Positions 1-64,000 of a stretch of DNA of 64,000 nucleotides are shown here, in pieces; positions within the stretch are counted from its first letter, which is position 1, and the number at the start of each line of letters is the position of its first letter. This stretch comes from Tetrapyrgos nigripes. Taxonomy: Eukaryota > Basidiomycota > Agaricomycetes > Agaricales > Campanellaceae. The notes under the pieces are model-generated. The model was given only the letters and a program-made list of their open reading frames with translations. It had not been told where the DNA came from and did no database searches. The position numbers and the translations under genes were made by a program. Location of the stretch: positions 186,001 through 250,000 of the forward strand of contig JAACJM010000094.1 in the NCBI GenBank assembly GCA_013368315.1. The letters run 5' to 3'.

Positions 1-1199
1 TCACTCCCATCTGCAGTAGTCTCATTCCTAACTCGAGTATTTCTCTACAAAGCAGCTTAGATATTTTTGCCAAAAGCTTATTGCATGCACTAGAGACTAT
101 TTCCATTCTCTGCATGCCAATATTCTATGAATTATGTACCCAAATTACCCTTAGACTTGAAATGAAGCCTGCATCAATAAAACTCTTCGTGGTTCGCAGT
201 GTAAATGCAACATACTCATTCTAATACATCACTGAGTCAATGTTTCAAGTGTTCAATAAAGTAATTTGTTCATCCAATTCTAGAAAAGTCAAGATCAATG
301 TGAATTCAGCCCAAGGTTTACTAGAATTTATGATAGAAATTTACTTCTACACATTGAGCATGTCAAGGTACTGGCTATTAATACAGAAGCTACAGCATTC
401 CTTGTTTTCAAACTGTTAGATGTTGTGTGGATGTTAGTAATGCTCACGAATGGTACCCGCATGGTACCCACAGTGGCTGTGCACATGCGGGTACCCATGC
501 GGGTACCATGCGGGTACCTATGCGGGTACTATGTTTCTTGCCTTGATGTTGTATGAGAGTCCGTTGAAGAGAATGAACGGCTATTTGCGCATACATACTA
601 CTGTCCTGGCATGAATGAAAGCTCAGTCTCTCTGACCAAAAAAAATCCAGAAGAAATCCAAAAAAAAAATAAATAGAAAATGTCAAATCTGGCCTTAGAT
701 TTTTTGGCTGTGATTTGTGACTGAACTGCCTTTCATGCTGGTACACTAACCTGCCTGCTAAAGTAGCATCAACAGCAGGCCGTATGATGCTTTTACCAAG
801 CCATTTCTACAAAAAGAATATTCTATGCAACTAAGGCTATGTAACGTTGGATACTCATACTTACAAGCAGTCCCATTTGCAGAGAAGGGCAATAGTAAGT
901 GCAGAGTGGGTCAGAAAGTGTCAATGATAGGTGATGCTGAGTCTTGCATATACCACGTAAATCCCATCATTTTTGTATGAATGATTTTACCTCAGCACGT
1001 TCTGTTCTTTGTGAAATTGCTACACAACAGACTCTGCATTTTGAAAGGACTATCTACACAATAAAAAGAGCAATTAGAAGGCTTAATCAACTAAGATTCT
1101 ACATGATAAGCAAAGGGTAATGGGTACCCGCATCACCCGCATCACCCGCATGTACCCGCTGTGTACCCGCATGGGGTACCCGCAGATTTCTGATACCCG
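1..1199 (-). mobile_element. Internally deleted (MITE-like) copy of the 5.9-14 kb MULE-like transposon, cut by the window edge
   Basis: Read on the minus strand, 1199 to about 781 matches 5871-6302 (left end of the large element) and about 780 to 1 matches 12960-13747 (its right end). The copy is therefore two termini joined with the whole coding interior missing. The junction lies near 745-780 in a stretch both ends share loosely. Its outer end at 1199 carries the same CGGGTATC plus AAATCTGCGGGTAC signature as the autonomous element. About 200 bases of the other end should lie left of base 1. It has no credible gene; the open frames over 444-746 and 1142-1434 are translations of terminal repeats. 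The deletion structure is seen directly; non-autonomy is inferred. Confidence 0.85.
440..535. repeat. Subterminal array of GCGGGTACC-type units
   Basis: Closely spaced copies of GGTACCCGCAT and its complement. The same units recur at 1122-1190, 5880-5957, 13190-13290 and 13905-13940, always near an end of this transposon family. Such arrays commonly serve as transposase binding sites; that role is inferred. Confidence 0.75.
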
Positions 1200-2690
1200 C
1201 TCATCGTGCTCGCCGGCTCACGATACAGTACGAAACAAGACAAAAGACACACAATGAAAGGACACACTCTCTCTCTCCAGGCCTTCGAAATACCAACACC
1301 AACACCACGAAACATGCTACGAGACACTGACAGAGTAACTTAAGACAAAAGGACAAAGGACAGAGGTGGCCACGACACGACACTAAGTATAACTCGTACC
1401 CCGTTTCCAATACCTCGTTACCCGTATCTGCCAATTACCCCGTGTTGCCAATCCAATCCAATCTAACCCAACTCAATCACTCAACCCAATCCAATCACCG
1501 ACACCGACACCGACACCGAGCACTGAGCACCGATCACTTGGAAGTACCTCTTACATCTTATGGCTCATTTTACGTTGTATGAAAGAAAACGAAAAGAAGA
1601 ACAAAAGGAAGACAAAGAAAAGAAAAACGAAAGAAAGAGAAAAAAACAAAGAAAAAGCCCTGTCGGAACGGCGTAAGGGGAAGAAGTAGGGAGTAGGAAA
1701 AGCAAAGAAAGAGGAGAAAACGGAGCGGCGGAAGGCAGAAGAGAGAAGCGATGAGAAGAGTAAGTAAACAGTACACATGAGATGAGGACGAGTACCGAGA
1801 TGAGTACTGAGATGAGTACTCGCAGGATGCCACACGTGACACGATACTTGGGTACTGGGCACTGACAATCCACAAAAGAGAATGAGAGGACGAGAAAGAG
1901 GACGAGTACCGTCGTGAATGAAGAAAGAAGAAAGACGAAAGAAAAACAACCTACAACCCCCAGTCCAGTGACTCCAGTCAAATCCACGCCGTTTCCGTCC
2001 TCCTCATCCTCTTCCTCATTCATCCGCATTGGCATACTTGACACACCACGAAACAGAACAGAGACAGAGGCACAGAGGCACAGGCACAGGCACAGGCAGA
2101 GACGGCCTCACAGAGTCAGAGTCACAGGCACTGACAGCGAAGTAAAATGATAAAAGGTGTATGGAAGAAGAACAGGGAAAAGGAAGAAGGAAGAAGGAAG
2201 GTGATGGTCAATGGTCACGTCTTCATCTTCATGAGGGGAAAAAGAACGGAGAAACAAAAACAGAATGAATCGAGAATGAGGAGAACGAGGAAGAGCCAAC
2301 GCCAAACCTGACGTAAAGAAAGGAGAAAAATAAAAGAAAGAGAGAAGGAAAGAAAAGCGTAAAGCGTAACCCTCACCCGCCTTTCAAAGCACCCAAAATA
2401 AGAAGAAAAGGACGGAAAAGGGAAACGACGGGAAACAAGACGTAGAGGGGAGGAAGTCTAAAAATTTTTAAGTACAAGAGAGAACGAAACAGGAGCAGAA
2501 AGGAAACCGCAAAGTGAAAAAGAAACAGACCCATTAACACCTCCCTTGTAGTTGAGAGTAGCGTGTGGTAATCGGGTGGGATAGTATCAACTCCAAAGGA
2601 GGATAAGACAACGTGAGGAATCCGAGGAGAAGAAATAGCCATCGCTGGGAGGGCATTGGTATGTATTGTATGCGCTGAAGGCAACATCTA
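1200..2690. other. Purine-rich intergenic stretch, no gene recognised
   Basis: Between about 1560 and 2540 the plus strand is strongly biased to A and G (GAAAGA, GGAAGAAGG runs), so the minus strand gives long artificial Phe/Ser/Leu-rich open frames. Short simple repeats occur at 1499-1520 (CCGACA units) and 2066-2100 (AGGCAC units). No protein family is recognisable. Confidence 0.6.
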
Positions 2691-2710
2691 TATCGGAAAG
2701 AAAGACGCCT

Positions 2711-3320
2711 GATTTCACCAATCTACAGAGCAACTCAACGTCAACATGACGACTCGGATGTAGTAGCAGTACGAAAACACACCTTAAAAATCCCATACGT
2801 CTCCATTGCATACATGCCAATCCTAGCAATGTCCCCGCTCCTGACTGCTCCAAACCAAAAGTCCCTATTGATGGCTCTAGCCCACATGGTCTCATACGCA
2901 GAACGAACGGTCGCTACGGAGGGAGGGGAGAGGTTTGCTGGTCTGTAGATGTATTTGCGGATTTCTCAGAAGACGGAGAAGTTGTAGGTAATGGGTTGGT
3001 GGTAGGCTGGAACAGATGGGATGGGTTAGACGCGTTGTTATGGATGGAGGTAAAGGGAAGACATGGGAGAAAAGAGGGTCAGAAAGACAAGAAGGGAGAC
3101 ACGTATAGCCCAGCATTGACCCAACCATCTCTTCAAGAGGCCCAGCAACCTTTTTAGCACCGTCTAAAACTCTTCCAGCGGTTTTTTGGGCACTCACCAA
3201 GGCCCAAAGCTTCTTGTGACTTTTGTTGAGCGGCTTCGACTTGGGCGTTGGACGCGCACTTCTACGAGGAACCCCGACACCGTCATTGGTGATATCGATT
3301 AGCTTTACGACTGTAGACAA
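2711..3320 (-). pseudogene. ATP20: Decayed mitochondrial ATP synthase subunit g gene
   Basis: Subunit g is a small membrane protein of the mitochondrial F1Fo ATP synthase stalk and dimer interface. Exon 1 (3320-3110) encodes a basic N-terminus followed by AQKTAGRVLDGAKKVAGPLE. Exon 2 (3006-2783) reads QPITYN, then a stop, then EIRKYIY, LSPPSV, MWARAINRDFW and GDIARIGMYAMETYGIFK. A third exon begins IGEI at 2722 but loses the expected GRRxLVGY ending. The stop is TGA at 2966-2968 where relatives have an arginine before E-I, consistent with CGA to TGA. The first intron has a GC donor (3109-3108) with an ordinary AG acceptor. Stop plus altered C-terminus indicate a pseudogene. The family call rests on recognition of the C-terminal GDIARxGxY...YGIFKxGEI pattern. 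Confidence 0.7.
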
Positions 3321-5870
3321 CGAATCCCGATGTCAGCGCCAAGTTCGTTGGACGACCCGACGACAACCCCGACGACGAGGAAGTTAGGAGGAAGCAAGTT
3401 CCACAACGTCATCTTTGGTCATGTTTGGATCCAAAGCCTTCGGCATACCGACCCGTTGACACAGCGGTCTACCGCTTGGAGACCTCCGATTCGGAGTACG
3501 CGAGTTCCTTTCCAGATACATCCGCCGCCATTTACTTCCGTTTGATTCATAAATCCAATCAACGATCGGATTTCAAATTCGTTCGATTCCCTGCCGTCCA
3601 GACGCTTAGGAGTATGACCGAGAGTGCTGTAGTTTCAGCGGATGCTCTTGGATCATAAGAATCCTCCAAAGCGTCGTCAACAGAGTTTAGACTCTATCTG
3701 CCTGCCTGCCAGCTTCTCACTCGAAATTTTTCGGTGTGTACATCTGCCTGACTGCCTTATTATCTCTTCTGACATTATTACTCAGAAACTTTCGTGGATT
3801 ATACCGGTACTACAAGTACATATTCTGACATCTGCCTATCCATGAAATTTTCTGAGGTAAGACGCCATTTCTCATAGAAGCCATCAATCCATTCAAAGAT
3901 CCTGACTACTATCAGCTATTTTATTTAGCGTCGTCCCAATTCTTCAGCCCTCCCATCCCTCCCTAATTTGGTTCTCAACCTGTCTCCTATATGTGTCTTT
4001 TTCATATCTTTCTTTGGCTCAGTCGAGCAAATACCACTGTTCTGATAATTATATGTCATTCATCTAATGTATCTTATGTTTACGCCGACGACTTTCTAGT
4101 AACTTATTCTTGGACTGTACACAGCATTTGGTACTCTATGTAACCATCTTTCCGCTCCAATTCCACATTCTGTTGGGTGAAATATTCCCGGTTTTGCCTA
4201 TATCGTCCAGTATGAGTCGTACGCAGGGACTTGGAGGGTTGAGTCTTTGACTCTTTGTCCTCGCCTTTTCCAAGCCGTACCCGTATAAACTGAGGTGTTT
4301 ATGGGACGGTTGTATGGGTTTCTTTAACCGTATCGATGAGCTCAGAATTGGCTCAGAAGATTTCTGCATACAGTACGATTGACGGTACGGCTTCCTCGTA
4401 CAGACACCACGGTCGTATGCACTGCAGCGACGCAGTTCAGTACCGACCTTCCGAGCTTTACTTGGGTTTTTCTTGTCTTCCTTACAGGTGATGAAGCGCA
4501 GCTAGAGTTTTGGGTTTTTCTGTCATTTATTTATTGTTTCACCTTTGTTCCTTACTGTGCTCACTGGCAGCGTATAGTCACTTTTAGTGTGTTCTTTCAT
4601 GACTCGTCTCGGATGATATCCGAACGAGTCCGTATAAATACTCTCATTTATGTATCTACAACCCAGGTGTTCTGGCAATACACAACTTATTCCAGTCTGT
4701 CAAGTGCAAATACTCAGCAATCTACCCTTCGAAAACCTTCCTCTTCAAAATTTCCCTCTTGCTGTGACTCGGATTCACCCCAGAGTCCCTCGTCACTGCA
4801 TACACGGTATACCAGTACAAGCAAAGTACAAGCCTGGTGAGTATGGCTTTTGAGTGGCCTGGGCGGGGTTTAACGTAAGTAGTTGAAGCACTGTACTTGA
4901 AGCGGAGCTCGAAGATCTCATATAAGTAAATCTGCTTCAACTCACACCGAGCCAAAAATCACTCTGTGTAGCCATGAAACTTTTTCAGTTCACGGAATTG
5001 ATGGATTTTGGGTGCGCTAGAGATCATGGTAAAGACTCTTGCAATGAAGGGAACTCGCTAATGATATTGCAGATACTTTTTGGCCTCCCGTACAGACAGT
5101 TACAGTCTACAGTCGTAACTGTATACAGTACGGTGAATAGCCATATGTAAAGAGTGAGGACTGCAAGACAACAATCGGGCTCCGAAAATGGATTCGTGCT
5201 TCCATTTTCTCAATCGCCTCCCATTTTCGCAGTTCTCATTGGATTTTCACACTCACTACCGCAAGCCTACCGTCTCTGGCATTCACGCGCATTATCGCTG
5301 TCATCACCGCAGGGCACGACGGTTTGAGTCTCACCAGCACCTTGATGAAGACGTCGTAGGAATTTTTGGTATAGGATGAAACAGGTAAAACTATTCCGCC
5401 GCCTTGCAGTGAGTCCATGGCCAGGAACGCCGTGTGACACTGTTTCCCCACTGTGCGAACCAAAAAACGGCAACCCCGCAGGATGATGGACCGTGCCCGG
5501 CCTCAACCACCGGCTAAGTTGCAATGGTGATCTGTCTTGCATGTGTACAAAAACCCAGTGCCCATTTTTGCTTCATTCTTTCAAAAAAGCGGGAGGGGGT
5601 GCTCAAACTGCCCATTATTTACTTCATTTTTGGTCCCATCTTCGCCAAATCCCAGTCAAATCCAGGAATGAAACCAAGGATGAAGGCAGGAATGGCCCAA
5701 AAAAATGAGGGGTTTACGCTGGCCAATACGTGGTCCAGAATGCGTCATACTATAGTAATGCATCTGTTCAGTAGGGATGAAGCATGACTGAACATTTGGA
5801 CGTATTAATTACGAGGCCCCTTGGGAACTAGTTCTTATCATCTGAGGCTTCCGCGTGTGGCTATGCAATT
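3321..5870. other. Interval without a recognisable gene
   Basis: Several open frames of 60-150 codons overlap on both strands (for example 3425-3658, 4379-4840 and 5267-5542). None shows a known domain or a convincing exon-intron chain. The frame at 3425-3658 has the most protein-like composition but is unidentified. Confidence 0.4.
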
Positions 5871-6302
5871 CGGGTATCGGAAATCTGCGGGTACGTCATG
5901 CGGGTACACTGCGGGTACATGCGGGTCATGCGGGTCATGCGGGTCATGCGGGTACCCATTATCCTTTGCTTATCATGTACAATCTTAGTTGATTAAGCCT
6001 TATAATTACTCTTTTATTGTGTAGATAGTCTTTTAACAATGCAGAGCCTGTTATATAGCTATTTCACGAAGAATAGAACGTGCTGTTGGTATTTACGTAA
6101 AATCATTCATACAAAATGATGGGATTAGGCGGTATATGTAAGGCTCAGCTTCACCCATTATTGACACTTTCTGACCTGCTCTGCGCTCGCCTTTGCCCGT
6201 CTCTGCAAATGGGACTCCTTGTAAGCATGAGTATCCAACGTTATGTAGCCTTAGTCACATAGAATATTCTTTTTGTAGAAATGGCTTGGTAAAAGCATCA
6301 TA

Positions 6303-7229
6303 CACCCCGCTGTTGATGCTATTTTCCCTGAGAGTGATTCAGAAAGTGACGATAGTTTTGATTTCACATTCAGTAAGTCAGTCCATTGATAGCAGGTTTA
6401 TCACGCTACTCACAGCTGATATACAGGCAATACTGAAGATACACTTGTATTACATCAAGATGAAATTTCAAGACGTGAGTCTTATGTATTCACCACATCT
6501 GAATATATCCTTATACCATTTTGATTAAGATACAAATGTATCTACTTCTTTACCCCCTAATAATGACTGTTTTGTACACCGTGAGTGACACAAACACATT
6601 AAGTTGTAGGGACTAACCATGAATCCCCTATAGCGCCTGAAGAATACCTAGGAAATCCTGATTCAGGGGAAGAGAAAGATAATGGTATGTACTTCCCATT
6701 GGTAGTGGATATATCTTTCATGAATTTGTCCAGGGAATGCCTCAGACATGGATATAGACAATGGAGAGCTGGGTTGTCCAGAAGTTAGAACAAGTAAGAG
6801 TACCATTGTTTTGAAATCAGTTCAGCAGGATCTTACATGTTATCCTTGATTCCAGTGCCTCCCGTAAATGAATCATGCGAGGACAAGAGTGGTTAATTCT
6901 GATTTCTTTTCAAAATATTTATCTTTCTGACTTTCTTGTAATATAAGGCCTGCAACACCTACCTACACGTCGAGATGAAACCCAGGTCAGGTTGCCACAA
7001 GAGAATAGCATGCATATAGATTTTACAGCTACAAACGCTGAAGTTGTTCAATTTCAAGTCTATCGCGAAGGCAAGTAGGCCACATATTTGGATTCTCTCC
7101 AACCAATTTAAATACCTTCTATTCTGATACTTATAGGATACACATCCCAGATGCAATTCAATACACATGCACTACAGACATATCAAAATTCAGTCCCTTC
7201 CATCAGTATGAGACTATCTTTTTGTACCA
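6303..7229 (+). other. Upstream part of the MULE gene: possible small 5' exons
   Basis: This stretch follows the terminal repeat and precedes the first long exon. It contains several plausible GT-AG introns separating short open pieces (around 6650-6684, 6732-6795, 6855-6890 and 6950-7075), so the true start of the transposase gene may lie here. No domain is recognisable in the pieces. Confidence 0.35.
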
Positions 7230-10200
7230 TTGAGTTATTTGCTAACTACCTCTACAGTGCAGCCTAGTACCATTCCAACAGATCCACAATCCAATGTGAT
7301 ACCAAGCAAATCTGCAGTTGTGCCCTCAGTGCAATCTACCAGTCACTCAGTTGGGAACTTACAAAAACCACTATGTCCACCAACCACAGTAGCTAGTCAA
7401 ACTGTACCACCCTCTTCATCACACCCTCCAGCAGTTGTTCGAACTGCACCACTACCACCTCCAGCAACTAATCAAGCTGCTTGCCCTGTAGATCTCACTG
7501 ATCCTGCCCGGCTTACTGCTTTTGTTCCTCTGGACCCTCAACCTGAACCACAGTGCCGACATGGGCATGATGTTAATGTGCAATTTACTACTGTTGACAA
7601 TTTGGAACAGGGTTTCTGGAATGGATGGCCAAATGGAAAATTTGCCATTGACCTTGATCATGCTACATACATGAAGCATGGAATGCTAGCTGTTCAGTGG
7701 GCTACACGGAACTGCAAGGGAAACAATGGAAAGAAAAATCAAAAGGGTTCAATCCATGCTACTACAATAGCTGGGGGGAAGGAGAGCTACAAGAAGTGTC
7801 TTGGTGTCTTACGATGCACTAATCCTCAGTGTCAAGTCATTACTCGGCCAAAAATTGAGAAAAAGATTCTGGAAGCACAGTGCTTAAATGAGTACTGTAT
7901 ATGTGGGTTCTCACTGGAACATTTTGACTGTGGAGCAATGTCTTTTCTTATTGAATATGCACAGGTGGGAGATGACATCACCACACGGCTTTATCGTTAC
8001 ATCCATGCTGGTTGCCACAATCATCCTCGGATTCCATACACCAAACATCTCACTGCACAGGAGGCTAAAGACACTCGGCAGCATCTCGGGAACAACATGC
8101 ACAAAAAGCACTTGGAGTCATATGAAGGAGGAGGACTCTAGATGGTCCAACTCCACCAGCACCACAGTTGGCACAGAAATTTGCAAACATTGAAACCTAC
8201 CGTTATGAAACTAAAAAAATGACAAAAGGAGCTACAGCAGAAGTTGGATGGTCATTCATCAACCAGTTTCACTCCTGGATCCAGCAACATGAAGATGAAG
8301 TCCAAATCAGAATCAATACTGTAGGAAGGGAGCCTGAATGTGTCATATCATTTCACTCAAAGTGGATGCAGGACCAACTCTTGCCAAAAGCTGAGCTTGT
8401 TGAAGGCCCTTTGCCATTAGAGGGCATGCTGACTGATGGTGCACACAAGTATTGGGCAGATCCCAATGCTGTGTTGATTTCCACTACTACATTCAATACT
8501 GTAATTGATAGATGGGTTCCCTCCATGTTCAGCTATGCAAATGGTGTTACAACTCAGCATTACCATTGGCATTTCACTGCTGTCATTGAGGCTATTGCTG
8601 AAGCTGCACATGAACATAATGAGAAAATTACTGATGAGTTGTTTGCACTTGTGAGGGCACTAGATTTTCTATGGTTTTGAAAAAAGCTGATTTTTTTGAT
8701 TAGGTTGTTGATTTCAGTGATGCTCAGCGCTTGGGATTTATCTCTGCATTCACCGACTATTTCATCCGCCAAGAGGACAACACTCGGACACGCACTGTAC
8801 TAGAGAATGCTGCTCAGTCACTGATCAAGGGATGCAGATATCACTTTGAAAAATCTGTAACACGTGTGGCTCGACTCAGTAACCATGTGCCACCTGACAG
8901 CAGAGCTGAGTTTGAAGAACTGTGCAGACAGATGGTTATAGCTGAGAATTCTGCTGTGTTTGATAGAGTTGTGAAGATCATGAAGGAAACATGGCCAGGG
9001 CTGGAGGCATGGCTGAATTGGTGGTTGGCTCCAGAACATGCAAGTATGATTTTTCATAGCCAACGAAAAATGGACAGCAAACTTGCCTCAAAGCTTCCTG
9101 ATACAACCAATGCAGAGGAATCTGTTCACTCTGTCATATACCAAATAGCAGGTTTGCAGTCATTTCTATACTTACATTAATTATAATTCACTGATATTAT
9201 TTGACAGGCAAAAACAAGGATATTATCCAAGGCTTTGATGGATTACTCAAGGTTATGCGACACTTTCAAAGAATGCATGACTCATACATTCGTAAGTTGC
9301 AGTCTCAAGGACTTACCTTTGATTAATCTGTGAGACAGATGGACTTCCCATTCGATATGGTCGATCTCAACGCCAGCGTAAACTGGACCAGCTTGAGCGC
9401 TGTGAGGCAGAAACATTAACAGAAATTCCTCGACGTAGAAGACAGAGTTATAGCCACAAACCATCTCCCCGAAAACGTGATCAATCTGCTCTCAGAGAAG
9501 GTCGAGCTCCTGACACTCAGTCTACACTGAAACGGCCCCGAAAACAAGTCAAGATTACAGTCCCCAATAGCTCTGAATCAGAAGATGGATCACCTTCTCC
9601 TCCAGACATAGTTGACAAGCAGTTAACTCAGGGTCGCTACAAAGAGCTTTCTCCAGGGAAAACCAGACCAACTGATTCATTCACATCCATAATAGTTAAC
9701 CTTGCTGCTGCAAAGGAATTTGCTAGCTATCCATGGGCAAATAACTCTTGTTGGCTTGATGCATCATTGGAGATCATTTATGTGACTTTGGCATGTCATG
9801 GACATTGGAAGGACTTCTCAAGTTTTGCTGCAGACATAACCTATCCAATTTCACACCTGCACAAAACCCTTAGCAACCGCAGAGCTTGGCCTCTTTCCAC
9901 TTTTCCAGGCTCTAAAGCTGGAAAATCAGTTATCCTTCAAAACATACGTGATACATTCAAACATGTCCTTGCAGGCCTTCCATTTTGCTTGTCAATAGCA
10001 GAGAACTCATATGCTATGGTAATTCAGTTTTACTCTGATCACAGTACAAATCAGAGATATTGATTGCTTATGAACACAGGAACATGAATATCATTCTGCA
10101 CTAGTAAGTCAAGGATAGTGCAATTTATCAAGCATGGCAACTGATTATTTACAGTATTGGCTATATTATCTCATTCGCCCACGAGGTGGACCAGTCAATC

Positions 10201-12841
10201 CAGAAGCTGTTAAGTTCTTTCTTCCTGTAGTACAAAGGCTCTCAAGCTGCAGTGAAGGCCATTACCAAGTTGAGAGTCCTTGGACCACATCTTTCACCTG
10301 GCAAGAGCCAGCAGCAAGATATCTCCAACTGTTTGGGGGGAAGATTGAGAACTGGTTCCAGTCAATTTTCAACCTATCCTCAATGGAGGTTCCACAGGAA
10401 ATCCAGGGTTGCTGGAGATGCCACACAAAGGAGGGCACCAATGATCCAGACATCTATTGCAATGGGCAGTGCCAGAAAATGGAGTTTATTAGCTGGATAC
10501 CATCTGTACTCATCATCCGACCAGGTATGGATGAAAAAGGCAATCAACCAGATTGGGATTTCCCTCGTGAACTATACCCAGGCTCAAAAGCCTCAGGTTC
10601 AAGAGATGGAGTGGTATACAAACTTGTGGCACGCATGTTCACAAACAAAGCACACTTTCGGTGTGTTACATTGATCCCAACAACAGGTGGGCAATCAGCA
10701 GTGTTTTCATATGATGGAATGGAGAATATGGGTTACAGTCAGCTTGTGAAAGGGAAGATTGGAGATTTACTTGCTGGAACAACAGGATACCAGCCTGATG
10801 GTTACCAAACAGTCTGTGCTGTCTATAGCCTCAAAGGTGGCATTGTAGCACAGGAAAAATTCCATGAAGATTGTGTGAAGATAGCCCTCCAGAAGCTGGA
10901 CCTGCAGTTGGATGGGACCAGATCAACCACTCTGACAAAGCCAGGATATAGAGAAATGACCAGAGAGGAAACAGTGAACTGGAAACCACACATCTCTATC
11001 ACAGAGTATCAACAAACCCACTCTGACTCCAGACAAGTGGTTAAACCTGAACCAGCACACTCCTACTCACCTTCCCCAGGCCCATCTCCAACTACACCTC
11101 TTCGGACAATTCCCTCAAGTTCCCCACCACCTTCAACACCCCTTCCCATTCTTTGTCGATGTGGTGTTGAGAATGATGGCCATCGTGAGCTCATCAAACA
11201 GGTCACTGTCCAATGTGATAAATGTCACAGATGGTCACATTTGGCCTGCCTTGTCAACCGCATGGAACCAACAATCAAAGGGGAATTTCTATGCCATGTC
11301 TGTGATCCTGCATCAATGTTAGATACTTCAAGCTCACAAATCATAGAAAGTCTGAAGCAAGGTGTTCAATTGCGGGCTAATGTTGCTAAGCGTCTCTAGT
11401 AAGTAGTGTTGCATTGTCAGTTCTTCCATTTGACTAATTTGTGATAGTGCTGGCCGCACTGTCTTGGTTCAGATGGATGCCAACACATTGTTTTATTATC
11501 CTGGCCGACTTCTTCATCAGGAAAAAGGCAAATGGACAATCAAAATGTGGCGAGGTATTAAGCATGAGAACGCTAACAAGGTCTTGGAGAATATTTCTGT
11601 GAAAAGGCTGGTTGATGGATTGTATGGTGATCATGAGGGTCGGCGATCAATCAGGGTATAAAAAATCTAGTACTTTAAGATCTTTTTTCATACTGATTAT
11701 TTAAACAGTTGGGCAGGTTCATCCGAACACATGAGGAGCGTGATCCAGCAGATATTGCCTCTGATTGGCAAGTATATCAGTACAACACAGAAGTAGACCG
11801 CGCTCTGTACAAGCACAAGGCTATGCTGCAAAAAATTTTGCATCATACCATCAATTCTGAATTTTCTGCACTTTCTGTGTCAAGTGTTCCAGCCCTTGCC
11901 TTGTACCTGAATGAAGGTAATCCTGGATATGCAATTTTTAGAAACCACCAATACATGACAGCAGTTACACTGTTTAGACGTCCTTGTCCTGCATACTTTA
12001 CTGGTGGGATCACAACAGATGATCAGGCTCGCATTTTGAACTGGCTCCACATCAATGTGCAGTCATTTTTATCAGCCCCACCTAAAGACTTTGAACTATG
12101 CATTGCACATGCACGAACTCTCTTTTTGGCTCACTGTCACCGTGAGACTTTCTTGGGATGTATTGAAGCAGGGTTGTCAGAGCTGGAGAGAGAGCAGTCA
12201 GTTCTCCACCAAGCATGGCAACGATTGGTTGATTTTAGTGGGAAGACTGTGGATGGCAAAATGAAGAGATTGAAGGCAGATGTTGATAGAGAGGCTCTCC
12301 AAATTCTGGAAAAAGTCATGTTTGATAGATCACAGAAGGCTGGTGTGGCAGGAAGCGAACAATGGGGCCTGGATGTTGGTCCTCCTGAGGATTTGTGGTG
12401 GCCTTATGATGGTCCAGAGAAAAATGATCCAGATCTGCATGTTGCTACAGAATCTGACCTTGAGGTGCAGTATTATCTTGGCATTATTAAATATTGTTCT
12501 TGCTAACTGTGGTTTAGGAGAGTGAAATTTGTAAAGCTGAAAGAGAGAAGATGGAGCAGAAGGTAAGGGAGAAGGAGGCAGAGAAGCAGAACCATGCACC
12601 TCCACGGCCAAAACCAAGGCCATTGACCAAGGAACAAGCAGCAGAACGTAGTAAAAAGGCTTTACAAGAAGCTGGACTTACAGCTGAAAGGCCTGACCTT
12701 GCTAAAGAGAAAGTAGTTAAGACATTGCAGACAGTCCAGGAGAATGCACAGTTGCGTAGATCTAAGCGGGTGGCAGATCAAACAAAAGAGACTGAGGAGA
12801 CAGAGAATAATAAAAAATCCAAGAAACAAAGGAAACAATAA
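7230..12841 (+). CDS. Multi-domain transposase: GCM1-type Zn finger, MULE-like DDE, USP-like protease, PHD finger, coiled tail
   Basis: Intron-rich gene. A Pro/Thr-rich N-terminus is followed by a WRKY/GCM1-type zinc finger (about 7795-8035: CLGVLRCTNPQC, later Cys pairs, HNHP). The DDE core follows: MLTDG near 8430, VVDFSDAQ after the intron 8651-8703, GCRYHF near 8832 and NAEESVHS near 9110. After introns at 9152-9208 and 9292-9338 comes a basic linker, then a ubiquitin-specific-protease-like region with Cys box NNSCWLDASLE (about 9740) and His box KAHFRCVTLI plus FSYDGMENMGY (about 10640-10735). A PHD finger (Cys4-His-Cys3) spans about 11150-11325. The apparent stop at 11397 falls in an intron (about 11399-11448), and introns near 11656-11708 and 12463-12517 connect to a Lys/Glu-rich end. 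A one-base frame change near 8130-8141 breaks the finger from the DDE core, so this copy may be inactive. The start is uncertain. Confidence 0.75.
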
Positions 12842-13950
12842 TTTAGAATACTGATCTGGGAGGCATACTAAGTAGTTCAGAGTCATAAATGTAGATACAG
12901 AGTCCTTGTTATCAGCCTGCTGAAATTTTGATCATGAGATCCATGAGAATGATACTGAATATTACTACAGCAGGCAGGTTACTGTCTCAGCATGAATAAG
13001 AGTTCAGTCACACATCACAGCCAAAAGAAGCTAAGGCCAGATTTGACATTTTCTATTTTTTTCAGATTTTTTTGGATTTTTTTTTTGTCAGAAAGACTGA
13101 ACTTTCGTTCATGCCAGGACAGTAGTATATATGTGCAAATACCATTAGTTCCTTCCAACGGACTCTCATACAACATAAAGGCGAGAAACACAGTATCCGC
13201 TAGGTACCCGCATAGGTGCCCGCATGGTACCCGCACGGTGCCCGCATGGGTACCCGCATGTGCACAGCCACTGCGGGTACCATGCGGGTGCATTACCAGC
13301 ATCCACACAACATCTAAATCACTTCTAATGGATTGAAAATAAGGAATGCTGTAGCTCCTGTACTAATAGCCAGTACCTTGACATATTCAATGTGTAGAAA
13401 TGAATTTCTATCATAAATTCTACTAAATCTTAGGCTAAATTCACATTGATCTCGACTTTTCTAGGAATTGGATCTACAAATTGCCTTAGTAAACACTTGA
13501 AACATTAGCTCAGTGATGTATTAGAATGAGTAGACTGCATTTACAATGCGAATTATGAAGAGTTTTATTCATGTGCAGGCTTCATTTCGAGTCTAAGGGT
13601 AATTTTGGTACATAACTCATAGAATATTGGCATGCAAAGAATGAAAATAGTCTCTACTGCATGCAATAGGCTTTTAGCAATAATATCCAGGCTGTTTTGT
13701 GGAGAAATACTTGAGTTATCAATGAGACTCTAATGTGAATGGGAGTAAGTGGCTGTGCTTATCCATGTACATTTGAGTTTCACTACACTTCGTTGAAGTC
13801 CATTTACAAGCTTTATGTACACTTTTACGCCTCTCTACTATGTTACAAATGCTCGTATGTATGTCATACATTGGTGAACTCAAATGATTACTGGTACCCG
13901 GGCCGTACCCGCAGCCCCGCAGGGGGTACCCGCAGATTTACCTATACCGG
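12842..13950. repeat. Right terminal region of the MULE-like transposon
   Basis: Non-coding. 12960-13747 is the inverted counterpart of 1-780, and the last 200 bases complete the terminus. It contains two GCGGGTAC arrays. The open frame at 12992-13336 is only a translation of the terminal repeat. Confidence 0.8.
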
Positions 13951-14619
13951 AATAGCTCGGGGTCAGAGACAGAAGTCAAGTTCTCGGTATCAGTAGGGCT
14001 CAGAAGAAAGGCTCGGTAATTGCTCTTAAGGCTCTGGCTCGGCTCGAAATGCAGCTGAAAGGAGGATGATCATAGAGAGTCTACAATACTATCTATATAC
14101 TGTTCCCCAGTGCCATGTAGGTACGAAAATATAACTAAACGGAGACGAAGATTTTTAAGGAACAACAAGGTACATTACGAGAAGGTGAGGGATAACTTGA
14201 AAAGGAAAGGGGATGACGTCGTTGAAGGAAGAGAGTAGACAAAGAGGGAAAGATCGGACAAGGAACAAGTCGGCAATACAAAGCGCTATGCATATGAAAG
14301 TGACCATCTTTTGAATAAGAAAACGCACTACCCTTTATCGGCGCCCAGTCCTTTGCTTCATTCCTCGGTACATCGTCAGACGTGGATACGACACGCAGCA
14401 GGGATCCCCGAGCCCTCAACACTTGCTCAAGGTGTTGGCGTGAAGGACGAGACGGAAGAGTAAGAGAGGAGGTGACGTCGACGCAGGAAGTCCGTCTGAT
14501 GAGAGGGAGAATAGAGGAAGGAGTTTGAAGTGATTAAGTAATACAAGTTCGTAAGTGTGAAGCGGTGAAAGTGAAAAATAAAGAAATAACTTGGAGAAAG
14601 AGTCTCAAGATAGAAGAAC
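13951..14619. other. Interval without a recognisable gene
   Basis: Contains GGCTC-rich sequence near 14005-14050 resembling the hAT-type MITE at 42022-42679, but no matching end pair. The minus-strand frame at 14135-14422 has no recognisable domain. Confidence 0.4.
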
Positions 14620-15580
14620 GTAAAAATGAGGAATCGACGGGTAGGGCAACGAGCCCTGCTACAGTATGAAAGAGGGAAGAGGCAGCAAAATGTACGAACT
14701 ATGCTGCGAAGCCTACACGGGAAGCTTTCAGTACACTTTTACAGACAGTTAGGGGATCACAGAAGATTATACCTGCAGTTTGAACATGAGCCTCCCCTTG
14801 GCATCCTGCTGAATGAGTACGTGACAGGCCTCTCCAGACTGTGCTCGCGTTTACTTGTGAGCGAGGTAGTGATGTTGCAGAACACGATAGACTCGTACGT
14901 TGAGATTTAAGTAGAACAAGCTCTTACCTTCGAATGAGCTTGAGCACTGAGATTCACAACAGTTAACATCAAATACACTAAGAGAGGCAGTGCCACTCCG
15001 AACACCGAGGAAGGTTTTCCTTGGCAAAACATGGTCATTTTTAGAGCGCTAATCACGAACGCCTGTCTGAGTTGACCGGATACCCAAATTCCGCGCGCTA
15101 TACTAGGAATGTCAGTGACGTTGAGGGTTAGGGGTTGAAGTCTTCCTTGTTCTCTATATGGTAATAATGACTGTGATTATAAGTAGTACTTCTACGATGG
15201 ATAGTGTAAGTGGAATGTAAGTGATGGGCCACAAAAATCTAAACCCAAGGTATTTGCGTGACCTAAGTATTGCTCACCAACCCCTGTGCCTTATAATTGG
15301 GGTGAGTGCATATCATTTTCGAGTATTTTTTTTCGGCTATGAATCGGGCCTTTGGCCCTCGTGTCTTCAACAACGTCGGGGTGGCCAGCTGGTAACTAGT
15401 ACTTAATGCAGGTCATAAGTAGCGTTGAGGCACTCAGGAGCCCTTTAAAAATGCGCCTTAATACTTACACTTGCACTTGGATTCTTTTGGCCATTCCTCA
15501 TAAGAATGACTCAACCGAGTTGCAGGCTTCACAAGTGCCGATGTCTTTAATAGCACCCATGTCGAAAGAAGGCTAAAGAA
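14620..15580. repeat. Dispersed repeat, family A, copy 1
   Basis: 14690-14930 matches 57230-57487 in inverted orientation and 53400-53570 in direct orientation. 15180-15580 matches 56330-56800 in inverted orientation. The first part carries a short conserved open frame (14626-14910) containing LHGKLS, RRLYLQFEHEPPLGIL and ending SYVEI. The frame is shared by all copies, though each copy shows changes. It may be a remnant of a transposon protein; the family is not recognised. Confidence 0.7.
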
Positions 15581-15595
15581 GGCACTGCGGTTCAG

Positions 15596-16155
15596 TCACC
15601 GCCGGCAGAAGAATCCCAGAGAGCAATTGCGGTAACAGATGATGATCAACGCTCTTATATATAGACTCGAGCCAGGCACTTCTACAACACTTTGATGAAA
15701 CTTTTGGGGTTTGATCGACGTTTCATCAAAGTGTTGCAGAAAGAGTGGTTCGAGGCTAGACCGATGTGCTTTGTGAGTGTTGAAGGGGGGAATCGTTTTG
15801 TGAGTACGTTGTAATTGCGCATTAAGCATCATGGCACTGACTGGTGGGATCGGCCAGACAAATTGTTGGACACAGTGAAGAGTATGCGCCTTGCGCACGG
15901 CGTTTCCCCAGCCTGAGTTAAGCCCGATGATCGTGCGAGTGGTGCTGACCCACTCCGTATCATTAAGATATGAAAATTGTTTTTTTTTTCTGGGATGATA
16001 GGCTGTCGACATCGTTGACTGAGGTAAAGGCCTCTAAATTTTGGAGAATTCTTAAATTCTTAATGAACATCTGAACTGTGGTTGAAATCAAGTTGCTAAG
16101 CTGGCACCTCCGCGACTCGCGTCGTGCGATTGCGTCATCATCGATGCATCATCCC
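15596..16155. repeat. Dispersed repeat, family B, copy 1
   Basis: Shares TATGCGCCTTGCGCACGG, the phrase GAGGCCTCTAAATTTT and flanking sequence with 35310-35655 (direct). It shares GATACGGAGTGGGTCA and the same GAATTC-containing stretch with 62560-62720 (inverted). The minus-strand frame 15596-16012 and the plus-strand frame 62611-62988 begin with a similar peptide (TAYHxRxKK, DTEWV), so the family may once have encoded a protein. Confidence 0.65.
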
Positions 16156-16263
16156 CAGTGAAATTTGAGGCAGGGGGATTGGGAGATGGGTAAACACTCC
16201 GCCAGGATTGTGTCATTTCCCATGACAGCGATGGGAATTTATGGGAAAATATGGCAAATTTCC

Positions 16264-16270
16264 ATGGATT
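16264..16270. repeat. 7-bp target site duplication, left
   Basis: ATGGATT, repeated at 29160-29166 directly outside the other terminus. Confidence 0.75.
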
Positions 16271-16398
16271 TACCGTCGGCGGGACACGCAAGGTTAAAAC
16301 CTGGGAGCGCCCATCATAGATCCGACAACTCGGGTCCACTCCGGGTAAGTCCGGACAGTGGACACCCCTATCCAGTTCAATTCCTTAGTGTACAGGGC
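16271..16398 (+). repeat. Left terminal inverted repeat of the kinase-bearing transposon
   Basis: Matches the complement of 29033-29159 over its length with a few substitutions. Shared landmarks include CCCATCATAGATCCGACAAC and GGACAGTGGACACCCC. Confidence 0.9.
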
Positions 16399-16575
16399 AC
16401 CTGCCCCTATCCAATAGTTGTCAGTCATGATCAGGATCGGCAGTGAGGGTGTTGGATGCTGTCAGTCATCGTTTTCTTTTACTCTGCGCTATATTACTGT
16501 AGTGGCTTACCTTTCCTTAGCCCGCACAGCCTCAGGTGGAGGGATATATAAGTATAATGGTTGTCTAGATGAACC

Positions 16576-17016
16576 CATGTCCGTAATGGCAACGCCTAGT
16601 ATGTGCTACTCAGTTGAAGTGCCTGGCAATGTGGGATGTGGTCAGAACTTTCCCCGTAAAATGACTACTGGGCTTTGTGGCCAATGCACCCTCTGGAACA
16701 TTTTGAAGGATCAGCACGATGGCGTAGAGACTATGGCGGTTCGCTACATTTTTTGTTCATTACAGATGTTTAAATGACTTATCCTTGACAGACGTATAAC
16801 CAATGCATGAATTGTGGCACTGTCGGAACAGGAAGCCAGAACGGAGGTGAATGGAGGTGCTCTGAATGCATCGAAGGTAAGCATTTGATTTGGTGTTCAA
16901 TTATTTTTCTTTATCTCTATTGAATCCCATCGTGTATAGATGCCAGGGCAGCTGAAGTTGTGCGAGTTGCAAATGAAGTGCGCAGTGGTGCTTGGGAAGC
17001 ATGCATGAGACGCTAA
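16576..17016 (+). CDS. Small cysteine-rich zinc-binding-like protein, transposon cargo
   Basis: Three exons are inferred. The first (from ATG 16576) has CGQCTLW. The second starts after an AG near 16792 and encodes QCMNCGTVG then WRCSEC. The third starts near 16940 and ends ACMRR with the stop at 17014-17016. The two Cys-x2-Cys pairs in exon 2, about 20 residues apart, form a probable zinc ribbon. It lies between the left TIR and the alpha-kinase and is transcribed convergently with the kinase. Fungal alpha-kinases often carry Cys-rich N-terminal modules, so this could be a detached partner of the kinase; that is inference. The start could lie upstream, as the frame is open back to about 16418. 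Confidence 0.5.
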
Positions 17017-17070
17017 TACTAGTAGATAAAATTTTTATTATAATCATTTAAGTAAAAATGAAAATAAGTT

Positions 17071-19187
17071 TCAGTCATCATCACTGTCAATTTCAGGGCT
17101 GGCCTGCTTTTGAGAACGAGAACGTGTTCGGCTTGAAGAATGTTCAGTAGTGCTAGCACGCCCCTTGCCTTTACTAACAGTCAACTTTTCCAGACCAATA
17201 CCATGGCAAATGCGGTTGCATTTGTGATTCCTGATAAATTCATCAAGGCCTGTGTAGCCATGATCTCCGGGGCAGCTTCCTCTGCAGAGATAATGATATC
17301 AGACAAATAGAAAGGTAGTCTTGTAGATCAAATACGTACCCATCTCTAGTGTGTGTCATAATATCAAAGAGAACCTGTCCTTGTGCAGTGGGAGATCCTG
17401 TTGTCAATCAACAGAGAATGTTGATCAGAATCCAAATTTTTATATGCAAAAAGCTGTAAATAATACCTTGTATATCAACAAATACCATCTTCCCTTTGGT
17501 CCAGTGAAGAGTGAAATGAGCAAAAGCGGCCATTGTCATGTAGGGAAGCGTGTTGCGGTCAACTTGAGTCATCGTTCCAGAATATTTGGTGATTTCTGTG
17601 CTCCGTCGGGGTTCCATAAGCCAAAGTATTTGAAGGGTTTCCAAATCTTCCGACCCTGGCTCATACATCTCGTCAACATACTGCTCAGCAGTGACACCAG
17701 AGAGAGTAGACGGGGTATTGTTTTCCACAATTTCTTCTGCAAGATATGCATCTGTGAAAGAAAAATCTTTTTAAGTCTGTAAGTAAACCATCATTCAAGT
17801 TTGCATTGGAAGAAATATGAATACCGGAAGAATAATCAACCCCTGACTCTTGACAGATTCTCTGAAACAAGTCCAAAAAGTATTTGCCGCGGTAGATGTT
17901 TCGAAATTCAGACTCTAAAGCCCAAGAATCATTGTGCATACTGTAAGGGGTGGTCATTCTCTTGAACGCAATTTGATCTGACACTTTCATAATACCCTGA
18001 GTTAAAAATCAGTACTGAGAAAATATAAACCATGAATAGACTCGCCTGGAACACTGTTTTCGCCAGGCCAGTACCGATAGGTGTACTGGATGCCACAGCA
18101 GGTACTTCCTCTCCTTCATCAAAGTTGATCTGAATTTCACCCTCCTCCCCTTCCTCAATCTTCGCAATACGGAGTTTCATTGCCACTGATGACAAGTTCA
18201 ACTTGGGGCCATTTTTGGATTGCAGAGTATGAATTTGCTTCTGTCCATACGTAGAAACCAGTGCTTGATTGCGTGAATCAGTAAAAATCAATTTGTACAT
18301 TCTTGATTACAGCTTACCAGCACATTTAGAAGGTGCTTTGATTTCACCATCATCGTCAAGCTGCCTTTTGATGCGTGCAGAACCACCCAAAGCTGGAGGA
18401 AGTGCGCCAAGCCGTGCTTCCACCTTCAGTGATAAATTCAAAATTAGCAGATGACAAAAAAGTAAGTCTGAGGGAAACATACCTTTGATATATCCACAAT
18501 GAGCCAGAAGTGCATGTATTGTCCATTACACTGTCGGGGGCTTGGACTTTTCTTGGATTGATCAGCTAGCGAGACCAGATTCTTGAGAGGAAACCCATTC
18601 ATGGCAACATGGGTGTCATAGACACATCCAACAGTACCATGCTCAGTGTCACCACTGAGCTTGACATTGAATGGCCAACGAATGTTCACCTCATCACTGA
18701 GCATGAAAGTGTCAGAAAAAAAAAAACACATTCTGATTGGAGGCAAAAAAGATATACATACTACTGCAAGCTCCCTGGAGCGGAATTGCACCATTGAACG
18801 TTGGCGCGATCAACAAAAGTCTTTTTAACATCTACTCAGTATGAAGTAAATTAGAACCAAAAGTCTTCGAGAGCTCATGAATAAATACCGGAGACATTAT
18901 CAGCTGCATCAAATGTCAACATATCATTCGGAAAATTGATGAGAACCTTTTCAGGGATGGCAAGGCGACCATAAGCCAAAATGCTTCGTCCACTGCCTGC
19001 TTTAGCATTCCAAAAGGCAGCCATTTCAGTGGAAGGAGATGACGCAGGTGGAAACTTGATCGCATCGAGTTGGGCTTGTCGTTGCTTTGCGGCCTGCATA
19101 GTAGCTGTGAAATTGTTAGACATGTTGTTCGCAGCAATAGAAGATGCAGCACTGTCAGCAGAGCTCTTGGGTTGAGTTTTGGTCACT
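17071..19187 (-). CDS. Alpha-type (MHCK/EF2-kinase-like) atypical protein kinase, transposon cargo
   Basis: Spliced minus-strand gene of about nine exons. The N-terminal half (about 19187-18050) is Ser/Ala-rich and of unknown fold. The C-terminal half is an alpha-kinase domain: DQIAFKR (Lys of the nucleotide pocket), DAYLAEEIVE, KYSGT, AAFAHFTLHWTKGKMVFVDI then QG, LFDIMTHT, GDHGYTGLDEF and HKCNRIC. This order matches the family, with the terminal glycine loop and the zinc-coordinating H-x-C-x3-C. A Ser/Arg-rich tail ends SPEIDSDDD with the stop at 17071-17073. One intron has a GC donor (near 18050). The reading frame runs into the palindrome boundary at 19187 with no ATG, so the first exon or promoter has been displaced by that insertion. 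Expected role: Ser/Thr phosphorylation; substrate unknown. Confidence 0.75.
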
Positions 19188-19239
19188 ATGCTGGTCAAAG
19201 TGCACTTTTATTCAACCCGTAGAAATTCACAATTGACCC

Positions 19240-19415
19240 GTAGAAATTCAAAGGTTGACACCCGGATTATTTCATTCAAAGTCGACACCCGTATTTTATT
19301 CAAAGGTTGATACCCGTATTTATTCAAAGTCGACACCCGTAATTATTCAAAGTCGACACCCGTATTTTATTCAAAGGTTGATACCCGTATTTATTCAAAG
19401 TCGACACCCACATTC
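19240..19415 (+). repeat. Subterminal tandem repeats of the palindromic element, left
   Basis: Alternating units containing AAAGTCGACACCCG and AAAGGTTGATACCCG separated by TATTTATTC-like spacers. The mirror array at 27084-27290 has one extra 28-bp unit. Arrays like this near transposon ends usually bind the transposase. Confidence 0.8.
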
Positions 19416-19418
19416 ATG

Positions 19419-19425
19419 TATATAG
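19419..19425 (+). promoter_or_regulatory. TATA-like box upstream of the left palindrome gene
   Basis: TATATAG about 150 bases upstream of the ATG at 19575, just inside the subterminal repeats. The mirror copy is at 27074-27080. The function is inferred from sequence and spacing. Confidence 0.45.
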
Positions 19426-19574
19426 CTAGCTTAATCTAGTAAGGTAAGCCAAATTTAGTAGTTCTCACCGCGCACTCAACCACTTCTATACACGCTTCTA
19501 CCAGTCATGTGACCATAGGAAGTCACGAGTCACGTTGCAGCGTTGTTCGTTTACTGATACTCTCATCTTCAACC

Positions 19575-22151
19575 ATGCCTGAACAGCGAGAAGGCACTTG
19601 TATGGCACTACAAATCCGATCTGCCATTCAGGATAAAAATCTTGGACCTATTCTTGGTATCCATGCGGACCCAACTGCCTCTGAGCGCAAGAAAGCTCCT
19701 GGCGGCTCCTGTTCTGCTGTCAAGCTTGGTCTGGTAACGCGATTGGGTCCACATTGTCGCTACAAACGTGGAACCAATGGTGCACAGACCCCTTTGTGGC
19801 CCGAGGTGTTCCGTGTTACGCATAGAAACCCTGTTCCACCGCCTATCTCTACACTCTCACTGCGAGGCCCAGAGGCAATCAGTGCAACTGCACGTGGTAT
19901 AGACATGGAGTTGGGACCTTTAAATCTCTATGTATGTGTTTTCCTTCTGCTTTACTTCCATACTAATGTATGATTACCAAATAGTTGGCATTTCTTACAC
20001 ATACCAACGTACAGCTTTATACCTGGAAGCAATTCTTGCAATCTATTGCGAAGCTCCCAGTCAAGGTGAGTTATCATATAATTGAACACTGCTGGTCAAC
20101 TCCAAAACAATCTAATTCTATCATTAGGTCCGCCGATTCAGTATCGGGCTTGCATTTGAATTCCAGGACTACTTCTTGGCTTTTGTCATGCTTGACAATG
20201 TATTTCAGGTATGTTGCTAAATTTCACATTCCTTTGCTAGCATATTCACTTGCAGCAGCCTAACTGGTATTTACCAAGTGGCCCTATTCCTTTTGAGCTC
20301 TCCATCCCAGATCCAGTCCATACGTGGCTCACTTTTCTCGACCAAGTTACTCAAGCCATAATGGCACGAGTGAACTCTCCATCTTGTCAAAGAGATCAAG
20401 TCTTGGCCATTCAGGTTGTGCGTGACATGAAGATCTTCCATGGAATTGGGATTTATGTTGGTCTTGAGATGTTTGCGATGGCTGGTACGCTACATCTTCA
20501 TATTTGACAGCTGGTCTCCTCTTTTAATCAGACATTACAGGAATTTCACCCTTTCTCACTGAGGCTGAGGTTTTTGACTGTCCATCGCGTACAGCTTGTC
20601 TCTGCCTTGCATATTGGGAATTTGTTAATATGTCTTATTCTCCAGAGCTTTGGTAAGTCTCTCAGCACCATTACTTATCAATCCTCTCACTGTCATACCT
20701 GAATTACAGGGAGAAACTTCTACGACCTGCCATTCACGGAGGTGTGCTGGCTCCTACAGTCAAGCAGAGGAAGAAGTACGCCGATTGGCTAGTGGTATAT
20801 GGGAAGGACCGCATTAAGTGTACCTTTCGGGAGGCTTCCCTGATCGATAAGTACATTGTAAATTCTTCCAACAAATTGATGCTTTCAGTATCTGACTATG
20901 TCTTTCTTCATTCACCAGCACATCATTAATTCAATCCACCAAGATGGGAATCATGGAATTTTCCATGTACAAACTGGACATGAGGCTTCTCTTTTTGATG
21001 TCTTTGAGCCCGCTCGCATTCGAAAGTCACTCAAGCCAGACTCGCAGCCTGACCTTGGTCATCTTGTGTTTGGTAATCGCATGTGGGTTCAGCTAGGCAG
21101 GTCTGTTCCCAGCATTTTGGACCCCTTAACACACATGTTTCAATCTCGTGGTAAGTGTTTTTGACATTCATCACTAACTGTATTCACTGAAGCCTGGTTA
21201 TAGGTCTGGGTGATGGAGCACCTACTTATTTGTTGGAAGAGGTTTATACCTCTCTGTTTGATGATTCTCGTGCCTTCTTTCGGCCTACATACTCCTATCA
21301 TGACCGCCATCAGATTTGGACCATGACTCCAGTCTTTCCACCAAATTCCTTTCCAACCTCAGAGGTGGCATTGTATGTTGTTCATAGCCATTACCATTGC
21401 ACACTGACATAAACTATATTGCCAGGAACTGGGAGAATGAGTACTCAATGACCCTTCAAGAGGTACTCACAAAGCAAGCCAAATAAAATTCTCGATCTAC
21501 ATCAGATCAGCGTCACTGCTTATCTTCAGAATTGGGGGACAAACAGGAAAGAAAAGTGCTTGTTCCGTACGTGTTGCAATTTTCACCATTGACGTCACTG
21601 TGTTTGCTGATCATATATGATGCTCAGCTGCTGGCCACCTTACTCCTCACGCTTTCGCATAGTCGAAGCTCACGAACGTGAATCCAAGCTTTTCAAGAAT
21701 ATAGTAAGCAAGAACACCACAGATGTAGCCATTGGACCACTTGAGTATTGTGGGAATGGGCGAATGGTAAAGGATAGTCATGGAAAACTTATGTGAGTCA
21801 ATTTTGACTTTTCCTGTCAATATTTTCCTGACTAGTTTCTACAGTCTCACTGTGTGCTGGTATGATCCTGAAAGCCTTTCAAAGGGGCTGGTCAGTCGAG
21901 AATACCGAGGATTATCTAGGCGTGTCCTTGGCTTGGACAAAATTGGTAAGAAGGGTTTCAAGATGAAGAAATCAATCAAAACCAAGAATGAGTCAGTCAT
22001 TCAAGGTATTCTGTCTGTTTCATATCCCATCGATGTTGTTTCTCCTTCGATCACCAGCCCTCCCTCCAAGAGACGGCGACTTAGTGCAGACAAGCACCTT
22101 GCTTTGCACTCTGTAGATGATGACAAGCCCAGTCGTCAGCGCAAACAGTGA
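19575..22151 (+). CDS. Unidentified 657-residue protein of the palindromic element, left copy
   Basis: A twelve-exon model with GT-AG introns of about 47-64 bases gives exons 19575-19931, 19985-20065, 20128-20208, 20256-20484, 20541-20652, 20710-20857, 20919-21150, 21204-21372, 21426-21462, 21511-21566, 21628-21792 and 21845-22151. They sum to 1974 bases, an exact multiple of three with one stop. The start ATG has a favourable context. The protein begins MPEQREGTCMALQIR. It has a conserved-looking middle (VHTWLTFLDQVTQAIMARV, DMKIFHGIGIYVGLEM, IHQDGNHGIFHVQTG, HLVFGNRMWVQLG) and a basic C-terminus (KKGFKMKKSIKTKNES, KRRRL). I recognise no family. As the only gene of the element it is a candidate mobility protein. 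Intact frame and splice sites suggest it is young or under selection. Confidence 0.65.
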
Positions 22152-23220
22152 AATAGGCAGGGAATGTGATCTTATACATAAATATTTCGACTATGTAATG
22201 TTATTCTTTTGCAATTTTGTTGGTCAGTCTGGACAGGATAGGTTAAGCTAGCAGGACTCCAGGAGTGACACTATTGACCTAACTGACCGAATGGCCTGTG
22301 ATTATTCCACCTGAAAGGGGTAAAACCTAAGGAAGAATCAGAAGAAATGGAAAAAAATAAGACTTACTGCCAAGCCTCATGTACCACTAAGCTCTGTGAA
22401 GAACATCATGCCTGGGCCTGGTTGCAGACCTTAGAATGTGGGATCTGTAGAGTGAAAGAAGAAAGGAGATAGATAGGCTGGATTGCATCCAGATACATCA
22501 TAGAGCTCCCACACAGCTGTGGCTCACTATGAACAAGACTGTGGCCTAGTTTCATTCTGGTGTACCACTAAGCTCAAAAAAAGTGATAAATATCAAATAA
22601 AGCATCATATGAAAATGATAATAATCAGGGTTTGACTGCCTGTTGAGGAATGAAAAAAGAATGAGACATACAAAGGTGCAATACAGGCTGTAAAAATGGT
22701 TCCCATGATCAGTGCAGACTGTGGTCTAATTTCATTCTGGTGTACCACTAAGCTCAAAAAAAGTGATAAATATCAAATAAACCATCATATGAAAATAATA
22801 ATAATCAGAGTTTGACTGCCTGTCGAGGAATGAAAAAGAACGAGACATACAAAGGTACAATACAGGCTGTAAAGGTAGTTCCCACGAACTCGTTTTTGTG
22901 TTCATATGTTTTCTTTCTCTAATAACATATGTTGCACTCTATATGGTGTGTTACTGATAATGAGTTCTGGTATCATTGATTCTGATATGGCATGGATTTG
23001 ATGACTTGGAGGCCTCATCGGCAGATCCACTTGAAGCACTAGATATCAAGTCTATTATAGCATCTCTTCAGGGAATTATTTTTTGCACAATCTCTACATA
23101 TTAGGCTTAAGTATAGACCTAAAAGCTAACGAATTTACTGACAGTAACATCCTTTCCAGAAGCTATAAATGTCTGGAGATCATGGAATGAGACACATCTG
23201 ACAAGAATGACATCATAGCC
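22152..23220. other. Inner non-coding part of the left palindrome arm
   Basis: Contains a tandem duplication of about 180 bp at 22541-22890. Two short open pieces lie nearer the centre (23000-23087, encoding DDLEASSADPLEALDIKS, and 23146-23217, encoding SFPEAINVWRSW). They look coding-like but have no start or known relatives. Confidence 0.5.
22541..22890 (+). repeat. Tandem duplication, period about 180 bp
   Basis: Units starting GTGGCCTAGTTTCATTCTGG (22541) and GTGGTCTAATTTCATTCTGG (22721) run in parallel with about 5-10 differences. The mirror copy is at 23609-23958. Confidence 0.85.
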
Positions 23221-23278
23221 TTCCTCTGCCTTATCGTTGTCGTTCGTACTAATGGACGTGTTCTGCTGACGTGGTCTC
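23221..23278. other. Unique 58-bp spacer at the centre of the palindrome
   Basis: The bases between 23220 and 23279 do not pair across the axis at 23249.5. This single-copy loop is the only part of the interior that distinguishes the two arms. Confidence 0.9.
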
Positions 23279-24347
23279 GGCTATGATGTCATTCTTGTCA
23301 GATGTGTCTCATTCCATGATCTCCAGACATTTATAGCTTCTGGAAAGGATGTTACTGTCAGTAAATTCGTTAGCTTTTAGGTCTATACTTAAGCCTAATA
23401 TGTAGAGATTGTGCAAAAAATAATTCCCTGAAGAGATGCTATAATAGACTTGATATCTAGTGCTTCAAGTGGATCTGCCGATGAGGCCTCCAAGTCATCA
23501 AATCCATGCCATATCAGAATCAATGATACCAGAACTCATTATCAGTAACACACCATATAGAGTGCAACATATGTTATTAGAGAAAGAAAACATATGAACA
23601 CAAAAACGAGTTCGTGGGAACTACCTTTACAGCCTGTATTGTACCTTTGTATGTCTCGTTCTTTTTCATTCCTCGACAGGCAGTCAAACTCTGATTATTA
23701 TTATTTTCATATGATGGTTTATTTGATATTTATCACTTTTTTTGAGCTTAGTGGTACACCAGAATGAAATTAGACCACAGTCTGCACTGATCATGGGAAC
23801 CATTTTTACAGCCTGTATTGCACCTTTGTATGTCTCATTCTTTTTTCATTCCTCAACAGGCAGTCAAACCCTGATTATTATCATTTTCATATGATGCTTT
23901 ATTTGATATTTATCACTTTTTTTGAGCTTAGTGGTACACCAGAATGAAACTAGGCCACAGTCTTGTTCATAGTGAGCCACAGCTGTGTGGGAGCTCTATG
24001 ATGTATCTGGATGCAATCCAGCCTATCTATCTCCTTTCTTCTTTCACTCTACAGATCCCACATTCTAAGGTCTGCAACCAGGCCCAGGCATGATGTTCTT
24101 CACAGAGCTTAGTGGTACATGAGGCTTGGCAGTAAGTCTTATTTTTTTCCATTTCTTCTGATTCTTCCTTAGGTTTTACCCCTTTCAGGTGGAATAATCA
24201 CAGGCCATTCGGTCAGTTAGGTCAATAGTGTCACTCCTGGAGTCCTGCTAGCTTAACCTATCCTGTCCAGACTGACCAACAAAATTGCAAAAGAATAACA
24301 TTACATAGTCGAAATATTTATGTATAAGATCACATTCCCTGCCTATT

Positions 24348-26924
24348 TCACTGTTTGCGCTGACGACTGGGCTTGTCATCATCTACAGAGTGCAAAGCAA
24401 GGTGCTTGTCTGCACTAAGTCGCCGTCTCTTGGAGGGAGGGCTGGTGATCGAAGGAGAAACAACATCGATGGGATATGAAACAGACAGAATACCTTGAAT
24501 GACTGACTCATTCTTGGTTTTGATTGATTTCTTCATCTTGAAACCCTTCTTACCAATTTTGTCCAAGCCAAGGACACGCCTAGATAATCCTCGGTATTCT
24601 CGACTGACCAGCCCCTTTGAAAGGCTTTCAGGATCATACCAGCACACAGTGAGACTGTAGAAACTAGTCAGGAAAATATTGACAGGAAAAGTCAAAATTG
24701 ACTCACATAAGTTTTCCATGACTATCCTTTACCATTCGCCCATTCCCACAATACTCAAGTGGTCCAATGGCTACATCTGTGGTGTTCTTGCTTACTATAT
24801 TCTTGAAAAGCTTGGATTCACGTTCGTGAGCTTCGACTATGCGAAAGCGTGAGGAGTAAGGTGGCCAGCAGCTGAGCATCATATATGATCAGCAAACACA
24901 GTGACGTCAATGGTGAAAATTGCAACACGTACGGAACAAGCACTTTTCTTTCCTGTTTGTCCCCCAATTCTGAAGATAAGCAGTGACGCTGATCTGATGT
25001 AGATCGAGAATTTTATTTGGCTTGCTTTGTGAGTACCTCTTGAAGGGTCATTGAGTACTCATTCTCCCAGTTCCTGGCAATATAGTTTATGTCAGTGTGC
25101 AATGGTAATGGCTATGAACAACATACAATGCCACCTCTGAGGTTGGAAAGGAATTTGGTGGAAAGACTGGAGTCATGGTCCAAATCTGATGGCGGTCATG
25201 ATAGGAGTATGTAGGCCGAAAGAAGGCACGAGAATCATCAAACAGAGAGGTATAAACCTCTTCCAACAAATAAGTAGGTGCTCCATCACCCAGACCTATA
25301 ACCAGGCTTCAGTGAATACAGTTAGTGATGAATGTCAAAAACACTTACCACGAGATTGAAACATGTGTGTTAAGGGGTCCAAAATGCTGGGAACAGACCT
25401 GCCTAGCTGAACCCACATGCGATTACCAAACACAAGATGACCAAGGTCAGGCTGCGAGTCTGGCTTGAGTGACTTTCGAATGCGAGCGGGCTCAAAGACA
25501 TCAAAAAGAGAAGCCTCATGTCCAGTTTGTACATGGAAAATTCCATGATTCCCATCTTGGTGGATTGAATTAATGATGTGCTGGTGAATGAAGAAAGACA
25601 TAGTCAGATACTGAAAGCATCAATTTGTTGGAAGAATTTACAATGTACTTATCGATCAGGGAAGCCTCCCGAAAGGTACACTTAATGCGGTCCTTCCCAT
25701 ATACCACTAGCCAATCGGCGTACTTCTTCCTCTGCTTGACTGTAGGAGCCAGCACACCTCCGTGAATGGCAGGTCGTAGAAGTTTCTCCCTGTAATTCAG
25801 GTATGACAGTGAGAGGATTGATAAGTAATGGTGCTGAGAGACTTACCAAAGCTCTGGAGAATAAGACATATTAACAAATTCCCAATATGCAAGGCAGAGA
25901 CAAGCTGTACGCGATGGACAGTCAAAAACCTCAGCCTCAGTGAGAAAGGGTGAAATTCCTGTAATGTCTGATTAAAAGAGGAGACCAGCTGTCAAATATG
26001 AAGATGTAGCGTACCAGCCATCGCAAACATCTCAAGACCAACATAAATCCCAATTCCATGGAAGATCTTCATGTCACGCACAACCTGAATGGCCAAGACT
26101 TGATCTCTTTGACAAGATGGAGAGTTCACTCGTGCCATTATGGCTTGAGTAACTTGGTCGAGAAAAGTGAGCCACGTATGGACTGGATCTGGGATGGAGA
26201 GCTCAAAAGGAATAGGGCCACTTGGTAAATACCAGTTAGGCTGCTGCAAGTGAATATGCTAGCAAAGGAATGTGAAATTTAGCAACATACCTGAAATACA
26301 TTGTCAAGCATGACAAAAGCCAAGAAGTAGTCCTGGAATTCAAATGCAAGCCCGATACTGAATCGGCGGACCTAATGATAGAATTAGATTGTTTTGGAGT
26401 TGACCAGCAGTGTTCAATTATATGATAACTCACCTTGACTGGGAGCTTCGCAATAGATTGCAAGAATTGCTTCCAGGTATAAAGCTGTACGTTGGTATGT
26501 GTAAGAAATGCCAACTATTTGGTAATCATACATTAGTATGGAAGTAAAGCAGAAGGAAAACACATACATAGAGATTTAAAGGTCCCAACTCCATGTCTAT
26601 ACCACGTGCAGTTGCACTGATTGCCTCTGGGCCTCGCAGTGAGAGTGTAGAGATAGGCGGTGGAACAGGGTTTCTATGCGTAACACGGAACACCTCGGGC
26701 CACAAAGGGGTCTGTGCACCATTGGTTCCACGTTTGTAGCGACAATGTGGACCCAATCGCGTTACCAGACCAAGCTTGACAGCAGAACAGGAGCCGCCAG
26801 GAGCTTTCTTGCGCTCAGAGGCAGTTGGGTCCGCATGGATACCAAGAATAGGTCCAAGATTTTTATCCTGAATGGCAGATCGGATTTGTAGTGCCATACA
26901 AGTGCCTTCTCGCTGTTCAGGCAT
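24348..26924 (-). CDS. Unidentified 657-residue protein of the palindromic element, right copy
   Basis: Exact mirror of the gene at 19575-22151: the same twelve exons, same introns and same protein, with the ATG at 26924 and the stop at 24350-24348. The two copies converge on the central spacer, so read-through transcription would yield RNAs that can form a long double strand. I cannot tell whether one or both are expressed. The family is unrecognised. Confidence 0.6.
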
Positions 26925-27073
26925 GGTTGAAGATGAGAGTATCAGTAAACGAACAACGCTGCAACGTGACTCGTGACTTCCTATGGTCACATGACTGGTA
27001 GAAGCGTGTATAGAAGTGGTTGAGTGCGCGGTGAGAACTACTAAATTTGGCTTACCTTACTAGATTAAGCTAG

Positions 27074-27080
27074 CTATATA
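27074..27080 (-). promoter_or_regulatory. TATA-like box upstream of the right palindrome gene
   Basis: Mirror of the TATATAG at 19419-19425, about 150 bases from the ATG at 26924. Confidence 0.45.
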
Positions 27081-27340
27081 CATGAATGTGGGTGTCGACT
27101 TTGAATAAATACGGGTATCAACCTTTGAATAAAATACGGGTGTCGACTTTGAATAATTACGGGTGTCGACTTTGAATAAATACGGGTATCAACCTTTGAA
27201 TAAAATACGGGTGTCGACTTTGAATGAAATAATCCGGGTGTCAACCTTTGAATGAAATAATCCGGGTGTCAACCTTTGAATTTCTACGGGTCAATTGTGA
27301 ATTTCTACGGGTTGAATAAAAGTGCACTTTGACCAGCATA

Positions 27341-28698
27341 GCACCCTACTTACAAAGTTTGCTATTCCGACTACTAGACGTAATGCAAAGCAAACTTCCG
27401 ATGGCCTCAAGACATTTTTGGTAGTTGATAAGCTTGAAGGTGATCCGTATCATCGACTAGGCCCAGTCTCAGTTCAGTCATTGCTCCGTCTTGACATGAT
27501 GCCATTACCAAGGTACTATGCTCTAGGATGACATGCTATTAGTATGGTACTGATAGTGATTGCATGCATTTCAGAGATACAGTCCGTCGTATTCAAAAGG
27601 AGAATGAGGATCCTGCATATCGCCTCCTCAGGGCTCCATCCGGACAGAAGCTTCGAATTCCACGTAAGCCATTACTGGTATTAGGTCCCTATCAGCAGAT
27701 CCATAGCGATGGCCATGAAAAGCTTGCGGCCTCTGGACTGGATATGGGTGGGGTCGGGATTCCCATTTACGGCTTTCGGCAACATATTGGTCACATTTCT
27801 TTGCTTGTAGCTGTGCCTGATGCACGCCACGCTGATGTTATCGGTCATCTACACCTTGATCTAATAGAAGAATGTGGTTATAGTGCGTATCATGCTGGTA
27901 AATCAGTAATTCAAATGAATACTAATGTCGTAAAAACATACATAGATATTCCGGTCCAGATCACAGTTGATAAAGGTTCTGAGACTGGGGAGATGTACGC
28001 ACAACAAGTGGCGCTACGGTGAGCCTTTTAACTATTGATTAGTGATTTAATAAAACTTGGATTTTGCAGTGAGCTCTTCAGTCCTGAACTCTTTCAGGAT
28101 AAAGAAGAGTGGCCCGCTTTCCGTGCTGTTCCAAGTACTAGGAATATTGTTGCAGAATCTATGTGGTATTGGCTTCAACGTTTCGAGGGCAAGGATCTCC
28201 GAGACATCCTTCGGGAAGGGAAATTCAATGGCTATTTTCACACACACAGACAGGACCATGTGTAAGTACTTACTTATTGTCAAGTGCTCCAGTTGAGTCT
28301 GACATTGCCGATAAAGTGATCTTTTTCATTGGATTTTTTCGAAAATTGTTCAGGGATGCTTGGATGATTTCCGGAATTACTGGAATTCTCACCGTATCAG
28401 AAAACAACCCAATTCATCCTACCCATCTGGAACAACTCCAAATCAACTCATGCGCTGTCCAGAACAATACGGTCTGAGAGATTGCAGAATACCGGTACAT
28501 CATAAATCTGTTGATGCATTGCGGAAGCGGCTGCCTCCACGAGATGAGCTCATGCGTTGGGTTGATGCAGATTTTGATAGAAAGGCTTGGAGGGCATACC
28601 AAGAAATTGGAAGTCCTAGCTTATCTGCTGGAATGAGGTCGGCCATTCAGGGCTGGGAGATCTTCAGACAGATGTCCGTCAAGCTGCAGACATTTTGA
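27341..28698 (+). CDS. DDE integrase-type transposase, 5' end displaced by the palindrome
   Basis: Three exons are clear: 27341-27512, 27575-28018 and 28070-28259, followed by 28354-28698 after an intron whose donor is GTGTAAGT at 28260. The retroviral-integrase-like core has QQIHSDGHEKL (first Asp), GGVGIPIYGF, PVQITVDKGSETG (second Asp) and STRNIVAESMWYWLQ (Glu). The tail has FRNYWNSHRIRKQPN and AMRSAIQGWEIFRQM-like sequence. This is the integrase-core family that is widespread and usually unnamed in agaricomycete genomes. It would cut and join the TIRs of the 16.3-29.2 kb transposon. The frame begins at the palindrome boundary without ATG, so the N-terminal exon is missing or lies elsewhere. 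The catalytic triad appears present. Confidence 0.75.
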
Positions 28699-29032
28699 TA
28701 TGACAAGCCAGTATGTAGTTTCAACTCCTCCCGTCGCAGCAGTACACATTTATGTATGACTATCTATGCAAGTACTTAATAGTACTTTATATTTATGATA
28801 TCTACTTAAACTCATAGCTCTCTGTCTGGCTGCTGATGCACTCGGTAAGAAGCAACAATATGGTTGGAAACAGAGTGTGAAAGGTGGCAGTGAACACCAC
28901 GCGTGTACCTTATGTCGTGTATGCGGCAACTTCAGATTTAGCTTCGAAGCCTTCGGGAATTGCTGGCAAGTTGTTCTACCTAGCTATGCTGGGAAGGACC
29001 ACTTGCATTGAAAAAATACTTACATATTTACG
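28699..29032. other. Non-coding right end of the kinase transposon before its TIR
   Basis: AT-rich sequence with no recognised gene or repeat. Confidence 0.5.
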
Positions 29033-29159
29033 CACTGTACACTAAGGAATTGAACTGGATAGGGGTGTCCACTGTCCGAACTTACCGGAAGTGGACCCAA
29101 GTTGTCGGATCTATGATGGGCACTCTCAGGTTTTAACCTTGCGTGTCCCGCCGATGGTA
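29033..29159 (-). repeat. Right terminal inverted repeat of the kinase-bearing transposon
   Basis: Inverted match to 16271-16398, ending GCGTGTCCCGCCGATGGTA; ATGGATT follows at 29160-29166. Confidence 0.9.
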
Positions 29160-29166
29160 ATGGATT
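29160..29166. repeat. 7-bp target site duplication, right
   Basis: ATGGATT, identical to 16264-16270. Confidence 0.75.
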
Positions 29167-30140
29167 AGTACAGTACCATATCGTTTGGTAGTCTACAGGC
29201 GTCGACGTTCGCAATTCCTTCCATTCCCATCTCCACTCATGTCCAGCCATCTCGTCACATTTTGAGCCGCTTGACCCCATTCCACCTGCACGGTCGCAGC
29301 TGCCTCCTACCACCTCCTACCACCTCCATCCCATCCCATCTGGGCCCATCTTGCCCCATATCCTCACATCCTCACATCTGTCTCCATCCCGCATCGTTGT
29401 AATATACCTGTACCGTGCCTATAGTCAGCAAACAATAAAGTTAATACAATGTAACGAAGACACATACTATTGCTTGTCCGGCTTCGTGTTTTTTTTCTGA
29501 AATGAAGACGGTCAGCACGTATGGAAGAAGAACAACTTACGGCAATGGCGTTGTGAAAGTCCGCTGTGTTGTGTATCCCACCTAGAGCTACAAAAGTGTT
29601 GAGTACCATATACACTGCTTATTGTGATAGGATGAGGCTGGAGAATCTGTCTTGGTGTGGTCATTGGGAGCTGTATTTGAGCCTTGAGTGAGGTTGAGGG
29701 ATGGTTAAAGGCGAGAACAAACGAGAGGACAGTGAGGACAGAGGGATATCAGAAAACAAAGCAACCTGAAAGGAAAGAGTTACGTACCTGGGGTTCGTCT
29801 CTCTTCTCGTCTCAAAACGCCCAACTAGACGGGCCAGAATAGCCCCTACTTGTTCCAAGTGTTTTCGTGCCGTGCTGCCCCGACACGTCTGCCTTGTCCT
29901 GTACGCGCACTGAGATGGAGGGGTATTGAGTAGGAGAGGGGAGGGGAGGGTAGCAAGCAAGGGAGAGAGTTGTCTTCAAGCAAACAAGTTTGGGGATGCA
30001 TCGTTTATTGTAACGTTGAGGCAACGATGACGTCGGTGACGTCGGTCTGTCGGCGTCCCCGACTCCGGACCGAAGGGACAGGAGGAGGGACGTGTCCCAC
30101 CGATCGATCAACAAATTCGGGTTCTGAAAATTTAAACGGC
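29167..30140. other. Interval without a recognisable gene
   Basis: Low-complexity CCATCCCATC sequence near 29320-29400 and overlapping short open frames with no domain signature. Confidence 0.4.
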
Positions 30141-30210
30141 GATTCCCGCATGAGGTCATTGTTTTCAGCGTTCCATTGCCTTCTACGCTTTACCACCATG
30201 ACTCTCTCGC

Positions 30211-30650
30211 AATGCCTCGGTCTTGCTGCCAGCGCGTGCCCATTATTCCTTGCTCAACGTTGTCAGAGCTCTTGCAACTTTTGTCTGCTATCGACCTATT
30301 GCATCTCCACCAGCGTGTAGTAGACCATACAGCTCCGAACAAGCAATCTAAAATATTGAGAGCTCGTTTCAAAGCCGATGTTATTGCCGAAAAGCTACTT
30401 TATTCAGAGAATTTCGTCTACAGCTTTCTTGTTTGCTCACGAATATGAAGCAAAGTGTCAAGTAATGGACCGCGCTTTCGGTGAGGGCTTTTGTCGTCTG
30501 TTCGGTGAAAAGGTTTTATATTCAATGGTTCAGTCTGGGTGCTGTCAGAACCGATCAATTCATTCCGACTCCGGATATAACCAACAATCATCACAAATCC
30601 TAATTTTTGATCCCATTGATTTGTATCGACTGCAGTTTTTGGAGGAATGA
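30211..30650 (+). CDS. Hypothetical small gene, uncertain
   Basis: An open frame starting MPRSCCQRVPIIPC carries a leucine-rich stretch (LSELLQLLSAIDLLHLHQR) and a basic helix, ending at 30448. A second overlapping frame (30378-30650) continues with FLFAHEYEAKCQVMDRAFG. The change of frame near 30400 could be a short intron. No family is recognised. The leucine-rich part is faintly reminiscent of an F-box but lacks its consensus, so no function is claimed. Confidence 0.3.
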
Positions 30651-31912
30651 GATTGGTGGCCTGAGTTTGAAGACATGGAGAGTAATGGTCCTATACTGCG
30701 GAGTGTTAATTGGTCAATTGCGTGGGCTGCTTTATGGTGCATGAGTGGAAATGTTTTTGGAGCTACGCTGCTAGTAGTGAGTACTAGTACTGTCAGGGTC
30801 CAGGGAACTTGCATATACGTCTGACCCAGTTTAACACCGTGACTGAATGACTTGATTTTTGAACCTCAACTTGATGAACTGCTGCTGAGTTCAATTGGGC
30901 TTACAACGGAGTCGGGGACTGGCGCACAAGTTGCGCCGCTAAGAATTGCCATCGAGTCGCGACGAAAAACTCACTGAGTCGGACTTTGAATTGACTTGAA
31001 GAAACCAGGGTTGGATTGATGACGCAATCTTCTGAAAAAGTAAATGTTCGATTCTCGTTCGTCGCACTGGCAGAAACTTCTTACTTAGCCTCAATCTTTC
31101 ATATCCTGGTTAGATCCTGCTTCAGATTTTGCCTGAAGCTCAGCATATTCTGGGTGACGTTCCAGTGGATGCAAAAGCTGTTCTAAACCTTTCAGGGTAT
31201 CATCCACGAGTCTTGAATGAAAGAAAATCTTCATATGCCCTTAGATGGAGACAGACATTTCGAGCCTATTGGACATGTGATATTCTCGGTTTCTTCGATT
31301 GCTAGAAGGCACCATAAGCAGTGTGGCCAGGTATAATTAAGCTTTAGAGTGGCTGTAGATTCATAGATCTATCCAACTAGATTAGCAATAAGTACTAAGT
31401 ACTTACGGACTTCACGCCACCCCCACTGGCATATACAAGTTCTGTATTCATCATTTGACCTTATAGCAGCGCTCAAACCCTCGGCTACGCTCTAAAATCT
31501 GTGAGCAGGCCTAACTGGAATACTCATTGATGCTGGATCCGAATAGTAAATAATTCTAACATGGAACTTGTTCGTGTTTTCAGGTTCTTGGAATTCTGGA
31601 CCGTGCACAGACCATTCCTTTCTCCGTTTCCTTTAATGTCCGACCTCCCAACATCACTTTCTCGACACATTTAAGCACTGGTTCTCCCCCAAAATGTACA
31701 AATCATTATCATTTCAATCAAGATGAAGCGATGATTTCCTCCTTTAAATAAACCCGTCCAAATGCGAATAAACAGAATGGTAGCCCATAGTGGGGTATTG
31801 CACTACGTCCATCAAAGTCTGAAGTGTAAAAAATGAACATAAGTAAGTAGCTCATTCAACCAACGCGATAATCAACGTATTATGCTTGCCTCGAACCCTG
31901 ACTTTGTAAGAT
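30651..31912. other. Interval without a recognisable gene
   Basis: Contains a small hairpin motif, GTCGGGGACTGGCGCACAAG followed by TTGCGCC (near 30911), whose relative occurs near 41263 (GTCGGGGACTGCCGCACAGA then TGCGGC). Otherwise nothing recognised. Confidence 0.4.
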
Positions 31913-34900
31913 CTACACGATGTCAGCAACCGGCACCTCAGAACTCGAAGGTTGCGCGGTCATCGACATTTCAACCTCTTCTGAACCTCCGGAAGAGAGA
32001 GCCAGACGATTACGCCGTTGCCCTGCCGGCGAGATCGTAACAGTAGCAATATCAGTAATCATACCGATTTTCTTCTGTGTTTCTGAAGGTTCCCTGAACT
32101 GCACGGAAATGTAATATCCATTGATCAAGGCGAAGACGTTGTCCGGGGAGTCCTCGCGTGGCCTGGAGCTCCATTTTGCTCGGCCTGCTAATTGTAGCAA
32201 ATGCCGAGCCACCGCTGAGTTCGCAAGCCTTGATGAAGGATTCAAAACTCTGATCTCTGCGACAGGTCTACGCCCAGAGACGGTGAATACGACGGAGAAC
32301 ATAGGGGGACCGCCGCGACTTCTCTTGAAAGTCAGCGTTCCCGATGTTTCCTGGCTATTGAAGGCAAGATAGCCATTATTATGACCATCGGACGTTGACA
32401 TGCCACTCGATAGACTGATGGGCAGTGTTTCGAGAGCTATAAGATCCATCGTACCGTCGAGATCAAGGTAAACCTGAAGGCCGCAGACAAGAGGAGGAGG
32501 AATTGGATGTTTGTAAAGAGGGGATGAGGATTGAAAATCAACGTCAACACGAAAGAAGCGGTCAAACTTCGAGGTCTTGGTGAGAGGCTCAATTGGAGTC
32601 CCGGAGGTCATACTACCCGTCACATGAATAACCCCCAATGCAACTGAGAATTCATCCAGACATCGGGCGCGCACATCTCCACGATTGGCGAAATCCGTAT
32701 ACGACTGGTGGATTTCCTGTAACGACTCGAACTGTGGAGCTTCCGATGTTTTGAGAGGGACTACATCGACCCATATGTTACCGCCTTCGCTCAGACCGGC
32801 AACCACCGCAAAGTTGATTTCCCTCTCAATCTGAGTATCTGTGCATTGAAGCTCGGCAGAAGTGACTGAATATCTAATAACAAACATCTCACCTCGGGTT
32901 CTTTTCAGTCGACACTCAACTACTAGATGATCGCTACATCTGCCAACCAAAGGATTCCTACAGAATATTTCCGCGAAGCCTTGAGTAGGGCTCCTAGCGG
33001 ATCGGATGATCCGGCGTCTATCCGCCGATGAGGCCTCGGATTCGGATGGCGGATGGGCCTCTGGAGGTGCACCCAACCGACGGATACCATCCGACCATCC
33101 GCCGGTCATCGTCGGATGTGTGAGGTATGTGGGAACCTGTCGTACTTACTAATTTTGGGTGAGTTGTTCTCGGGACTTCCCGAGATTCTGTACAGTTGGA
33201 AAGGTTATCAACATCGACAAAACTCTCGTCAGCACAGCTCGACGTTTTGAAAGTTTGAAACCTTGCTCAATGCTGAGCTAGCCGTGGGAAAAATCCTCGG
33301 CAAGATGCCCATACCGTGTCATGAGCCATGCACCCTGTATTTACATGTGTAGGCAAGTGGAAACTTTTTTATTTCACATAAAATGGACCCAAAGTGTACT
33401 TACAAGTGAAAAAAAGAATGAAAAAAGACCTCAGGCAAGCTCTATACGCTACCTTTGGTATGTGTGCCCACCATCCGCGGATGATCCGACCATCCGTCAG
33501 ATGCCATCCGCCGATGCGGATGAAGTCTTGGTCATGGCTCATCCGAGCGGATGGATCCGCATCCGACCAGCATCCGATCCGCTAGGAGCCCTAGCCTTGA
33601 GTCTCCTTTGCTTCCAGATCGATATCTCGGAACGCGAATGTCCAGAAGGACTGAGTCGTCCGGCTTTGCAATGGTTTACCAACGAGAAGCTCCTCCTTCA
33701 CACACATTGTGCTTCTCTGAGAGAATATGAAATCATGGCAGCGGCCCCGAATGTCCCATTTCCTTCGCACTACGCAATATTTCAATTCCCAAGGGGAAGA
33801 CCTGACCCAATCTGTATCCTCCATACCCCTTTGTAGAAGTATCTCGACGATTAGACCTTGTCCTTTCCGACAAGGCAGCTGTGCTTGGACAGTCTTGACT
33901 GCCTTCCGCTTTAAGAGAAAGAGCCGGTATGGATTGGAATAGGGACCCAGAATGTCATTGACTACAAAGTAGCAGCTCAAGAATGCGATCATGAATGAAC
34001 AGACTAATCCAAACCACTGGTAAAAGCTATCGCCATCGCCAAACCCGCCAGACGTCAATGCGGATATCAGACCAGCTGAAATTAGTGCAAGGATGAAGGG
34101 CCTCTGCAGTTTGTTGATTGGAGGACGCAGGAGCGTGAATGCTACCATCAAAGGCGCGAAGGCAAAAAAGAGTAGAATACGGACATCATAATGAAGAAGA
34201 CAAAAAGTCGAGAACACTGGTAAACCTGCCCAACTGATGAGAATGGTTCTCAGCGTGAGTAAATCCTTGACCTTGAAGCTTGAAGGTTACTGATATGCCA
34301 CGATTTGTCATGGAATGAGATGACGGTGTTCCATGGGGGAGACGCTGCACGTCAAACGAAGACTCGAATTCGGAAGGCGACCAGGCTAATAATCCGCGCT
34401 GGTAGCTATGACTGTAGATGGCTTCGAGATCCTCCGAGTCTTGTCTCTCGTGCGGTTGCACCGACTTCCAAACAAATATCGTTGGATCATCATTATGCTT
34501 GATGATCTCCTCCTGGAGTCGCAAGAAGGCTCTGGTCCTACCCTCTCCGTACAATACTGGCATGTGTACAGGGAAGATACCCATGAGACAGTAGGCGATA
34601 TCCTCAGGTCTGGTTGTGGTCCTTTGGGAGGCCCAAGACATCCTCTGCGCAATACTGACAGTGCAAATATGTACCCGACCAAGAAGGACTTCAGGCGAGA
34701 TGCGAGTGAGCGATGAAATGATATGACTGAGAGTGGCCTTCGTCCCAATCTTCTTCCAGTCCTTGTCGAAGAAAATCATGGAATGGGGGGCTACTAGTTC
34801 CTGAAGCGTCCAACCACGCGTAAACCACCTGCTCTTCACAAACGACTCTTCATCGTCACTGGTCAAGTCGTGGTCGACAGAAACATCATACATGTAGACG

Positions 34901-35019
34901 TAGCATACTGCGGACTCGGCGTAGTGGGAGAACATCGAGTTGAGCTCTTCCGAGAGCTCCGTGCTGTTCTGTTTATTAATGCAGCATGTATCGTTCCAGA
35001 TAAAAACATCATTATCACC
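31913..35019 (-). pseudogene. HET-domain (heterokaryon incompatibility) gene, 5'-incomplete and split by a MITE
   Basis: HET proteins trigger cell death when incompatible fungal hyphae fuse. From 35019 downward the frame reads WNDTCCINK, LSEELNSMFSHY, AVCYVYMYDVS, SRWFTRGWTLQELVAP, FFDKDWKKIGTK, AQRMSWASQR, TRPEDIAYCLMGIF and LYGEGRTRAFLRLQEEI: the central and C-terminal HET signature. An intron (about 34268-34223) joins this to a region with about three hydrophobic segments (34200-33930). The frame then stops inside a 608-bp hAT-type MITE (32986-33593). Removing the MITE and one 8-bp duplication restores the frame (ETQG then FAEIFCRNP), which runs to a stop at 31913. The N-terminal part of the HET domain is not visible upstream, where repeat B lies. 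HET genes usually begin with a SHxW motif, absent here. Each break is seen directly; loss of function is inferred. Confidence 0.8.
32978..33601. mobile_element. hAT-type MITE in the HET gene, 608 bp, with 8-bp target duplication
   Basis: Element 32986-33593 begins TAGGGCTCCTAGCGGATCGG and ends with the inverted sequence CCGATCCGCTAGGAGCCCTA. Both sides are flanked by GCCTTGAG (32978-32985 and 33594-33601). The interior is rich in ATCCG/CGGAT words and has no transposase. An 8-bp duplication with TAGGG ends is typical of the hAT superfamily. Confidence 0.9.
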
Positions 35020-35309
35020 TGCAGTCTACAAGGCCCCGTCCCTCCGTCTTCTTTAAAAAAGACAGCGACTCCTCGTAAAGATCTGCATCTCTGCCCATAA
35101 ACTCTGCGTACACTTCTGGTATTGGGACTTCGGTTTCCTCACTCGCCCTTTGCGAACAAGTACCCCTGCTTGGGACGTGCTGGCGCTTTGGCTGTTTTGG
35201 GCGAGATCTAAACACATCAACTGAAACGGCCCAGTATATCTGCAACCGTACCCCGTACCTGAACCTCCTCCGTTCAATACAATCAACATTGCATGCGATG
35301 ACATCGATG

Positions 35310-35655
35310 TCAGCGCTTATAAGTAGAGAGGTTGATGTTCGCATCCAATTGGTTCCCAGATGGGATAGTAGGAATGCTGCCCCCAATGAGATGCCTCGGG
35401 CCAGGGAAACAACAATTTATCAAAGATAAATTGTTGGACAAAGTGAAGGTATGCGCCTTGCGCACGGGGTTTCCCCAGCCCAGCCCGTGTAATACATCAG
35501 ACGTATCAGTATATCCCCTGTCAGGAAAAGCATCTGGATCCAGGAGAAAAAGCTGTCTACGGAGTAAAGCCGATCGTTGACTGAGGCCTCTAAATTTTCG
35601 AGAATTCTTGTTGAAATCAAGTTGCGACTCGCGTCGCGCGATTGCGTCATCATGG
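35310..35655. repeat. Dispersed repeat, family B, copy 2
   Basis: Direct relative of 15596-16155. It shares TATGCGCCTTGCGCACGG, then GTTTCCCCAGCC, and the end GGCCTCTAAATTTTCGAGAA followed by GTTGAAATCAAGTTGC. It sits exactly between the HET gene and the WD40 pseudogene, covering where both 5' regions would be. Confidence 0.75.
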
Positions 35656-37568
35656 ATCATGCAATCTTTCTTCTCAACCACCATGTCCTCCACATCCCAG
35701 TACCCATCGTCCCATCGTCACCATCCAACCTACCTTTACCACCGTCATCAACGAAGTATACAATGGTGTCATCCCCAATCTCCCCCTCAAACTTGGCACG
35801 CTCTTCTCACGCAAAAGGTAGTGTAGTGTTGGATGAAGAGGATAGGGAGAGGGTTGTTTTTGATACGAAGGATGGAGAAGATCTCAAAATGGCATTACTG
35901 GTGGAAGGAACGCCAACAAACACCTACACCGTCTCCCTCCCCTCGCTCTACATCCCCCCAACGCGTCTCCTTACCCCCTTCCAAGAATACGCAGACCCCG
36001 AACGCTCCAATCCACGTCGTCCGCATAGTATAACCGCGTTTGCTGTCGCTCCAGATAAATCTCAGTTGACGACAAGGTATCTTGATGGCACGCTGGACAT
36101 CCTTTACCTTCCCAAGCGTCCATGTCGATGAAAAAGTCCGCTATGGCAGAAACATACGCTCCCCCAAGAGCGACGTATACGACTCATCGACAGACGCTTG
36201 TTTCTGCGCTATGTCTACGCCCACCACTACCGTATCCACGACGACGAAAGCCCACAAATCTACCATCACCTCTCTTCGATTGTTTCCTTCTTCCCGCATT
36301 GTTCTTTCTTCAAGTGCAGACATTTCCTTACAATTTTACCCTGCCGATCCACTGTCTCTCTCCTCCTCTACCTTACCACCAGAGAATCAATCCCCTTGGT
36401 TTGTACTCTCCCGCTTCCCTCGTCCTCAAGTCCACACACGAGGCCTTCGTCGATTTCGGCTACTGTGATACTCGGGCGAGGATATACTATTTTATCAGCT
36501 AGTAATAGCTCGGACGGGGCTATAAGGACGTGGGACATAGCCAAAGGTATAGAGGTAGAAGAGTCAGTGGGGAGAACGAGAGGAGGGGATGGGGGTGGGG
36601 GTGTGAATAAGGTGGTGTTTGTTGAAGACGGCGATGGGGTAGACGCTGGGGGCCATGGGGCAGTGAATGGGACTGGGCATGGGACTGGAGGGGAAGGTGT
36701 CAGTGGAAGTGGAACTATACCCGCAGGAGACGGAGACGAGGAGTGAAAGGAAAACTGTTTTGTGCGTTACAAAATGGGTCGTTTGAAGTGTTCCAGATCT
36801 CTTCTCTTCCTCCCCTTCCGTATACAACGACTACGGCAACAGCAAGACCCAAATCCCTCTTCAAATCCACCCGTTCTCCACACGGAGCGTAGCTGTCTCT
36901 CCCATTCAAGCTGTTTCGTCGTCGTCTTCTTCCTTCAAGAAATTCCGATTACTTGCTGCGGGTACCTCGGGCGGGATTATTACCATCTACGCTATTGCCT
37001 TCTTCCTTATCTTCCTCAGCTTTACCTCCTTCGAGTTCAAGTGCCGACACTCAGCTAATAACGAGCTACTAGAGCTATCCAAAGCCCTCTCATCCCCTCT
37101 TGTCAAATTCCGCCGTTCGGATGCGGGGGCTGAAGATCTCGCATTCACTTCTTTACTTTCCTTACCTTCCTTGTCTGATGGGGGTCAGGGATTGGGCTTT
37201 GTAGCAGCGAGAACCGACGGGTTACCTTGGATTCAATGGATTGCAAAGCTAGATCCGAGTCTTCGTGTTTCGCATGCTGCTTTTGGATCTACCGGATCCA
37301 TCGAGGAATCTCAGGCTGGTCCAAACGTTGGCGTTGGCGTATCAGCAACATATCTGGGGACGGAGGACTCGAGGAAAAAGTCAAAGTCGAGGTGGGGGTA
37401 TATGTGGAATTGATAGGTGGGGATGTTGATCCTGTACGAGGTATCTCTGTCGTTCATAGGGATAGCGGTAGAGGAGGGCAAGGAGAAGGAGGGGCAAGGG
37501 AAGGAGGGACAAGGACAGAAGTGTGGACAGCGGGTGATGACGGGGTTGTTAGGAGGTATTTGTTATAA
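35652..37568 (+). pseudogene. WD40-repeat gene (PAAF1/Rpn14-like), frameshifted copy
   Basis: Starts MDHAIFLLNHHVLHIP and carries the family's N-terminal part (HSITAFAVAPDKSQL, LDGTLDILYLP). The frame then shifts repeatedly: AHKSTITSLRLFPSSRIVLS near 36250, GRGYTILSASNSSDGAIRTW near 36470, GKLFC then LQDGS-equivalent sequence near 36750, and GDDGVVRRYLL at 37568. The pieces align in order with the continuous frame at 62087-60831. PAAF1/Rpn14 proteins are beta-propeller chaperones of the proteasome regulatory ATPases; the assignment rests on the HKSTxTSLxFFPSSR...ILSASxDGxIRTWD pattern. At least four frameshifts mark it as a pseudogene. It has the N-terminal third that the other copy lacks. 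Confidence 0.7.
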
Positions 37569-38688
37569 GGATAAGGAAGAGGGGATTGGGATTGGGCGAG
37601 GAGATGGAGATGTATGTAGAGAGGGGAAGAGAAGGGGGGGGGGGGGTACTAGTGGCGAGGTGAGGAGAGTAATATCATTTTCAAGTTGTTGCATATTGGG
37701 TGCCATGGGTTGAGACTAGGACGCTTGCTTGCAGGTCCCTAGGCTGGGCACTAGGTGCTACTATGAGTGACGTTGAGAGAGGTGTACTGTACGTACTATA
37801 TTACAGCACGATATGTTTCTACATTATCATACGCGTAGATCCGACAAAGTTATGATGTATGTATCGCAGGTAAGTGTTTGACAACGACACGGGCTCACTC
37901 TGTTCGCTCCAGCCGCTGAGTGATTCTTCCTTCCTCTTCATTTCTTAAGTATACAGTAGTATAGATATAGAGTGCGATTCGTCGTTGCCCCTGTTGTCCA
38001 TGGATACCAGTGTCATTGGCTGGTTGGCATGATATCCGTCTTCTAATCTGCTGGGCCTTCGCACCTCTGATAATAGCATTCATGATCCTGCGTGACGCGT
38101 CCTCCAATCGACAAACTGTAGAGGATGATGGATTGAATCAGAATGTAATCAAATCAGGATGTCGTTTTTCAGTAGTAAACACTTGGTAAAGAGACTCCGT
38201 GGCTAAAGCACATCCTCATATATATATTTTTACATATAGACTTGAAAAGAAGGAAGAGACTCGTTTCTCAGACCTTCGTATACGGCCCTAGCAAATTTGC
38301 AACCATTAGCCTCGACTTCCTGCCTGAGTTTGACTTTGATCAATTGAAACAAACAACGCATCATGAAATCAGCAATTGCCTCGGATCTGCCATTGCACAT
38401 GCAATTAGGACGACTTACCTCCTTAAAGAACAGAGCAAGTGAAAGAGCTAGTCTGATCAGTCCATTGAATTGGACCATTGACCCCAGTGAGCAAAAAGGA
38501 AGGGTAGCTTCCCCCGACAAGAGCGATCTCGTCCTGGTCGCTATTGGCTGAGGCGTCGGTGGTGCAGGCAAAGTTCCTAATGGCGCGTTCAAGAAAAACG
38601 AAAGAAAGGAAAGATGAGAGGAGAAGAGGGACAAGTAAGTACATATCTTCGAACAAGTCCTGTGTTGGACGCATTAGGCCCATACTAC
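37569..38688. other. Interval without a secure gene
   Basis: A 12-base G run at 37636-37647 and overlapping short frames. The minus-strand frame 38230-38634 (135 codons) lies just downstream of the secreted-protein gene but has no recognisable domain. Confidence 0.4.
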
Positions 38689-39036
38689 TTACTTGAACAA
38701 AGTACAAATGAATCCACCCGGAATAATCGCACTGGTGATCTCCTTGTTCAAGATGGTAAGACCACCGGTAAAGCTGGTGCAACTGTCTGAAGCAATCGGG
38801 AGCGAAATGCACGTTCCAGCAAAGTTGGGAGCATCGCAGAATGTGACTGTGGGACTGGCAGCCTGGCAGGAAGAAATTGCAAGTTGGAATTTAGAATCCA
38901 TGGAATTGAGGAAGCGAAAGGTAGTACTTACCGCTTCTCTGACTTGCACCGTATCTTTGGGAGCGGGAGAGGAAGCGACACCGAGGATAGTAGCGCTTGC
39001 AGTGATGGCGACAGCGAAGAAGGTTTTGGAGAACAT
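38689..39036 (-). CDS. Small secreted protein, beta/gamma-crystallin-like
   Basis: The ATG at 39036 starts MFSKTFFAVAITASATILGV, a signal peptide with a likely cut after a small residue near position 22. A short propeptide-like stretch (APKDTVQVREA) precedes an intron at about 38927-38863 (GTAAGT donor, GCCAG acceptor). The mature part reads ASPTVTFCDAPNFAGTC, then SDSCTSF and IPGGFICTLFK before the stop. The spliced protein is about 92 residues with four cysteines. The pattern of Cys-x-x-xNFxGxC plus a terminal C-x-LF resembles fungal secreted beta/gamma-crystallin-fold proteins; that fold call is tentative. Secretion is well supported by the N-terminus. Confidence 0.65.
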   Translation of the reverse strand: MFSKTFFAVAITASATILGVASSPAPKDTVQVREAVSTTFRFLNSMDSKFQLAISSCQAASPTVTFCDAPNFAGTCISLPIASDSCTSFTGGLTILNKEITSAIIPGGFICTLFK

Positions 39037-39060
39037 TGTGCAATGTGAAGGTGAACACTG

Positions 39061-41376
39061 AGCAGTGAGTAGTTGAGCGGAGGCAGACTAAGTCTGAGGA
39101 AAGTAGGGCCAGATGCGAGGAGCTTTTATACCATCAAGACACTCAAATTCGACTGCAACTCGAATTCCACGACCTGAATCTCAAAGTTTTACTAGAGCTC
39201 GTCCGCACTCGTCGCCGTCCCTTGCAGATTTCTCGTCCCACGTCCCTTGCTCGGTGACCAGCCAGGAACTATAATCAACGCCGTACAAGAAGGTTCGAAC
39301 GTCCAAGCTTGTACTGAACGCTAAGGCACGAAGATGAACGCGAACGTAAACATAGTATAAGTTACAACCGGATGCGGACCGACCACGGCCGCACTGTAGG
39401 TGGGATGGATATCATATAGCCATGGTCAACAGAAGTGTACCAAGTAAGGGACTCATCAGACGGCATTTAACCTGTACCCCATATACGTCCTCGTGCTTGT
39501 ACTCCAGACATACTACTTGCCAACCTGTCGATCATTTGTTCTCTCGAATAGGAAGGACTGCGGTGAAACTTGAACTTGAACTTGTTGTAGTTGAACATTC
39601 TCAAGTCACCGTGCTTAGCGGAAATTTGTGCGTCAATTTATAGGTCAGCCTACTACTTGGTGACTAGCCAGGAACTTGACTGAATCCCATGCCAGAAGGC
39701 TCCTGTCAGGTCACTCCTCATGACCTCGTGCTGATGTTTTATGTTCTATTAGAAAATATCTACTTACAAGGTCACATTTCAATGAACATTCAAACGTCCA
39801 AGCTTATGCTGAAGGCCGAGGCACGAACACACAATATTCTGGGTACCCTCACTGAACTTCCGTTTGATCTGTGTTGCATCTGCAAAAGGATATTAATACC
39901 TCTCTTAAACCAATGGGTGCAAAGAGGCCGCCAGTACAGTCGGTGTTCCGTTGAGGACGCGGCCGATGGCCGAACATCAAAGTCAAAGAACCCAGTCAAC
40001 GATATCTCGGTAGCAGTAACAACTCGAGGAGTTGAACGTTGACCACCAAGTCAATAGATGAATATGATGTATACAGTCTCCTATACGCCAGTTTCTAGAT
40101 TCGACAGAATGTGGCTTCACAAAATTTTGGATTCGCCAAATGAGTGCATACCCCATATCCGCCGACGGGTAGTAAGCAGCTCATAGTACTATACACTTTG
40201 AAAAGGGAAAGTTCTGCGCTCAGAGCTATTTTGAGATGATCAGATGGTCGTGACAGGAGAAATCGAGGCGGAAAAACACGTACAGACACTGTACCAGTGG
40301 CTGCAAAGTGGCTGCCAGTAAGAAAGAGGTAATGTGTGATACTCGTGAGTATCTTGACGATGGAACAAATACTTCAATACTCAAAGGCAAGCACTGGAAG
40401 TCCAGCTTCTATGGTGTTCAAAATGCAAAAAAATAGAAATTCCGAGTTTCGAAGCTTTGTGAGTTCCAAGTTGCCCGGGAACTGAGGATCGCGGGACATC
40501 TCATGGGAAATTAGGCGGGACATCACACGGGACTCTACCTACGCAGGACAGCCGGTGACGGTGAAGTGCAGGGGAGCTTGGGGCGTGGGAACGCGGCTAT
40601 TTGCAGTGCCAGCAGATAGATGCTCTCGACGTGTCACTTCCTGTTTGCCTTTCTCATTGGCGGTAGGACCCAGTGGATTCAATGAGTTGAGTAGGTTGAT
40701 TAGGTGGATGGTACGTGAGAGGTATGGAGAAGATGAGGATTGGGATTGGGATAGATACACTTACTACATAACGTTCTTCCAACAAGTCCGACTACTTGAG
40801 TCTTGTACTAAATAACGAAACCTCTGTATCAAAACAAAAATTTCTGTACTAGTAGCGTAAACTTTGAACAAAGAAGTACGAAAAAAAGTGTGAAGGAAAA
40901 CGAACACTGACAGCCAAGTACCAGTTGATCAACAAAAAGCTAAACGCAAGTGAGCCTCACCAGCTTCACTTGGTTCCCAAAGCGATCTCTCTCAGGCAAG
41001 CCGACAACGACATTGATGGCTCCAGAATCTGAATTCTCATTTCCAAGGATCATTTGCAAAGAGATATATCTCTTTTGTGTTCAGATGCTAGTGCTTAGCC
41101 TTTACTCAAGGAGCATAAAACTTCAAAAGGTTTAGTGTCATATTGAAAGTTGTACTACTACGTACAGAAAATTTTACAAGTACATGCCACAGCAGAATAG
41201 TGCAAGTAGACAATTATAACAGGATATTCTCCAACTACTCTACACTCTACATCAAGTCTGAGTCGGGGACTGCCGCACAGATGCGGCATTACTGGATCCA
41301 AGCTCGGGCCTTGTAATTTGCCATGCGAAGCAGTGGCACTTTCCCCAGTAGAAAGGAACATAGTAGATTCAGTGCA
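39061..41376. other. Interval without a recognisable gene
   Basis: Holds an imperfect duplication: 39238-39330 and 39655-39830 share GTGACCAGCCAGGAACT-like and AACGTCCAAGCTT sequence about 450 bases apart. Remaining frames are short and lack domain signatures. Confidence 0.4.
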
Positions 41377-41938
41377 GTCGTTGACAGTGTTCTCCCTCAA
41401 GGTCTTAAACCCTTAAATTTAAGGGCTTTTCTTAAGGCTTAAGAGTTCATAGCTGTGTATGATAGTTTGGTCAGTCAGGCATAGTGTTCACCAAGTTTGG
41501 TTCTGAGCTTCAGTTCAGACTGGACTTTTCTGGACCGAACCTCAAGTTCAGTTCAAGGTTCAGAGATTCCTTGAACTGGACCAAATGTCCAGTTCAACAT
41601 TCAGAAATTTTGAGAAACGGATGGATGCATTTGAGTGTGTTCGAACCTGGATGCGTTGCCAGCTGTTGCCAACTAGACCACAGGACTTTGAATATCCCAA
41701 CTCAGAGAGATATAGATGAGGTTCTCTCCCTAGAGGACGAATCTCTTCTACTTGGAGGTCAACCTGGTCAAGTGTGTCCCTGTTGATCGCTAACCACTAG
41801 CCGAAGCTTAGCCGAGGGCCTTAAGCCCAAATTTAAGCCTTAAGCAGGTTCCAGAGGATTTCTTAAGCCTTAGCGTTAAGGGCTTTAAGGCTTAAATTTC
41901 TTAAGGCCTTAAACCTTAAGGAGAACACTGGTCGTTGA
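41377..41938. mobile_element. hAT-type MITE, 546 bp, with 8-bp target duplication
   Basis: Element 41385-41930 begins CAGTGTTCTCCCTCAAGGTC and ends AAACCTTAAGGAGAACACTG. It is flanked by GTCGTTGA on both sides (41377-41384, 41931-41938). The ends are rich in TTAAGG/CCTTAA words that can fold. A related right end is seen at about 63881-63923. Confidence 0.9.
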
Positions 41939-42013
41939 TGCAGTCATATGTGACTCAAGCTGTGACATGACCAAGGCTTCTTCACCTAACATGGTCAAAC
42001 ACTGTCTTGTGAT

Positions 42014-42687
42014 GTGTCACATAGTGTTGTAACGGCTCGACTATGGTCCGCTCCGACTCGGCTCGAAGCGGCTCTATTGATAATGGCTCCGGCTCGGCTC
42101 TGGAGTCGTTTTTCTTTGACTGGCTCCGGCTCTAGCCGCAAGAGTCGCATCATTTTCGGATTGGTTACGTCGTTTCCTCCAAAGCAAACGCCGACTGCTC
42201 ACTGTTCTTCTTCAATAGCCCTCCTCTGCAAAAATATTTCCAATTGGGATGCTGAGGAAGCTTCCGAAGGGTCTTTTGCAATAGCCAAAGAGACGAAGGG
42301 ATCCTTTCTGTTCACTTACTAACACCGTGCCTCTATTTAAAGGATACATATACTATAATATGTACACAGAATTTAGCCGATGAATTGAACTGAATCCCGC
42401 AGAGATCTTTCGACGCTAATACTCTCTAATACACCCTGTTGTTTCTTTAGATTTCTTTATCTTGTGCAGGGGTAGTAATGAAATAGCGTAGAGCAAAATA
42501 AAAACAGTAGTAAAACGCAAGCTGTACTTGTAAAAAATAGTGAGGGAATGACGACTCGAGCTGGCAACGAGTCAGAGTCGAGTCACATGGAGCCAGAGCC
42601 GTTAGACCGGTTCGGCTCGCTCCAAATGCGGCTCGACTCCACGGCTAGCCGGAGTCGAGCCGGACCGTTTACAACACTAGTGTCACA
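42014..42687. mobile_element. hAT-type MITE, 658 bp, with 8-bp target duplication
   Basis: Element 42022-42679 begins TAGTGTTGTAACGGCTCGAC and ends CCGTTTACAACACTA. It is flanked by GTGTCACA on both sides (42014-42021, 42680-42687). Subterminal GGCTCGACTC and GGCTCCGG words are inverted between the ends. No transposase. It lies only 84 bases from the previous MITE's duplication. Confidence 0.9.
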
Positions 42688-44380
42688 CCTGTGTCCTGTA
42701 GTATATGCTCAGCTGTCTCGCTACAATGTCCTGCTACAATGTCCCAGAAAATGTCTCACAGTTTCATCATATGTTCTGCAATCCTGAGCTCCCAGACGCT
42801 CTTGTGAGTTTGAGGCTTTGCAAATTTTGACTTTCCAAGTTTCTCCATATGTACACTCTGAAACTCAGTATTCACTTGCTTTAGAAACTGGTGCTCAGAG
42901 GGCATCAGATGGTAGTCAATAAACATCCAATTGAAACATACATGGTGGAATATAATGAAAAGAAGAGAAAATGAAACGAAGAAAATAGAAAGAACCAAAA
43001 TATAGTCACTGTTATTCACCAAAACTCTGTCTCTCCTCACTTCCCATCATGATGGAAATGCCTCACATCTTTCTATTTGGTCAGAGACTGTTGCTAGGTG
43101 AAGATGAAGTGAAGGAGTACTTGGGTAAGTACTGGCAGAGCTTCAATGATTACGAGGCTGAAAAATGAGGCTGAGTTGTTTCCACTCACTTTCTGCCTGT
43201 GGCTATACAAGTTGGTCCTGATTTTTCCCATACTCTTGTTTCTGATTTTTCCTTTGCCCCTATCATATCCAAATATGTGGCTTGCCAAAGTTGCTGGTTA
43301 GATGCACTGGCTTTTCTTTCTCTCCTCTCTCATCTGTATTCATCCACCATTATATGTAGAAATGTGTAAGTTCAAAGTCTTAAAGTTACCAACTATTTTT
43401 CCAATCAGTGGCCTTGTATTTGCCACTTGCAGCATTAGCCCACATCCCTTTCATTACAAGGCCAAAGAATGAGGCTGAATTCTTTACACTGGCTTTCTGC
43501 ATGTGGCTATGTCTATTTGGTAAGTCAGGCACATCATGGTACAAAGTCAGGTAAAGTCTTATTATGTAAGTACATACCACAGCTATCTACAGGCCTGTTC
43601 AGGCAGTCCTCAAGTGGCTACAGGGTACTAAGTACATACCCATCACATCAGGCCTTGTAAGGGTGACTCCTGACACATGAGGCAATCACTCAACAACTGC
43701 AGGAGGAGATCCAAAGGTATATATAAATCAGCACTAGATGATACAAGACTAACATACTACGCACCTGCAGGAGGAGATCCAAAGAGAAAAACTCAAGGAT
43801 ACTCGCCTGCAGGGAAGGGGTATATATACTTGTATGAAGGCCTGGGAAAAGATCTGCAAAACTATACAGCAGCAATGAAGTAATAGAAAAGTGGAATGAT
43901 GGGAGATCAGAATGATGAATAATAATGATGGATGATGAAACGATGAAGCAAGGGTAAACAAGTCAATGGAGTCCAGATAAAACAAGAACAAACAAGTCCT
44001 AAAGGAGAAGAGAAAGGAAAAGGAAACTGTCCCCTTACAGGCCTCCATATTATCAGGCCTGAGCCCTCCAAAGCCAGGCCCAAGCCCTGGGCCCACACAT
44101 CACTATTTACTGCAGATCCTGTGTCTTCCACAAGGGGGTGGTGGCCAAAATTTTTTTTACATCCACTTATAAAAAATTTTTGTGGCCTACCCAGGATTCA
44201 ACAACCCTGAAATGGCTCTGAAAGTTCCTGATCCAATCACTCACTGTAGAACTACCATCATGATGCTGACATGCTTGATTCCACTGGTTGTGTGTTTGGA
44301 GTAGATGTAGGCTGTAGTGGGCTGTGTAACATCTACACCCAGCATTTTTGTAGAGGACCACACCATGTATTATCTATCTA
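42688..44380. other. Repeat-rich interval without a recognisable gene
   Basis: A short repeat containing GAGGCTGA...TTTCTGC(A/C)TGTGGCTAT occurs at 43160-43210 and 43470-43520, with a relative at 53610-53660. GGAGGAGATCCAAAG is duplicated at 43702 and 43768. Confidence 0.45.
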
Positions 44381-44385
44381 TCTAC

Positions 44386-44921
44386 TGTCAAGGTTGTCAA
44401 TACACTCAATAACCACCCAAGTCACACAATATGAGAAGACAAGTTACAAGTGAATAGATTGAGAGAGAGAAAGAAATAGAAAGAGAGAGAGAGAGAGATA
44501 TGGAGTAGTAAGCAGACTAGGCTCTACACTGCGTAGTAATAGTACGGAGCGGAGACGAAGTGAACGAACTAAGGAGTAGGTTACAAAGATAGCGGGTATA
44601 TAAGTAATATGTGAACAGATGGGAAGAAGTAGGTAATAATAAATGGTACCATGTGGAGATGTCAAGGATGAGAGAATAGTAAGTTAAATATGGATAGATG
44701 AAGGTACTGGATCATAAAGAATGATTGACAGTGGGAACGTCCGTGGAGATAGAAAGCGGAGGAGATAAGTATGTGAGTCATAGATCTGGGAAGATGGTAA
44801 CTCTAGACGATGATGGGAAACGGTTGATGTTTATGGGGTTAAAAGTAAATAGAGTGGGAAATGAGTGGTAAAAAGGAAAAGAATAGAAATGAAATGAATA
44901 GGTGGGGTGCGATTCATGACA
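44386..44921 (-). repeat. 3' LTR of the chromovirus
   Basis: 536 bases, TGTCA...TGACA ends. Contains a GA-dinucleotide run at 44458-44500 (complement strand CT) shorter than in the other LTR. Confidence 0.95.
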
Positions 44922-44936
44922 ATACCCCCTTTTTAA
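44922..44936 (-). promoter_or_regulatory. Polypurine tract
   Basis: On the sense (minus) strand TTAAAAAGGGGGTAT directly precedes the 3' LTR, the expected position and composition for plus-strand DNA priming. Confidence 0.8.
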
Positions 44937-45405
44937 GACGAGCTTTCACCGGAGCTCGGGAGCCAGTCCGTCCAGTGTTTTGCCCATTGTTCGCGAAGTC
45001 GTTTGTCCAGCTCCCGCTGTTCTGGCCAATAGTCAGTTAAGTCGCTGGGTTCGCCCCATCCCGTGACGTTGGTCGCAGAACCCCAGCCCGATCCATCCCA
45101 TCCGTTGTTGTTGTCGTTTTGTAGGATGATGTGTGCACCCCATACGCTGCTGTCTCCCCATCCAAGGTTCCCTCTGTGCTCTGCTCGTAGGGATGTTCGA
45201 TGAACTACACATGTAGCTCTATGTCCTCTTCCCAATCTACACCTCCCCATGTGCAACATTTGCATCTGTTGTGAGGTCCTTGGTGTTGCTTTGAGAGTCG
45301 ACATTGACGTCCTGAGCGTCGTCCGTATGTGCAACGTCCCCCGTTAGTTGGGCATGCGAGGAATGAGTTCTGAGCAGTGGAGACGGTAGAGGAAGCAGTT
45401 GACAT
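44933..45405 (-). CDS. Accessory 3' reading frame of the retrotransposon: Cys-rich start, GW/WG-rich middle
   Basis: Lies between pol and the 3' LTR. The first frame starts at ATG 45405 (MSTASSTVSTAQNSF), with Cys-rich sequence (CPTNGGRCTYG, RCKCC), and stops at 45205. A second frame, offset and overlapping (45334-44933), continues with LGWGDSSVWG, NGWDGSGWG and TGWGEPSD, then WPEQRELDKRLREQW and a Ser-rich end. A single frameshift or short intron would join them; which is not decidable here. Five tryptophans next to glycine occur within 36 residues (45163-45050), resembling Argonaute-binding GW/WG hooks. A TATA box lies about 85 bases upstream. This is not a standard retroelement gene. Function unknown; interference with RNA silencing is a hypothesis. 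Confidence 0.5.
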
Positions 45406-45488
45406 TGTGGTAGTGGGAGTACGAGTGATTGTTGTTTGACTGGTAGTAGTGGACTTTTGTTCTATCGTTCTTCCCCCTGGTGTGGTAT

Positions 45489-45497
45489 CCTTTTATA
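45489..45497 (-). promoter_or_regulatory. TATA box ahead of the accessory frame
   Basis: TATAAAAGG on the minus strand, 84 bases before the ATG at 45405. It suggests separate transcription of the accessory gene. Confidence 0.55.
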
Positions 45498-45696
45498 GTT
45501 GTTGCCAGGTAGTGACGTATGTATCAAGCGAGTGGCCAGTTTGCCGTCCGCAAATGGATTTTGACAGTGGACGCCGTACAATCTATTGGTGTTGTTAGGG
45601 CGGAGTGTTATTTAACGGGGAAATGCGATGGATGAATGATGATGGAATTCCGAGTTTAGTTGTGCGGTGGAGTGGGAAGGAGGACATAGAACAGTC

Positions 45697-45725
45697 GCGA
45701 TTCATGACATTATTCCTCCTTTGAG
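45697..45725 (-). repeat. Second polypurine-tract/LTR-start-like junction
   Basis: The sense strand reads CTCAAAGGAGGAATAA then TGTCATGAATCGC. The latter 13 bases are identical to the true 3' LTR start at 44921. It overlaps the pol stop (45704-45702). It looks like an old 3' LTR boundary left inside the element when the accessory segment was gained. Confidence 0.55.
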
Positions 45726-48700
45726 TTGTGCTTTTGTTTGAAGCACACGAGTACTCCGCCATATATCTCCTATAGTGACTCCCATTGAGTACACTGTTGT
45801 TCCTGGTCGTATGAGGTTTGCTGGTCGATAAGCGTCTGGATGTTGTTGGTGGAAGGTTTTGATCATATCTTTCAGCTTCGTCAATCCTGATGCCGGTTCC
45901 CATGAATTTTCTGAGTCAGCATAGTCCAGCCATTTGACTAGGTATTGTACTCCCCGACGGTTCCTCATTGGTCTTGAGTCCAAAATTGCTTCGACATCGT
46001 ATTCATTGTCTTCGGGAAGTAATTCAGCTGGTTCCCCTGGGTAGTTTACTCCGTGAGCTTCGGTTTCTTTGTATGGCGATAGAAGTGAAGCATGGAAGAC
46101 CGGATGAATCCGCCAGGTATTCGGTAACTTGAGTTGATAATTGACTTTACCAATAACGTCAGTGATTTCGAATGGACCGTGACAACAATTTGCCAACTTA
46201 GCTTTTGGCCTCGTTGTCTTCAGATTCTTTCCATCTAGTAACACCTTGTCTCCAACCTTAAATTTCATTCCTTCGTTTATATGGTCCTTGTTTTGTTTCT
46301 TCATCGTTTCCACTGTGGTTGACAGACTTGCTTTTAGTTCTTCCCGGAGTATGTCCAAATTCTGAAGGCGTTCTTCGACTTTTGGCATGTGCGAAGTTGG
46401 ATTGATTGTAGGGAAGAGTCGGGGTAGATATCCATGGAGTAATTCAAAGGGTGACTTTCCAGTTGCTGAATGGGTTCGCGTATTGTGGCAAAACTCGGCA
46501 TAAGGTAGGTATTTAACCCAATCATCTTGGTGGTAGTTACAGAAGGTCCGAAGGTATTGTTCAAGTTCTTGATTGAACCTTTCTGTCTTGCCATCTGTTT
46601 GTGGATGATAAGCTGTACTGAGTGCCGAGGTGATACCTAGCTTAGCGTATATTCCTTTCATTACTTGGCTTGCAAATTGAGGTCCACGGTCGGATACCAT
46701 TTTGTCCCACAAGCCATATTGTCACCAAGTGTTGTCGAATAGTAGGTCAATTGTCCCATCACTATCGATATCCTTTCTGCATGGGGAAATGACAACCGTT
46801 TTTGTTGGACGATCGACTGTGACGTGAATTGCATTAAAGCCGTTACATTCTGGCAGATCCGTGATGAAGTCGGTTGTAATCATGCCAAAGGGTCGTTCTG
46901 GTATCTCGTTCAGGATTAGTGGTACATGCGCCGGGTGATTATTTGCCTTGGTTAATTGACAAGTAGCGCATCCTTCAACGTAGTCACGAACGAATACTGA
47001 CATACCAGGCCACCAGAATTCTCTACTAACGAGTTCGTACGTCTTGAATCGTCCCGGATGTCCCGCGGTAAGGCTGTCATGATGTATTTTGACAATATCT
47101 CGCCTGAGCTGTTGGTTGTCTGGGACGTAGATTTTTCCTCAGAACAGGATGATTCCATCTTCATAATTCCATTCCTGTAGGTTTTTTGCCAACGCGCGTG
47201 GTCCATTGTTAAAAATAGTTTGTAACGCACTCACGACTTCGGCATCCTTCTTTGGGCAGTCTTTAATCCACCTTCTCAACTCTGTATCTCCGATTGCGAT
47301 TACTGTTCCTGGCCTCGTCGCTCGGATCCTGAAGAATTTAGGGTCAAGCAAGACCCTATCCTTGTTGTCATTCTCGATTCCCTCTTTATGGTCCGGTCTT
47401 CGAGAGAGTGGGTCACTTCGATTAAGGCTTCCGGGTTTGTGAGTGAGCATGAAGTCAAATCTAGTCAGAAACAAGGCCATTCTTGCTTGTCGCCGGCTGA
47501 GTTTCTGAGCGGTAGTGAAGTATCTGAGGTTGTCGTGATTGGTTAAGATTTCGATAGTATGTGGTCTGCCTTCGAGGTAGTGTCACCAGGCTTCCAGTCT
47601 GCGTATGATTGCCAACAATTTTTTATTGTGAATATCGTAGTTCCGCTCAGTTTCAGACAAAGCTTTCGATAGATATGCTATGGGATGCCATTTATCGTCC
47701 GGTCCTTGTCGCTGTAGGATACCTCCTGTAGCGTAATCTGACGCATCGACTTCTACTTGGTATGGTTTAGAATGATCGGGCATGAGGAGGATTGGAGAAG
47801 ACGTGAATGTATCTTTGAGTGCCTGAAAGGCTCTTTCGGTTTCATCTGACCATTTCCATGGGTGATCCTTCTTTGTGAGATCGAACAGTGGTCATGCAAT
47901 TTTTGAGAAATCACATATGAAACGACGATAGAAGTTTCTGAAGCCAAGGAATGACTGTATGTCTTTGACGTTACGTGGGATCGGCCATTTGCTTATGCCC
48001 TCAACTTTGACCGGGCCCTCGCTAGTGTATTGTGTGAAACGATGAGGCCTAGGAACTCCACCGAGTTGGTTTCGAAAGTGCATTTTTCTGGTTTAGCGTA
48101 CAAATCATTCTCCTGAAGTCATGTATTGATGTTCTTCCAGTGATTCTGTGAATATTAAAATGTCGTCCATGTAAATCACGACTTTTCCAGAATCGATCAG
48201 GTCCTTGAAAAGAGTGTTCATCATCGCTTGGAATGTGGCTGGAGAATTCATAAGACCGAAGAACATCACCGTTGGTTTGAAAAGACCTCAGTTGGTCTTA
48301 AACGCCACTTTCCATTCATCTCCTTCCTTTATGCGTACGTTATTATATCCCCATCTGAGGTCGATTTTGGAAAATATCCGTGCTCCCTTCAGTTTGTCTA
48401 CGAGTTCCGATATGAGCGGTAGGGGGTATTCGTTTTTGATAGTCCCTCTGTTTAAGGCGCGATAGTCCTGTACTGGACATAGTTTTCCGTCTTTCTTTTT
48501 TACAAAGAAGAAGGGACTTGCCATAGGAGATTTTGATGGCCTTATGTATTTCTTCTCTAAATTCTCTTTGATGAACTTGTCGAGTTCCTTTCGTTCATTT
48601 GGGGATAAAGGGTATGTTTTGCAGGGGCGTGGTTCAAAGTCCGGTTTTAGTTCGATGGCATGATCCCATTCGCCACGTCTCGGTAGTCGTTCTGAGGTTT

Positions 48701-49640
48701 GTTTGTCAAAGACTCATAGAAATTGATGATATTGCGAAGGAATCTTATCCTTAAGAGGTATGTCGGTTTTGACGTTCTGAGCTGCCTCTGCAAGCTCTTG
48801 TGCCTTCGTGAATCCCACACGGATGTTCAGGTTTGGTGTTTCTGGTGTTTCCCCATTCAGCATCATTACCTTTTCCTCGTTCCCAAGCAGTTCTTCCATC
48901 ACGTTTCGTTCCCACTGTTCTGGGATTGTATCTCTCCCATGACTGTCTTTGGTAAAGATCGCCGTTGCCTCCGAACTTCGATGGAAGGATCGAATAGGAA
49001 TCTGACGACGTTGCCCTGCGATTTTTGGTTGAGCAACTGGTTTGAATCGTCCAATTGGTTCCAACCATCTGACTTGGTAATCCTTATGGTGGGTCCGTGG
49101 TTCGGCGACTGCTGGTTTCGAGGGTTTCGTTTTAGTTTTTAAATGGAGAATGGGGGGGTTCGCTACGATACACGTTTCCGGGCACCTGATCATATTTATT
49201 CGTGAGAATGACCAATCTATTTCTGGGTTATGTTCTTCCAACCAGTCGGTACCGAGGATTATATCGTGATCCCCGATGTCTGTTACGTAGAATTCGGCTT
49301 TTTCCTCGTGATATGCTCTGTTGTCTTGGGAGTAGATACGGAGATTCTGAATGGTGTATTTTTGTACCCATCCCATAGTGTTTTCGGAACCATCAACATT
49401 TTGTACTGAGAACGGGTTTTTGATAGGAAGGAGGGTAAGTTGATTTTCTTGTGTGAACCGGCTATTGATAATTATGCCTTCTGCACCGCTGTCTATTAGG
49501 GCGTTTGCGTCGATTTTTCTGCCAGTAACTTTGCCGATTAATTCAGTTTTGAGCGTGATTGATGGTACCTGTCGGTTACAAGTGATTGCTGACATTCTTA
49601 GTTCTGAAGGAAAGATTCGCTCACTGGAGGGGTATAACAC
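45702..49640 (-). pseudogene. pol: pol polyprotein: protease, RT, RNase H, integrase, chromodomain (interrupted)
   Basis: Sense order from 49640. Aspartic protease has ALIDSGAEGIIINSRF and ILGTDWL (about 49510-49240). Reverse transcriptase has [31 protein letters not shown] and YMDDILIF (about 48520-48145). RNase H has VEVDASDYATGGILQ (about 47755). Integrase has GCATCQ, DFITDLP and SDRGPQF, with AYHPQTDGKTERFNQELEQY (about 46980-46560). The chromodomain has YDVEAILDSR, GVQYLVKWLDY and SWEPASGL (about 45995-45880), ending at 45704-45702. In-frame TGA stops lie at 48714, 48288, 47892, 47583, 47139 and 46722. Frameshifts occur near 48120 and 48030. The chromodomain marks a chromovirus and normally directs integration to modified histones. 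Catalytic motifs survive, but this copy cannot make full-length Pol. Confidence 0.9.
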
Positions 49641-49740
49641 ACTATATCAATTGCTCTTTAACTGTCCGGTGTACTGTTCAACTCCTACTGACGACGTAGC
49701 AGAGGAGCGATTCAAAAATCCAATTTGGACATAATCTCCT

Positions 49741-50757
49741 TTAAATATCTTCCCCTTCCAATCCTTTAACCTTGTTAACCATGTCAGAAATATCCTTGAT
49801 CACGTTTCGAGATGAAGATGCCTGAGCTACCGTTACTGGTGACGAATGAGACGGTGAAGATGTGGTTGCGATCTCGGCTGTTCGAACAGCACGAGGAGAG
49901 AAGGTTTGGGGAACATTTTGAGATGACGGTTTTGGGAACGTTGGGCATTCATTGCTCATATGTCCAGGTTGTCTACATGCGAAGCACGCTCCTAGTTTTC
50001 GGAGTCGGTCTCTTTCATCAGGTGTCAGTTTGGGTAATGGAGTAAAGGACGAGTTAGCACCTGGTCCCATATTCATAAGCGCATTGACGCTTGCTACCAT
50101 TCTTCCCTGAGACGGACCTGGGTTACTCCTCGATGTTGAAGGAGTTTTCCAGCGTCCTTGTCTTTCCCATTCCTTCAACCATTCTAAATGAAGCTCTACA
50201 GCCCTTTCTTTATATTCGTCGAAGTCATCCCACTTTGGATACGTTCTTCCGACTGCCTCTCGGAGTTTAGGAGGTAACCCATCCTGATAGAACTCCAACA
50301 GTGCTGTCTCTCCGAAGTCGGACTCCTCTCCATATGTATCAAAGATGCTGTTGTAGCTGCTGATATCTGTCCCTTTCATCCTAGCAAACTTGATCTTCGT
50401 TCTTGCCACGTTGTCCGAAGCAAGAGCTTTAAAGTCCCTTTTGAACCTGTCACGTATCTGTTTTAGAGTGGTCCATCTATGTTTCTCTGGCGTCTTTTCC
50501 AATTCTTCGTCTTCTTCGTCTTCATCTCGTTCGGTTAATCGTTGCGTTGCCCAATCTCCTCCTTTTTCTCCTGTAAAGAATGATAGGAATAACGAGACCT
50601 GACTTTCCTCAGTGGGGTACTTGCTTTTATTCATGTGCAGATAGTTGTTAAACAAGGCCAGCCATCGTTTTGCCTCACTGCGTTCCCCATTGAAGGCGTC
50701 AGGTTTTCTTCCTCGTTCAGAAGTACTATTCGATCCCATAGGAGGTGTATCAGCCAT
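49741..50757 (-). CDS. gag: gag capsid/nucleocapsid protein
   Basis: A 338-codon frame from ATG 50757 (MADTPPMGSNSTSERGRKPD). A capsid-type region (KRWLALFNNYLHMNKSKYP, FKALASDNVARTKIKFARMK, AVELHLEWLKEWERQGRWK) is followed by a single CCHC zinc knuckle CFACRQPGHMSNEC (about 50000-49955). A Ser/Pro-rich end follows. The frame is open upstream to 51066 with a proline-rich extension but no ATG, so the true start may lie there, beyond a TGA near 51066. About 100 bases separate gag from the protease frame, which is in another phase. Pol may be made by frameshift or from a fused frame now lost. Confidence 0.9.
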   Translation of the reverse strand: MADTPPMGSNSTSERGRKPDAFNGERSEAKRWLALFNNYLHMNKSKYPTEESQVSLFLSFFTGEKGGDWATQRLTERDEDEEDEELEKTPEKHRWTTLKQIRDRFKRDFKALASDNVARTKIKFARMKGTDISSYNSIFDTYGEESDFGETALLEFYQDGLPPKLREAVGRTYPKWDDFDEYKERAVELHLEWLKEWERQGRWKTPSTSRSNPGPSQGRMVASVNALMNMGPGANSSFTPLPKLTPDERDRLRKLGACFACRQPGHMSNECPTFPKPSSQNVPQTFSPRAVRTAEIATTSSPSHSSPVTVAQASSSRNVIKDISDMVNKVKGLEGEDI

Positions 50758-51733
50758 AACTGAGTCGTTTGGGTCTGACGGATTTGGGGAGGGAGGTGTA
50801 GGAGGACGACGAGGGGCTACGGATGGTCCTTCGGCAGACGGAATGGTGGGAGAAGAAGGGGAGGAAGTGGGATTGTCTGGTTCTGGCGGGTTATTGGAAG
50901 GTGTTTCTGGTGCTGGGTCTGATTCAGAAGGCTGGTTAGGAGATGTAGAGGTTCCTTGTTCTGGTTCAGTTTCGGGATTGGTTTTTGAATGTGCTTTTTG
51001 GATTGCAAGTTCTTGGAGTTGGGTTACGACGTGCAGCCCAGTTGGGATCTCCTTGGCAGTAAGTCACTGAGTGTTATATCTGTTTAGGCATGGTTGTATG
51101 GTACAAGGAGCCCAAGGATCGTTACCGTCTTCGATGAAGTAGGCAGCATCTCAGAGTGATAAGGGGTGGAATACGTGTGGTCGATCGGCACAGTGGAGGT
51201 TTGGGTCTGCAGATGCGGATCGTCGACTTGTCATATACTAATTCTTCTTCAAGCTAGGTAGTTGGGTCCTAGGATAAAGGAGGATGGTAGTCCATAGTCG
51301 GGGGGAAATGATGATGGCTGAGGAATAGAGGTCCCCTAATCTGAACCACGGTTTCTCCTGTATCGAAGTCATCTTTCACTGTTATGTATGAAAATGTCGA
51401 GAGGACTACGTCACCTGAGATAAGTTTCCACACCCAACGTCTTGTGCAGATAAAGTGTCGGTTGAAACTCCAAGGGTTCGCTTGTATGTTTCTTCTGTGG
51501 GAGACCCAGTATTCGGTGTGTAAGAGATAGAGAGGGAGGGGGGTGGAACTCGTTTGTAGTCAGAAGGGGTTATGGAGGGTTCGAAATGAATTTGAGAAAA
51601 TGGGGTAGACAGAGTGACTGGTGTAGGAGGAGTGGGAGATGGTTGTTTTTTTTTTTTTGAGAAATAACGATAGACGAGGTAGTCAAGAGAAAGACTCAAT
51701 TTAGTGAGGTGGGTGTATGGGAGTTCGTTCAAG
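50758..51733 (-). other. 5' leader of the retrotransposon
   Basis: Region between the 5' LTR and the gag ATG. It includes the open proline-rich extension (51066-50758) and a T-run at 51647-51658. No match to the usual initiator-tRNA primer site (TGGTATCAGAGC) directly inside the LTR; the first bases are CTTGAACGAACTCCC on the sense strand. Confidence 0.6.
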
Positions 51734-52275
51734 TGTCAAGGTTGTCGATACACTCAATAACCACCTAAGTCACACAATACGAGAAGACAAGTTACAAGTG
51801 AATAGATTGAGAGAGAGAAAGAAATAGAAAGAGAGAGAGAGAGAGAGAGAGAGATGGAGTAGTAAGCAGACTAGGCTCTACACTGCGTAGTAATAGTACG
51901 GAGCGGAGACGAAGTGAACGAACTAAGGAGTAGGTTACAAAGATAGCGGGTATATAAGTAATATGTGAACAGATGGGAAGAAGTAGGTAATAATAAACGG
52001 TACCATGTGGAGATGTCAAGGATGAGAGAATAGTAAGTTAAATATGGATAGATGAAGGTACTGGATCATAAAGAATGATTGACAGTGGGAACGTCCGTGG
52101 AGATAGAAAGCAGAGGAGATAAGTATGTGAGTCATAGATCTGGGAAGATGGTAACTCTAGACGATGATGGGAAACGATTGATGTTTATGGGGTTAAAAGT
52201 AAATAGAGTGGGAAATGAGTGGTAAAAAGGAAAAGAATAGAAATGAAATGAATAGGCGGGGTGCGATTCGTGACA
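51734..52275 (-). repeat. 5' LTR of the chromovirus
   Basis: 542 bases, TGTCA...TGACA. It differs from the other LTR at about eight positions, all transitions, six of them at CpG, plus a longer GA run. Confidence 0.95.
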
Positions 52276-52280
52276 TCTAC

Positions 52281-53380
52281 CTGTTCAGTGATAGCTGGGT
52301 TAAGCACAATGGTTGGGTTGGTAATAATGAATAGCAGTGTTGATTAATCAGCTGACACCTCCAGGATCTATGCAGAAGATTGTATCACCCATAGAAAGCT
52401 GGTTTTAAGCTATAGTTATGTACAGAGTTGAAAATGGCTAGGCCAAACCTATGCTAATGAGTAGGGACTAAGGAGAAGCATGTGCTATAGCTTATACTGA
52501 TGCAGATCAAGACTGTACATCATTAAGTACTTGTAACTGTAAATCTGTGGCAGACAATGCCAAAGAATAAGTATGAATTTTTGTGATGTACAAGGTGAGG
52601 TATCCATACACAAGAAACATTATGGTTATTGCCAAATAGGCCTATAGGGGCATCCACACAACTCTTGCATGAAGACTCACTTCAAGTTCCTACGAGCTCA
52701 TATGTATACCTATAGTGTTAATGACTGGGTCAGGCTGGCCGAAACAAAGCTGGTAATCAGATGTTCCCATTCAGAGCCCCAGTCAAGGGGGTGGCAGAAT
52801 AGAAATTTCATACATCCCCTCCAAAAAAAATTTAGCAAGACCCTCTGACCCTCCTCCCCCCCCTCTCCTTCCATATATGGTAAATCTGAAGTCACATGTA
52901 TTGATAATTACTAATCAGATTGTCCACAATGAGGAGGGAGGACCTTGGATATCCTCATTCTGAAATAGCAGGAAGCGCTTCAAAACCTCTGAAAAACTTG
53001 GTATCATGTCACCCTCAGCCTCGGGAACTAGGCGCCCACCTGGAGAGGGTCCAAAAAAAATTTAGCAGGACCTTGGACCCCCCCCCTCCCCCCCAGGTGA
53101 TGTGCCAGATATCTGTTCTGCCACCCCCTTGGCCCCAGTGTAGTAAATTGTTTCCCTTGAACCCAACCTCTAGGAACCTCTTGCTTATAGCCTCATATTT
53201 ATGCACATATCCTCTGAGTGGGTGATGAGTCACACAATGCATATGTGCCAGGACTTGCAATATTTTATTAGGGTACACAGTAACATAATTCCTTGGGAGG
53301 GTGTCAGGGGTCCAATTTCCACATCAGGGCTGCTGACCCACTGGCAGAACTGCTTAAGGTGAGCGAGGCTCTCCAGAGCG
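52281..53380. other. Repeat debris without a recognisable gene
   Basis: Contains two copies of a motif, CCAAAAAAAATTTAGCA followed by GGACC/AGACC and a C-run with pyrimidine tract (52818-52870 and 53050-53098). Similar C-run pyrimidine tracts occur at 63420-63445 and 63818-63833. Confidence 0.5.
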
Positions 53381-53399
53381 AGTGAGGTCTTCCAGGTTT

Positions 53400-53580
53400 C
53401 CATATGGCAAAGCTTTCAGTTAACTTTCACAAGGGAACACAGAAGGTTATACCTGCAGTTTGAACACAAGCCTCCCCTTGACATCCTAGTGAATGAGTAC
53501 ATGGTGGGCCTCTTCAGAGCCGGTGATGTCTTGGAACTGATAGACTTGTATGTTGAGATTTAAGCAGAACTAGCTTTTAC
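53400..53580. repeat. Dispersed repeat, family A, truncated copy 2
   Basis: Direct-orientation match to 14720-14920, including GGTTATACCTGCAGTTTGAA, CCTCCCCTTG and the end GTTGAGATTTAAGCAGAACT. It is closer to the copy at 57230-57487, sharing its continuation GGCAAACACAC. The reading frame is broken. Confidence 0.75.
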
Positions 53581-55720
53581 CATTGGCAAACACACTCCTA
53601 CTTGAGTTACAAGGCTGAATGAAATGAAGTTGAGTTTATTACACTTGACTTCTGCTTGTGGCTATGCTTCAACGGTCCCATCTATCCATCTGATAAGCAG
53701 GTTTGGACTGGAGCAATCTGTGGGGCTGCATTTCTAGCTTTGTCCTGATGCATTTCCATGTGATCTGACAGAAAGAAATATTAGTTCTGATGCAACAGGC
53801 AGCTGCACCTACTGCCAGCAAATTCTGTTTGTGCCATGTGATGTATAGGGAAAGGATGGGGAGGAGATGCTGGGTATTATTGGGAGTGATGTGGGGCCCT
53901 GGAATCTACCATTGTTGTAGAGGGGTTGAGTAGTCAGTTGAATCTAGGCAATTGTGTAAGGTAGGGGACATGCAAACACAACTAACTCCACATGGCAGAA
54001 CCAAATTAGGTGATTTTGACCAAGAATCCTTCACTGTGCATGTTCCATGCACCCGATGGACAGACTGCCACTAAATTTGATGGTAATGAATGCCAGTAAT
54101 ACCCTGGTGTTACAAAATGATGGAGGGAAACGATGAATTGAGTGAGATCACGAAACATCAGTTCATGCAGTTTTTGGGATGGTCCCCACTGTCTGGCAAT
54201 CTCATCTCTCAGTTCTGGACAGACTGACCTCAGAATTTGGCATCTTGTTATTTTGTCTATTCCCTAGAGACTTTAGTGGCCAATTTGGTCTATGCATCCA
54301 GGAAGTCTGGAATCTTCTTTTTTGGTGCTCCACATGGGGTTAGTTGCATTTGTGTGTCCCCTACTTTATATACAGTGAATAGGCTCCTTGGTTGTCTAAA
54401 TTGTTCAACACTGCAATACCACAGTGACATCATCAGTTCGTTTCTCTCTCCATACATCCTCAGGTAACATATTCCTCAACCTATTAGTGTGGCTACTTTG
54501 CACTGTCAGGTTGTGACACATTTTACTATGAGATAGTCTATGAAGAACTTTGACACAAAAGCCTAGATGATAGCAGACTATCAGCACTGAATTGAGGTTG
54601 GGATGAAACTTACTGCACTAACAGGACAAGATTATAAGACTCAGGGGGAGAGAGACATCTCACAGGCTTGGACAATATGTAGACACATTCGTGAATGTTT
54701 GTTGATTGTATGCATATTAAATTGGGATAGCTAAAGAAACTGAAGACTAACACTCAATAACGATGACCACTGTTATGTGTTCGTTTCTTACACCCTTGTC
54801 ACAGACTGATGATATTGCAACATAGACTCCAGACAATGGTTTGAAGGACCAGTGACCACAGTGAATGGTGAAGGTATATTTTCAGGTACACTAATCAATC
54901 AGGTCTCGAAACCAAGCTTGTCCCTCAGAATACACTGTAATCTCTTTAGCATTAAGAACTGTCACCTAGAGCCATTTCCAAACAAATCAGTAAGAAAATC
55001 TTGAGTGAGGAATCAAAACTCACTCTGTCCTCCTTCAACTCTTCAATATCCATATCTCCTACCACAAAAATTACAGCATCTCTCGTGACTGCGTGGAAGC
55101 CAACATTCCAACTCAAATACACTGGTTGGATGTGCCAGATGTCTACATCCAGAGAAATGGCTGGAATATTGACACTAGGATCAACATAGATCTAGGAAAA
55201 TTGGTACCACATCAAACCAAAATCTCATAATAATTTTACCTTTGTATCATGTCAAATGATGAGAGTAATGAGTGGGTGCTCCAAATCATTACACAAATCC
55301 CACATATTGTGATAGTTACTCTACACATTGTGTGACATGAGTGATTCATTACAGAGGAGGTATGAGGGGCATAAATAGCATAAAGGGCATGAGACAGAAG
55401 TAAAAAACCAATACGAACCATTGCTCTGAAGGATGCAGCAGTGTGGTTGAGCAGATTTTTTCAGTGTGCTGGCAGGGAGGGAATATCGGCGAGCCCAGAA
55501 GTACCACCTGAGTACTCCATTCCTTTTTTCCAGATTTATAGAGAGCTCTAAAGCACTGTTTCTTCTTATGTACTTGTATTTATCATAGTACTAACACACT
55601 ACTTTTATCTGCTTTTCTCAGAAATTGAACTAGTATTATACACACCATTTTCCATTAACCTTCTTTACTTGACTGGTTTGTAGAATCTTTGAGCTCACCG
55701 GACTCGTTCTCGCCACGCTT
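53581..55720. other. Interval without a recognisable gene
   Basis: Several short frames (54237-54467, 55001-55189 and others), none with a domain signature. Confidence 0.4.
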
Positions 55721-55729
55721 CAGCGCTGG

Positions 55730-57200
55730 CCCACACCCCTTTCATCATTTGTCTAACAGCAGTAGCTGCACAGAATCATCAAATTAGTGTCACCGGAATG
55801 AGCGAGCTTAAACCCTAAATGTGACAGTTACCTTTTAGCCGGATGGTAAATTCGTCCGATAAACCCTGCCAAGCCATCGCTGCGCGTGGCACGATGGCCC
55901 AAAATGGAGAACGGCATATCGGCACAGTATGGAATTTGCTGACTGAATGGCAGTTGGAGCATAGCCACACACTGGAACGTCGGTACCTCAATTCCGTGAC
56001 CGAGTCTTGGTAAATTTAACGTCGCTTAAAATACATGCTATCTGCACTTCAAGCTCGCCCTGTGATCGAGTCTTGTAATTTCAATGTCAAAATACATATC
56101 GACGACTGCGCTGTCTATAACGACGAGCAGAGAGGTATTTCCTCTCTTCTCACGATTACCAGCCATTTGGCATTTGTTTGGCATTTCCCCCAAATCGCGT
56201 CGGATTAGAGTGATCCCTTGTATTTTGGCGGTCGCCATGGACAGATGGATCTACAGCTGTTTAAAGTACTTATCGGAAGGGACTGTCACGGGCCTATATT
56301 TCAGTAATTGCACCCGTTTGAGGGCTTGACTCTCTGGTGACGGAACTGCAAAGCCTTCTTTCGACATAAGTGGTATTAAAGACATCGGTACTTGTGAAGC
56401 CTGCAACTCAGTTGAGTCATTCTTACAAGGAATGATCAAAAGAATCCAAGTGTAAGTGTAAGTAGGCTCATGTCAAGAACATTCCATTGTCGAAAGCCTC
56501 AGCATATGAGTCTTTATTAAGTTACATTTTAAAGGGCTTCTGAGTGCGTCACCACTTAGTATGATCTGAATTGAGTACTAGTTACCAGCTGGCCACTCTG
56601 ACATTATTGAAGACACGAGGGCCGAAGGGCTGAATCATACATAGCCAAAAAATGCTCGAAAATGATATGCACGCTCACCCCAATTATAGGGCATGGGGGT
56701 TAATGAACAATACTTAGGCCACGCAAATACCTTGGGTCTAAGAACCTACACCTGTTGAGCCATCGTCCACATTCCACTTACACTATCCATCGCGGAAGTA
56801 TGTAATGACATTCTTCTTGTATATATTATATACTCCATTATAGATAACGAGGAGAGCTTCAACCGTTGCCGTCAATGTCACTGACATTCCTAGCACTGTT
56901 CAATATAGCACGGGATTTGAGTATCCGATCTACGCTCGACACACAGCATTGTATAATTCCGGGACTCGTTCCAGCGTGTGGCTATGCTCCGACTACCCCT
57001 CAGCAAATTCCATACTGTGCTGATATACCGTTCCCTTCCTGGTCAATCGAGTGCCACGCGTTCCCCTCGTGTACTTGACAGGGTTTATCGGACGAATTTA
57101 CCATCCGGCTCAAAGGTAACTATCAGATTTAGGGTTTAACTTTAAGCTCATTTCGGCGACACTAATTTGATGATTCTGTGCAGCTACTACTGTTAGACAA
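55730..57200. mobile_element. Repeat unit with about 240-bp inverted ends
   Basis: 55750-55990 and 56955-57195 are imperfect inverted repeats of each other, sharing GCACAGAATCATCAAATTAG, GGATGGTAAATTCGTCCGAT and CACAGTATGGAATTTGCTGA. Between them, 56330-56800 is an inverted match to 15180-15580. The structure resembles a non-autonomous DNA element, but no target duplication was identified and no transposase is present. It abuts repeat A at 57230. Confidence 0.6.
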
Positions 57201-57229
57201 ATGAGTCACGTAGGTGTGTGTTTGCCGAT

Positions 57230-57487
57230 GGTAAGCGCTAGTTCTGCTTAAATCTCAACGTATGAGTCTATCGGTTCCAAGACATCACCAGCTCTCTTAT
57301 GCGAACACAGTCTGAAGAGGCCCGCCATGTACTCATTCACTAGGATCCCAAGGGGAGGCTCGTGTTCAAACTGCAGGTATAATCTTCCGTGTTCCCCTAA
57401 CTGTCTGTGAAAGTTAGCTGAAAGCTTCCCGTGCAGGCTTCGCCGCATAGTTCGTACATTTTTCTGCCTCTTCCCTCTTCCATACAT
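57230..57487 (-). repeat. Dispersed repeat, family A, copy 3
   Basis: The minus-strand frame of 79 codons (MYGRGKRQKNVRTMRRSLHG, LYLQFEHEPPLGILVNEYMA, ending SYVEI) is about 80% similar by eye to the copy at 14626-14910. It lies immediately upstream of the Zn2Cys6 gene and appears to replace its first exon. Confidence 0.75.
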
Positions 57488-57518
57488 CCTTCATTCACTC
57501 TGATACCCTTCTTCTCAG

Positions 57519-59377
57519 AAATGTGACGGAGGCCGCCCAGAATGCTCAAATTGCAAGCCTGCTCTTGCTCGTTTCGATGCATGTAGCTATTCAGATCACA
57601 GTACGGTACAACAGCAAAGCGACAGAACTTCAAGTTCTGCTGATGACAGCCCAGTGTTTCTACATAATCCTTATGGCGAATCGTCGTCTCATTCAAGTGT
57701 GTGCAACACCAGTCTCTCTTTGTCGTTATCCAGTTTAACGATAGTCCTGAAATCTAAAGGCCACGGTGGAAGCGTCTCATCGCTTCGCGCAACAACTGAC
57801 ATTCCTTCCATCCAAACCTTCGAGGAGATACTCTCCGATCCTCAGTTTCGGCATACTCTGTAAGTCGTATACTTCACATGCAACGACGAATTCTCATATG
57901 CATCTTTGAAGTCTATCTAACTTTTTCGAATACTCAGCCGACATAGGTTTCTTCTTGAACGAGGACGAATTTTTCAACTCCGTCGTGTCCCTGAACACTT
58001 CTCACCAAGCTACTCCAATCGTTCCGGCTCTTGTGTCCATTGTCTTTCTCATCGCTTCCCACTTCACCCCATATCCACAAATCGCTGCTCTGGAACCAGT
58101 CCTACTGTTGAAGGCAAAAGAACAGAGATCCCGACTGTTACTTGGAATGGGTACCAATCGTCCGGGATGGACAGTGCTTCAAAACATCCAGACTCATGTC
58201 TTATTTGCGCAGTATTTCTTCGTTACTGGATGTAACGCTGAAGGCAAGGATTCGTTGACGAATGCGGTTTCCCTTTTGCTATCAGCCGGAATGCATCGTA
58301 TTAACTCGGAACAACAATCTGCATTCGTAGTAGAAGGATCAAGTCACAGCCAAGCCTCGAATGAATACAATCACAATCAGAGTACAAGTGCGTTTTGGAC
58401 TGTCCTGTCTCTCAACAGTTGTTTGACGGCTGTTGTGACAGAGGATTCAAAGACGCACTTTCCATACTGGATGCCTGAATTCAGAGTGGATACACCGTGG
58501 CCTCAGGTGTGTATCGTAGAAAATGGACATTTTGAGTACTACTTGAATGGCGATCGTTCATTAGGTTCCTGTTGGCGCATCTAGCGGTTCAACGATCCAG
58601 AAATTTCTAGTTCATGTACCGGATAATGGCAACTCTGCGATGGCTTTACATGCCAAGGCTTGCATTTTGCTTGAACAAGCGTCTCAATTGGGCAAGCGAT
58701 ATGATTTAAGTAATTAATGCTTCTGGTTCTCGATTAAAAGGATCTTAGTTTAGTTTTGGACAGACACTACTCTGGATCCATCCTCTTACCATGATTTTCG
58801 AAACATCCTTGACAACCTTCTGTCCTTGACAACCCGTTTCATTGCGGGTCTTCCTCATACCCCTTCAAATCAGCAGGCTGAATATAGCAGTTACCGACCC
58901 CTCCCCAGCTCCACAAAGAGACAACTTCTCGTCATACATACCCTTGCCCGAATGGCACTCATCCGCCTATATTTGGTCTCTGAAATGATCAATCATTCGG
59001 ATCCCAATCAGAGAGCTGTAGCTCGTCACTATCAAGTAGAAGTTGCAAAGGAAGCTGCGTTGATGATACCCTCGGCCGATCTTCAGCAGACGGCGTTCAT
59101 GAATCCGATAATGGCTGTAAGTTGGTTCTTTTTTATATGGAACAGGGTTTGTCAGTCTCTAAAAAATTCACAGGTACTATGGTCGTCTATGGCCCATATC
59201 CTCTTCTCTGCCATCCGTTCAGGAGAGCAGTCAGCCCCACACAACTTTCAAGATTTCCTACTGACCGATTTCCAGCATGCCTTTAATGCTATTATTGACG
59301 CGCTCTCGGTTTTGAGCACTCACAGCCCTACGATGAAGGATCAGTGGATGAGCATCCAACTTCTTCTCCAGTACTAG
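57519..59377 (+). CDS. Zn2Cys6 transcription factor, first exon missing
   Basis: After an AG acceptor at 57517-57518 the frame reads KCDGGRPECSNC then ACSY. This is the second half of a Zn2Cys6 (GAL4-type) DNA-binding finger, whose first half (CxxCRxRK) should be on an upstream exon. A Ser-rich linker, an intron near 57859-57940 and then the fungal-specific middle homology region follow: IGFFLNEDEFFNSV, LFAQYFFVTGCNAEGKDSLT and AVSLLLSAGMHR. Further introns occur near 58505-58560, 58700-58755 and 59116-59173. The last exon ends HSPTMKDQWMSIQLLLQY at 59377. The first exon is not found. Repeat A sits at the expected place, so the gene is probably 5'-truncated, or has a distant first exon. Target genes are unknown. 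Confidence 0.7.
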
Positions 59378-59807
59378 TTCAAACTGGTACACTCGCATAT
59401 TTATTGACTCACAGTACATGTATTATTGTTACTAATATCTGTAAGGAACAGTAGCCTGTAACTGTAATCTGTTCTTGTAGACGTAGTGAAGTAACCAAGA
59501 AATCAGCCTATCGAAGGGTAAGTAGGCAGGTTGGAAAGTAATCTACTGCGCTAGGTTGATAACGCTGCGAAAAGGCATCAACCTAAGGTACCCGCTTTTA
59601 GGTTGAAATCTCCTTTTTGCCTTGAAATAGGTCAATACCCAACCTAAGTTTCTTCACAGTGTTTGTTGCTTCAAGTTTGTTTCCCGTAGACACTTTAGAG
59701 CTTATATAGCTGATTGATATCATTGTAATTAATTTGGCTCTTACGCAGAGCTTTGCTACTTCCTAATACTGGACCTACATTTTACATTCCATAGACTTGC
59801 AGACGAG
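59378..59807. other. Interval without a recognisable gene
   Basis: AT-rich; contains GGTTGAAATC/CAACCTAA-type short inverted words near 59550-59650. Nothing else is seen. Confidence 0.4.
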
Positions 59808-60360
59808 TTGCCAGTTGCAAGGTTAGAAAACGGGCAAACGAAAAGACACATCCTGTACATCATGACGCACTTCTTAAGAACGAGCGACAAAACTTACTTG
59901 TGGCCGCTCCGAAAAGAACCTCATCCTGGAGGGACCGGTTACGTTTACAGATCCAGGTGTATGCGTGAATATCCGGAAGACGTCCGGAATGTGCGACATC
60001 GCAAGGCTCTCACCAATGCGTTATGCAGCGATATTCTTCTGGCAGTGGAAAGGTTACGCTGGACGGATAAGAATCGTGATTCAGTCCCTCATATCGAACG
60101 TTTATGTCTCTTCTGTCTGCAGGACGTTGAAGACCTCAAACATGCTCTCCTCAGATGTAGCCATGCGACTCTTGTCTCACTGAGATAGGATTTTACTTCA
60201 AGTATATTCCTCTCTGAACTCGAATCCGAGGCTGTGCTTACTGAACACACACGCGGGTTGTGTGCAGATCTTGGGAAATTATATATCCATTCAGTTTTCC
60301 TAATCTTTGACAAATCACCCATGTTTGTACCATCAGAATATCGACGCAGGCAATCATAGT
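59808..60360 (+). pseudogene. Fragment of a LINE-type reverse transcriptase, C-terminal zinc-binding end
   Basis: The frame 59808-60188 ends with a C-x2-C...H-x4-C pattern (CLFCLQDVEDLKHALLRC). This is the zinc-binding end that follows the reverse transcriptase in many non-LTR retrotransposons and their relatives. Beyond the TAG at 60186 the same frame stays open (FLSELESEAVLTEH, LGKLYIHSVFLIFD) to a stop at 60360, so that TAG is probably a nonsense change. The reverse transcriptase catalytic part is absent, as expected for a fragment. Confidence 0.5.
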
Positions 60361-60830
60361 GTATTACCAGTAGTAACTTCCTGTAATTCTTGTCGGTCAC
60401 CATAACCAGATGGATCTACAACAGTTTAAACGCACTGCGAGGTCGTCCTCCCTGAAAGTGGTCGATCCCGGGACGATGATGTACTATTAGTTACTAAGTA
60501 CATCGGGTTGCCTCCCGGACCCTCGGCACGTCAGTTCGTGACCGTAGCCCGGGTAATACATCTCTCTCTCTTAAGGATTTAATTCTTAATTATTCTAATT
60601 ATTTTATTGCTTTGCTTTGAGGCTGTATCTGATTTGCTGCGTATCCTATCCTTGAATTCCGAAAAAAGACAAATTTTCTTTCTTGGAATTGGAAAGACGT
60701 TACGTGTATCTGTATCTGTCCATTGACAAATCACAAATCCCATCCCATCCCCCTGCCCATCCTCCCTAAGCCCTTGTCTACATCCCATCCCACCCCACCC
60801 CACCTCAGACACCTCAGGTCAGGTCAGAGG
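60361..60830. other. Interval without a recognisable gene
   Basis: A CCATCCC/CCACCCC-rich stretch at 60735-60810 lies at the 3' side of the WD40 copy. Nothing else is seen. Confidence 0.4.
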
Positions 60831-62160
60831 TCAGAGTAAATACCTCCTAACAACCCCATCATCACCCGCTGTCCACACTTCCGTTCCGTCTCCTTCAAGT
60901 TCACCTTCACCGAGTCGGCTGTGACCTACAACAGCAACACCCCGTACAGGATCAACATCTCCACCTGTCAACTCCGCATATATCCCAACCTCTACTCCTA
61001 TCTCTACCTTTACCTCTTCTATTTCGGTTCCTGCTGAAAATGAACCTGATTGGGATGTTAGCGATAATGGCGATAGTTTTAGTTTAGCGATCCAAGGTAA
61101 CCCGTCCGTCGTCGCTACTACCAAGCCCAATCCCTGAGTCCCATCAGACGAGGAAGGTAAAGAAGTGAATGCGAGATCCTCAATCCCCGCATCCGAACGA
61201 CGAAATTTGACGAGAGGGGTTGAGAGGGAGAGGGATTGGGATAGAGCTTCGGCTTCGGCTTCGATTTCCGGCTGTACATGTGAGGAGGGTGATATCGAGG
61301 AAGACGAGGAAGGCGGAATAGCAATCGCGTATACAGTAATAACACCTCCTGAAGTACCGGTAGCAAGTAATTGGAATTTTTTGAAGAAAGAAGACGATAA
61401 CAAAATGGCTTGAATGGAAGAGACAGCTACAGCCGTCAACGCTCCATGTGGAGAACGTGTGGATTTGAAGAGGGATTTGGGTCTTGACGAAGACGAGGGA
61501 GAAGAGATTTGAAAAACCTCAAAAGACCCATCTTGTAACGTACAAAACAGTTTTCCTTTCACTTCCTGAGCCTGAGCCTGTCCTCCGTCTCGGTCTCCTG
61601 CAGGTATAGTTCCACTTGCACCTTGACCTTCACCTCCAGCCCCAGTCCCATTCACCGCCCAATGGCCGCCAGCCTCTGCCCTGTCGTCATCTTCCACAAA
61701 CACTATCTTATTCACTCCTCCTCCTCCTCCCCCAGTCCTCCCCACCGACTCCTCCACCTCTATACCTTTGGATACGTCCCATGTCCTTATAGCCCCGTCC
61801 GAGCTATTACTAGCTGATAAAATAGTGCGTCCTCGCCCGAGTATCGCAGTAGCCGAAATCGGCGATGGCCTTGTGTGTGGACTTGAGGACGAAGGAAGAG
61901 GGAGGAGGGTACGGACGGAGGGGATACGAGTGGAATGGTTCTCTGGGGGTAGGGTCGAGGAGGAGGGAGATAGTGGGTCGGCAGGGTAAATTTGTAAGGA
62001 AAAATCCGCACTTGAGGAGAGGATAACGCGGGAAGAAGGAAAGAAGCGAAGGGAGGTGACGGTAGATTTGTGAGCTTTCGTCGACATGGACGTGGTAGCG
62101 GTAGACGTAGACGTAACTACAGAAACAAGCGTCTGTCGATGAGTCGGACCAGGTAGTACT
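60831..62160 (-). CDS. WD40-repeat protein (PAAF1/Rpn14-like), 5'-truncated copy with open frame
   Basis: A continuous 418-codon frame from ATG 62087 (MSTKAHKSTVTSLRFFPSSR) to a stop at 60831. It contains WD-type blades: ILSSSADFSLQIY, GRGRTILSASNSSDGAIRTW, GKLFCTLQDGSFEVFQI, LATGTSGGVITVYAI and TEVWTAGDDGVVRRYLL. Long Ser- and Gly-rich inserts separate them. Homology to the pseudogene at 35652-37568 starts at about 62160; the 500 bases encoding the N-terminus in that copy are absent here. The frame is intact although the gene is headless, so it may be expressed from a new start or be a recent truncation. The two copies lie in opposite orientation 25 kb apart. The expected role of the family is proteasome assembly. 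Confidence 0.65.
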
Positions 62161-62559
62161 ATATCACTCTTCTATCTGCACTACCTGTCATGGAGACGTT
62201 GAAGATGATGAGAGGACAAGAGTCGGAAAGACCTCAGACGATGTAGGGTAGAGTGGGACTCTGCCAGGTCGTCGTCGTCGAGTTGACGACCTTTTTGGAT
62301 CCGGAAACTTTCTTATCTCCTAGTCTTTGGTGTCTATCTTGAGAGCTGAGAGTAGGCCGACATGATTGTATACGACGGCATGAGTAAGACTGGACGGCGT
62401 CAGGCCCAGTGTAAAGTCCAAACGGCCAAACGCGTCAGGAGTATTTGACGTATGTAAGCTTGAGCGGCACGTCGGAGCGCTGAGGTGGCGTGTGATACTT
62501 AGAATCCGTGGAAAAGTTTGCTACTCAATTGCGAGCTCGACATAAGTTAACTCGGGCCT
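62161..62559. other. Interval replacing the 5' part of the WD40 copy
   Basis: Sequence upstream of the truncation with no similarity to 35652-36160 and no recognised gene. Confidence 0.45.
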
Positions 62560-62988
62560 CGTAGTAATTAAGAATTCTCCAAAATTTAGAGGCCTTTACC
62601 TCAGTCAACCGTGACGACGTCGACGGCTTATCATTCCAGAAACAAAAAAATACAATCATATCTTGATGATACGGAGTGGGTCATTCATGAGAAAGAGGTC
62701 AGCACCACTTACTCAGGCCCGGTGAAAAACGACAGGGCGTTTTCCGACGGAATCCGCTTTACTCTGACCTGCACCGATCAGGAAGTCGAAGTCTTGGTCC
62801 CTCGACTGGCTGTCAGAAAAGACCAGAAAATTACGAGGCCTCTTAAAGGCCGAGTTAATTTATGTCGACCTCGAAAATTTTACCACGACCTCAAACTCCC
62901 ACCCCTTTTCGTTGCCACAGCCGGTCTCTGCCCTTCCCGACAACCGGAATGTCCAGACTCGGTCTGGACGAGATCCGAGGACCGTTGA
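62560..62988. repeat. Dispersed repeat, family B, copy 3, with open frame
   Basis: 62565-62720 is an inverted match to 15940-16050 (TCTCCAAAATTTAGAGGCCT, GATACGGAGTGGGTCA). The plus frame 62611-62988 starts MTTSTAYHSRNKKIQSYL. After DTEWV it diverges from copy 1. No domain is recognised. Confidence 0.6.
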
Positions 62989-63880
62989 CGTCAATAACCA
63001 CGACGTCATGCTAGCATGTCAAATCGGTCTGCTTAACGCCCTTCTTCCCTCTCACTTTCCACTGATTCTCCCTCCCTTCTGCATAACTTGATTTAGACTA
63101 CGTGAAAGGGCCTCGTAATTTGCCACGCGAAGCGATGGCCCTTTGCCCCAGTTTTACATGCAATTTGCCCGATTCTGGATTTACGCAGTAAGACCCTTGG
63201 TCAAAATATTACACGTGATCCGGCAACTTCGGTTCTTCCTCAACCGGCTGTCCGAAAAGGGTAGGTGCGAACTTGGAGATTTTCAAGTCGTCAGTCGGTC
63301 TCCGTTACAAGGGCGTCTCGTGCTCTACAGTCATATCTACACAGTAGCTAGATATCAAGGGGTCTTCAAAATGATATGACCAGACCGGACGTTCCTTTTT
63401 GGTCATAAGGTCCAGCTTGACCCCCCCCTCCCCCCTCTCCTTCCTAAAATGGTAAGTGATAAGATAAATATTGCTTACAAATCATGAAACCAGATCAATT
63501 TTTCCTCCTGGTTACCTCTCAGGCCCTCTGCTAACCTACAGATGCAGTGGATTAGTGATATATTCTGTGTGACACCTATCATATTGAGGTAGCAAATCAT
63601 TTTCTGACAATGTTTGTGATGTGGCACTGGTGGTGACATCACTGATCGTGGGAATTACATGCCATTTAAAGCTGAGAATGGGCCTGAAAGGTCATTACAC
63701 ATAGCTTTTATGGGTCCTGAGTATGTTTTGTGCACTTTCAGATCCAAATTGCCTCATAAAGTAAGTCTATACACCCTTCAGGTGATGATGTACCTTTTGG
63801 TCATAAGGTCTCTCCAGACCCCCCCTCCCCCCCAAGGTCTGGTCTCGGGTAGACAAATTTAAGACCCCTTGCTAGATATA
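62989..63880. other. Interval without a recognisable gene
   Basis: 63110-63160 (CTCGTAATTTGCCACGCGAA) is related to 41313-41350. C-run pyrimidine tracts occur at 63420-63445 and 63818-63833. Confidence 0.45.
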
Positions 63881-63923
63881 CTAAGGCCTTAAGGACCCTT
63901 AAGTACGAACACTGACTGTTCTA
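63881..63923. repeat. Isolated right end of the TTAAGG-type hAT MITE
   Basis: CTAAGGCCTTAAGGACCCTT then AAGTACGAACACTG resembles the right terminus of the MITE at 41385-41930 (CCTTAA words, GAACACTG end). No left end is seen in the preceding kilobase. Confidence 0.5.
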
Positions 63924-64000
63924 TGCATCCCATCAGCAAAAAGGCATTTCACCTTTTCCGACCTTTTTGATCCTTTTGGCAACTTTTTTCGGTCCGGACT

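Follow-up and report, generated by a model that had tools for sequence, protein, structure and literature searches.

A palindromic, double-left-ended derivative of a probable IS3EU-type DNA transposon in the genome of Tetrapyrgos nigripes

Structure and gene content of the palindrome

The window (the whole stretch of 64,000 nucleotides analysed here, positions 186,001 to 250,000 of contig JAACJM010000094.1 in assembly GCA_013368315.1 of Tetrapyrgos nigripes) was found to possess a near-perfect palindrome at 19187–27340, exactly where the original prediction had placed it. It consists of a left arm of 4,034 bp (19187–23220, plus strand), a spacer of 58 bp (23221–23278) and a right arm of 4,062 bp (23279–27340, minus strand), and its boundaries were set by the end motif TATGCTG..CAGCATA and by comparison with the paralogous loci C41 and C170. 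The left arm comprises an L end with subterminal tandem repeats (19187–19409, plus strand; TRF arrays common to sibling L ends), a gene and a 3' block (22888–23220, plus strand; arm positions 3703–4035), and has no R end. In sibling elements this 3' block adjoins the R end, and its identity is 99.4–99.7% in C46, C249 and C265. The right arm is an inverted second copy of the same L end, gene and 3' block. As had been predicted, the sole difference between the arms is one 28-bp unit (27254–27281, minus strand), a perfect second copy of a tandem repeat unit in the right arm, and with this unit removed the arms are letter-for-letter identical. This identity is not attributable to chance, as the arms show no mismatches in 4,034 bp compared with 27 in 3,558 aligned bp between an arm and its nearest sibling, C249.

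Each arm carries a complete gene of 12 exons with 11 GT-AG introns, encoding a protein of 663 aa (19575–22151, plus strand), the mirror copy (24348–26924, minus strand) being its exact reverse complement. The intact 12-exon mirror genes proposed from the sequence were thus confirmed. They fall into no known family, as searches of Pfam, PDB sequences and NCBIfam gave no match to the protein. No convincing match to it was found in a 9.5-kb relative or in the examined part of C144. The ratios of synonymous to non-synonymous changes between sibling copies and the window gene were 3:19 (C249), 9:22 (C46) and 10:25 (C265), which, set against 458:1531 sites, give no sign of purifying selection on the gene.

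The transposon family

Siblings in the same genome have a single gene between two different short ends (L-gene-R), and among 22 elements paired by hand, 20 were of the L-R type and two of the L-L type. The window element and its siblings share the TATGCTG..CAGCATA termini, which are of the TA..TA type. A 6-bp target duplication was perfect in 10 of the 22 paired elements, with five of six letters present in one further element, compared with three of six at the window element. The original prediction of transposon termini holds for the transposon-bounded nature of the element and its subterminal tandem repeats. It does not hold for the TA on either side as a target duplication, the TA being the element's own terminal dinucleotide and the duplications of the family being of 6 bp. 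At C249 another L end was found 7 bp from the element's own L end, so that head-to-head neighbouring insertion does occur in this family.

A second L-L palindrome, C343, was also identified. Its break points are unlike those of the window element, its arms have diverged by 5 mismatches and it has five of the six letters of the duplication. Where the element is inserted, its joined flanks are 6 bases longer than the homologous C118 sequence, which is the excess expected of a 6-bp duplication. With five matching letters, C343 cannot be the product of two adjacent insertions, and so at least one other route to such a structure exists.

The window element had been likened to a long-TIR element with a gene in its arms. 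Two convergent intact genes do lie in the arms; the siblings, however, are L-gene-R, and the L-L dimer in the window arose by rearrangement. An origin as a native foldback-type transposon, with the arms as its normal terminal repeats, would fit arms that extend to intact termini on both sides, but it deserves almost no credence: the ends of the canonical siblings examined are alike over only ~180 bp, and the break points of C343 are different. An element with arm-long terminal repeats is ruled out by these one-gene siblings with their short, different ends.

The 9.5-kb relative carries an integrase-core gene, with a match to PF24764, and encodes an integrase-type transposase. An 11-kb region (C179:125272-136518) was considered as an autonomous element and rejected, as it appears to be a sibling with an internal deletion and nested insertions. 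The IS3EU superfamily is characterized, in the portions of the literature drawn on here, by TA..TA termini and 6-bp target duplications (PMC10045372, PMC12730594). The present family resembles it in both features and in the integrase-core gene of the 9.5-kb relative. The window element differs in that it is a dimer produced by rearrangement, has an L end on each side, lacks the duplication and encodes no recognisable transposase domain, its 663-aa protein having no Pfam match that would mark it as an IS3-like DDE transposase. It is best described as a double-left-ended derivative of a gene-carrying, probably non-autonomous, IS3EU-type DNA transposon.

Flanks and target site

The junctions between L end and flank are exact on both sides of the window element. 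The left flank (18872–19186) matches the paralogous locus C41 with 97.1% identity over 315 bp (positions 1–315 of L035, reversed), and the right flank (27341–27640) matches C41 with 98.3% identity over 301 bp (27340–27640), beyond a 1,034-bp interval that is absent here. The distance between the two flanks is 1,034 bp in C41 and 1,100 bp in C170, with order and orientation kept. Since the flanks are separated at both loci and the window element has no 6-bp duplication, it follows that target DNA was lost at the window locus. The missing 1,034-bp segment was found only in C41, in C170 and, weakly, in C345. The proposed empty site GTCAC-TA-GCACC was not recovered; the joined flanks could be aligned to the paralogous loci solely in two distinct pieces. 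Among the 66 ends, no R end was flanked by 6 bp that perfectly match those at one of the junctions of the window element.

The central junction

The centre of the palindrome is an asymmetric join, with an offset of 24 bp and a filler of 34 bp. The filler (23221–23254) is absent in six aligned siblings, and sibling alignment identifies the adjacent 24 bp (23255–23278, minus strand) as canonical sequence present at the inner end of the right arm only. Along the element, just 24 bp separate the inner break points of the two arms. The 34 foreign bp rule out that the centre is a native hairpin loop. The filler is unique in the assembly (a single match at ≤3 mismatches), and no exact match of at least 10 bases turned up when the window was searched for its template.

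The filler also bears a weak resemblance to a PacBio adapter (its score of 29 is attained by 2.7% of shuffled sequences and by 1.2% of 34-mers from the genome). This would suit an assembly artefact in which a chimeric or fold-back read has taken the place of the true centre of two inverted elements, or of two haplotypes with one element each. Misjoins at the 9.5-kb repeats are indeed probable, including one on the window's own contig, because five 9.5-kb relatives have one L flank in common with a matching R flank only at C434, and contigs C399 and C446 start with the partners expected for C502 and C179. However, a simple fold-back should repeat the outer flank in mirror image, and here the flanks differ and follow the order seen in C41 and C170. 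The restricted occurrence of the lost segment, the 28-bp difference between the arms and the diverged arms of C343 also speak against an artefact, which is considered quite improbable.

Origin of the double-left-ended structure

The palindrome looks like the result of an accident in transposition and DNA repair rather than a new kind of element. The explanation preferred here, and thought probable by a modest measure, is an end-joining accident between two copies of one IS3EU-type element, with the L ends outward and the inner ends joined with filler. In its favour are the L-gene-R siblings and the 20 L-R elements among the 22 paired by hand, the rarity of a duplication as poor as that in the window, the asymmetric join with its unique filler, the spacing of the flanks in C41 and C170, the identity of the arms and the head-to-head insertion at C249. 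By the most likely route, an IS3EU-type transposase provided in trans would have inserted a daughter copy, inverted, at a distance of ~1 kb from the parent. The R ends of both copies and the target between them would then have been deleted, presumably in that order of events and perhaps through a cut across a hairpin stem, which would explain inner break points only 24 bp apart. End joining of the inner ends would have left the 34-bp filler; neither R end is still there, nor is the 1,034-bp stretch of target between them. Unless both arms were cut at the same level, this spacing of the break points has to be a coincidence. The C343 palindrome, which implies at least one other route, and the lack of an R end with a matching flank both weigh against this explanation.

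A less probable but serious possibility is that the L-L dimer arose at another site, for instance when two sister copies with breaks at the same position fused, and later transposed as one piece by means of its two L ends. Two ends attacking target positions 1,034 bp apart would make no duplication, and the intervening DNA would be lost. One step would then account for both the identical arms and the near-symmetric break points, and C343 shows an L-L element with most of a duplication and a 6-base flank excess. This explanation, however, requires like-end movement plus an aberrant insertion, the filler occurs at a single place in the assembly, and C343 could be an in-place conversion of an L-R insertion. 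Abortive gap repair in place, with broken ends copied inward from template L ends after excision and then end-joined, would also fit the filler and the identical arms. It explains neither how an L terminus came to be joined exactly to target DNA at a distance of 1,034 bp nor why two copying stops lie only 24 bp apart, and comparison of the flanks with C41 and C170 largely argues against it, making it very unlikely.

Silencing potential and comparison with known systems

The suggestion that convergent copies could give hairpin RNA is borne out as a potential, the mirror genes lying in an inverted duplication. Transcription across the centre would be the source of such RNA. The folding of the central 358 nt and the Piwi-domain matches speak only to the feasibility of hairpin or small-RNA silencing, and silencing by the window palindrome is plausible on this analysis. 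It is a rather doubtful proposition that palindromic L-L dimers are a recurrent alternative form of this family, with an end-joining origin, movement on like ends and long hairpin RNA from the convergent full-length genes, so that a fungal transposon family would give rise time and again to a silencer of its own of the Mu killer type.

Foldback and long-TIR elements (Galileo, FB and long-TIR MULEs) have very long inverted repeats that reach the termini. The window element shares this feature, but its arms are not the normal termini of its family, the siblings having short and unlike ends. Double Ds and other products of aberrant transposition contain inverted neighbouring copies of one transposon with rearranged junctions; the window element, in contrast, has lost both inner ends and has an end-joined centre with filler instead.

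The structure also resembles Mu killer (Muk) of maize, described in the sections of the two reports used here as an inverted-duplicated derivative of MuDR that silences its parent (PMC3440606, PMC2563033). According to the same sections, the two termini of Muk both derive from one end of the parent, that on the side of the gene, just as the window element carries an L end on either side and lacks an R end, and Muk likewise is an inverted duplication with two convergent gene copies able to give long hairpin RNA. Muk differs in that it has partial copies of a Mutator transposase gene and that its silencing has been shown (PMC3440606, PMC2563033), whereas a whole gene is present in each arm here. 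The two also belong to different superfamilies. Two independent structural equivalents of Mu killer exist in the T. nigripes genome. The centre of Muk resisted amplification in the 2012 study, by the part of that report drawn on (PMC3440606), whereas the centre of the window element is readable, as are the ends that it lacks and a locus that closely approximates the site before insertion, which makes testable both the route of origin and the idea that accidents of this kind set off transposon silencing in fungi.

Structure and gene content of the palindrome

The window was found to carry an L-L element (19187-27340) of a transposon family with two different short ends, L and R. The stretch from the L end to the 3' block is present twice and the R end is absent. 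The original prediction of a left arm (19187-23220), a spacer (23221-23278) and a right arm (23279-27340) was confirmed in full, as was the claimed identity of the arms apart from one 28-bp unit, with 4,034 bp being identical once 27254-27281, a perfect tandem duplicate of the adjoining unit, is removed. The 12-exon gene said to be intact in both arms was also recovered, at 19575-22151 on the plus strand and, as its mirror copy, at 26924-24348 on the minus strand, with GT-AG introns and an open frame of 663 aa. This protein had no match in Pfam, PDB sequences or NCBIfam.

Other repeats in the window include direct repeats of about 540 bp (44386-44921 and 51734-52275; 97% identical, 7.3 kb apart), which may be retrotransposon long terminal repeats, and inverted repeats of about 0.8 kb (18-765 and 12963-13729; 84% identity) and about 1.1 kb (36180-37232 and 61090-62146; 78% identity).

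Sibling elements

The source assembly (98.5 Mb, 587 contigs, designated C) was searched for siblings with the first 514 bases of the arm, giving 46 matches from 40 scored of 76 candidates, and 20 regions were taken for closer comparison. The canonical copy has the order L end, single gene, 3' block (arm positions 3703-4035) and R end, the two ends being roughly 70-78% alike over 140-190 bp. A full-length gene is also present in C46, C249 and C265, with frameshifts or stops in all three, and among the four elements compared at full length the gene is open throughout only in that of the window. Internal deletions mark the copies in C156 and C74. There was no indication of purifying selection when gene copies were compared with the window gene. 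Differences from the latter number 22/1,992 in coding sequence against 2/585 in introns for C249, and 31/1,896 against 5/585 for C46; the per-site excess in coding sequence (C249, C46 and C265) is odd for plainly decaying copies. At C249 (extracted region L010, 7764-7948) a 180-bp L end is found 7 bp from the L end of the canonical element and head to head with it, which indicates that copies do land beside one another.

Termini, target duplications and probable transposase source

The terminal pattern TATGCTGNYCNNRGTGCACTTTTATT had 65 matches in the assembly and its reversed control had 0, L ends being TATGCTGGTC and R ends TATGCTGTCC. A shorter pattern which shows the flanks identified 66 ends (39 + 27; reversed controls 0). 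Facing neighbour ends on one contig were paired by hand into 22 elements, the remaining ends being left unpaired; 20 are L-R, while the window element and C343 are L-L. Ten of the 22 have a perfect 6-bp target duplication; agreement is partial at C343 (5/6 letters) and in the window (3/6). Six of the 10 L-R pairs lacking a perfect duplication are 9.5-kb relatives with repeated flanks, the other four being at C46, C153, C281 and C179:125272-136518. Facing ends 33.6 kb apart at C272:35826 and 69476, excluded from the 22, have flanks agreeing at 6/6 letters and would delimit an element that is very large or else has taken in many nested insertions. Excerpts of two reports (PMC10045372, PMC12730594) give TA..TA termini and, as a rule, 6-bp duplications as hallmarks of the IS3EU superfamily, the proposed placement of this family.

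The 9.5-kb relative has nine copies by end pairing (e.g., C91:299014-308579; L028, L030), and its ends align with the L end of the arm at about 75%. It encodes a helix-turn-helix (HTH) and integrase-core protein (PF24764), along with further putative genes without a Pfam match, and probably represents a sister family in its autonomous form. PF24764 has at least 168 matches in the assembly, in all nine copies and many other places. No such match occurs in the single-gene element, suggesting that it is probably mobilized in trans. On C144 an element with a window-type L end has a relative of the PF24764 integrase gene some 6 to 8 kb in from that end; no R end for the element was found within the stretch of C144 examined.

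The centre and the lost target segment

In alignment with six siblings, the left arm keeps to the canonical sequence up to ..CATCATAGCC and the right arm for 24 bp beyond that limit, with 34 bp of non-canonical sequence between them. The only match to this filler in the assembly (≤3 mismatches) is the window itself. A native hairpin loop was set aside given the filler and the 24-bp asymmetry; the centre has the look of end joining.

The joined window flanks match as two blocks in each of the paralogous loci C41 (98%) and C170 (89-92%), and weakly in C345, the blocks being separated by 1,034 bp in C41 and 1,100 bp in C170. This interval aligns nearly end to end between C41 and C170 (91-93%, with gaps). 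Relative to C41 the window has therefore lost 1,034 bp, exactly between its two L termini, and the lost segment matches only C41, C170 and, weakly, C345 in the assembly. With both L termini exact, their target positions separated by 1,034 bp and no 6-bp duplication, simple insertion of the element and gap repair in place are both disfavoured.

A second L-L palindrome and the question of assembly

A 3.2-kb L-L palindrome of the same family was identified at C343:36564-39777 (L012, 3065-6278), within a Gypsy-like reverse transcriptase gene (read from translation). Its arms extend to arm positions 1517 and 1800 and show 1,405 identities and 5 mismatches, plus gaps, among them the part by which the longer arm overhangs; filler is absent from the junction, where an overlap of at most 5 bases is seen. 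Its flanks are contiguous and can be aligned across the insertion point with homologues, C118 among them; when joined, they are 6 bases longer than C118 at that point, as expected from a 6-bp duplication. As the break points differ from those of the window palindrome, L-L palindromes arose at least twice.

The L flank GGGTCAGAGCC is common to five 9.5-kb relatives (C91:308579, C179:151021, C398:44145, C502:14253 and C434:28025), with the matching R flank only at C434; the expected partner flanks of C502 and C179 sit at the very start of C399 and C446. Such mismatches suggest that long repeats have probably been misjoined in places in this assembly, once close to the end of the window's contig. 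An artefact is nevertheless unlikely for the window palindrome: its flank order is kept in two paralogues (C41, C170), its outer flanks are not mirrored, its filler is unique in the assembly and its arms differ by the 28-bp unit, while the C343 palindrome has diverged arms. The likeness of the filler to a PacBio adapter is weak, as 2.7% of shuffles and 1.2% of genomic 34-mers score at least as high.

Origin of the palindrome

The identical arms and near-symmetric join point to both arms deriving from copies of one recent parent. We lean towards an origin in which two neighbouring, outward-facing copies would have lost their inner parts and the remainders been joined, for which C249 provides a precedent of adjacent insertion. 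Two points count against this origin: C343 must have arisen in some other way, and break points as close as 24 bp are accounted for only if a hairpin cut is assumed. A dimer made elsewhere and then aberrantly inserted is ranked below deletion between neighbours and appears rather unlikely.

Predicted hairpin RNA and comparison with Mu killer

Transcription through the centre would yield a hairpin of up to 4 kb, and the central 358 nt have a predicted fold of -282.8 kcal/mol (shuffle mean -78.7, n = 100). Argonaute-like genes seem to be present in the genome, judging from 21 Piwi-domain matches on 10 contigs. No description of an L-L palindromic IS3EU element was found in titles or abstract openings of the open-licence literature on IS3EU (duplications, fungi, Agaricomycetes), fungal foldback elements, gap repair filler, double Ds and basidiomycete transposon hairpin RNA. 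In maize Mu killer, according to excerpts of PMC3440606 and PMC2563033, both termini derive from MuDR's gene-side end, and the centre resisted amplification. The anatomy of the window element is that of Mu killer as so described, and a silencing role may be proposed for it by analogy.
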